The position numbers and the translations under genes were made by a program. DNA of 37,719 nucleotides from Lachnospiraceae bacterium (GTDB lineage Bacteria > Bacillota > Clostridia > Lachnospirales > Lachnospiraceae). Position 1 is the first letter of the stretch, and every line of letters begins with the position of its first letter. A model generated the notes under the pieces. It was not told the DNA's origin and ran no database searches. It saw only the letters and a program-made list of their open reading frames with translations. The stretch lies in contig JAFRLH010000091.1 of assembly GCA_017431345.1 (NCBI GenBank), forward strand, positions 1-37,719, read 5' to 3'. Shown piece after piece: positions 1-37,719 of the stretch.

Positions 1-59
1 AACCCATATATAACGGCAACCCGGACGCGCTTTGTTCAACCAGGAAAAATCGAAATTGA

Positions 60-111
60 TGCAAACGAAAGGGCAGTTATCGGAAAGCGCAATGCTGCTT
101 TTTCGTTTGCA
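60..111 (+). repeat. 17-bp stem, 18-nt loop inverted repeat
   Basis: TGCAAACGAAA at 60-70 is the exact reverse complement of TTTCGTTTGCA at 101-111. Pairing extends inward through two G-T wobbles and GCAG/CTGC to a 17-bp stem (60-76 with 95-111). There is no T-tract after it, so it is not a typical terminator. Its role is unknown. Confidence 0.6.
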
Positions 112-201
112 CCACCTTCGATTCTTTCCTTAACGATTTGTTACGCGTCTCTTCTTAGGAGGGGGCGCTCTTTTCTGCCCTGGTGCGCTATCAATTAAAA
201 G

Positions 202-240
202 TGCACCCAGAAGGGTGCAAAAACGGCCTTTCTGGGTGCA
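202..240. terminator. Imperfect hairpin, possible terminator
   Basis: TGCACCCAGAAGG at 202-214 pairs with CCTTTCTGGGTGCA at 227-240, with one bulged base. It lies between the left-edge open frame and the 3' end of the WYL regulator gene (minus strand), so it may stop transcription from either side. There is only a weak run of A and T around it. Confidence 0.45.
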
Positions 241-299
241 TCATGTGTTTGTATCAAAAAGGCTCTTAATGGGGATCTAATTATAATTCGCATGTCAAG

Positions 300-1334
300 T
301 CAGGTACAACAATGGATTTCCTGCTTATTGATTGTAATATATTGTCGGTTAAGCCTTCGAATTTCGTGTTTGAGTTGTTTCACTACTCGATCCGGTCCAA
401 CCACTTTCACTCCATCCCCCAAGGACATGATCCATCCGAAGAACTGCCTGCTTATAGCCACATTTACATTCGTCCGGAAATGCTTGTCATCGACAGGAAT
501 GATCATAATATCTGTTCCGAATCGGTCGATGATGATTGCCGCCATGGAATTATCAGCTTCGAGAGTGACATTAGTGATCTCACCGCCGAACATCCCGAAG
601 TGGCAATTGGTGTATCGTCCGAGATCAAATTCCTGGAATTGATCTTTACCTTCACGAAGATAGCCGACAACTGTTATCCTGAGCATTTTATCGATACGAT
701 AATGCTTTATCTTCTGCATCTCTGAATCATATCCAATCAGATAGTAATATCCGTTATCGCATACTAGCGCCCAAGGACTGACCTGATATAATGCACCGTT
801 ATGGCGCAGTACCATTTCTTTTCTATGATTCCATTGAAAATATCTGAAGGTTATCTGCCGGTTGATGCTGATTGCTTCATGAAGCCGGTCGACATTGTAG
901 TAGATGCTTTTATTCATCGTTTTTACACGGCCGGAAATAGTTACCTGTCGTTGTAGCTGCCGTGCTTCATGTATGCTTACGAGGGCTTCGAGTTTTTTGA
1001 TTAGTTCGTCGGATTTTTTGTTGGTGATGAACTTTGCGGATTGAACAGAATCGACTAATAGTTTTAGTTCGGGAAGTTCAAATAATCGATTGCCTGTATG
1101 GTAGAAACAACTGCCTTTTTCTTTTGTTTTTATTATATCCAGGCCAAAATGCCGCAATTCGTCCAGATCTCTGTAAAGTGTACGACGATCAGCAGTGACT
1201 TCATATCTCGACAGCATGTCTATGATCTCTGGCATGGATAATGCATGATTGTCATCGGTCTGTTCAAAGAGTATCCGGGCGAGATAGAGCAGCTTGAGTT
1301 TCTGATTGAAGCCTTTTGTCTTTCTATGAGGCAT
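300..1334 (-). CDS. WYL-domain transcriptional regulator (DeoR-like HTH)
   Basis: A 344-aa DNA-binding regulator. The N-terminus (about residues 8-75) is a winged helix of the HTH_11/DeoR type with the typical RRTLYRDLDEL recognition segment. The middle and C-terminal part is a WYL domain, with NGYYYLIGYD and HYRIDKM in the usual places; the literal WYL triplet is replaced by YYL. WYL domains sense ligands, often nucleic acids or nucleotides, and control defence, repair or mobile-element genes. A GGAG eight bases before the ATG supports this start. It is transcribed away from the int module, on the same strand as the XRE regulator upstream at 1469-1792, so both may be element-borne control genes. 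The target is not shown by the sequence. Confidence 0.88.
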   Translation of the reverse strand: MPHRKTKGFNQKLKLLYLARILFEQTDDNHALSMPEIIDMLSRYEVTADRRTLYRDLDELRHFGLDIIKTKEKGSCFYHTGNRLFELPELKLLVDSVQSAKFITNKKSDELIKKLEALVSIHEARQLQRQVTISGRVKTMNKSIYYNVDRLHEAISINRQITFRYFQWNHRKEMVLRHNGALYQVSPWALVCDNGYYYLIGYDSEMQKIKHYRIDKMLRITVVGYLREGKDQFQEFDLGRYTNCHFGMFGGEITNVTLEADNSMAAIIIDRFGTDIMIIPVDDKHFRTNVNVAISRQFFGWIMSLGDGVKVVGPDRVVKQLKHEIRRLNRQYITINKQEIHCCT

Positions 1335-1468
1335 ATCGATATCTCCAGTAGAAGCAAAGATTTAGATATAAAAAAGCTTAACCGGCAAATAAGAAACAGA
1401 CAGTACACGGATGTCTGTCTGCAAATAGAATGGTTATGAAACTGTTTTAAGTGAAGGACAATAGGGAA

Positions 1469-1792
1469 TTATGGTTTATTTCCTTCAACAAGATTTTTCA
1501 TCAGAACAGCAATGTTATCCAATTGTTGATCAGTAAGACATTCAGCATATTCCATAATTCGGTTTAGTTGGGCAGGGTATTCCTTGTCATCAGAGAAGAA
1601 ATCAGCAGGGGAGATTTCAAGATAATCACAAATGTCATAGAAAATGGCCATAGATGGCATAGATCTGCCGCGTTCGATCGTATTTATATATCCTTTGTTT
1701 TGTCCGAGTGCCAGACTCATTTTCCTCGCAGATACATTTTTTTGTGAACGAAGTCTGGAGAGCCGCAGACCAAAGTCATCTTCATATCCCAT
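1469..1792 (-). CDS. XRE-family HTH regulator
   Basis: A 107-aa protein with an N-terminal XRE/Cro-CI helix-turn-helix (about residues 9-66: RLSRLRSQKNVSARKMSLAL, then GYINTIERGRSMPS). The acidic tail DYLEISPADFF is typical of small repressors of Gram-positive mobile elements. AGGGG seven bases before the ATG supports the start. It probably represses excision or transfer functions of the element, by analogy with repressors in Tn1549-like elements. The roughly 500-bp region upstream separates it from the divergent sigma-like gene and is the likely place for its operator. Confidence 0.88.
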   Translation of the reverse strand: MGYEDDFGLRLSRLRSQKNVSARKMSLALGQNKGYINTIERGRSMPSMAIFYDICDYLEISPADFFSDDKEYPAQLNRIMEYAECLTDQQLDNIAVLMKNLVEGNKP

Positions 1793-2095
1793 AGGATTAC
1801 CCCTGATTTTAAATCGGAATCATGATAGTTTACATGACTTATTGTAGCGGACATTAATAAAAATGCGTCTTGACTAATGCGCTACATTTTACTGCACGAC
1901 AGATAAGATGCGTTATTTTGTTCAAAACAGCTTAATGAGTAGGATTAAAAGATGGATGCCTTCTTAAGTCGCAATTTTGCGACAGCGATTTTGATAGTCT
2001 TTTGCTACAGAAGGCGGGTTTTCTGATGCTATCAAGAATAAATAGGATTGTTCGGCTTGCCATAGATCAAATTATTTTTTAACATAAATCGTAAT

Positions 2096-2130
2096 CGCCT
2101 GACTGTTAACAGCCGGGCGTTCTTTATTAT
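2096..2130 (+). terminator. Hairpin with T-rich tail, possible terminator
   Basis: CGCCTGACTGTT (2096-2107) pairs with AACAGCCGGGCG (2108-2119) with one mismatch and one wobble. It is followed by TTCTTTATTATTTTG. It looks like an intrinsic terminator upstream of the sigma-like gene and may end a short leader or regulatory transcript. No clear promoter for such a transcript was found. Confidence 0.45.
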
Positions 2131-2267
2131 TTTGCCAAAGTTTCTGTATGGAATTTGACTGTGTACATGCAGAATTTCTGAGACGTAGATGATTAAAAAA
2201 TAGTTTCATAAGAGTTGGGAAAATCCGGCCTTTTTACACAGGTATTCTTATGACAGGGAATATGAGA

Positions 2268-2292
2268 AGTGTCTGGTAGAAAGGCAGACACT
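2268..2292 (+). promoter_or_regulatory. Hairpin presenting the ribosome-binding site of the sigma-like gene
   Basis: AGTGTCTG (2268-2275) is the exact reverse complement of CAGACACT (2285-2292). The nine-base loop carries the AAAGG ribosome site, and the stem ends one base before the ATG at 2294. This geometry suggests that translation initiation is sensitive to folding or to a binding protein. Confidence 0.55.
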
Positions 2293-2293
2293 G

Positions 2294-2707
2294 ATGCAGT
2301 CAAAGAAAAATCGTTACATGACGGGTGACAGGATCCAGGGTGAGTTTGACAGCTTTATTAAAAAATCGATCTACATCATAGCAAGAGACGTAATACGAGA
2401 TTACATGCGTGCTAAAAATCGACTGTATGAAGTAAGACTCCAAGAGGATGAATATGTTTCTGCACCTGAATATGTATCGGAATCTGAAAAAATACCGGTA
2501 CATATTGGTAATACTGTTGTTATGTTCTGTGATGAAAAGAAGGCTGAAGGATTTAACCTGCTTAAACGAAGGCATCGCGAAATAATAGAAAAAGCTTTTA
2601 TATTTGATATGCCAACTGCTGCAATAGCAGAGCTAATGGATCTGGAAGAAAAAAGCGTGAAGAATTATCTGAGCGAAGCCAAAGGTATTTTGAAAAAATA
2701 CATGTAG
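2294..2707 (+). CDS. Sigma-70-like regulatory protein of the element
   Basis: A 137-aa protein whose C-terminal third resembles sigma region 4: RRHREIIEKAFIFDMPTAAI, then AELMDLEEKSVKNYLSEA, a helix-turn-helix that would read a -35 element. The N-terminal half contains a segment (about residues 12-45) like sigma region 2 fragments found in Tn916 Orf7/Orf8-type proteins. Short sigma-like proteins in this position are common in Gram-positive conjugative elements and control excision or transfer genes. The gene ends three bases before the ATG chosen for the next gene's alternative GTG frame and is clearly co-transcribed with it. Function is from family and position, not demonstrated. Confidence 0.75.
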   Translation: MQSKKNRYMTGDRIQGEFDSFIKKSIYIIARDVIRDYMRAKNRLYEVRLQEDEYVSAPEYVSESEKIPVHIGNTVVMFCDEKKAEGFNLLKRRHREIIEKAFIFDMPTAAIAELMDLEEKSVKNYLSEAKGILKKYM

Positions 2708-2716
2708 GTGAAGATA

Positions 2717-2974
2717 ATGAAGAAGAGGAGAGGATTTGAGAACTATGATTATTTAAGCACCGATGTAATCAAGCTAGCCTGCTCTGGAGATAAAGAAGCG
2801 CTGGGAAAAGTAATCGCCAGATATGATAACTATGCTATTAAGTGTACGAAGAGCATGGCAGTAAGTAAATTTGGATTGGATGTTGAGACAATTCCAATAG
2901 ACGACATTATGCAGACCATTTGGATGAGAATGATTGAACTGATTCTGACCAGATTCAAATTCTATGATAACTGA
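2717..2974 (+). CDS. Small helix-turn-helix protein of the element
   Basis: An 85-aa protein of the helix_turn_helix-16 type seen next to sigma-like genes in Tn916/Tn1549-family elements. Its sequence VIKLACSGDKEALGKVIARY, followed by ...IMQTIWMRMIELILTRF, resembles the start of a sigma factor (region 1.2/2). The upstream gene carries region 4, so the two may act as a split sigma. I prefer ATG 2717 because AGGTG lies six bases before it; GTG at 2708 in the same frame would add three residues and lacks a site. It lies immediately behind the sigma-like gene. Confidence 0.7.
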   Translation: MKKRRGFENYDYLSTDVIKLACSGDKEALGKVIARYDNYAIKCTKSMAVSKFGLDVETIPIDDIMQTIWMRMIELILTRFKFYDN

Positions 2975-3337
2975 ACCGGATACGGATCCTATTTTCTGTC
3001 ATATATGGAACTGTAAATGCCATTTGTACCTTGACTATTGAATAATTCTGCATTGCATAACATTCAGAGTACCGAGTTGTGCAGCGGATACGCCATAATC
3101 GTGCATGCTTACATATGATATAAGCGGATTCATTTTGCATACACAGGAGCGTCGGATATTCGTTCAAAATAAAGCTGGGGAGCTTTAGGACTGTGACAGT
3201 ACTCTTTATAATGATACTTCCCATTAGAGACAGGGACCGGAAAGGCTGGTGAAAAACCAATGCGGCATAAACCCTATGCCGGTGCAAAGCAATTATCGTG
3301 GAATATACTATATCTTTTATAAACGCGAGAAGATGTC
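2975..3337. promoter_or_regulatory. Intergenic control region with two hairpins (no gene seen)
   Basis: No credible gene on either strand. AAAGCT-GGGG-AGCTTT (3171-3186) and CGGCATA-AACCC-TATGCCG (3263-3281) are perfect hairpins. A TATAAT at about 3211-3216 without a good -35 box lies between them. The region leads into the excisionase-like gene and may hold its promoter and a leader structure. Confidence 0.45.
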
Positions 3338-3646
3338 ATGACGAAAAAAGAGAAAGATAATCATTTGAAGGAACGCATTCCATGTGATGATTTGGTCGAA
3401 TGTAGGATGGGTAACGGTGTGGTCGTGCATGTTCCCAGGAAGATCTTCGACCAGGTACTGATAAGAATGCGGTATCCTGTCAGGGAATATGTAAGCTATA
3501 AGGAAGGTGCCATACTTTATAGTATGAGTGAACGGAAGTTTTATGATCTGGTAAAGGATGCAAAAGCGAAAGTGCAATATGGAGGGAAAGTCCTTGTTTC
3601 AGTAAAGGCGGTAAATCAGTTTTTGGAGTATTGTAAAACGGAATGA
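3338..3646 (+). CDS. Excisionase-like HTH protein
   Basis: A 102-aa basic protein. Its second half (about residues 50-100: YVSYKEGAILYSMSERKFYD, then KVLVSVKAVNQFLEY) has the excisionase/MerR-like winged-helix pattern, in which a helix-turn-helix is followed by a wing and a short helix. The position just before the integrase fits a recombination directionality factor, which bends the ends to favour excision. The N-terminal extension, MTKKEKDNHLKERIPCDDLV, is usual for the small Xis-like proteins of Clostridia elements. The start at 3338 has only a weak GAGAAG upstream. A separate promoter follows the gene, so it can be expressed apart from int. Confidence 0.72.
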   Translation: MTKKEKDNHLKERIPCDDLVECRMGNGVVVHVPRKIFDQVLIRMRYPVREYVSYKEGAILYSMSERKFYDLVKDAKAKVQYGGKVLVSVKAVNQFLEYCKTE

Positions 3647-3682
3647 GGAAGAGCAGCTAAGATGCTATGTATCATAATATGA

Positions 3683-3712
3683 TTGACATTTTGAGGAGAC
3701 AAAAAGTATAAT
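3683..3712 (+). promoter_or_regulatory. Promoter for the RHH-integrase pair
   Basis: TTGACA (3683-3688) and TATAAT (3707-3712) are 18 bases apart, both perfect consensus boxes. The predicted start, about 3719, is just before the GGAGGTGA ribosome site of the ribbon-helix-helix gene. This would give constitutive sigma-A transcription unless repressed. Confidence 0.75.
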
Positions 3713-3737
3713 GGAAGCGGTTTCATGGAGGTGACAA

Positions 3738-3908
3738 ATGGTTAAGACAGGACGTCCAAAATCAGATAATCCCAAAGCGTTTAAAGTTTCCTCAAGGCTT
3801 AATCAGGAGGAGTATGAAAGGCTTAAAAAATACGCTTCCATCAGAAACCTTACTATATCACAATTGCTGAGACAAAAGATCCTTGAAATGATCGATACGG
3901 AGTCTTAG
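3738..3908 (+). CDS. Small ribbon-helix-helix protein
   Basis: A 56-aa basic protein, MVKTGRPKSDNPKAFKVSSR followed by LNQEEYERLKKYASIRNLTI and SQLLRQKILEMIDTES. The short beta strand (FKVSSRL) followed by two helices is the CopG/Arc ribbon-helix-helix fold, a dimeric DNA binder. The start is fixed by GGAGGTGA four bases upstream. It lies directly between a consensus promoter and the integrase gene, 43 bases before int, and probably autoregulates the pair or helps assemble the recombination complex. Very similar small proteins precede integrases in Clostridia elements. Confidence 0.78.
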   Translation: MVKTGRPKSDNPKAFKVSSRLNQEEYERLKKYASIRNLTISQLLRQKILEMIDTES

Positions 3909-3951
3909 AACTGCTACCCTTTTATTCTGGTGCCGGGAAAGGGATTTTCTA

Positions 3952-5187
3952 ATGGCAAAAGTAAGAAAGGATGGCCGCGGAAGGGTACTTCACAAAGGGG
4001 AATCTTATTTGAGAAGCAAAAGCTTGTATTGCTTTTCATATACGGATTCATTTGGGAACCGCAGATTCATTTACGCGAATGATCTTGAACAGTTGCGTGA
4101 AAAAGAAACCCGGTTTATACGGGATCGTATTGATGGGATGGATACATATCTGGCCGCTAAGGCGAGTATCAATTATGTATTCGACCGATATATGTCTACA
4201 AAAACAGATCTGAGAGGAAAAACGAAAGCGGGATATCTGTATACATATGATCGCTATGTAAGAAATGGGTTCGGGAAAAGACGTATTGGTGACGTAAGGT
4301 ATTCGGATGTGCTTCAGTTTTATCTGGACCTGATTTCGAATGAATTGGGAATCAGTACAATTGAACATATTAACAGTTTGCTGAGATCCGCATTTAAGGT
4401 CGCGATAAGAGATAACGTTATCAGAAGCAATCCGACCGATGACGTAATGCATGAGGTTAAACGGATGGTAAAAGAAAAGCCCGCAAAACGCGCGCTTACA
4501 ATTGAGGAGCAGAGGGCTTTCATCAACTACCTCAATAAGCCTGAATACATAAGATGGAAGCCGCTGTTTACTGTGATGTTCGGAACGGGGTGCCGGATCG
4601 GGGAACTCATTGGCCTTCGATGGTCGGATCTCGATTTTGAAAGTTCAATGATCAGTATCAACCATAGTATAGTCTACTATTCAAATTACGGTAAAAGCGA
4701 AGGTAGGAAATGTCGTTATGAAGTGGGACTGCCGAAAACAGAGGCAGGAATCAGAATGATTCCTATGCTAAATGAGGTCAGGGAAGCATTCCTTCAGGAA
4801 AAAAGGAATCAAGAAGAATCCGGATGTCTCTCTATAGTTGAGATTGGAGGCATGAGCGGCTTCATATTCTGTAATCGGTTTGGAAACATTCATAATCAGG
4901 CAGCGCTTAACCATGAGATCAAACATCTGGTGGACAACTACAATGCAGAGGAGATGGTAAAGGCTAGACATGAGGGAAGAAAGCCGTTGATGCTTCCTAG
5001 ATTCAGCTGTCATACAACGAGGCATACATTCTGTACCAGATTATGTGAGAATGAAACGAATATAAAAGTCATTCAGTCTGTTATGGGCCATAAAAATATA
5101 CAGACAACACTTGATATTTATGCAGACGTCTCGGAACGTAAAAAAGAAGAAATTTTCAGGAATTTGAATTACGGCAATATATTTTAG
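3952..5187 (+). CDS. Tyrosine recombinase / integrase (Tn916-type)
   Basis: A 411-aa site-specific recombinase of usual length for this family. Residues 1-55 form an arm-site binding domain, about 70-170 the core-binding SAM-like domain, and 180-400 the catalytic domain. The catalytic residues are visible: Arg215 (GTGCRIGEL), Lys262 (LPKTEAG), His354 and Arg357 (CHTTRH), His380 (MGHKN) and the nucleophile Tyr390 (TLDIYADV). It catalyses integration and excision of the element by strand exchange through a 3'-phosphotyrosine. All six key residues are present, so it should be active. It is the last gene of the element, behind the excisionase-like and ribbon-helix-helix genes. Confidence 0.95.
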   Translation: MAKVRKDGRGRVLHKGESYLRSKSLYCFSYTDSFGNRRFIYANDLEQLREKETRFIRDRIDGMDTYLAAKASINYVFDRYMSTKTDLRGKTKAGYLYTYDRYVRNGFGKRRIGDVRYSDVLQFYLDLISNELGISTIEHINSLLRSAFKVAIRDNVIRSNPTDDVMHEVKRMVKEKPAKRALTIEEQRAFINYLNKPEYIRWKPLFTVMFGTGCRIGELIGLRWSDLDFESSMISINHSIVYYSNYGKSEGRKCRYEVGLPKTEAGIRMIPMLNEVREAFLQEKRNQEESGCLSIVEIGGMSGFIFCNRFGNIHNQAALNHEIKHLVDNYNAEEMVKARHEGRKPLMLPRFSCHTTRHTFCTRLCENETNIKVIQSVMGHKNIQTTLDIYADVSERKKEEIFRNLNYGNIF

Positions 5188-5438
5188 GAAGGGTTCTGTA
5201 ATGAACCCAGTAAAGGTACTACAAATTTACAGCTGGTCATACAAATGTACATCCATAGATCAAATGCGGCATGCAGTGATATGCAGGATAGTACATTTCC
5301 GAAAATGGATTTGACCCTGATTTGCAGTGGATTGCAGAAAAAAGCAGTCACTTCGTGCTGCGGAAGTATCAGGAAGCAGCGGAAGCGTAAGGGAGACAGA
5401 CACGCGGATTGCTTTACGCTGTCTGAAAAGAGGAAATC
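5188..5438. other. Presumed element/chromosome junction, no gene
   Basis: A+T content drops across this stretch. GGGTTC-TGTAAT-GAACCC (5191-5208) is a short hairpin directly after int, without a T-tract. The attachment core probably lies here, but it cannot be defined without the other end. The reading frame at 5245-5562 overlaps the next gene and looks spurious. Confidence 0.5.
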
Positions 5439-5984
5439 ATGGAAACAGAAAAATACACTTATCGTTTGGAAAAAGAAGATTATATGGACTGGCTCCGTTA
5501 TGAGGCGAAAGAGATCGATAATCCGGCGGGAAGAAAAAAAGTCTGCTTTGCCGCCGTTCTAAGCGTGGCGGCAGTGCTGTGCGCGGAATATGTATTTTTC
5601 AGAGATAACAGTTTGCTCCTTCAGATGTCTGCCGCATTTGGGTTTGTCCTTCTGGCGGGTTTGTTCGGAATGATGAGTGAGAAAAACCGGCTGAAATCCC
5701 TGTATGTAAAATACGGACTGGACAAGGTGGAAAAGGCAGATGCTTATCCGACGATCACCCTCTCTATGAAGGAGGACTGTTTTACGATCTCTTCCGATAA
5801 AGATAAAAGAGTGGAGGGTTATCGGTACAGCCAGATTCGGATCTTCCGTGAACTGACACGGATCTTCCTGTTAAAAACGGAGGACGGCAGGTGGCAGTTT
5901 ATCGCCAAAAGAGCATTCGGAAGCCACAGCAAAGCAAAGGAGGCTGCGAAGCTGTTCCAAAGCCATATCCAAAAAGACAGATAA
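5439..5984 (+). CDS. YcxB-like membrane protein
   Basis: A 181-aa protein with two hydrophobic helices (about residues 36-54 and 60-79) separated by a short charged turn, then a soluble C-terminal domain. The C-terminal part (YPTITLSMKEDCFTISSDKD, then YRYSQIRIFRELTRIFLLKT) has the pattern of the YcxB-like C-terminal domain: a beta-rich module found after two transmembrane helices. The biochemical function of that family is unknown. AGAGG before the ATG supports the start. It is the first gene after the integrative element, in the more G+C-rich base usage of the rest of the window. It converges with the LuxR gene. Confidence 0.72.
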   Translation: METEKYTYRLEKEDYMDWLRYEAKEIDNPAGRKKVCFAAVLSVAAVLCAEYVFFRDNSLLLQMSAAFGFVLLAGLFGMMSEKNRLKSLYVKYGLDKVEKADAYPTITLSMKEDCFTISSDKDKRVEGYRYSQIRIFRELTRIFLLKTEDGRWQFIAKRAFGSHSKAKEAAKLFQSHIQKDR

Positions 5985-6018
5985 ATACCGAATCAGAACG
6001 TCAAATTATATTCTCCGG

Positions 6019-7110
6019 TTATGCCGGCGGTTCATTCCCGTAAAAATGCAGCAGAAGGAGGATCTGTTTCAGATTGCTGACGCCAAGCTTGTCATAGATC
6101 GACACCAAATGCTTTTTGACGGTCGAGACGGAAATGCTCAGGCTGTCGGCAATATCTTCATTGGACTGCCCCTGTACTGCGAGCATCAGTACTTCAGACT
6201 CCCGCTCGGAAAGCGCATTTTCCTTACAGAGCTGGGAGGTGCATATCTTAAGCATCCATCCTGTATCGTAGCAAAAACAAAGAAAATAATTGTTCAGATT
6301 GGTGTCGGGGGAAACCTCCGCCCGAACCTCCAGCAGATAAGGGGTATCTTTCACTTTGTATTCGATGGAAGACTGCCCCGTGTTTTTTAAGCGCCTGCAA
6401 AGGGCTTTCAGACGCTTTGAAACAAGAGAATCCATCAGATTTGCATTGGCAAACTGTCTGTACGCATCATTGCAGCTGATCAGATTCAGATCCTGATTAA
6501 AGGCGCAGACACCGAAACTTCCGAGGGTCAAAGCGCCCTGCTGCAGCGGATCGGAGACATTGTTTTCCTGGATTCCATAGGAGTGAAAAACTCTGGGCAT
6601 ATGGGGCTGGAACATACGGATCATGCGCAGCTCGCTGTCGGTAAAAGGCTGTTTGTCCTTCCCGCGGTGAATAGAAAAAAGCCCGCGGAGATTCTGGGTG
6701 CGCAGTGTAAAATTGGATTCGATCGAACTGTGCTGCCCCATCGGGAGAAGAAATCCCTGAAAATAAGATGATTTTTCCCGGACTGATGAATTGAATGTCT
6801 GGTCTGTAATGAAGGCGATATCGTGGTCATAGTCCAGCAGTCCCAGGACGTCATCCTGATAACAGTACTTTGCCTGGTACTCGATCTCCTCGGCCAGTGT
6901 CCAGTTATAGGTGAAAATGGAATGCATTTCATAGCGGTCATTGATTTTCCGATAGAACAAAATGTTAGCGCGATCAAATAAAATGACCTTGCTCAAATCT
7001 ACAAAAAACTGATCTATACGTCTGGAGAGCGGCTTCTCCTGATCATACATATCGGAAATAATCTGGTTGACATGAGAAAAAGTGATGATGAAATCAGAGT
7101 AATTTTCCAT
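6019..7110 (-). CDS. LuxR-family transcriptional regulator
   Basis: A 363-aa protein. The C-terminal 60 residues are a LuxR/GerE helix-turn-helix (LSERESEVLMLAVQGQSNED, then IADSLSISVSTVKKHLVSIY). The N-terminal 150 residues have a GAF-like pattern (SKVILFDRANILFY ... LLPMGQHSSIESNFTLRTQN), and a PAS-like segment may lie at 190-270. It therefore probably binds a small ligand and regulates transcription. Its start is supported by AAAGGG upstream. It is divergent from the TRAP operon across a 304-bp region with dyads, so it is the best candidate activator of that operon. A weak -35 box in the TRAP promoter fits activator control. Confidence 0.85.
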   Translation of the reverse strand: MENYSDFIITFSHVNQIISDMYDQEKPLSRRIDQFFVDLSKVILFDRANILFYRKINDRYEMHSIFTYNWTLAEEIEYQAKYCYQDDVLGLLDYDHDIAFITDQTFNSSVREKSSYFQGFLLPMGQHSSIESNFTLRTQNLRGLFSIHRGKDKQPFTDSELRMIRMFQPHMPRVFHSYGIQENNVSDPLQQGALTLGSFGVCAFNQDLNLISCNDAYRQFANANLMDSLVSKRLKALCRRLKNTGQSSIEYKVKDTPYLLEVRAEVSPDTNLNNYFLCFCYDTGWMLKICTSQLCKENALSERESEVLMLAVQGQSNEDIADSLSISVSTVKKHLVSIYDKLGVSNLKQILLLLHFYGNEPPA

Positions 7111-7414
7111 ATCAAACCCTTTCTTGTAAAAAATACAACGATATTAACACCTTGTTATTATTATATTGCAGGCTTATGCAGAAAACAAGCGAAAACGGAT
7201 TAAATACATCATTAGTTCTAGTACTGTATACAAAAGGTGAAGAACGTGTTCTAGGATGATGTTCATTTTAAGCTGAAAATGTGTAAACCGCAGTACAGTC
7301 CGGACAGGCATCAGTCCGGAAAGTATTTTTTTGGATGTTTTTCGCGGAATTATATATCGTTATAATAATTACATATAAATAACTCCGGAAGGGAGTAAAA
7401 AGGAGGATACATTT
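7111..7414. promoter_or_regulatory. Divergent LuxR/TRAP control region
   Basis: The region contains AGAAC-GT-GTTCT (7241-7252), two copies of GTTCTAG (7215-7221 and 7248-7254) and two copies of CAGTCCGGA (7296-7304 and 7312-7320, 16 bp apart). A TATAAT lies at 7361-7366 with no good -35 box. The dyads are candidate sites for the LuxR-type regulator. AAAGGAGG directly precedes the TRAP binding-protein gene. Confidence 0.55.
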
Positions 7415-8548
7415 ATGAAGAGAATCTTAGCGGTAATCTTATCACTGGCAATGATCCTGTCACTGGCTGCCTGCGGAAGCAGTTCCGCACCGGAAACGGA
7501 AGCACCTGCCGAGACAGAAGCTGCTGTCGCCGAGACAGAAGCCGCTGCCGAGACAGAAGCTGCTGCCGAAACGGAAGCTGCTGCCGAAACAGAAGCTGCT
7601 GCCGCTGAAGCGGATGCGACGGAAGGGGACAACTATGAGATCCGTGTCGCCCATGTATGCGGTGTCGGCGCTCCTTATGACTATGGCGCAAATGTTTTCA
7701 AGAAAATGATCGAAGAGAGAACCGGCGGAAGAATCACCGTTGTTGTTCATGCCGGAGATATGTCAACAGACGAAGTCGAAGTTGCTGAGATGCTTCAGAA
7801 CAACAATCTGGAGATCGGCTGGATCGGAACAGGCGCACTGGGCGGATATGTATCTGAACTTGGTATTTTCGAGCTTCCTTTCCTTTTTGAAAGCGAAGAG
7901 CATGTCAATGCAGCGCTGGAAGGAGATTTTGGCAATGCAATGCTTGAGAAACTGTCTGCTGTAGACGGCATCACCGGTCTGGGCTTCCATGAAGACGGCT
8001 GGAGAAACATCCTTACAAACGGCAAACCTGTAAATACTGTTGAAGATATGAAGGGAATGCGCATGCGTTCCATGCAGAACGAAGTCTGCATCGCCATGTA
8101 TGAAGCACTCGGATCAACACCCGTTGCTCTTTCTTCCGGAGAACAGTTTACCGGAATCCAGAACGGTGTTGTAGATGGAACCGATAACTCCGCACTGTAT
8201 GCTGTTGCTGACGGATATATTGAAGTTGTTGACTGTATCTGCGATATTCATCACTTCTATTCCAGCGGAATCATCGTTGCTTCCAGCGCTTGGTATGATG
8301 CACTCTCCCCTGAAGATCAGGCTCTGATCGCAGAGTGCGCACAGAAAGCCGGAGAAGAGCAGCGCGCATGGTTCCTGGGTGAAGATGAAAAACTGATCTC
8401 GGAATATGAAGCCAAAGGTTATACCGTGACCCGTCCTACCGATATCGATGCCTGGAAAGCAGCGACCGCCCCTGTCTATGACAAGATGTATGGCGAGCAT
8501 CCCGAGTGGGAAGAAATGGTCAACCTGATCAAGGCTGCCGCACAGTAA
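7415..8548 (+). CDS. TRAP transporter substrate-binding lipoprotein (DctP family)
   Basis: A 377-aa exported lipoprotein. The signal peptide ends in the lipobox LSLAAC, with lipidation Cys20. Residues about 25-65 are a low-complexity linker of repeated ETEAA units that tethers the binding domain to the membrane. The rest is a DctP/TRAP solute receptor: the N-lobe (IRVAHVCGVGAPYDYGANVF), the conserved GMRMRSMQNEV segment with the Arg that usually contacts a substrate carboxylate, and FTGIQNGVVDGTDN. It delivers an organic acid or related anion to the two permeases behind it. The racemase gene downstream suggests proline, hydroxyproline or a relative, but this is inference. Confidence 0.92.
   Translation: MKRILAVILSLAMILSLAACGSSSAPETEAPAETEAAVAETEAAAETEAAAETEAAAETEAAAAEADATEGDNYEIRVAHVCGVGAPYDYGANVFKKMIEERTGGRITVVVHAGDMSTDEVEVAEMLQNNNLEIGWIGTGALGGYVSELGIFELPFLFESEEHVNAALEGDFGNAMLEKLSAVDGITGLGFHEDGWRNILTNGKPVNTVEDMKGMRMRSMQNEVCIAMYEALGSTPVALSSGEQFTGIQNGVVDGTDNSALYAVADGYIEVVDCICDIHHFYSSGIIVASSAWYDALSPEDQALIAECAQKAGEEQRAWFLGEDEKLISEYEAKGYTVTRPTDIDAWKAATAPVYDKMYGEHPEWEEMVNLIKAAAQ
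7500..7620 (+). repeat. In-frame tandem repeat encoding ETEAA units
   Basis: The linker of the TRAP lipoprotein is built from near-identical 15-base units (variants of GAAACGGAAGCTGCT). They give alternating Glu/Thr/Ala residues. Such a tract can change length by slippage without a frame shift when whole units are gained or lost. Confidence 0.75.
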
Positions 8549-8605
8549 AACGGATAGAACGTGGATCACGTGCAGCGAAAAGTGCTGACAAAATGAATTG
8601 CTGAG

Positions 8606-8634
8606 TCCGGGGGAGATTTCTCCCCCGGATTTAT
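8606..8634 (+). terminator. Intra-operon hairpin (attenuator or mRNA stabiliser)
   Basis: TCCGGGGGAGA (8606-8616) is an exact inverted repeat of TCTCCCCCGGA (8619-8629), followed by TTTATAAAA. It sits between the binding-protein gene and the permease genes. Partial termination or 3'-end protection here would give more binding protein than permease. Confidence 0.75.
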
Positions 8635-8686
8635 AAAAACCGGATATCCCGGTACATAAAAAGAAATTTTAGAGTGAGGAAAGAGT

Positions 8687-9217
8687 ATGGAACAGACACT
8701 GAAGATCCTGCACAGGATCGGCGACGGACTTAGTGTCGTCTGCCGTATTCTGCTGGGTATTACATCACTGGCTCTGTGTTATGCTGTTATCGGGCAGTTT
8801 ATACTGCGATGGTTTCATATGTCTATGCCATGGGCCAGTGAATTCGCATGCTATATCTTTGTATGGACCACCATGCTTGGCAGTGCCCTTGCCAGCAGAC
8901 ATCTTATGCATATAGGCGTTGATCTTCTGATCAACCTTCTGCCTGCAAAACCTAAAAAAGCAGTCATGATACTCGCGAATATTATTCTGCTTGCCGTGCT
9001 TGTTATGTTTGTTGTCTCAACAGCGATTTACACCGTGCAGCAGATTCCTCATATGGGAACGACGATCAAGGTATCGCTTGCGGCATTCTATGTTTCACTC
9101 CCGCTCAGCGGACTGATTATGGCATATTATACCATCGTGCAGACACTGGAAATTGCAGCATATGGTGAACCGACTAAAATCCTGCTGCCCGGAGATGAAG
9201 AGGAGGTGACGGCATGA
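8687..9217 (+). CDS. TRAP transporter small permease (DctQ family)
   Basis: A 176-aa membrane protein with four predicted helices (about residues 15-37, 47-70, 88-112 and 125-148), the normal size and topology for DctQ. The motif MPWASEFACYIFVWTTMLGS matches the family signature W-(A/S)-E-E/F-...-F-W. It forms the membrane complex with the large permease and docks the binding protein in sodium-driven uptake. Its stop overlaps the start of the large permease gene (ATGA), which indicates translational coupling. Confidence 0.92.
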   Translation: MEQTLKILHRIGDGLSVVCRILLGITSLALCYAVIGQFILRWFHMSMPWASEFACYIFVWTTMLGSALASRHLMHIGVDLLINLLPAKPKKAVMILANIILLAVLVMFVVSTAIYTVQQIPHMGTTIKVSLAAFYVSLPLSGLIMAYYTIVQTLEIAAYGEPTKILLPGDEEEVTA

Positions 9218-10500
9218 TCAACAGTATTATTCTGTTTGGAAGCTTCTTCCTGTTCCTCGCGATGGGAATCCCGATCGCAATGGTTCTGATCGTTGCGACG
9301 GTATCGTATGCAATTTTAAGCACGGGTTCGGTCAGCTTAACGATCGTACCGCAGAGAGTGATATACGGGATCAACAATTTTACACTGCTCTGCCTGCCGT
9401 TCTTCTCACTGGCGGGAAATATTATGAACCACGGCGGAATAACAAAACGTCTTGTGAATTTTGCACAGGCATTTGTAGGACATGTAAAAGGCGGTCTGGG
9501 AATGGTCGACATCCTGGTCTGCATGATGTTCGGTACAGTTTCCGGATCCGCTGTTGCCGGAACGGCGGCGGTAGGATGCCTGATGATCCCCGCCATGAAG
9601 GATGAAGGATATGATGCAGGATTTACTTCCGGTCTGACAGCCTGCGCTTCCTGCTGCTGTCCGATCATTCCGCCCAGTCTGGCATTTGTTATTTACGGAG
9701 CAGCCGCCAAGGTATCTGTAGGGGATATGTTTATTGCAGGTATGATACCGGGAATCATCATGGGTATTATCATGATGGCTGTTGTTTACTTCATGGCAGT
9801 CAAGTACGGATTTCCGCGTGCGGAGAAGACGAACTGGAAGCAGAAATGGGAAGCAACAAGGAGCGCTCTGCCGTGCATCGGTCTTCCCGTTATCGTTGTC
9901 GGCGGAATCATGCTCGGCTTCTTTACACCTACAGAAGCGGCGGCAGCAGCTGTCCTGTATGCGCTGTTCCTGTCCTGCCTGGTCTACCGTACGGTCCGCT
10001 GGAAAGAGTTCTGGAAATCATTAATGGACAGCTCCATCGATTCAGGTTCCGTTATGCTCATCGTCGGTGCCAGTTATCTGTTCGGATGGGTCATATCCAA
10101 TGAACAATGGGCGGTCAAACTGACTGATTTTATGGTGAACCTGAATACGCCTGTGGCAGTCAAGCTTCTGCTTGTCAATCTGGTCCTCCTTGTCGTCGGC
10201 ATGTTCATGGACAGCGCCCCTGCCATTATGCTGGTCGCACCGATCCTTCATCCGGCTCTTACCAGTCTTGGCCTGCACCCTATTCAGTGCGGAATGATGG
10301 TCTGCCTGAACCTGACGATCGGTCTTGCAACGCCGCCGGTCGGCGTGTGCCTGTATACTGCTACAAATCTTGCACGGTGTGATTTTAAGGATACGGTAAT
10401 GCACGCTCTGCCGTTCCTTGCGGCAATGCTGGCAGCGCTTGCGCTTGTCACGAATGTTCCGGCAGTTTCAACATTTATGTTTACGCTGATGGGCAGATAA
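9214..10500 (+). CDS. TRAP transporter large permease (DctM family)
   Basis: A 428-aa protein with about twelve hydrophobic segments, the usual length for DctM. Family motifs include GIPIAMVLIVATVSYAIL, MFGTVSGSAVAGTAAVGCLM and CPIIPPSLAFVIYG in the N-terminal half, and GMFMDSAPAIMLVAPIL and NLTIGLATPPVGVCLYTATN in the C-terminal half. These two repeats carry the sodium- and substrate-conducting loops. It overlaps the small permease gene by four bases and is followed after 56 bases by the racemase gene, so all four genes are probably one transcript. Confidence 0.94.
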   Translation: MINSIILFGSFFLFLAMGIPIAMVLIVATVSYAILSTGSVSLTIVPQRVIYGINNFTLLCLPFFSLAGNIMNHGGITKRLVNFAQAFVGHVKGGLGMVDILVCMMFGTVSGSAVAGTAAVGCLMIPAMKDEGYDAGFTSGLTACASCCCPIIPPSLAFVIYGAAAKVSVGDMFIAGMIPGIIMGIIMMAVVYFMAVKYGFPRAEKTNWKQKWEATRSALPCIGLPVIVVGGIMLGFFTPTEAAAAAVLYALFLSCLVYRTVRWKEFWKSLMDSSIDSGSVMLIVGASYLFGWVISNEQWAVKLTDFMVNLNTPVAVKLLLVNLVLLVVGMFMDSAPAIMLVAPILHPALTSLGLHPIQCGMMVCLNLTIGLATPPVGVCLYTATNLARCDFKDTVMHALPFLAAMLAALALVTNVPAVSTFMFTLMGR

Positions 10501-10556
10501 AGAGCGGCGGGATTGAAAGCAAATGATTCCGGAGTTGGTGATAAAAGAGGTTAAAG

Positions 10557-11564
10557 ATGGATTTTAAAAATATTTATACTGTAATTGATTCCCATACGGG
10601 CGGGGAACCCACCAGAACAGTCACTTCGGGACTTCCTGAGATACCGGGAAAAACGATTGTGGAAAAACTGAAATTTCTGCAGACCGAAGGCGATTATCTG
10701 CGGAAATTCTTCTGCCGTGAACCGCGCGGAAGCAACATCATGTCTGCCGTTTTTATGTTTCAGCCGTCAGATCCCAGAGCGGATTTCGGCGTGATATTCA
10801 TGGATGGCGGGGATTATCTTCCCATGTGCGGACATGATACGATCGGTTTCTGCACTGCTATGATTGAATCCGGTACAGTAAAGGCAGTGGAACCATATAC
10901 GACGATTACGCTGGAAACGCCGGCTGGTCTTGTCGAAGCCAGGGTCAAAGTGGAGAACGGACATGCGAAGGAGGTTTCCGTTAAGAATATTCCTTCTTTT
11001 GTAATGGTACGGGACGGCAGTGTTGACGTACCCGGGATCGGACATGTGGATTTCGATGTGGCTTTCGGCGGAAATGTATTCGCTATTGTCAGCGCAGACT
11101 CGATCGGCCTGGAAATCCGCCCGGATAATCAGAAGAAGATCGTGAATGCAGCGGAAATGATCATGGATGAGATCAATGCCAACTATGAGATAAAGCACCC
11201 GGAGCTGGACTTCATAGACTGCGTCAATCACGTTGAATTTTACACGAAGAGCAGCAACCCGGAAGCAGATGTGCAGAATGCGGTCGTTGTCCCGGGAGGC
11301 GCTATTGACAGGTCCCCCTGCGGTACGGGAAGTTCGGCAAAACTCTCGCTTCTTTACGCTGAAGGGAAACTGGGTATCGGTGAGCATTTCGTCCATGAGA
11401 GTATTGTGGGATCGATATTTAAATGCCGGATCCTGGATACCTGCAAAGTGGGTGATAAGGATGCTGTAATACCGGAGATCACCGGCTCGGCTTATGTGAC
11501 GGGACTTGGCACGCTGGTGCTGGATCCGAAGGATCCTTATGCCGAAGGATTTATGATCGTGTAA
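10557..11564 (+). CDS. Proline racemase / hydroxyproline epimerase family enzyme
   Basis: A 335-aa cytoplasmic enzyme of the pyridoxal-independent proline racemase family. Both catalytic cysteines are present: Cys91 in MCGHDTIG and Cys255 in DRSPCGTGSSA. This fits a racemase or 2-epimerase; trans-3-hydroxyproline dehydratases carry Thr at the second site. The N-terminal DSHTGGEPTR substrate loop is also present. It interconverts the alpha-carbon stereochemistry of proline or a hydroxyproline. It sits at the end of the TRAP operon, which suggests that the transported solute or its product is its substrate. Which imino acid is used cannot be read from the sequence. Confidence 0.9.
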   Translation: MDFKNIYTVIDSHTGGEPTRTVTSGLPEIPGKTIVEKLKFLQTEGDYLRKFFCREPRGSNIMSAVFMFQPSDPRADFGVIFMDGGDYLPMCGHDTIGFCTAMIESGTVKAVEPYTTITLETPAGLVEARVKVENGHAKEVSVKNIPSFVMVRDGSVDVPGIGHVDFDVAFGGNVFAIVSADSIGLEIRPDNQKKIVNAAEMIMDEINANYEIKHPELDFIDCVNHVEFYTKSSNPEADVQNAVVVPGGAIDRSPCGTGSSAKLSLLYAEGKLGIGEHFVHESIVGSIFKCRILDTCKVGDKDAVIPEITGSAYVTGLGTLVLDPKDPYAEGFMIV

Positions 11565-11608
11565 AGTCTGACAGACTGTCCGTCGGGCAAACAATATAAT
11601 AAAAAATG

Positions 11609-11643
11609 CTGCCATCAGATTGCACAGTCTGATGGCAGTTTTT
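11609..11643 (+). terminator. Terminator of the TRAP-racemase operon
   Basis: CTGCCATCAGA (11609-11619) and TCTGATGGCAG (11628-11638) form an 11-bp perfect stem with an eight-base loop and five T after it. A run of A before the stem means it can work in both directions, which suits the convergent AEC gene. Confidence 0.9.
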
Positions 11644-11740
11644 AATGTATAACCAGATATAGATGACTGTAAGATGGTTCACCCGGATGTCCGGTCTTTC
11701 CGTACATATCCGATCAGACATTGAACAGAAAAACAGATAT

Positions 11741-12697
11741 TTAAACCATAGAACCCAGCTGTTCCAGCACCAGGCACACCAGCGGCAGTGTCAGGATCGA
11801 GCAGACTGTGCTGACGAACAGCATTCCTGCGCCGTATTCTCCGTCCGATTTCTGGTCCCTGGCAAACATGGGGATCGTGCTCATCGTCGGGAGTGCCGTC
11901 AGTACGCTGAGCGTAAAACGGATCTCCGGCGTCAGTCCCGGGATCAGGCGGAGGATCATAAAGAAGGCAGGCGGGAAAAGGATCATTTTTACGATCACCT
12001 CTGCATAGATCTCCGCATGTTTCAGGAAACCTGCGATATCCGTAAAACAGAACAGTCCTCCGATATAGATCATGGCGAGTACCGATGTGATGCCGCCGAC
12101 ATTTTTCAATCCTGTGTTCAGCACTTCCGGCAGATGCCAACCGGCAAATACAAAGACAACAGCCAGAAGGATCGCGATGACCGCGGGATTGATCATTTTT
12201 TTGGCAACTTCGGCGGGGGAAAGCGTGGTCCTGTCATCCTGCGGGGAGGTAAGGCTGATGCCGATGGTCCAGAGCGTCAGCTGGTCGATCACGGTAAAGA
12301 GCGCGATGTAGAGCATGCCGCGTTCGGGAAAAAGAGCGGCAACGATCGGAATTCCAATAAATCCGATATTTCCATACATCGTGCAGGCCTGATAGACGTG
12401 CCCTCTGTTGCCGGACAGGCGGAATACCCGTGCGAGGATCAGCGAAAGGAGATAGAGCAGCGCATACATCAGGACCGTTGCCAGCAGGATCGGAAGCGCT
12501 GCGATGAATTCCTCCCGCGTAGCGCCGTTGATCGTGTTCGCAAAGAGCATGATGGGAATCGTGATCTTAATGAGCAGTTTGGAGATCACATCCAGAGAGG
12601 CAGAAGTGAAATACCCTTTTTTAACAGCATAGACACCCAGCAGGGCATAGATCACAAATAGACAGATCTGTTCAATAACGATTGGAAAGTAAAGCAT
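11741..12697 (-). CDS. AEC family transporter (auxin efflux carrier type)
   Basis: A 318-aa membrane protein with ten hydrophobic segments arranged as two groups of five, the usual AEC/BASS-like topology. Typical motifs are KLLIKITIPIMLFANTI in the first half, MYGNIGFIGIPIVAALF in the middle and LTALPTMSTIPMFA in the second half. Bacterial members move malonate, malate, lactate or similar organic acids. I start it at ATG 12697, which has GGGGG a few bases upstream; a TTG at 12715 in frame would add six residues. A 70-aa gene lies 32 bases upstream on the same strand. The substrate is unknown; the nearby imino-acid operon may be unrelated. Confidence 0.88.
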   Translation of the reverse strand: MLYFPIVIEQICLFVIYALLGVYAVKKGYFTSASLDVISKLLIKITIPIMLFANTINGATREEFIAALPILLATVLMYALLYLLSLILARVFRLSGNRGHVYQACTMYGNIGFIGIPIVAALFPERGMLYIALFTVIDQLTLWTIGISLTSPQDDRTTLSPAEVAKKMINPAVIAILLAVVFVFAGWHLPEVLNTGLKNVGGITSVLAMIYIGGLFCFTDIAGFLKHAEIYAEVIVKMILFPPAFFMILRLIPGLTPEIRFTLSVLTALPTMSTIPMFARDQKSDGEYGAGMLFVSTVCSILTLPLVCLVLEQLGSMV

Positions 12698-12729
12698 AAG
12701 ACCCCCGAAGTTCAAAAATATAACGCCGG

Positions 12730-12942
12730 TCAGCTGTTTCCGGTCTTGCCGGAAATATTGAAATGTTCCATGAAGTGCGCTTCGGTCATGATCCCTACCG
12801 CTTCTTCATCGCCTTCCGGTGTGTAAGCGCGGGCGAAACAGACCGCCTGATCCAGGGCGGCATCGTCCTGATCCGTAAAGGCTTTTACCGGTTGGCCGTC
12901 TTCTTTGCCGCCGATTTTATAAACGATATATGTGTTTATCAT
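12730..12942 (-). CDS. Small protein of unknown function upstream of the AEC carrier
   Basis: A 70-aa acidic soluble protein, starting MINTYIVYKIGGKEDGQPVK and ending HFMEHFNISGKTGNS, with no signal peptide or membrane segment. I do not recognise the family. It has an AGAGGG ribosome site and sits 32 bases before the AEC transporter gene on the same strand, so the two are probably co-transcribed. Codon use is like that of its neighbours. The pairing suggests a regulatory or accessory role, but nothing in the sequence shows which. Confidence 0.6.
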   Translation of the reverse strand: MINTYIVYKIGGKEDGQPVKAFTDQDDAALDQAVCFARAYTPEGDEEAVGIMTEAHFMEHFNISGKTGNS

Positions 12943-13511
12943 TTTTATTTTCCCTCTGTAGATTACTGCAGACCGCGTTCATCTTTCAGAATACATCACA
13001 AAACCGATGAGGGCAAGAGGTATACCGGCGGACATCGTCCCCTGTTTCCTTACCGTCTGCATGAGCACGGTGAAGGAAAAATAAAGACCGACAGTTGTCA
13101 CAGAGCGATCTGACGCACAGGCTTGCCACCCTTTTGGATGCCGGGCGCTTCTGAAAACACTGAAATAATAACCGGCACAGAGGCTTTGGGTTTATCACAA
13201 ACTATTTGGCATCACGCTACCCTGCATTTGCTGAATTCTGAAAAAAGATAGCTCAATTCTTCCGTGTGTCAGGTTTTTTTGGAGGGCGATACCCTTTTTC
13301 TCTTATCAAATTTCGTTTTGATAAAAATAAAGGGTATTGTTCTTCTATTTTAACAAACATAAACCCAAAAGAAAGCGCAGCAGCCATAGTCAGGAAGGAA
13401 AAGAGGGTATCGTCAGAATCAAATGCGGGCGGAAAGCCCAATCTTACGATCCTGGCAGCTGGATGAAAAGAATGTTCAGTGTGGTAAAAAAATCCCGTCT
13501 ATTCATTGCAC
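12943..13511. other. 570-bp region without a convincing gene
   Basis: Short open frames exist on both strands but lack ribosome sites and recognisable products. The main structure is the two-part hairpin at 13289-13337. The promoter of the HipB/HipA genes begins at its right border. Confidence 0.5.
13289..13337. repeat. Two-part long hairpin in intergenic DNA
   Basis: ATACCCTTT (13289-13297) pairs with AAAGGGTAT (13329-13337). Inside it, TTATCAAA (13303-13310) pairs with TTTGATAA (13317-13324) around a six-base loop. Five and four unpaired bases separate the two helices. It is not followed by a T-tract and no gene ends nearby. Confidence 0.6.
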
Positions 13512-13541
13512 TTGACTTCGCCGTACGGCTTTTATTATAAT
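13512..13541 (+). promoter_or_regulatory. Promoter of the hipBA operon
   Basis: TTGACT (13512-13517) and TATAAT (13536-13541) are 18 bases apart. The spacer contains the first GCCGTACGGC palindrome, so a protein bound there would block RNA polymerase. Confidence 0.82.
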
Positions 13542-13607
13542 AGATATCGGAAATATGAGCCGTACGGCTCGAAAATCATTGCGACACAGAAAATTTAGCC
13601 GTACGAA
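13520..13607. promoter_or_regulatory. Three evenly spaced HipB operator candidates
   Basis: GCCGTACGGC (13520-13529), GAGCCGTACGGCTC (13557-13570) and the decayed copy GCCGTACGAA (13598-13607) have dyad centres at 13524.5, 13563.5 and 13602.5, exactly 39 bp apart each time. The first lies inside the promoter spacer, the others in the leader before hipB. They are the obvious autoregulatory sites for the HipB-like protein, by analogy with HipB operators. Confidence 0.75.
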
Positions 13608-13656
13608 CAAAAACATTCATGAAGATCTGCGATGCATACGAGGGAGAACGAAAACA

Positions 13657-13872
13657 ATGGTAATCGAAAACCCGCAGGAGCTGGGAAAGGAAATCAGAAA
13701 ACGCAGAAAAGATCTGAAATATACGCAGGCGTTTCTTTCGGAATTCTCGGGGCTCAGCGTAAGCTTTATCTCGGATCTTGAGGGAGGAAAGCCCACTGCC
13801 GAGATCGGGAAAATACTGGAACTGATGAATCTGCTAGGGATGGATCTTGAGATCCGCGTCAGGGGAAGGTGA
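13657..13872 (+). CDS. hipB: HipB-like antitoxin / XRE regulator
   Basis: A 71-aa protein that is almost entirely one XRE helix-turn-helix: ELGKEIRKRRKDLKYTQAFL, then SEFSGLSVSFISDLEGGKPT, ending in a strand DLEIRVRGR that in HipB helps dimerise. It should bind the palindromes upstream and the HipA partner. I choose ATG 13657, preceded by AGGGAG; the longer frame back to 13555 would run through the promoter operators and lacks a ribosome site. The hipA start is four bases after its stop, the typical tight coupling of an antitoxin-toxin pair. Confidence 0.88.
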   Translation: MVIENPQELGKEIRKRRKDLKYTQAFLSEFSGLSVSFISDLEGGKPTAEIGKILELMNLLGMDLEIRVRGR

Positions 13873-13876
13873 AGGA

Positions 13877-15163
13877 ATGAAGCGGTTAGATGTACTGATT
13901 GAAATGAACGGGGTACAGCAGTATACGGGATCCATCGATGTCAATGATTTTGGCGAAGGACGGTTCAGCTATGACAGCGCATACCTGCAGAAAGAAGGGG
14001 CTGCAGCCGTTTCCTGCAATCTGCCTTTGCGGGAGGAATCCTTTTCCGAGACTGAGACCAGGATCTTTTTCGAAGGGCTTCTGCCGGAAGGGTTTACCAG
14101 ACGGTCAGTCGCCGGGTGGATCCATACGGATGCCGATGATTATCTCGGGATCCTGGCCGGACTGGGATCGGAATGTCTGGGGGCTGTGAAGATCTGCGAA
14201 GAAGGCGTGGATGATCATGTTGATCCGCATTACGAACCCATGACAATGGAGCAGATCCGTGCACTGGCCCGGGAAGGAGCCTCCAAATCTGCGGAGCTGG
14301 TGACGAAAGCCCATCTGTCCCTGGCAGGGGCATCCGGGAAAGTGGGCCTTTATCTGGATGAAAAGGACGGGAGATGGTTCCTTCCTCACGGTGACGCGCC
14401 GAGCACGCATATCGTAAAACAAAGCCACGTGCGTCTTGGCGGGATCGTGACCAATGAACAGCTGACCATGAAGACGGCCGGTCTGTGCGGACTGACCGTA
14501 CCGGACAGTTTCATCATTAATGTGGGAGAGTCCAGGGACGAGGATATTCTGCTGGCAACGGAACGGTTCGACCGTCTGTTTACCGGAAGCGGCATGATCC
14601 TTCAGGGGCTGGAAGTGCCGAAGAGACTGCATCAGGAAGACTTTGCGCAGGCGCTGGGCATTCCCCCTGTATTAAAATATGAAACAGAAGACAGAAATTA
14701 TCTGGGCAGAATGTTCTCCCTGCTCAGAAAGGTGTCCTCCGACCCGATCCGGGATCAGATGGCGCTCTGGGATATCCTGATGTTCGATTTCCTGACGGGG
14801 AATACGGATAATCATTTAAAAAATGTCTCCATCCTGTATGATCCCGGACTGAAAGGCATTCGGCTGGCTCCGGCTTATGATATTGTCAGCACCTGTGTTT
14901 ACGATGCAAGCACCAGGGATCTGGCGATCAGGCTCGGGAGCGGAACTTCGCTGGATGATACCGGCCGAAGTTCATTGAGCGAAGCTGCTGACAGAGCAGG
15001 TATAGGAAAGACTGTAGCCATGCGGCGTCTGGATGCCATTGCGGGCCAATTTGAAAAGTCTCTGAAAGAGAGCAGCAGAATGCTGGCGGAGCAGGGGTTC
15101 CCGGGGACGGAAGACTTTGCAGAGAAGATCCTTTCCAGAGGAGGATACCGCAGGCTGGTCTGA
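13877..15163 (+). CDS. hipA: HipA-like serine/threonine kinase (toxin candidate)
   Basis: A 428-aa HipA-family kinase, close to the 440 residues of E. coli HipA. Residues 1-110 match the HipA N-terminal domain. The kinase core follows: the phosphate-binding loop around SLAGASGK (148-155), the ATP lysine in THIVKQS (Lys181), TERFDR (228-233), the catalytic loop GNTDNHLKN (Asp311) and metal-binding Asp335 in LAPAYD. E. coli HipA phosphorylates glutamyl-tRNA synthetase and causes dormancy; whether this homologue does so is unknown. The loop has SGK where SGAQEK-type members have Gln-Glu/Asp-Lys. It lies four bases behind hipB. The start is ATG 13877; the longer frame overlaps hipB. Confidence 0.9.
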   Translation: MKRLDVLIEMNGVQQYTGSIDVNDFGEGRFSYDSAYLQKEGAAAVSCNLPLREESFSETETRIFFEGLLPEGFTRRSVAGWIHTDADDYLGILAGLGSECLGAVKICEEGVDDHVDPHYEPMTMEQIRALAREGASKSAELVTKAHLSLAGASGKVGLYLDEKDGRWFLPHGDAPSTHIVKQSHVRLGGIVTNEQLTMKTAGLCGLTVPDSFIINVGESRDEDILLATERFDRLFTGSGMILQGLEVPKRLHQEDFAQALGIPPVLKYETEDRNYLGRMFSLLRKVSSDPIRDQMALWDILMFDFLTGNTDNHLKNVSILYDPGLKGIRLAPAYDIVSTCVYDASTRDLAIRLGSGTSLDDTGRSSLSEAADRAGIGKTVAMRRLDAIAGQFEKSLKESSRMLAEQGFPGTEDFAEKILSRGGYRRLV

Positions 15164-15224
15164 ACATGCAGGGAAGCAGGATGCGGATATCCGCTTTATT
15201 CCGGTCATTTCCAACAGACATTTG

Positions 15225-15253
15225 TTGAATGATATTCTGCAGTGTGATACTAT
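15225..15253 (+). promoter_or_regulatory. Promoter of the LUD-domain gene
   Basis: TTGAAT (15225-15230) and TACTAT (15248-15253) are 17 bases apart. Just downstream, ATACAT-TTAC-ATGTAT (15260-15275) is a perfect dyad that would cover the transcription start and may be an operator. Confidence 0.65.
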
Positions 15254-15315
15254 TTTCATATACATTTACATGTATTATTAAGAGCGGGTCAAAGATCACA
15301 CAGGAAGGAGAAACA

Positions 15316-15921
15316 ATGGATTTCACAAACATTAAGAACAATCTTGAGAATCTCGGCTACAAAGTGTCCTGCTTTGAGAACAAAGAGGACGCAGCGGACT
15401 ACATTGACGCGAACGTGGACGGCACGACCGTCGGCTTCGGCGGTTCCGCTACCCTGCATGAAATGGGGCTGTATGAAAAGCTGGCTTCCCACAATGAAGT
15501 CTATTGGCATCACGCGCTCCCCGAAGGCGTCGATCACATGACGATCAGGAACAAAGCAGCGGCCGCGAAGGTGTATTTCTCCTCCGTGAACGGCCTTGCA
15601 GAGACCGGAGAGATCATCAATATCGACGGCATGGGAAACCGCCTGGCGTCCATTTTCTTCGGCCATGAGAAAGTATATCTGGTGGTCGGCGCAAACAAGA
15701 TCGCGCCGGATTATGATGCCGCCCTCTGGCGCGCCAGGAATATTGCTTCCCCGAAGAACGCCCAGAGACTGGGCATGAAAACGCCCTGCGCCGTAAAAGG
15801 GGACAAATGTTATAACTGCAGCAGCCCTGACCGGATCTGCAGAGGCCTGTCCGTACACTGGCGCAATCTCATGGCATCCGATACGGAGATCGTGCTGATC
15901 AACGAAGAACTCGGATATTGA
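15316..15921 (+). CDS. LUD-domain protein (LutC/DUF162-like)
   Basis: A 201-aa soluble protein of the lactate-utilisation (LUD) family. Key segments are TTVGFGGSATLHEMGLYEKL, the acidic/aromatic HALPEGVDHM, VNGLAETGEIINIDGMGNRL and FGHEKVYLVVGANKIAP; the C-terminus carries a cysteine cluster, CAVKGDKCYNCSSPDRICRG. In LutABC the LUD subunits work with iron-sulfur proteins in lactate oxidation. Many Clostridia carry stand-alone copies with this cysteine-rich tail whose role is not established. No lutA or lutB lies nearby. GGAAGGAG before ATG 15316 fixes the start; the upstream part of the frame overlaps the promoter. Confidence 0.9.
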   Translation: MDFTNIKNNLENLGYKVSCFENKEDAADYIDANVDGTTVGFGGSATLHEMGLYEKLASHNEVYWHHALPEGVDHMTIRNKAAAAKVYFSSVNGLAETGEIINIDGMGNRLASIFFGHEKVYLVVGANKIAPDYDAALWRARNIASPKNAQRLGMKTPCAVKGDKCYNCSSPDRICRGLSVHWRNLMASDTEIVLINEELGY

Positions 15922-15991
15922 TCCGTTCAGACACAGAGGAACGAATATTACGGGCAGCGATCAAAGAGTGCCATTGTAAAGAGAAACAGAG

Positions 15992-16855
15992 ATGGAAAAC
16001 ATGGGACTGAATAAAAAGGCATTATTCAAATTTCTGTGTTCTGTTGTGCTTCTTGGACTGAACGGCATTATGGCCAGTCATATCGCCCTGACCAGTTATG
16101 AGATCGTTTTTCTCAGGAATCTGATTGGCCTTGTATTGCTTGCGGCCGTTTTCTTCGCGGGAAAAGGAAGAATTCATATAAAAGAGTACAGACGGGAAGT
16201 TATTTTCGTAGGTCTCTCCGGCATGGCAATGGGACTGAACTGGATGTTCCTGTTTGAAGCCTATAAGCATATAGGCGTCAGCCTGTCCTCCCTGCTGGTA
16301 TACTGCGCTCCCGTCACGGTAGCCATGCTGTCGCCGATCCTCTTTAAAGAGAAGCTTACCTTATTTAAAATCGCAGGATTTGTCATTGTATTTTCCGGCG
16401 TCGTCATGATCAACGGGGAAATCGCTGCGTCGGACGGCAGTATATGGGGAATGTTCTGCGGGATTATGTCCGCGGTTGCCTATTTCTGCATTATAGTATT
16501 TAATAAGCAGGCAAAGAATATCAGAGGCATGGAGAACGCGGTGGTCCAGCTGATCGGCTGCTTTATCGTGATCGCCGCTTTTTTGGGGGCCAGGCAGTTA
16601 TTCGTCATTCATATTCCGCCGGAAGCGTGGCCATGGATCCTCGAACTGGGCGTTGTCAATACGGGCGTGGCCTGCTACCTGTATTTCTCATCCCTCCCGG
16701 AGCTCCCTGTGCAGACCATATCAGCGTTCAGTTATGTAGAACCGTTGTCTGCAGTCTTCTTTGCGGCATTACTGCTGGGGGAGAAGATGACGGTCATACA
16801 GATCATAGGGGCTGTATGCATTATAGGAGGGGCGATGATCGCCCAGCGGACATAG
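15992..16855 (+). CDS. DMT/EamA-family transporter
   Basis: A 287-aa membrane protein with ten hydrophobic segments and the two EamA repeats of the drug/metabolite transporter superfamily. The first repeat contains NGIMASHIALTSYEIVFLRN and GLSGMAMGLNWMFLFEAYKH. The second contains TISAFSYVEPLSAVFFAALL and ends with LGEKMTVIQIIGAVCIIGGA. Family members export amino acids, nucleosides or metabolites; the substrate is unknown. It follows the LUD gene by 70 bases without a visible terminator and may be co-transcribed. The ribosome site is weak; ATG 16001 in frame is an alternative. Confidence 0.88.
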   Translation: MENMGLNKKALFKFLCSVVLLGLNGIMASHIALTSYEIVFLRNLIGLVLLAAVFFAGKGRIHIKEYRREVIFVGLSGMAMGLNWMFLFEAYKHIGVSLSSLLVYCAPVTVAMLSPILFKEKLTLFKIAGFVIVFSGVVMINGEIAASDGSIWGMFCGIMSAVAYFCIIVFNKQAKNIRGMENAVVQLIGCFIVIAAFLGARQLFVIHIPPEAWPWILELGVVNTGVACYLYFSSLPELPVQTISAFSYVEPLSAVFFAALLLGEKMTVIQIIGAVCIIGGAMIAQRT

Positions 16856-16889
16856 AAGACAGTTGCGAACACCGGGAACGGTTGCGAAT

Positions 16890-16922
16890 ATCGGGGGCAG
16901 TTCTGCAAGAACTGCCCCCGAT
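16890..16922 (+). terminator. Strong terminator after the DMT transporter
   Basis: A perfect 15-bp stem (16890-16904 with 16908-16922) around the three-base loop GCA, built on GGGGGCAG/CTGCCCCC. Only a short, mixed T-rich run follows, but the stem strength and position between two transcription units support termination. Confidence 0.8.
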
Positions 16923-16929
16923 GTTTCAC

Positions 16930-16986
16930 TTGACAGCCTCTGCTTTTTAAATTATAATTTTGTTAAATGAATTTATAAAATTATAA
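16930..16986 (+). promoter_or_regulatory. Promoter and large dyad of the ROK regulator gene
   Basis: TTGACA (16930-16935) and TATAAT (16953-16958) are 17 bases apart, a full consensus promoter. TTATAATTTT (16952-16961) and AAAATTATAA (16977-16986) are a perfect inverted repeat with 15 bases between. The left arm covers the -10 box, so a dimer bound here would block transcription. The likeliest ligand is the ROK protein itself. Confidence 0.78.
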
Positions 16987-17005
16987 GCAGGCAGGTGATA
17001 CAGGT

Positions 17006-18148
17006 ATGGCAAGTCGGATAACACCGGGACAGATCAAGCGGAACAATCGGAAACTGATCTATGATTATATCTATCAGAACAAACGGGTGTCGCAGCAGGA
17101 CATTGCCTACGCTCTGCGGCTCAGCCGTCCGACGGTAGCTGCCAGCCTGACGGAGATGGAGGAAGACGGCCTGGTCTTCCGGGACGGTCAGGTGGATTCC
17201 GACCAGATCGGGAGGAAGGCAGTGGCTTATACGATCGCGGATCAGCACCGGATCGCCATCGGCGTGGAACTGATGCGCAAGGTGGTGAAGATCATTGCGG
17301 TAACCCTTTACGGGGAAGTGATCATGCGGGAAGTGTACACGATCCTGTTTGAAAAGACGGAGAAATACTATAAAACGGTCTGTGATACGATCATGGAATT
17401 CATCACGAAAAATGATTTTCAGGATGAACAGATCCTGGGCGTGGGGTTTGCCATGCAGGGACTGGTGACCGCAGACGGGAAGAAGGTGCTCTACGGCGTT
17501 ATTCTGGACTGTACCGGCCTGACAACGGACGTTTTTGCGCGTTATCTGAAATACCCGTGTCTCTTTGTTCATGATCCGGAAGGGGCGGCGTTTTCAGAAC
17601 TCTGGGTCTCTCCGGAACTGAACGATGCGATCTATCTTTCCCTGAGCCGTCACCTGGGCGGCGCGCTGATCGCAGACCGTCAGGTCAGATCAGGAAAGCA
17701 CGGACACAATACGACTTTTGAACATATCCAGATGAAACCCCGCGGAAAACTGTGCTATTGCGGAAAACGGGGCTGTATGGAGACGCTGCTGTCCATGAAG
17801 GAACTTATGGGAGAACGGGAACCGGAGGATTTTTTCCGGGCTGTCCGCAGCGGTGAAGCGGAAGAGGCAGCGCAGTGGGCGGAATATCTGCAGAATCTCG
17901 GCCGTCTGATCTCTATCATCCATCTTGTGAATGATGTGGATATCATTCTCGGGGGACATCTTTCCGCTTATCTGCTCCCCGAGGATGTGGAAGTGCTTTA
18001 CCGCGAAGTGAACCAGCTGGTTCCTTTTGAAGAGAAGAATGATTACCTGCTGATCAGCAAAATGCCCCGGCACAGCATCACTGTGGGCGCAGCCCTTCCT
18101 TTTGTCCGGGAATTTCTGGACCATGTGGGGCACGAGGCAGGAATGTAA
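17006..18148 (+). CDS. ROK-family transcriptional regulator (NagC/XylR type)
   Basis: A 380-aa regulator. Residues about 8-65 form a winged helix (VSQQDIAYALRLSRPTVAAS). The remainder is a ROK sugar-kinase-like domain with a zinc site: His240 and the cluster CYCGKRGCMET (Cys250, Cys252, Cys257). The kinase catalytic Asn-Asp pair is replaced by HDPEGAAFSE, so it probably senses rather than phosphorylates a sugar. ROK regulators repress sugar operons and release DNA on ligand binding. It lies at the front of the polyol locus and has a large dyad over its own -10 box, so autoregulation plus control of the operon at 20694 is likely. Confidence 0.9.
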   Translation: MASRITPGQIKRNNRKLIYDYIYQNKRVSQQDIAYALRLSRPTVAASLTEMEEDGLVFRDGQVDSDQIGRKAVAYTIADQHRIAIGVELMRKVVKIIAVTLYGEVIMREVYTILFEKTEKYYKTVCDTIMEFITKNDFQDEQILGVGFAMQGLVTADGKKVLYGVILDCTGLTTDVFARYLKYPCLFVHDPEGAAFSELWVSPELNDAIYLSLSRHLGGALIADRQVRSGKHGHNTTFEHIQMKPRGKLCYCGKRGCMETLLSMKELMGEREPEDFFRAVRSGEAEEAAQWAEYLQNLGRLISIIHLVNDVDIILGGHLSAYLLPEDVEVLYREVNQLVPFEEKNDYLLISKMPRHSITVGAALPFVREFLDHVGHEAGM

Positions 18149-18167
18149 AAATAAGGATCCGAACGAT

Positions 18168-18197
18168 AAAGCCGTGGGAGATGACCGCGGCTTTTTT
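18168..18197 (+). terminator. Terminator of the ROK gene
   Basis: AAAGCCGTGG (18168-18177) pairs with CCGCGGCTTT (18185-18194) with one wobble and runs into six T. Its end overlaps the stop codon of the convergent AraC gene (18196-18198). Confidence 0.85.
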
Positions 18198-19071
18198 AGT
18201 GCTTTGCCCGGCGGGTCCGGTATTCTCTTGCGGAACAGCCCATGGACCGGCGGAAGGCGGCGGAAAAGTGTTCGATGGAGGAGAAGCCGAGCAGTTCGCT
18301 GATGGCGGTGACGGAAAGATCGGTCTTCTCCAGATAATGACAGGCAGCCGCCATTCTGGCTTCTGTCCTTTTTTGTGAGAAGGTCTTCCCGAAATATTCC
18401 CGCAGCAGACGCTGGGTCTGCCGGGGGCTCAGGTGCAGGGAAGCCGCCAGATCTTCCAGTGTCAAATCTGCGTAGTGATAAAAAAAAGCATCCTCGATCA
18501 GCGGCATCCGTCCGGAGACGTTCTGTTCCTCCGGGCGGTTTTTTTCCGCTGCAGTCATAGATTCCTGCTGATACATCCGGGTCAGGATGATGACGATCCG
18601 GCGCAGGAGCACCTCCATCATCTCGTATTTTCCAGGCCGGATCTGCCGGTTCTCTTCGAGGAGTTCCTTCAGCAGAGGGGCAGCGCGGCCGTTATCCGGT
18701 TCCATCCAGAAGAGGGTATCCGGAAAGATGGACAAGCCGGAAAAATCCTCCCGGGAGCGGCGCATACAGTTGAGATAGAGGCAGTACTCAATTACTGGAT
18801 CTTCCGGATCGCTATACTGGGCATGAACGATTCCCGGCCCGGTGATATAGAGCAGATCCGGCACCACGGGATAGGTCATACCGTCGATGATGACGGAGCC
18901 GGTTCCCGCCGCAGTATAATGGATCTCATAGCTGACATTGGAATGCCGGTGGGCGGCAATGACCGGGTTCAGCTGTTCCAGTCTTATGTGGACGGGAACG
19001 ATGTCCAGGCAGCCGAGCGAAATGGTATCCCGGAACGTATATGTTTCCATGATTTTTTTGGATGGATCCAT
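18196..19071 (-). CDS. AraC-family transcriptional regulator
   Basis: A 291-aa protein. The N-terminal half is a cupin-like sensing domain (HRHSNVSYEIHYTAAGTGSV, then YITGPGIVHAQY). The C-terminal 100 residues are the paired AraC helix-turn-helix: LEDLAASLHLSPRQTQRLLR, then VTAISELLGFSSIEHFSAAF. It should bind a sugar or polyol and activate nearby genes. I choose ATG 19071, with AGGAGGAG seven bases upstream; the longer open frame to 19446 overlaps the divergent dehydrogenase gene. It faces the zinc dehydrogenase at 19304 across 232 bases, so that gene is the first candidate target. Confidence 0.9.
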   Translation of the reverse strand: MDPSKKIMETYTFRDTISLGCLDIVPVHIRLEQLNPVIAAHRHSNVSYEIHYTAAGTGSVIIDGMTYPVVPDLLYITGPGIVHAQYSDPEDPVIEYCLYLNCMRRSREDFSGLSIFPDTLFWMEPDNGRAAPLLKELLEENRQIRPGKYEMMEVLLRRIVIILTRMYQQESMTAAEKNRPEEQNVSGRMPLIEDAFFYHYADLTLEDLAASLHLSPRQTQRLLREYFGKTFSQKRTEARMAAACHYLEKTDLSVTAISELLGFSSIEHFSAAFRRSMGCSAREYRTRRAKH

Positions 19072-19303
19072 CAGCTTTCTCCTCCTGAATGCCGAAAGGG
19101 CAGGGCAGGTTTTAAGATCGTTCTGCCGGCTTCCTTCAGGCGGGATGCAGTTTACGGATCCATTATAGCAGAACTGCGGAAGGATGACATAAAAGTTTCG
19201 CAAAAGCGACATTGATTTCAGAGGATAGTCATTATTCTGTCTAATAAACCGCGAAAAGGTCGTATAAGATTGCAGTATCAGAATGAACAGAGGAGGGAAT
19301 CCG

Positions 19304-20365
19304 ATGTATGCGAAAATGATAGGAGCAGTGCTCCCGGGAAACAGTACGGTGGAACTGAAGGAATTTGATATCCCGAAGCCGGGATACGGGCAGGTGGTGG
19401 TCAAGGCAAAGGCTTCCACGATCTGCGGGTCGGATATTCGCGCCATCTACCGCGCCCACGTGGGGAAAGGCCCGGAAGGCTACCAGCCGGGGACGATCGC
19501 CGGTCATGAACCCTGCGGCGTGATCGTGGAAGAAGGGGAAGGCCTGAAGCGGTTTAAAAAGGGAGACCGCGTGATCGTCTATCACATTTCCGGCTGCGGC
19601 GTCTGCTATGACTGCCGGAGAGGATATTACATTTCCTGCAAGAGCCCCTTCCGTGCAGCATACGGATGGCAGCGCAACGGCGGAATGGCACCCTATATTC
19701 TCTGTGACGAGAAGGATCTGATCGCGCTGCCGGATGAGCTCTCCTATGAGGACGGCGCTCAGGTAGCCTGTGGTTTCGGCACTTGTTATGAAGCATTGAT
19801 GAAGATCGGCATTTCAGGGAATGACCGCGTGCTGGTGATGGGCCTCGGTCCGGTAGGACTGGCCACCCTGATGCTTGCCAAAGCAATGGGCTGTGATATG
19901 ACCATCGGCTGCGACATCAGCGAGGACAGAATGCAGCTGGCTAAGGAACTGGGATTGGCAGACTATATTTTTAATTCCATGGATCCGGCAGCCTGCGAAG
20001 CTTCCATCATGGAGGTGACACAGGGATTCGGCTGTGAGAAGACCATTGACTGTTCTGCCAACAACGGTGCCCGCGCTATGGCGATCCGCTGCACCAGGGA
20101 ATGGGGCAAGATGGCAATGGTAGGCGAAGGCAATGATGTGACATTCAATCCGTCCCCGGATCTGATGCACGGCCAGAAGCAGATCCACGGCAGCTGGGTC
20201 ACTTCTCTTTGGAGAATGGAGGAGCTGGTGGAGCATCTGGTGAGATGGGGGATCCATCCCGACCGGCTGATCACACATCGTTTTGAACTGAAGGATGTCA
20301 GCAAAGCTTACGCGCTGATGGCGTCCGGACAGTGCGGAAAAGTAGCCGTGATCTATCCGGACTAA
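19304..20365 (+). CDS. Zinc-dependent alcohol/polyol dehydrogenase (MDR family)
   Basis: A 353-aa medium-chain dehydrogenase. Catalytic zinc ligands are Cys41, His68 and Glu69 (TICGSD, AGHEPCG). The structural zinc site is Cys98, Cys101, Cys104 and Cys112 (CGVCYDCRRGYYISC). The Rossmann motif GLGPVG (about 185-190) binds NAD(P). The family oxidises polyols, threonine or other secondary alcohols to ketones. AGGAGGG six bases before ATG 19304 fixes the start. It is a single gene between the AraC gene and a terminator, apart from the main operon, so it can be induced separately by the AraC protein. Confidence 0.9.
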   Translation: MYAKMIGAVLPGNSTVELKEFDIPKPGYGQVVVKAKASTICGSDIRAIYRAHVGKGPEGYQPGTIAGHEPCGVIVEEGEGLKRFKKGDRVIVYHISGCGVCYDCRRGYYISCKSPFRAAYGWQRNGGMAPYILCDEKDLIALPDELSYEDGAQVACGFGTCYEALMKIGISGNDRVLVMGLGPVGLATLMLAKAMGCDMTIGCDISEDRMQLAKELGLADYIFNSMDPAACEASIMEVTQGFGCEKTIDCSANNGARAMAIRCTREWGKMAMVGEGNDVTFNPSPDLMHGQKQIHGSWVTSLWRMEELVEHLVRWGIHPDRLITHRFELKDVSKAYALMASGQCGKVAVIYPD

Positions 20366-20420
20366 ACACAGGAGTGCCGGAAAAGGGAAGAGAAAGCGAC
20401 GAAAACAGCAGTTAATTTAT

Positions 20421-20480
20421 GCGGAGATTATTCTGACGATTGCAGATCGTGCGTCAGAATTGTCTCCGCTTCTTCTTTTA
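20421..20480 (+). terminator. Terminator after the first zinc dehydrogenase
   Basis: GCGGAGA...TTCTGACG (20421-20438) pairs with CGTCAGAA...TCTCCGC (20452-20469), with a small internal mismatch. A CTTCTTCTTTTA run follows. It isolates the dehydrogenase gene from the operon that starts at 20694. Confidence 0.88.
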
Positions 20481-20511
20481 TGACAGTGAGATAATCTGTA
20501 TTTCGGCTGTT

Positions 20512-20625
20512 TTTGTGCACAAACAGAGATCGTTATAAAAATAACAGTAAAAAAGTTACAAAATCCTGTTGACAAAACAGAAATTCGCGTGTATTATGAA
20601 AACACAATTAGTAAAGTTATTTTAC
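20512..20625 (+). promoter_or_regulatory. Promoter and operator candidates of the polyol operon
   Basis: TTGACA (20569-20574) and TATTAT (20592-20597), 17 bases apart, form a strong sigma-A promoter. Around it lie TTTGTGCACAAA (20512-20523, a perfect palindrome), GTAA-N5-TTAC (20547-20559, just upstream of -35) and GTAAA-GTTAT-TTTAC (20611-20625, just downstream of the start). The two GTAA...TTAC dyads are similar in sequence and bracket the promoter, as expected for repressor looping or blocking. Confidence 0.65.
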
Positions 20626-20693
20626 AGAATTAAATTATAAAAATAAATAGATAAATGGATTACGTCCATCGACGAAAAAACAGGAGGTTGAAA

Positions 20694-21470
20694 ATGGGTA
20701 TTGTTGAGAAAATGAGACTTGACGGCAAGAAGGGTTTTGTCACCGGCGCTGCCCGGGGGATCGGCAAATGCACGGCAACGGCTTTTGCGGAAGCCGGCGC
20801 AGATGTAGCGATCGTAGATCTGGATCTCGCAACAGCGGAAGAGACTGCGAAGGAGATCGCGGAAGCGACCGGACGCAAAGTGATCGCCATCAAGTGCGAC
20901 GTGACCAGTGAAGAGGATGTACAGGCCATGGTGGATACCGTGGTAAAGGAACTCGGCGGCCTGGATTTCTGCCATGCCAACGCCGGCATCTGCATCAACG
21001 TTCCGGCAGATGAGATGAGCTACGGACAGTGGAAGAAGAATATGGATGTCAACCTCAACAGCGTATTTCTGACAGATACCATCGCCGGAAAGTACATGCT
21101 GGCGAACGGCGGCGGCTCCATCATCAACACCGCTTCCATGTCAGCGCACATTGTAAATGTCCCTCAGCCCCAGTGTGCATACAACGCTTCCAAAGCCGGT
21201 GTGATCCAGCTGACCAAATCCCTGGCGATCGAGTGGGCGAAGCGCGGCGTGCGTGTGAACTCCATCAGCCCGGGATATATCGGGACAGACCTGACCCTGT
21301 CTTCCCCGACGCTGCAGCCGCTGATCGCGCAGTGGAACGCCATGGCTCCCATGGGCAGGCTTGGAAAGCCTGAAGAACTGGAATCCATCTGCGTCTACCT
21401 GGCAGGCGACACCTCTACATTCACAACCGGTTCAGATTTCATCCTGGACGGCGCATTCACCTGTTTCTGA
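20694..21470 (+). CDS. Short-chain dehydrogenase/reductase (SDR)
   Basis: A 258-aa classical SDR. The cofactor motif TGAARGIG (17-24), NAG (96-98), the catalytic Ser around TASMS (148-150), Tyr163 and Lys167 (YNASK) are all present. Asp42 after the second strand (VAIVDLD) favours NAD over NADP. Relatives oxidise sugar alcohols or sugar acids. The start at ATG 20694 has AGGAGG six bases upstream. It is the first gene of the eight-gene operon and precedes the ABC transporter, so it probably acts on the imported substrate or its product. Confidence 0.9.
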   Translation: MGIVEKMRLDGKKGFVTGAARGIGKCTATAFAEAGADVAIVDLDLATAEETAKEIAEATGRKVIAIKCDVTSEEDVQAMVDTVVKELGGLDFCHANAGICINVPADEMSYGQWKKNMDVNLNSVFLTDTIAGKYMLANGGGSIINTASMSAHIVNVPQPQCAYNASKAGVIQLTKSLAIEWAKRGVRVNSISPGYIGTDLTLSSPTLQPLIAQWNAMAPMGRLGKPEELESICVYLAGDTSTFTTGSDFILDGAFTCF

Positions 21471-21542
21471 TCAAAGCGGGAACTTCGTCTCCCGATCGGA
21501 GACGTTCATCCAATAAAAACAAATATCAAAGGAGATACCACC

Positions 21543-22646
21543 ATGAAAAAAAGATTCTTTGCACTGGCACTGGCTGTAATTCTTGCGATGGGCACCCTGG
21601 CAGGATGCGGCAGTTCTTCAGGCGGCGCAGCCGAGACTACGGCAGCTGCTGAAGAAGCAGGCGAAACCGCTGCAGCAGAAGCTGCGGAAGATACCGGATC
21701 GGTTGAAGGCGTGCAGGCAAGCCCTGAGTTCTACGCGAAGGCAGATCTGTCCGTTCTGTCCGGCAAGAAGATCGGCATCACCATTCAGTCTCTGCAGAAT
21801 GCCTACTGGGCCGGCGTTATGACCGCCCTACAGGAAGTCCTGGAAGCCAACGGCGCAGAAGTTACCATCGTTGCCTGCGACGACTCCTCTGCAACACAGA
21901 TCGGACAGGTAGAGAACTTCATCTCTTCCGGATGCGACCTGATCATGATCCATCCCTCTGATGCGGCGGCTGTAGAAGATGCTGCAAAGGAAGCCAGAGA
22001 TAAAGGCATCAAGGTCATGTGCTGGGATGATCCCATGACCAACACCGACGGCAACTGGATCCTGAACAACACTGATCTCGGCATCGCCATCGGCGAGCTG
22101 GCCGGCGCTTTCATCAACGAGCATTTCAGCGAGGACAACAAGGCTCAGGTCACCGTGATCGGCTATCCGCAGACCACCATCCTTCTGGAGCGTGAAGAAG
22201 GTATCATGCAGGGTATGGAAAATGTTGCTGCCGGCAAGTATGAAGTCGTAGCAAACCAGGCCGCTATCGATGCCAATGCTGCACAGACCGCTATGGAGAC
22301 CATCCTTCAGCGCTATCCTGACTGTAAAGTCGTTGCCGGAATCGGTGCCGGCGCCATGATCGGTGCGGATGAAGCTCTGCAGATCCAGACCGGCGGAAAT
22401 ATCCCTGAGGATATGGGCGTGTTCACGACTGACGTTACCAAGCAGCAGCTCGAGCAGCTGGCAGATCCGACCTATCCCGCAAAGGGCATCATCGGATTTG
22501 AAGGCTCTGATGAAGATACCGCAACATCCTGCGCTTCCATGTTCGCCCTGATCCTGAGCGATGCACTGGATGCCCAGAACGTATTCCGCGGCGTTGCCCC
22601 CATCACGGATGAGAACGTAAAAGATATCCAGGGCGGCATGAAGTAA
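21543..22646 (+). CDS. Sugar ABC transporter substrate-binding lipoprotein (RbsB-like)
   Basis: A 367-aa exported lipoprotein. The signal peptide ends at LAGC (Cys22). A Glu/Ala/Thr-rich linker (about 29-55) follows. The rest is a type 1 periplasmic-binding-protein domain: KKIGITIQSLQNAYWAGVMT, DLIMIHPSDAAAVEDAAKEA, VMCWDDPMTNTDGNWILNND-type segment and VVAGIGAGAMIGADEAL. It captures a sugar or polyol outside the cell for the RbsA/RbsC-like pair behind it. Which carbohydrate is bound cannot be read from the sequence. Confidence 0.92.
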   Translation: MKKRFFALALAVILAMGTLAGCGSSSGGAAETTAAAEEAGETAAAEAAEDTGSVEGVQASPEFYAKADLSVLSGKKIGITIQSLQNAYWAGVMTALQEVLEANGAEVTIVACDDSSATQIGQVENFISSGCDLIMIHPSDAAAVEDAAKEARDKGIKVMCWDDPMTNTDGNWILNNTDLGIAIGELAGAFINEHFSEDNKAQVTVIGYPQTTILLEREEGIMQGMENVAAGKYEVVANQAAIDANAAQTAMETILQRYPDCKVVAGIGAGAMIGADEALQIQTGGNIPEDMGVFTTDVTKQQLEQLADPTYPAKGIIGFEGSDEDTATSCASMFALILSDALDAQNVFRGVAPITDENVKDIQGGMK

Positions 22647-22707
22647 AGAACCGGAACGCTCTTTAAGAGAAACGGGAAAACGAAAGCACAGTAAAAAGTG
22701 AAAACCG

Positions 22708-22745
22708 GAAACCGCGTGATGTCAGAACCGATCTTGCGCGGTTTC
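22708..22745 (+). other. Intra-operon hairpin between binding protein and ATPase genes
   Basis: GAAACCGCG (22708-22716) and CGCGGTTTC (22737-22745) are a perfect inverted repeat with a 20-base loop, without a T-tract. It may protect the 3' end of the binding-protein message or set the expression ratio. Confidence 0.6.
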
Positions 22746-22808
22746 TCAGACTTAAAAGACCGGGAGCCGCACGGAAGGATCCCGGAGGATCATACGAGGA
22801 GGAACGGT

Positions 22809-24320
22809 ATGAGTGAAGATTATGTTCTGGAACTGGAACATATCCGAAAAGAGTACCCCGGTGTCGTTGCGCTGAAAGATGTAACGCTCCAGCTTCGCCG
22901 CGGTGAAGTTCTGGGACTGATCGGTGAGAACGGGGCCGGGAAATCCACGCTGATCAAGTGCTGCTCCGGCGCGGTAATTCCCACATCGGGCAAAATTAAG
23001 ATCAACGGAAAGGAATTTGAACGTATGACCCCGCAGCTGGCGGCAGAGAACGGCATTGCCATCATTTATCAGGAATTCAACAATGTCGGTGAACTGTCAG
23101 CAGCGGAGAATCTGTTCCTGGGCCGCCCCATCCGCAAGGGGATGGTGATCGACCGCAAGGCCATGGAAGAAGAAGCGGCGAAGGCGTTTGAACAGCTGCA
23201 GATCAAGATCAATCCCAAAGAACTGGTGAAGAACCTGTCTGTCGGCTATCAGCAGATGATCGAGATCGCCAAGGCGATCCAGCAGAATGCACAGGTCCTG
23301 ATCATGGACGAGCCCAGCGCGCCGCTGACCACCGCTGAGGTGGAAAGCATGTTCAAAGTGGTGGAACTCCTGAGGAAACAGGGCGTCTCCATCATCTATA
23401 TCTCCCACCGTCTGGAGGAGATCTTCCGTCTCTCAGACCGTATCGAGGTCATCCGGGACGGCGAGTATGTCACGACCCTGATCACGCCGGAAGCGACAGT
23501 AGACGAGCTGATCAAGCTGATGGTAGGACGTGAGATGACGCAGAAATATCCGCCGCGCAAAGACTGCATTGACCGCAGCAAGGTCATGCTGGAACTGAAG
23601 GATGTCTGCGGAAACGGCGATGAGCATATGACGCTGAAGATCCATGCCGGCGAAGTGCTGGGCCTGGGCGGCCTGGTGGGAGCCGGACGTACGGAGCTTG
23701 CGGAGATGATCTTCGGGTCGAAACCGAAGACCAGCGGCCAGATCTTCCTGAACGGAAAGGAGATCAATCCGAAGTCTCCCAGAGAAGCGATCAATCTGGG
23801 CATCGCGCTGGTACCCGAAGACCGGAAACGTCACGGCGCCCTGCTTACGAACTCTATCAAGAACAACATCAATATGCCGATCTATGAAAGGATCTCCCGT
23901 GCCAGCGTTATCCATACGGGCACAGAGAAGAAAAACGCGGAGAAGTACCGTGAAGAGATCCAGATCAAATGTCCCTCTGTCAATCAGCTGGTGAAGAATC
24001 TTTCCGGCGGAAACCAGCAGAAGGTCATTCTCGGAAAGTGGCTGGCGGCCGAGTCGCAGCTGATCATCTTCGATGAACCCACCAGAGGTATCGATGTCGG
24101 CGCAAAGTTTGAGATCTACAAGCTTATCAACGACCTGGTGGAATCTGGACTCAGCGTTCTTATGATCTCCTCTGAGATGGAGGAACTGATCGGTATGTCT
24201 GATCGGATCATCGTGCTCGCGGAGGGCGAGATGACCGGCGAACTGCAGAAAGAAGAATTCAATTCGGACACCATCATGGCGTATGCGTCCGGTATTACAG
24301 AGAAAAAGGAGGTCTCGTGA
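22809..24320 (+). CDS. Sugar ABC transporter ATP-binding protein (RbsA/MglA type)
   Basis: A 503-aa protein with two fused nucleotide-binding domains, the normal size for RbsA-type ATPases. Domain 1 has Walker A GENGAGKST (39-47), signature LSVGYQQ and Walker B LIMDEP. Domain 2 has the degenerate Walker A GLVGAGRTELA, signature LSGGNQQKVILGKW and Walker B LIFDEPTRGIDVG; this asymmetry is normal for the family. It powers import of the sugar or polyol. ATG 22809 is chosen because GAGGAGG lies six bases upstream; the frame could extend upstream to 22698 but crosses the hairpin. Confidence 0.93.
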   Translation: MSEDYVLELEHIRKEYPGVVALKDVTLQLRRGEVLGLIGENGAGKSTLIKCCSGAVIPTSGKIKINGKEFERMTPQLAAENGIAIIYQEFNNVGELSAAENLFLGRPIRKGMVIDRKAMEEEAAKAFEQLQIKINPKELVKNLSVGYQQMIEIAKAIQQNAQVLIMDEPSAPLTTAEVESMFKVVELLRKQGVSIIYISHRLEEIFRLSDRIEVIRDGEYVTTLITPEATVDELIKLMVGREMTQKYPPRKDCIDRSKVMLELKDVCGNGDEHMTLKIHAGEVLGLGGLVGAGRTELAEMIFGSKPKTSGQIFLNGKEINPKSPREAINLGIALVPEDRKRHGALLTNSIKNNINMPIYERISRASVIHTGTEKKNAEKYREEIQIKCPSVNQLVKNLSGGNQQKVILGKWLAAESQLIIFDEPTRGIDVGAKFEIYKLINDLVESGLSVLMISSEMEELIGMSDRIIVLAEGEMTGELQKEEFNSDTIMAYASGITEKKEVS

Positions 24321-24321
24321 C

Positions 24322-25275
24322 ATGGGTAACCTGAACATGAAAAATTTTCTCAAGATGAACGCCATCTGGCTGGTGTTTGTTATTGAAGTCATCATCTTTG
24401 CTGCTGCCAGCGGCGGCACTTTCCTGACGCCGAATAATATCATCAACATTTCAAGACAGGTATCCTATTACGGAATCGCCTCCATCGGTATGACGTTCGT
24501 AATCCTGATCGCCGGCATCGACCTGTCGATCGGTTCCATTATCACACTGGTAAACGTAGTCTGTGCTTATCTGATGGTCAATTCCGGCATGAATATGTGG
24601 ATCGCCGTGATCATCTCCCTGCTGCTTGCAACGATGATCGGCGTGCTCAACGGCGCCATGGTCGCTACCATCGGCATCCCGGCTCTGATCGCGACTTTCG
24701 CGTCACAGACGATCTTCGAGGGCGTGTCCTACCTGATCTCCGGCGGACGTCCGATCTCCGGCTTTGACAATGCGTTCGGTCTTTTCGGCCGTGCCACAGT
24801 AGGTATCGTTCCTGTCTGCGCCATCATCATGATCATCTGCTTCCTGATCGGAAGCTTTATCCTGAACAAATCTTACTTCGGCCGTTATTTCTACGCCATC
24901 GGCGGAAATGAAGAGGCAGCTGAGCTGTCCGGTATCCGCGTCAACCGCGTGAAATATCTGATCTATGCACTGTCCGGTCTGTTTGCGGGTCTTGCGGGTA
25001 TCGTCCTGCTGTCCCGTTCCGGTTCCGCACAGAGTACAGTCGGTAAAGGCCTGGAATTCGATGTTATCACCTGCGTTGTCCTGGGCGGCGTATCCGTTAA
25101 CGGCGGTGTCGGCCGTATGTCCGGTGTCGTAGCCGGCGTGCTGATCATCGGCTCCCTGACCAACGGCATGATCCTGATGGATGTCAGTGAGTACACCCAG
25201 ATGGTCGTCAAGGGTATCGTTCTGGCCGTGGCCGTCGGCATTGACTGCCTGTCCAAGAAACGTCAGGCGACCTGA
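24322..25275 (+). CDS. Sugar ABC transporter permease (RbsC type)
   Basis: A 317-aa membrane protein with eight to ten hydrophobic segments. Family landmarks are GIASIGMTFVILIAGIDLSI, GVLNGAMVATIGIPALIATF, YAIGGNEEAAELSGI and FDVITCVVLGGVSVNGGVGR. It forms the membrane channel with the RbsA-like ATPase. The start at ATG 24322 lies one base after the ATPase stop, and its own stop overlaps the next start (TGATG), which indicates coupled translation. Confidence 0.93.
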   Translation: MGNLNMKNFLKMNAIWLVFVIEVIIFAAASGGTFLTPNNIINISRQVSYYGIASIGMTFVILIAGIDLSIGSIITLVNVVCAYLMVNSGMNMWIAVIISLLLATMIGVLNGAMVATIGIPALIATFASQTIFEGVSYLISGGRPISGFDNAFGLFGRATVGIVPVCAIIMIICFLIGSFILNKSYFGRYFYAIGGNEEAAELSGIRVNRVKYLIYALSGLFAGLAGIVLLSRSGSAQSTVGKGLEFDVITCVVLGGVSVNGGVGRMSGVVAGVLIIGSLTNGMILMDVSEYTQMVVKGIVLAVAVGIDCLSKKRQAT

Positions 25276-25904
25276 TGACAGTGAAAGAAGAAATGCTTAC
25301 CGGTCCGGCGGATCTTTCCGCCGGATTGTGGGCTGATTATTACGCGGAAACGGATCCTGACGAGAGATGGCGGATTTTTTGTTATTTTTCCGGGAAGGAG
25401 GCCGACCGCGGTCTGCTGGATTTTTGTAAACAGATCTACAAAGAACGCTATCATGATCCGGCGCATCCGGACCGGACTGTAGATCTGTACCTGTGGAAAT
25501 GCGTCTACCTTCCGGGTCTTTATAAAAGAAAAGGATTTCTCCGGAAAGCTTTTCTGCGGGAGCTGGAGCAGACGTTAAAGGAGCTGCATCTTTCGGATCC
25601 GGAAAGTCTTACAGAGACGGAAAAACAGTGCCTTTATCTGGAGTTCCGCAATGCCGCCAGACGTTATCTGGACACCTGCCGCGGTGACGGCTATGCGAAC
25701 AGTTTCCTGGGCCTGAAGAAAGCCAGCATGGAACAGAAATATAAGAAGGCAGGAGAAGATATCTGGATGATGTCCGCCGGCCTGGCCCGTGCCGTCGGCG
25801 AAGAAGCGAGGATGTCCCTCTGGTGCGATGCCCTGTATGAAGAGGTATGTGCGTTTAACCGCACTGCAGCAGAACGGTACAGGGAACTTGACGGCACCCG
25901 GTAG
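25275..25904 (+). CDS. Unknown 209-aa protein inside the transporter operon
   Basis: A soluble protein without signal peptide or membrane helix. It is rich in aromatic, charged and Cys residues (for example LADYYAETDPDERWRIFCYF, LDFCKQIYKERYHDPAHPDR, YLEFRNAARRYLDTCRGDGY). It is probably all-helical. I do not recognise it with certainty; from memory it may belong to an uncharacterised DUF found in Clostridia sugar operons. Its ATG overlaps the permease stop, so it is made together with the transporter. Possible roles are transporter regulation or metabolite binding, but nothing visible proves any of these. Confidence 0.75.
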   Translation: MTVKEEMLTGPADLSAGLWADYYAETDPDERWRIFCYFSGKEADRGLLDFCKQIYKERYHDPAHPDRTVDLYLWKCVYLPGLYKRKGFLRKAFLRELEQTLKELHLSDPESLTETEKQCLYLEFRNAARRYLDTCRGDGYANSFLGLKKASMEQKYKKAGEDIWMMSAGLARAVGEEARMSLWCDALYEEVCAFNRTAAERYRELDGTR

Positions 25905-25943
25905 TTCGGGTATAAAAACTTACAGCAACGGGAGGTAATGAAA

Positions 25944-26990
25944 ATGCAGAAAATGATGCAGCAGGAGCTGATGACAGAACCGAAAAAAATCATGTTCCGC
26001 CAGGTACCGGTGCCGGTGCCCGGTCCTGATCAGGTCCTGGTGAAGATCAAGAAGATCGGTATCTGCGGCAGTGATATTCATGTATTTCACGGAAGCCATC
26101 CCTATGTCACCTATCCGCTGACCCAGGGTCATGAGGTATCCGGCCAGATCGTGGAGCTTGGCGACTGTGTGACGGATCTTGCTGTGGGACAGAGAGTCAC
26201 CATTGAGCCTCAGGTGTTCTGCGGAAGATGCTATCCCTGCCTCCACGGAAAATACAATCTCTGCGAGAAACTGAAGGTCATGGGATTCCAGACCACGGGG
26301 ACCGCAGGGGAGTATTTTGCGGTAGATGCTTCAAAAGTGGATGTGCTTCCTGATAATCTGACTTACAGCGAAGGCGCCATGATCGAGCCGACAGCTGTGA
26401 CAGTTCATGCAGCGAAACGTTTTCCGGATCTTGTGGGCGCAAAGACCGTGGTCTTAGGCTGCGGACCGATCGGCATTCTGCTGATCCAGTCCCTGAAGGC
26501 GCTGGGCGCCGGACAGGTATTTGCCACGGATATTTCCGATGCACGTCTGGAACTAGCGAAACAGCTTGGTGCGGACTATGCGGTCAACACCCTGAAGGAA
26601 GATTATGCGCAGGCACTGCTGGCAGCATACGGCCCTGACAAAGCGGATGTGATCTACGAGTGCGCGGGTTCCGATATTACCATGGACCAGGCGATCCAGA
26701 ATGCCAGAAAGGGTTCGGTCATTATCCTGGTAGCGGTCTTCGGCAAACGGGCCAATGTAGACCTGGCGAAGCTGAATGACTCTGAACTGGATCTCAACAC
26801 CTCCATGATGTACCGCCACGAGGATTATGTGGATGCGATCCGTCTGGTAAAGGAAGGAAAGATCCGCCTGAAACCGCTGCAGAGCGCATTCTTTGCCTTC
26901 GAAGATTTTCCGAAGGCGTATGAGTTTATCGACAACAACCGGGAAAAGACCATGAAGGTCCTGATCGACGTGGATCCGTCGGAAGAATAA
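25944..26990 (+). CDS. Zinc-dependent polyol dehydrogenase (sorbitol/iditol dehydrogenase-like)
   Basis: A 348-aa medium-chain dehydrogenase. Catalytic zinc ligands are Cys41, His63 and Glu64 (GICGSDIHVFHG, QGHEVSG). The structural zinc cluster is Cys93, Cys96, Cys99 and Cys107. The Rossmann motif GCGPIG and the acidic residue in FATDISD suggest NAD use. The pattern CGSD-H-F is typical of sorbitol/xylitol-type dehydrogenases. It would oxidise a polyol at C2 to a ketose. I prefer ATG 25944 because GGGAGG lies eight bases upstream; ATG 25938 is too close. It follows the transporter genes in the same operon. Confidence 0.9.
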   Translation: MQKMMQQELMTEPKKIMFRQVPVPVPGPDQVLVKIKKIGICGSDIHVFHGSHPYVTYPLTQGHEVSGQIVELGDCVTDLAVGQRVTIEPQVFCGRCYPCLHGKYNLCEKLKVMGFQTTGTAGEYFAVDASKVDVLPDNLTYSEGAMIEPTAVTVHAAKRFPDLVGAKTVVLGCGPIGILLIQSLKALGAGQVFATDISDARLELAKQLGADYAVNTLKEDYAQALLAAYGPDKADVIYECAGSDITMDQAIQNARKGSVIILVAVFGKRANVDLAKLNDSELDLNTSMMYRHEDYVDAIRLVKEGKIRLKPLQSAFFAFEDFPKAYEFIDNNREKTMKVLIDVDPSEE

Positions 26991-27077
26991 ACCGGACGGG
27001 CGGTCCTGTTTGACTTGCTGCGTGCAATGTGTCAGGGGGCCGTCCCTTTTTTACTTTTTAAACAGGAGGATCTGATA

Positions 27078-28721
27078 ATGAGGCTGACGTGGAAAGGACT
27101 GCACGACAGAGATGCATGGGAGGCGGCAGGCATCCGTCTGCCTGCATTCGATCCGGAGGAAGTGGCGGAGCGGACGCGGAAAAATCCGGTTTGGGTCCAT
27201 TTCGGCGTGGGAAACATCTTCCGGATCTTTATGGGAACCATCGCGGACGATCTGATCGAAGCCGGGGAAGCAGACCGGGGAATCACCGGGATCGAAACAT
27301 TTGACTTCGATGTGGTGGATAAGATCCACCGGAAATGCGATAATCTTGCCCTCTGCGTAACGATGCATCCGGATGGCAAAAAGAATATGCGGGTCGCGGG
27401 ATCGCTGACAGAAACGGTGGCGGCAAGGCCCGGGGATGCAGCAGCGCTGGCGCGCATCCGGGAGATCTTCAGAAGTCCTTCCCTGCAGCTGGTATCCTGT
27501 ACCATCACGGAGAAGGGATATGAACTGAAAGATCCGCAGGGAGAATATCTCAGGTTCATAAAACCCGCACTGGAGCAGGGACCGGAAGCTGCCCATGCCA
27601 GTGCCATGACGCTGATTGCCGCAATGCTGAAAGAGCGGTATGAGGCAGGCGCTGCACCGTTGGCATTCGTCTCCATGGACAATGTCTCGGAAAACGGAAA
27701 GAAGTTCCGGGAATCGGTCCTTGAGGTCGCGGATATCTGGCAGGAAAAAGGCCTGCTCTCTGCGGAAGCAGCTGCCTACATCCGGGATGAATCCAGGATA
27801 TCCTTCCCCTGGAGCATGATCGATAAGATCACACCCCGGCCTGATGACGGTGTAGGAAAAAGCCTGACAGAAGCAGGCGTTGAGGATATGGAGACGGTGA
27901 TCACCTCAAAGAGAACGTACATCGCTCCTTTTGTCAATGCGGAAGGACCGCAGTATCTGGTGGTGGAGGACAGTTTCCCGAACGGCCGGCCGGCTTTTGA
28001 AAAGGCGGGCGTTTATATGACAGACCGGGAAACGGTGAATGCCTCAGAACGCATGAAGGTGACAGTCTGTCTGAATCCGGTCCATTCCGCGCTGGGGCCT
28101 TACGGTGTCCTGCTGGGTATGGAACGGTTCTCGGATGTCTTTGCAGATCCTGATCTGCGGCTGCTGGCGGAGCGGGTCAGCTTCGGCGAAGGAATGCAGG
28201 TGGTAAAGGATCCGGGGATCATTTCACCGGCTGCATTTCTGGATGAGCTGATGACCGTCCGTTTCCCGAATGCTTATATCCCCGATACGCCGCAGCGTCT
28301 CTGCACGGACATCTCTCAGGGGCTGGGCGTGCGGTTCGGCGTGACGGTGCGCGCTTTCTGTGAGCGGGATGGCGATGCCTCCGCCCTGCAGGGGATTCCG
28401 CTTGCCATTGCCGGCTGGCTGCGTTATCTTATAGGTGTGACAGACGACGGACAGGCTTATGAACTGGCGCCGGATCCCCTGAACGCGGGATTCCGGGAAG
28501 ACCTTCTTCGCGGGGGGATCGAACTGGGACGGCCGGAGAGCCTGAAGGATCAGCTGCAGCCGATCCTGTCCAACGAGAGTATTTTCGGCATCGATCTTTA
28601 TGCCGCAGGCATTGGGGAAACGATAGAAGAGATCTTCCGCAGGGAGATTTCGGGATACGGCATGGTGCGCCGGACGCTGCGGGAAACAGCGGAGAGCTGG
28701 CGCTGCATTACGGAGGAGTGA
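27078..28721 (+). CDS. Mannitol dehydrogenase family protein (UxuB/polyol 2-dehydrogenase-like)
   Basis: A 547-aa long-chain dehydrogenase. The N-terminal NAD-binding segment VHFGVGNIFRIF (40-51) replaces the usual G-x-G-x-F-H-R. Other family landmarks are VSMDNVSENG (198-207), FPWSMIDKITP (243-253), VVEDSFPNGRP (295-305) and the catalytic Lys327, Asn333 and His336 in MKVTVCLNPVHS. The family interconverts polyols (mannitol, arabinitol) or sugar acids (fructuronate, tagaturonate) with ketoses. GGAGGATCTGATA before ATG 27078 supports the start. With the FGGY kinase three bases behind it, a polyol-to-ketose-to-ketose-phosphate route is the simplest reading. Confidence 0.9.
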   Translation: MRLTWKGLHDRDAWEAAGIRLPAFDPEEVAERTRKNPVWVHFGVGNIFRIFMGTIADDLIEAGEADRGITGIETFDFDVVDKIHRKCDNLALCVTMHPDGKKNMRVAGSLTETVAARPGDAAALARIREIFRSPSLQLVSCTITEKGYELKDPQGEYLRFIKPALEQGPEAAHASAMTLIAAMLKERYEAGAAPLAFVSMDNVSENGKKFRESVLEVADIWQEKGLLSAEAAAYIRDESRISFPWSMIDKITPRPDDGVGKSLTEAGVEDMETVITSKRTYIAPFVNAEGPQYLVVEDSFPNGRPAFEKAGVYMTDRETVNASERMKVTVCLNPVHSALGPYGVLLGMERFSDVFADPDLRLLAERVSFGEGMQVVKDPGIISPAAFLDELMTVRFPNAYIPDTPQRLCTDISQGLGVRFGVTVRAFCERDGDASALQGIPLAIAGWLRYLIGVTDDGQAYELAPDPLNAGFREDLLRGGIELGRPESLKDQLQPILSNESIFGIDLYAAGIGETIEEIFRREISGYGMVRRTLRETAESWRCITEE

Positions 28722-28724
28722 AAT

Positions 28725-30326
28725 ATGAATCAGGCGAGAGAGAACATCGCGCAGGGAAAGACAGCACTCGGTATCGAGTTTGGATCCACGAGGATCAAGG
28801 GCGTTCTGACGGATTATGACGGACATGTACTGGCGAAGGGAGAATACGAATGGGAGAACCGCCTGGAGAACGGGATCTGGACTTACCATCTGGATGATGT
28901 GGATACCGGGCTTAAAAGCTGCTATTCCGCGCTTCGGCAGGATGTGGAGAAGACTTATGGCATCACTCCTTCTGTCTTCGGGGCGATCGGCGTCAGCGCT
29001 ATGATGCACGGCTACATCGCACTGGATGCGGAGGACCGGCAGCTGGCCCCCTTCCAGACCTGGAGAAATACCAATACCACGCCGGCAGCAGACCGTCTGA
29101 CGGAGGAACTGCAGTACAATATCCCGCTGCGGTGGTCGGCAGCGCACCTGTATCAGCGGATGCTGGACAAAGAGGAGCATGTGCATCACACGGCATCAGT
29201 ATTCACCCTGGCTGCCTACATGCATTACAAGCTGACCGGGGAGAAGGTCATCGGCGTCGGCGATGCGGCAGGCATGTTCCCCATCGACTCCGACGTCCTG
29301 GATTATAATGAGAAAATGGTGAAGCGTTTCGATGAACTGGCGGCGGAAGCCGGTTATCCCGAAGTGCATCTCAGGGAAGTATTTCCCCGGGTGCTGACCG
29401 CGGGAGACGCCGCCGGCGTGCTGACAGAAGCAGGGGCTGCACTGATGGATGAGACCGGAACACTGAAACCGGGAATCCCGCTGTGCCCTCCTGAAGGCGA
29501 TGCAGGCACCGGCATGACAGCCACCAATTCCGTTGCGGTGCGGACCGGAAACCTCTCTGCAGGCACCAGCACTTTCGCCATGGTAGTGCTGGAGAAGCAG
29601 CTCAGCAAGATCTACCGTGAGATCGATATGGTGACCACACCGTCCGGTTTCCCGGTAGCTATGTCTCACGCGAACAACGGTACTTCGGATCTGAACGCCT
29701 GGGTGGGCATGTTTAAGGAGTTCTGTGAACTCATGGGTGTGGAAGCCGATATGGGAACGCTTTTCGGCAAGCTTTACACGCATTCCCTGAAAGGTGATCC
29801 GGACTGCGGCGGACTGCTGGCTTACGGCTATTACTCGGGAGAGAATATCACATTCATCAATGAAGGGCGCCCTCTGTTCGCCCGTACGCCCGATTCGGCG
29901 TTCAACCTGGCGAACTTCATGCGCGTAAATCTCTATACCTCCCTGGGTGCGGTGAAGCTGGGCATGGATATCCTTCTGAAAGATGAAGGCGTGAAGCTGG
30001 ACCGCATCATGGGACACGGCGGCCTGTTCAAGACACCCGGCGTGGCACAGCGTTATCTGGCTGCCGCCGTAAATACGCCGGTCACAGTTATGGATACTGC
30101 CTCCGAAGGCGGTGCCTGGGGCATTGCCCTGCTGGCTGCCTACCTGGCGGACGGGAAGAAGGACGGACGGCTGGAAGAGTACCTTGATAAGAGAGTGTTC
30201 AAAGACCTTGCAGGTGAGGCTATGGAGCCGGATCCCGACGAAGTGGAAGGCTTTGAGACATTTACCAGACGTTACGCTGCAGGACTGGAAGTGGAGAAGG
30301 CTGCCATAGCGGCGATCGGCTGGTAA
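28725..30326 (+). CDS. FGGY-family carbohydrate kinase
   Basis: A 533-aa sugar kinase of the FGGY family (ribulokinase/xylulokinase group). The N-terminal phosphate-binding motif GIEFGSTRIKG, the central GVGDAAGMFPID and GTSTFAMVV segments and the C-terminal GHGGLFKTPGVAQ and SEGGAWGIALLA are present. It phosphorylates a ketose, most likely the product of the dehydrogenases upstream, and so traps it for the pentose-phosphate or glycolytic route. It starts three bases after the mannitol dehydrogenase-like gene. Substrate preference cannot be settled by eye. Confidence 0.9.
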   Translation: MNQARENIAQGKTALGIEFGSTRIKGVLTDYDGHVLAKGEYEWENRLENGIWTYHLDDVDTGLKSCYSALRQDVEKTYGITPSVFGAIGVSAMMHGYIALDAEDRQLAPFQTWRNTNTTPAADRLTEELQYNIPLRWSAAHLYQRMLDKEEHVHHTASVFTLAAYMHYKLTGEKVIGVGDAAGMFPIDSDVLDYNEKMVKRFDELAAEAGYPEVHLREVFPRVLTAGDAAGVLTEAGAALMDETGTLKPGIPLCPPEGDAGTGMTATNSVAVRTGNLSAGTSTFAMVVLEKQLSKIYREIDMVTTPSGFPVAMSHANNGTSDLNAWVGMFKEFCELMGVEADMGTLFGKLYTHSLKGDPDCGGLLAYGYYSGENITFINEGRPLFARTPDSAFNLANFMRVNLYTSLGAVKLGMDILLKDEGVKLDRIMGHGGLFKTPGVAQRYLAAAVNTPVTVMDTASEGGAWGIALLAAYLADGKKDGRLEEYLDKRVFKDLAGEAMEPDPDEVEGFETFTRRYAAGLEVEKAAIAAIGW

Positions 30327-30459
30327 AAAGCAGAAAATCAAAAATAAAAAGACCGGCGCTGCGGGGAGGGATAAAAGAAACCATTGAAGCACAGCCTTTT
30401 GGGTGTTATTCTTAACCTGTCGGAAGAAGTTCGTTTTTTATCATCCGGGAGGTGACGGC

Positions 30460-30903
30460 ATGCTTCGTTTTCTGGAAATCATCAGACGTATATTTATAGG
30501 CGGGATTGTTTCTCTGCTGATCGCATTGATCGGGTTGAGGACCGGTATCCCGGAACTGGCGCTGGCGGCCAAGAATCCTGCAGTATTAAAGGGCGCTTTC
30601 AGTCTGTTCTTTCTGATTTCCCCGGCCTGTTATTTCATTCTGATCCTGATCTCGTGTGTCATCATCCGTCAGCACGTGAAGTATGCAGCGGTACATCAGC
30701 AGAAGATCTTTATGTATACAGTGCTGCTTGTCCTCGGAAGCGATCTGGTTTTTCCTTTTAAAAATATCGCGGGCCTGTTCGCGGGAAATAAGGACGGGTC
30801 GTCTGAGGAGACCGGATCAAAAGGAAAACGAAGATCTGTGATCCGCACCGTTGAGATGGTGATCCTGGCGGGAGTATGTATATTCGGCTTATTTGTGATT
30901 TAA
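30460..30903 (+). CDS. Small membrane protein, function unknown
   Basis: A 147-aa protein with four hydrophobic segments (about residues 8-27, 40-66, 82-101 and 125-145) and a polar, Lys/Gly/Ser-rich loop (GNKDGSSEETGSKGKRRSV) between the third and fourth. I do not recognise the family. The frame is open further upstream, but GGGAGG seven bases before ATG 30460 fixes this start. It lies 133 bases behind the kinase gene and before a terminator, so it may be the last gene of the polyol operon or a separate unit. Confidence 0.6.
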   Translation: MLRFLEIIRRIFIGGIVSLLIALIGLRTGIPELALAAKNPAVLKGAFSLFFLISPACYFILILISCVIIRQHVKYAAVHQQKIFMYTVLLVLGSDLVFPFKNIAGLFAGNKDGSSEETGSKGKRRSVIRTVEMVILAGVCIFGLFVI

Positions 30904-30923
30904 TGATCTGTCATCGGACTGAG

Positions 30924-30952
30924 CAGGACCCGGGTTCATCGGGTCCTGTTTT
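30924..30952 (+). terminator. Terminator after the small membrane protein
   Basis: CAGGACCCG (30924-30932) and CGGGTCCTG (30940-30948) form a perfect 9-bp stem with a seven-base loop, followed by TTTT. Confidence 0.9.
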
Positions 30953-31038
30953 GATGAAGAATCATTTGGAACGGAGAGCGTTCCTGTGATAATATGGTGC
31001 TGTAATAACTGCGGTAATATTCCGGCAGGAGGCTGACA

Positions 31039-31707
31039 ATGATGAAAGAGAACAGGACTGCTCTTACGGCAGGCAGCCGGGAGAATGAGCAGCTCCGGAA
31101 GAAAATGCTGGAATACGGCCTGACATTTCCGGATACCTATACGGATACGCCGTTTCGTGATCCCAACTGGCAGCTTGTCAGGGTGAAGGAAAGCAAAAAA
31201 GCATTTTTATGGACTTATGAAAAAGACGGCATGATGCATCTGAATGTGAAGGTGACGCCGGATTCCAGGGATTTCTGGAGGAACGCCTACGCCTCCGTTC
31301 TTCCGGGATGGCATCAGAACAGCGAACACTGGAATACGGTCATTCTGGACGGGACAGTTCCGGAAGCGGATGTACGGATGATGATCGCGGAGAGTTATGA
31401 TCTTGTTACGGATTCTGCGACAAAAAGAATCTATGAGGCGGTAAAGAAGATCCCGCCCGGACATGTCGCAACTTACAGCCGGATCGCAGAGATGGCCGGA
31501 GACAGAAAGATGGCCAGAGCCGTCGGCAACGCCCTGCACAGGAATCCGGATCCGGAACATATTCCGTGCTTCCGGGTGGTGAATGCAAAAGGAGAGTGCT
31601 CCGGTTCCTTCGCTTTTGGCGGAGCGGGAAGACAGGAGGCGCTGCTGCAGGCAGACGGTATAGAGGTCATCGACGGAAAGGTGGACCTGAAAAAGTACGG
31701 GATCTGA
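31039..31707 (+). CDS. YjbR/MmcQ-MGMT fusion (alkylated-DNA repair protein, PCFR active site)
   Basis: A 222-aa two-domain protein. Residues about 18-115 form a YjbR/MmcQ-type DNA-binding-like domain (GLTFPDTYTDTPFRDPNWQL). Residues 124-222 form an O6-methylguanine-DNA methyltransferase domain, with the helix-turn-helix PPGHVATYSRIAEMAG, the arginine finger Arg160 (ARAVGNAL) and Cys177 in IPCFRVV. Cys177 is the expected alkyl acceptor. The residue after it is Phe instead of the His of canonical PCHR, so alkyl transfer may be altered, or the protein may act as a damage sensor. AGGAGG six bases upstream supports the start. It converges with the Card1-like gene. Confidence 0.85.
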   Translation: MMKENRTALTAGSRENEQLRKKMLEYGLTFPDTYTDTPFRDPNWQLVRVKESKKAFLWTYEKDGMMHLNVKVTPDSRDFWRNAYASVLPGWHQNSEHWNTVILDGTVPEADVRMMIAESYDLVTDSATKRIYEAVKKIPPGHVATYSRIAEMAGDRKMARAVGNALHRNPDPEHIPCFRVVNAKGECSGSFAFGGAGRQEALLQADGIEVIDGKVDLKKYGI

Positions 31708-31740
31708 GCGGGATGATCAACCTTCCGCCGAAGCAGAGCG

Positions 31741-32907
31741 TTACCCCGCAGGCTGCATGCGCAGGCGCTTGATGAGCCGGTCGAGGGTAAGTTCGCTCCA
31801 TTCGATCACTTCGATATTCAGTTCGTCAGCCCGCCTTCTCATCGGAGAAAATTCGTTGGCGGCGCTGGAAGAGGTAACAATGATCGCCCGGGAACCCTTC
31901 CCGCCGAAGCGGTCTCTTAAGACAGAGAGCTCGTTCAGAGCCTCTGTTTTTATTTCGCTTGTTTTGCAGCTGATAAAGACGGGCTGCACGCCCCGCACCG
32001 CCATGACGTCAATTTCGTTTGTCACGCCGTCCCGCTGGTTGGAGCCGCCCTCCCAGTTTACGACCGCGCTCAGAACGACATCGTCAAAGCAGTCTGCAGC
32101 AAGGCAGGCGCGGTAGACCTGCAGCTCCAGAACGGAGCCGATATCTCTCAGCCAGAAACGGATGGTCTCATCCGGAAATGCAAAGCTGATCTCATCCTCT
32201 GTGATTTCCAGATCCAGGATCAGGCCGGCTTCAGCAAGCGCTTCAAAAAGCAGGGGGTCTGCCGTAACAGTCCCGTGGTCTGCTTTTGCTGTACGCGGGC
32301 CGGAGGCGTCAAGCCGTCCGGGTTCTGCGGAGGAGATCTTCTGGATATAGCTGATCTGCCGCTGCCATTCCCGCCGGAAATCACCAAATACAGTAAACAG
32401 TTTATCGATCTCCGGCAGATAGTCCCGCAGCCGGCTGTTGTCTGCCCGTCCTTTCAGGAGCGTGCCGCCGGCCATCAGGAAGCAGCTTTCCGCGTCGAGG
32501 CGGATGGCGCAGGGCAGGTCCCTCGCAAAAGGCGCGTTCTTAATCTCGAAAAAGGCGTTCTTCTTCCGGCTGTAGGTAAAGACCGGCGTATTGCCTGCCA
32601 CATTGCCGGCTGCGAACAGCGCTGCATCCGTGCCGCCCGCAATGTCTATGGCGCAGTCTTCATGCGTCTCCAGTACCTGCAGCAGCCTTTTCCCGATCTT
32701 TACGGAATCCAGCAGGCTGGTCGGGAGAAAGGTAAGCTTCACGGGGCATTTCCGGTGTGAAAAATACATCTCCAGGGATTTCTTGAGCGCGCGGTTCGCA
32801 TCCACCTCCGGGGGACAGATGATCACGGTCTCCTCCGGGCGGAACGTTTCTGTAGCAAGCACGTTCTCAATCGGTCGCTCATCATACAGCTCGATCAGGG
32901 TCTTCAT
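31741..32907 (-). CDS. Card1-like protein (CARF domain plus PD-(D/E)XK nuclease)
   Basis: A 388-aa protein close in length to Treponema Card1 (373 aa). The N-terminal half is a CARF domain: MKTLIELYDERPIENVLATE, EVDANRALKKSLEMYF and the ligand-binding loop IAGGTDAALFAAG (89-101). The C-terminal half is a PD-(D/E)XK nuclease with Glu261 (VLELQVYRA), Asp300 (NEIDVMAV) and Lys315 (ISCKTS). Card1 is activated by cyclic tetra-adenylate from type III CRISPR complexes and cuts single-stranded nucleic acid. The usual Glu of E-x-K is Ser313 here; similar SCK forms occur in the family as far as I recall. No cas genes or CRISPR are in the window. I start at 32907; a longer start at 32970 lacks a ribosome site. 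Confidence 0.85.
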   Translation of the reverse strand: MKTLIELYDERPIENVLATETFRPEETVIICPPEVDANRALKKSLEMYFSHRKCPVKLTFLPTSLLDSVKIGKRLLQVLETHEDCAIDIAGGTDAALFAAGNVAGNTPVFTYSRKKNAFFEIKNAPFARDLPCAIRLDAESCFLMAGGTLLKGRADNSRLRDYLPEIDKLFTVFGDFRREWQRQISYIQKISSAEPGRLDASGPRTAKADHGTVTADPLLFEALAEAGLILDLEITEDEISFAFPDETIRFWLRDIGSVLELQVYRACLAADCFDDVVLSAVVNWEGGSNQRDGVTNEIDVMAVRGVQPVFISCKTSEIKTEALNELSVLRDRFGGKGSRAIIVTSSSAANEFSPMRRRADELNIEVIEWSELTLDRLIKRLRMQPAG

Positions 32908-32951
32908 GGTATGTTCTGCCTCCGAAGTATTTGTTCTGTTGCAGATTGTCA

Positions 32952-33071
32952 GTTCCCTTTCTGCGGTCATTATACATCACGATCGGAAGGCTGTCTATTG
33001 CAGGAACAGCCGGAACAGGTGCGAAAAGGGATAAGGTTTCCATTCACCACGTTCCCTTTCTGTGGTATGAT
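32952..33071. promoter_or_regulatory. Divergent Card1/mutY promoters with a 16-bp direct repeat
   Basis: The Card1-like gene has TAGACA and TATAAT 17 bases apart on the minus strand (32969-32997). mutY has TTCACC (33043-33048) and TATGAT (33066-33071), 17 bases apart. GTTCCCTTTCTG(C/T)GGT occurs at 32952-32967 and 33051-33066, 15 of 16 bases identical, each copy touching one of the two -10 boxes. This looks like a shared operator. Confidence 0.7.
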
Positions 33072-33110
33072 AAAGCCTGAAATTGCGAGATGATACAAAG
33101 GATCAGACCG

Positions 33111-34265
33111 ATGATGAACAGCACAAGAGAAGAAAACGAAAAGAAACGGAAGATCGGGGAAGACAGCGGAAAAGCATTCTGTGAATGCCTGCTCTCCTGG
33201 TATGACGCAAACAGAAGGATCCTGCCCTGGCGCGAAGATCCGTCACCGTATCATGTATGGCTTTCCGAGATCATGCTGCAGCAGACAAGAGTGGAAGCCG
33301 TAAAAGCATATTATGCACGTTTCCTTGCGCAGCTGCCGGATATCGCTTCGCTTGCCGGGGCTGAGGAAGATGAGTATATGAAACTGTGGGAAGGGCTGGG
33401 TTACTATTCCCGCGTACGCAACCTTCACCGGGGGGCGGTCATGGTCCTGGAGCAGTACGGCGGAAAGATGCCGGATACTGCTTTGGAACTGAAGAAGATC
33501 CCCGGAATCGGGGAGTATACTGCAGCTGCGGTCGCTTCCATTGCCTTTGGAGAATGTGTTCCTGCCGTAGACGGAAATCTGCTGCGGATCTTTGCCCGTC
33601 TGACCTGCTGTCCGCAGGGGATCCATGAAACAGCCGTAAAAAAGGCGGCGCAGGCATTCTTTTATGAAAAAATGGTACAGGACAGAGCAGACCGCCCGGG
33701 CGATTTCAATCAGGCTCTGATGGATCTCGGTACGGCAGTTTGTCTGCCCAATGCAGAGCCTCTGTGCGGGATGTGTCCGCTAAGCAGCTTCTGCAAAGCC
33801 TGTGCGGCAGGTAGTCCCAGACAGTATCCCGTCGTGCCGGAAAAGAAAGCAAGGAAAGCGGAGCAGCTGACGGTCTTTCTGATCCGCGACGCCGAAAGGA
33901 TCGCGCTTAAGAAACGGCCGGCCCACGGACTTCTGGCGGGACTTTATGAATACCCGCACGAACCCGGTCATCTGGATCGGGAGAGCGCGCTGGAGGCTGT
34001 CCGTAAAATGGGCTTTTCCCCGCTGCGGATCCGTCCGCTTCCGGAAGCAAAGCACATTTTCACCCACAAAGAATGGCATATGACGGGGTATGAGATCCTG
34101 GCAGATGAACTGGAGAGTTTCACAGATGCGCAGCAGCCGGCCGGTCCGGGAGAGATCTTTCTGGCTTCCATCCGGGAGATCCGGGAGATCTATGCGGTGC
34201 CGACTGCTTTTTCGGCTTATACCTCATTGCTTCCGGGAGAGCGGGAGACTGTCTCCTATCGTTGA
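33111..34265 (+). CDS. mutY: A/G-specific adenine glycosylase MutY
   Basis: A 384-aa base-excision repair enzyme that removes adenine mispaired with 8-oxoguanine. The glycosylase core has the catalytic Glu53 (SEIMLQQTRVE), the helix-hairpin-helix KKIPGIGEYTAAAVASIAFG and Asp154 (AVDGNLLRIFARL). The iron-sulfur cluster cysteines are Cys211, Cys219, Cys222 and Cys228. The C-terminal 130 residues form the NUDIX-like domain that reads 8-oxoguanine (QLTVFLIRDAERIALKKRPA). I prefer ATG 33111 because AAAGGA lies eight bases upstream; the frame is open from 33090. It is divergent from the Card1-like gene. Confidence 0.94.
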   Translation: MMNSTREENEKKRKIGEDSGKAFCECLLSWYDANRRILPWREDPSPYHVWLSEIMLQQTRVEAVKAYYARFLAQLPDIASLAGAEEDEYMKLWEGLGYYSRVRNLHRGAVMVLEQYGGKMPDTALELKKIPGIGEYTAAAVASIAFGECVPAVDGNLLRIFARLTCCPQGIHETAVKKAAQAFFYEKMVQDRADRPGDFNQALMDLGTAVCLPNAEPLCGMCPLSSFCKACAAGSPRQYPVVPEKKARKAEQLTVFLIRDAERIALKKRPAHGLLAGLYEYPHEPGHLDRESALEAVRKMGFSPLRIRPLPEAKHIFTHKEWHMTGYEILADELESFTDAQQPAGPGEIFLASIREIREIYAVPTAFSAYTSLLPGERETVSYR

Positions 34266-34430
34266 GAATTTTAGGGAAAAACAGCATATTATGAGAATTC
34301 TGTCTTTCCCTCTTTGCCGGGATAAATTATAATAAAAACGGGATAAAGCAGCACAGAGACGGGAGAAGAACGATGACTGCGCTGCAGAAGGGCAGAAGGA
34401 AAAAACACAGATCATACAGGAGGAAGTGAA

Positions 34431-36359
34431 ATGGGAGCGGGAAAACGGATTATTCGATGCTTGCTGACAGTATTCATGATCGCTGCTGTATTTGGAACAG
34501 CACGGGGAGTGCAGGCGCATACGCTCTTTCCGGAAGGAAAGACGATCCTGTGTTCGATTACGAAAGATACGCCGATAATAGAAGACCTGCACAGGGTCAG
34601 ATATACGGTAAAGCCGAAAAAGAGCGGAACCTATACCATTTTTTCATTCGGCGCGGACGGCATCAATTCGAACATCAGAGAGAAGAACGGAGATTATATA
34701 GAAGGGGATACAGGCGATGACGTCTGGTACGAGGCGGAAGATCTGAAGGCCGGAGAGGAGTATACCCTGGAATTCAGTTACTTTGAGTATAAATCCTTTT
34801 ACGTCGGTATGTTCCTGGTGGGCAGCGGCCAGACGGTCATACAGTCTGCGAATTATACGGTGACGGATAAGAATAACGGAAAGCTCTTTGAAGCGATCAG
34901 TGACAAGAGCTTGAAAAATGCCGTATGGCGCAGCAGTAATGAGGCTGTAGTCCATGTGAATGATTGGGATCGGATGAAGGGCGACAATTGTTCGGGAACC
35001 AACCTGCTCGCAAAAAAGAACGGAACGGCAGTCGTCCGTCTGGTCGATTCCGTGACCGGCAAGGTCTACGCATCCTGCAATGTGACCTGCAAGGATATCA
35101 CGGAGAATTATGATGTTTATGTCGGCGATGTACGTGTGACCAACAAAAATGCGTCGGGCGTGAAAGGGAACGGTATCTCGGGAAAAGTAACTTATGACAA
35201 AGCATCCAATACGTTAACGCTGAATAATGCTGTATTATCGAAGGCCGGATATATCTCCGTGAATAATCTCGGGGGTGGAAATATTCCTGCCGCCATCAAC
35301 TATGCCGGCAGAGATACGCTTAAGATCAGGCTTGTCGGCAGCAGCAGAATAAAAAACCTGGATTACGAACCGAAGAGCGCTTATGACGCTTCCGTCTCTT
35401 ACGCAGGCACCATGGGGATCTGTTCCCTCGGATCGGTCAGCTTTACGGGTACAGGCAGTCTTACGATCGATTCCGGGAATACCGGCGTCGGCGTCAGCTG
35501 TGCGCATGCTCTTTCTGTTGCAAACGGTGCATCCGTTACAGTAAAGGAAACATTTGCGAATAATTCAAATGGGATCAACGCGGCTGATTCCGTATCGGTC
35601 AACGGCAGTCTTTCGGTTGCAGGACAGACTTATACCCTGGTCGTCGACGGAAAACGCGGCGGGATAAGAGGATACGGCATCACCACAAAGAAGCTGTCTG
35701 TCGGCAGTACCGGAAAATTGAATATTACCGAGGAAACCGCGAATGAAGTCACAAGCATATGTTTACAGCTTACAGCAGGCGGAAGTGCGGATATTCAGGG
35801 GTATCTTTCCGCATCGGCTTCGGGAGCAAAAGGACAGAGTGCCGGCATTGCTGCGGCAGCGGCTGATGATAATACGCCATTTAAGATCTCCGGCAGCGGG
35901 AAAGCCGTTCTGAAAGGCAATCTGAAGGCATTGGATAATATTAAGCCGAAAGCAGTCGGTTCTGTGGTGATCAATGCCGGCGGCAGCGAATCCCAGGCAT
36001 ATACGGTCACGCCGACAGGGAGCATGACCGAGCAATATATCACCGCCGGAAAGGATGTAAAGGCCAGAATAAAGCCTGTCACAATAAAGAAACCGAAGGC
36101 GGCGAAGAAAGCGTTCACCGCTAAGTGGAAGCAGATCCCGAAGATTTATGCCGATGGATACCAGATCAGATACAGCCTGAAATCGAATTTCAAAAAAGCA
36201 AAAACAGTAAAGGTAAAGAAAGCGGCAGCTTCTTCGAAGAAGATCAGCAAGCTGAAGCCGAAAAAGAAATACTATGTACAGGTCAGGGTTTATAAGAAGG
36301 TAAATGACAGGAACTGTTACAGTAAGTGGAGTAAAAAGAAACCGGTGAAAACAAAATAA
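34431..36359 (+). CDS. Secreted cell-surface protein with beta-helix and fibronectin III region
   Basis: A 642-aa exported protein. The signal peptide is MGAGKRIIRCLLTVFMIAAV up to a cleavage near GVQA-H. Residues about 30-225 form a beta-rich, Ig-like region. Residues about 228-530 carry repeated short strands (VTYDKASNTLTLNNAVLSKA, GSLTIDSGNTGVGVSCAHAL) that suggest a right-handed beta-helix or carbohydrate-binding fold. The last 95 residues are a Lys-rich fibronectin type III module (KPKAAKKAFTAKWKQIPKIY ... KKYYVQVRVYKK), common in Lachnospiraceae surface proteins. No sortase motif is seen. The ligand is unknown. AGGAGG precedes the ATG. Confidence 0.85.
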   Translation: MGAGKRIIRCLLTVFMIAAVFGTARGVQAHTLFPEGKTILCSITKDTPIIEDLHRVRYTVKPKKSGTYTIFSFGADGINSNIREKNGDYIEGDTGDDVWYEAEDLKAGEEYTLEFSYFEYKSFYVGMFLVGSGQTVIQSANYTVTDKNNGKLFEAISDKSLKNAVWRSSNEAVVHVNDWDRMKGDNCSGTNLLAKKNGTAVVRLVDSVTGKVYASCNVTCKDITENYDVYVGDVRVTNKNASGVKGNGISGKVTYDKASNTLTLNNAVLSKAGYISVNNLGGGNIPAAINYAGRDTLKIRLVGSSRIKNLDYEPKSAYDASVSYAGTMGICSLGSVSFTGTGSLTIDSGNTGVGVSCAHALSVANGASVTVKETFANNSNGINAADSVSVNGSLSVAGQTYTLVVDGKRGGIRGYGITTKKLSVGSTGKLNITEETANEVTSICLQLTAGGSADIQGYLSASASGAKGQSAGIAAAAADDNTPFKISGSGKAVLKGNLKALDNIKPKAVGSVVINAGGSESQAYTVTPTGSMTEQYITAGKDVKARIKPVTIKKPKAAKKAFTAKWKQIPKIYADGYQIRYSLKSNFKKAKTVKVKKAAASSKKISKLKPKKKYYVQVRVYKKVNDRNCYSKWSKKKPVKTK

Positions 36360-36369
36360 TAGCTGATGA

Positions 36370-36444
36370 GACCAGGGGACGGTTCTCCGGCTCTCCCCCG
36401 CATAGGAGAGGACCGGAGAACCGTCCCCTGGTCCTTCTTTTCTC
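36370..36444. terminator. Very long palindromic terminator (REP-like)
   Basis: A perfect 21-bp stem (36370-36390 with 36413-36433) contains GGGGACGGTTCTCC, and its loop holds a further CTCTCC/GGAGAG pair. It is followed by TTCTTTTCTCTTTTTTTT. It lies between convergent genes and can terminate both. The GGGGACGGTTCT core resembles palindromes I have seen repeated in many Firmicutes. Confidence 0.85.
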
Positions 36445-36450
36445 TTTTTT

Positions 36451-37356
36451 TTACTTGCCTCTCAGCCGGTATTCCTTCGGTGTAACGCCGGTGCGTTTTC
36501 TGAAATACTGGACAAAATAACTGGTATCGCCGAAGCCTACATCCAGGGCGATCTTGGTAACAGGATCATCTGTTTCTTTCAGCAGTTCCATAGCTCGGGA
36601 TACACGGTACTCCAGAAGATACTGCTTCGGACTGCTGCCGGTTATTTCATTGAAGCACCGGTTGCATTCGCTCTCGCTGATCTCAGCGGCTTTTGCGATC
36701 TCTTTTACGGAAATGTGGTTCATATAATTCTTGCTGATAAAGGCAAGCATGGATTTGAGCCTGTCCAGACGGGATGTTCCGATGGCCACGGCGCTGTCGT
36801 TAAATTCCTCGCAGTTCTCAAGCATCAAAAGCCAGCAGCTGTTGACAAGCACGGAGATCTTGTACTCTCTGAAAGAAATATTCCTGTGCTGGAACAGATC
36901 AGCCAGATCCCAGAGATGGTTAAGCAGCTCACGCATCCAGACTTCTGTCGGCGTGATCAGAAAGGACGGCATGGAATAAGGTGTTACATAAGGAAGAACA
37001 TAATCATGTTCCATACGGCTCCCTGTAAAAAAACTCAGAATCTTATAAGGAAATGCAACACTTACATAGCGGGCATCGTCCGTCATGTCTGTTGTTACAT
37101 GCAAACAGTTGCGGTTAATGAAAAGCGCTTCGCCGGCACACATGGGGTATGTAACGCCGTTGACGGACATTTTCATCCGCCCTTTTAGGAGAAGCGTAAA
37201 CTGGAGTTCTTCATGCCAGTGCATATCAAGGTAACCGCGCCCCGGCGGTTCCATCTTGTATGGCGTAGCAACATAAATCCCCAGAGGAAATGTCTCGTCC
37301 TCAAATCGATTTGTTTCATGGAACTGCTGTACGGAATAATCAGTAATATTAATCAC
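36451..37356 (-). CDS. AraC-family transcriptional regulator (cupin sensor)
   Basis: A 301-aa protein. The N-terminal cupin (about residues 25-110: YLDMHWHEELQFTLLLKGRM, then CAGEALFINRNCLHV) is the ligand-binding half. The C-terminal 100 residues are the double helix-turn-helix of the AraC family: VKEIAKAAEISESECNRCFN, then VTKIALDVGFGDTSYFVQYF and RKRTGVTPKEYR. It probably responds to a sugar or related metabolite. No catabolic gene is adjacent on its upstream side, where a 10-bp inverted repeat overlaps its own promoter (37404-37441). Confidence 0.92.
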   Translation of the reverse strand: MINITDYSVQQFHETNRFEDETFPLGIYVATPYKMEPPGRGYLDMHWHEELQFTLLLKGRMKMSVNGVTYPMCAGEALFINRNCLHVTTDMTDDARYVSVAFPYKILSFFTGSRMEHDYVLPYVTPYSMPSFLITPTEVWMRELLNHLWDLADLFQHRNISFREYKISVLVNSCWLLMLENCEEFNDSAVAIGTSRLDRLKSMLAFISKNYMNHISVKEIAKAAEISESECNRCFNEITGSSPKQYLLEYRVSRAMELLKETDDPVTKIALDVGFGDTSYFVQYFRKRTGVTPKEYRLRGK

Positions 37357-37403
37357 GTCCTGCCTCCGCTCTTTTTCTGATCTTCAAAGACACATATCCA
37401 TTC

Positions 37404-37441
37404 TAATTATAACAGTAAAAGAAATCAGTTTGTTATAATTA
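37404..37441. promoter_or_regulatory. Inverted repeat over the AraC promoter
   Basis: TAATTATAAC (37404-37413) and GTTATAATTA (37432-37441) are a perfect 10-bp inverted repeat with 18 bases between. The left arm contains the minus-strand -10 box TATAAT of the AraC gene. This is a likely autoregulatory operator. Confidence 0.65.
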
Positions 37442-37516
37442 ATAGTTCAATGATATTGATCGGAGACATCAAAATTATCAATCCGGCTCTTTGACAGCTG
37501 AATAAATCAAAACATA

Positions 37517-37547
37517 CCGCTAGGCCTTGTGCTTGGCGGATTTTTTT
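37517..37547 (+). terminator. Terminator at the left end of an insertion sequence
   Basis: CCGCTAGG (37517-37524) pairs with CTTGGCGG (37532-37539) with two wobbles, followed by seven T. No gene ends here on the plus strand. Such hairpins at transposon ends stop read-in transcription from flanking DNA. Confidence 0.7.
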
Positions 37548-37549
37548 GT

Positions 37550-37598
37550 CCATTATTTAGTATTTTCTCTTGCGTAACACTAAATAATGGTATATAAT
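37550..37598 (+). promoter_or_regulatory. Palindrome and promoter of the transposase gene
   Basis: CCATTATTTAGT (37550-37561) and ACTAAATAATGG (37579-37590) are a perfect 12-bp inverted repeat. The -35 box TTGCGT (37570-37575) lies in its loop and TATAAT (37593-37598) directly after it, 17 bases apart. This arrangement suits transposase autoregulation or folding of the end. Confidence 0.7.
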
Positions 37599-37621
37599 CT
37601 TTATATGGAGGTTTTTGAACT

Positions 37622-37719
37622 ATGAGGTTAAATATCGTTAGATCTGCTCATTCAACTTCGTATACTGTAATCAAGTCTGCATATAAGAACAAAAAAATCA
37701 CCAGTGTTGTCGTCGAGCG
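37622..37719 (+). CDS. Partial transposase, IS1634-type (start only)
   Basis: Only the first 32 codons are in the window: MRLNIVRSAHSTSYTVIKSA, then YKNKKITSVVVE, after which the sequence ends. The start resembles N-termini of IS1634-family (DDE) transposases of Clostridia, in which a short strand-rich segment contains IKS-YKN-K. GGAGG ten bases upstream and the upstream promoter support a real gene. The catalytic domain is outside the window, so the family call is tentative. The palindrome and terminator at 37517-37590 are probably part of the same element's left end. Confidence 0.65.
   Translation, partial: MRLNIVRSAHSTSYTVIKSAYKNKKITSVVVE

Follow-up and report, generated by a model that had tools for sequence, protein, structure and literature searches.

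The window, which is the whole stretch of 37,719 nt analysed here, carries a Card1/Can2-like gene on its minus strand. As the preliminary description had proposed from the sequence, its neighbours are a divergent mutY, identified by TIGR01084, and a gene fusing YjbR to the DNA-binding domain of MGMT, identified by Pfam. The features of the locus are listed by position in the window.

31039..31707, plus strand: fusion of YjbR and MGMT DNA-binding domain (Pfam)
31741..32907, minus strand: Card1/Can2-like gene, 388 aa (P0001), preferred start ATG at 32907, N-terminus conserved in the clade alignment
31786..32139, minus strand: PD-(D/E)xK nuclease domain (PF09002 match)
31963..31971, minus strand: SCK motif, S313-C314-K315, Ser replacing the Glu of ExK (alignment)
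32008..32019, minus strand: NEID motif with E298 and D300, aligned with NELD of Can2
32458..32907, minus strand: CARF domain, residues about 1-150 (CARF fold matches over residues 1-126 and profile alignment to Can2 and Card1)
32626..32637, minus strand: GGTD motif, residues 91-94 (profile alignment; GGTK in Can2 and Card1)
32919..32923, minus strand: GGAGG, ribosome-binding-site-like, 11 nt before the ATG at 32907 (sequence)
32952..32967, plus strand: copy 1 of a 16-bp repeat, in the leader just downstream of the card1 -10 box
32969..32997, minus strand: card1 promoter-like site, TAGACA-17-TATAAT, 11/12 (TAGACA-17-TATACT in orthologue L035)
33043..33071, plus strand: mutY promoter-like site, TTCACC-17-TATGAT, TG before the -10 box, 9/12 (sequence)
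33051..33066, plus strand: copy 2 of the 16-bp repeat, in the spacer and extended -10 of the mutY promoter-like site
33090..34265, plus strand: mutY, A/G-specific adenine glycosylase with NUDIX_4 domain (Pfam; TIGR01084 over its cut-off)

The longest open reading frame of the card1-like gene starts at 32970 and encodes 409 aa. The 388-aa form is the likelier product, since the N-terminus conserved in the clade alignment, MKTLIELYD, begins at 32907 behind the GGAGG, whilst the ATG at 32970 is overlapped by the card1-like -10 box. The Card1 endonuclease family PF09002 was the sole Pfam match in P0001 (32.4 bits, cut-off 26.4) and no NCBIfam family matched. The PADLOC profile CARF4--CARF_PDDEXK (PDLC01895) matched over the full length (2e-38, 130.5 bits). 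The AlphaFold2 model (pLDDT 91.1) also gave full-length matches, to VC1899, Can2 and Card1, and the predicted fold lay near cA4-bound Can2 and Cdn1 in a VIA-align re-examination of Foldseek's top 1000 chains. The profile and fold matches thus bear out the earlier assignment of P0001 as a full-length CARF plus PD-(D/E)XK protein of the Card1 type.

We then compared the ligand pocket and active site with those of Can2. The cA4 contacts that Can2 has in common with Can1 are reported as Ser19, Thr42, Lys99 and Tyr118, Lys99 being the Lys of GGTK, and E276 and D278 of its NELD motif as catalytic (PMC7969007). In the profile alignment these four contacts correspond to D9, P32, D94 and T111 of P0001, so that 0/4 are kept, a mapping made by sequence alignment. 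Conservation was scored over 36 rows, comprising 15 full-length close members (the clade) and 21 distant homologues. L033, a gene cut by a contig end, was left out, as were L015, L020, L027, L028 and L029, together with L004 and L031, matches looking identical to L040 and L035. D94 was present in all 15 clade rows. In the 21 distant rows the same column held E in nine, S in five, D in three, G in two and N and P in one each; none had K or R there, with R in L019 and K in L026 one column earlier. Four of the rows left out (L020, L027, L029 and L033) also have no Lys at the GGTK column. The positive control for GGTK was taken from the solved Can2, Card1 and 8BAO sequences, because the single type III-near homologue in the 39 loci scanned is itself without GGTK. 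E261, E298, D300 and K315 were found in 15/15 clade rows and in 20 or 21 of the 21 distant rows. Judged by these residue counts, the known cA4 contacts are lost in the clade and the nuclease core is mostly kept. The Glu column of ExK was Ser in every clade row and in 20/21 distant rows, with Lys in one of the 36, and the nuclease activity of P0001 is therefore uncertain. Basic residues near the pocket, such as R114 (14/15 clade members), could serve as phosphate binders.

Homologues occurred in 27/299 genomes of the family and the clade is patchy, with a member in 4/11 genus genomes. Twelve GTDB loci shared 62-87% identity and had record titles naming Lachnospiraceae, Blautia, Clostridia or Clostridiales; the titles of four name rumen, omasum or cecum, and the host bacterium is probably from the gut. 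In the tree, the 15 full-length close members formed one group on a long stem with support 100/100, the 21 other alignment rows having 20-31% identity to the window protein. Across the 15 members 137/388 positions were invariant and all 15 frames were open. The two least saturated pairs gave NG86 dN/dS values of 0.075 (against L035) and 0.15 (L037/L038); in six other pairs dS exceeded 1.3, and these show only that dN is far below dS. The clade is under purifying selection. An origin as a phage or plasmid gene was rejected, since neither the 50,697 phage records nor the 72,556 plasmid records contained a match; a viral-contig scan with short peptide patterns, which finds close relatives only, also gave no match. 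In the orthologue of genome G089 (L005:997-2643) the frame runs on into a C-terminal PF00383 domain of the cytidine/deoxycytidylate-deaminase family, a CARF-nuclease-deaminase fusion as assembled.

The preliminary description had called the gene an orphan, with no cas gene in the window. Pfam scanning of 13 window proteins agreed, finding no cas family besides the Card1 domain itself, and no 20-mer occurred three times in the 37,719 nt. The orphan status also held across the window's own draft genome (3.27 Mb, 96.9% complete, 5.1% contaminated), where profiles for the Cas10 palm (PF22335), RAMP (PF03787), mCpol (PF18182) and SMODS synthases had no match; with neither Cas10 nor RAMP, there was no sign of the complete type III locus elsewhere that would have spoken against it. 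We searched 25 genomes alike, 11 of the genus, two of the family and 12 with the GTDB loci. PF22335 matched in two. In the first, the clade genome G310, it scored 116 bits, and the contig concerned also has two RAMP matches. The other, G089, gave a partial match of 26.8 bits, just over the cut-off together with its neighbours, and no RAMP match. PF22335 also matches in the E. coli control genome, and we infer that its weak matches (profile about 50-132, 20-27 bits), including that of G089, are GGDEF-type domains. Clade members were present in 18/25 genome records, or about 16 genomes, as the identical matches of G309 and G314 suggest that they duplicate G299 and G226. A PF22335 match was absent from 16 of these 18 records, and a Cas10 match was absent from the other seven genus genomes, which have no clade member; the genomes are drafts (completeness 63% for G299, 88% for G304 and 82% for G306). 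Neither mCpol nor SMODS exceeded its cut-off in any of the 25 genomes, the one sub-cut-off mCpol match being in G089 (22.4 bits), and both were rejected as sources of the ligand.

Across the 299 family genomes, homologues and Cas10 were not associated. Counting as Cas10 the 42 among the matches listed with at least 30 bits and near full length, the overlap was one genome (G267) against 3.8 expected (Fisher P 0.15); under the stricter rule (29, at least 57 bits) it was 0 against 2.6 (P 0.09). In G267 a gene with a Cas10-palm match of 37.6 bits lies ~4.5 kb from a distant homologue. By eye, this locus (L103:1-11000) has a short Cas10-like protein of 514 aa and RAMP- and CARF-like open reading frames, with the divergent Card1-like gene nearby; its reading as type III comes from the PF22335 match and this inspection. 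The immediate neighbours of the homologue had no cas family match, although the Cas10-like gene is 4.5 kb off. The homologue has GGSE in place of GGTK, so loss of the Lys alone does not exclude a Cas10-made ligand. Among 70 neighbour proteins scanned with Pfam, no cas family was found, save for the Card1 domain within the L005 fusion.

Linkage to mutY was not kept in relatives. Only the three of 46 loci that come from the window itself (L001-L003) have both mutY and the YjbR-MGMT fusion. Neither mutY nor a full YjbR-MGMT match was found at any of the 43 other homologue loci (L004-L046), some of which are the same place twice and whose flanks spanned 1.5 kb for most and up to 10 kb for GTDB loci. 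L042 has a 40% match over 87 aa to the MGMT part, 5.7 kb away, which was not counted as a fusion. Conversely, the card1-like gene was absent from all nine mutY loci of other genus genomes, two of which (L083 and L088) end ~35 and 235 bp upstream of mutY and are little informative. The nearest orthologue, L035, has a sodium/proton exchanger gene on one side and one for a Y-family polymerase on the other. Other clade neighbours included CCA-adding-enzyme-like, GyrB-type, RecD2, IspDF and DEAD/UvrD helicase proteins and sugar, redox and peptidase enzymes. At 5/15 clade loci a near neighbour was a gene of DNA replication or repair (Y-family polymerase, GyrB type, DEAD/UvrD helicase and RecD2 twice), a count made after seeing the list and without a control set, most neighbours being metabolic. 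Leaving aside the card1-like gene, no protein cluster was common to more than two of the 15 clustered loci, and hence no conserved partner gene emerged.

Neighbours of the distant homologues were also scanned, 40 of the 42 listed (L028:849-1523 and L030:2710-3234 were left out), from a list that excludes L014, L018, L022 and L026, where no gene was called over the match. They included DnaB three times, HolA once, an RlmH-type methyltransferase, RF3 and NadA, and 13/40 had no Pfam match. The homologue adjoins dnaB in three related genomes (L007, L009 and L013), a conserved placement. At L046 a RelA/SpoT domain is encoded by the first sizeable gene that follows the orthologue downstream (L046:4680-5468). 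Its sister L042 has a homologue of this gene (cluster cl4) about 7 kb from its own orthologue, and the arrangement was seen in these two loci only. The gene is a possible nucleotide source in L046 and L042.

The 16-bp repeat GTTCCCTTTCTGYGGT was described earlier as occurring twice, 99 bp apart, with each copy next to a -10 box. Both copies were found, at 32952-32967 and 33051-33066 on the plus strand, and each does touch one -10 box; their positions are not equivalent, however, and their orientations are opposite relative to transcription. The genome had two exact copies; allowing mismatches added one copy at a single mismatch and ten at two, whilst the reversed pattern gave one, so weak copies were somewhat commoner than in this control. 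Many unrelated copies, which would have counted against a specific role, were not seen. Simulation of 40 windows with a first-order Markov model produced one comparable pair within 120 bp. Besides the repeat, such pairs form one more cluster in the real window, in coding sequence near 7505-7590. There, short near-identical direct repeats with offsets of 18-75 lie inside the open reading frame 7415-8545. The repeat was absent, at up to two mismatches, from all 15 orthologue loci, even though L035 keeps TAGACA-17-TATACT. A role as shared operator was not supported, and the co-regulation suggested earlier finds no support in relatives or in the differing placement of the copies. The pair may be a recent local duplication.

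Several other features of the window were recorded. The YjbR-MGMT fusion (31039-31707) has PCFRV; the usual motif is PCHRV. A Tn916-type integrase (3952-5187) and a WYL-domain protein (303-1337) near the start of the window are perhaps a mobile-element remnant. A HipA-type protein (13847-15163; HipA_C and Couple_hipA) is a possible toxin-antitoxin kinase.

Taken together, our results favour, with a probability of about 0.65, a stand-alone nuclease, chromosomal and controlled by its CARF domain, that belongs to the Can2/Card1/VC1899 superfamily, has lost its dependence on type III CRISPR and would cut on a ligand other than Cas10-made cA4. The conserved clade lives mostly without type III CRISPR and probably answers to a different signal. 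A stress- or repair-linked nuclease outside CRISPR had been suggested; the absence of type III matches in the genome and of Cas10 in most clade genomes agrees with the CRISPR-free part, whilst the link to mutY and repair finds no support (0/43 homologue and 0/9 mutY loci). The protein would form a dimer through its CARF domains that is off at rest. A nucleotide-type ligand other than Cas10-made cA4 would bind the CARF dimer, which would then close the PD-(D/E)xK domains on DNA or RNA and cut with little specificity, presumably in a stress or abortive-defence response. RNA ends are a candidate ligand, as for the divergent CARF domain of RtcR, and the position between mutY and the MGMT fusion would be incidental. 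More tentatively, and at somewhat under even odds, the Lachnospiraceae-type branch may have been rewired from Cas10-made cyclic oligoadenylates to another endogenous signal, such as RNA ends or another nucleotide, so that a single gene, free of CRISPR, would provide both sensor and nuclease in stress or abortive defence.

The protein could instead be a spare effector that still answers to cyclic oligoadenylates, made in trans by type III systems or other synthases that are gained and lost. The Cas10 and RAMP genes elsewhere in G310, the Cas10-like gene near the G267 homologue and a fold close to cA4-bound Can2 and Cdn1 are consistent with this, but the loss of all four key Can2 contacts, the 16/18 carrier records with no PF22335 match and the lack of association with Cas10 across the family make it unlikely. 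We are more doubtful still that the gene is a degenerate remnant of a CRISPR effector, nearly or wholly without function. VC1899 has been proposed to be such a protein, "cast adrift", and its RNase is reported to be weak and not regulated by cA4 (PMC7969007). The gene is an orphan, patchy and has its ExK Glu replaced, as a remnant might; 137 invariant positions, 15 open frames and dN/dS of 0.075 and 0.15 argue for retained function. The least probable account is a stress or repair nuclease co-regulated with mutY through the repeat. In its favour, each promoter-like site is touched by one copy of a pair that chance seldom produces, and DNA-replication or repair genes lie near 5/15 clade members and make up 4/40 proteins near distant homologues (three DnaB, one HolA). 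Against it stand the absence of mutY linkage in the relatives seen, the missing repeat at the orthologue loci, L035 with its kept promoter among them, and a post hoc neighbour count that lacks a control set amid mostly metabolic genes. Given neither linkage nor a shared operator in relatives, we rejected a mutY-linked repair module.

Most work on CARF domains treats them as receptors for messengers made by Cas10. This branch keeps its nuclease residues, has a remodelled pocket and is carried almost entirely by genomes without Cas10, which suggests a second life for CARF-gated nucleases under another ligand. The 15 full-length orthologues are a compact, testable protein set for a ligand search, and they caution against inferring type III signalling from a Card1-like gene alone.

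Orphan CARF proteins as such are already known. In one survey, CARF genes are mostly in CRISPR genomes, 9/145 CARF genomes having neither cas1 nor cas10, and every CARF family includes genes unlinked to CRISPR-Cas (PMC4012209). CARF homologues are also noted to be abundant outside CRISPR-Cas systems in a classification of 2025 (PMC12669027). Orphan members of the CARF nuclease family itself include VC1899 (PMC7969007). Among the matches listed, by titles and abstract beginnings and with subscription papers thinly covered, we found no publication on this CARF branch. Sequences of this kind are already catalogued in PADLOC as PDLC01895, an entry with no function attached.

P0001 has the full-length layout of the Can2/Card1 (DUF1887, CARF4) superfamily, an N-terminal CARF and a C-terminal PD-(D/E)xK domain. 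The type III-linked, cA4-activated members (SthCan2 7BDV, Card1 6WXW/6XL1, 8BAO and Can2 8Q3Z) differ from it in the pocket: the GGTK Lys and ExK Glu of 7BDV, Card1 and 8BAO are absent from P0001, at 14-18% identity. Compared with such an effector, P0001 keeps the Glu and Asp of NE(I/L)D (E298 and D300; 15/15) and the Lys of ExK (Lys315), has Ser313 for its Glu (15/15), and is without the four cA4 contacts and a genomic Cas10 or RAMP. Cdn1 (8Z4I, 9U49), a ribonuclease activated by cAn (PMC12825302), is CRISPR-associated, unlike P0001. RtcR has AAA+ and helix-turn-helix domains after its CARF domain, where P0001 has a nuclease, and the RtcR CARF family is described as mostly without a basic residue after strand 4 (PMC4012209). 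A close parallel is VC1899 of Vibrio cholerae (PDB 1XMX), like P0001 an orphan DUF1887 protein, reported to have lost the cA4 contacts and to be neither cA4-regulated nor type III-linked (PMC7969007). P0001 shares the features of such an orphan CARF nuclease, with no type III locus, cA4 contacts lost and the nuclease Glu and Asp kept. VC1899 keeps the ExK Glu (IECK), which is Ser in P0001 (ISCK), and has Arg at the Lys99 position (PMC7969007), which is Asp in P0001. In contrast to VC1899, P0001 belongs to a clade for which purifying selection is shown.
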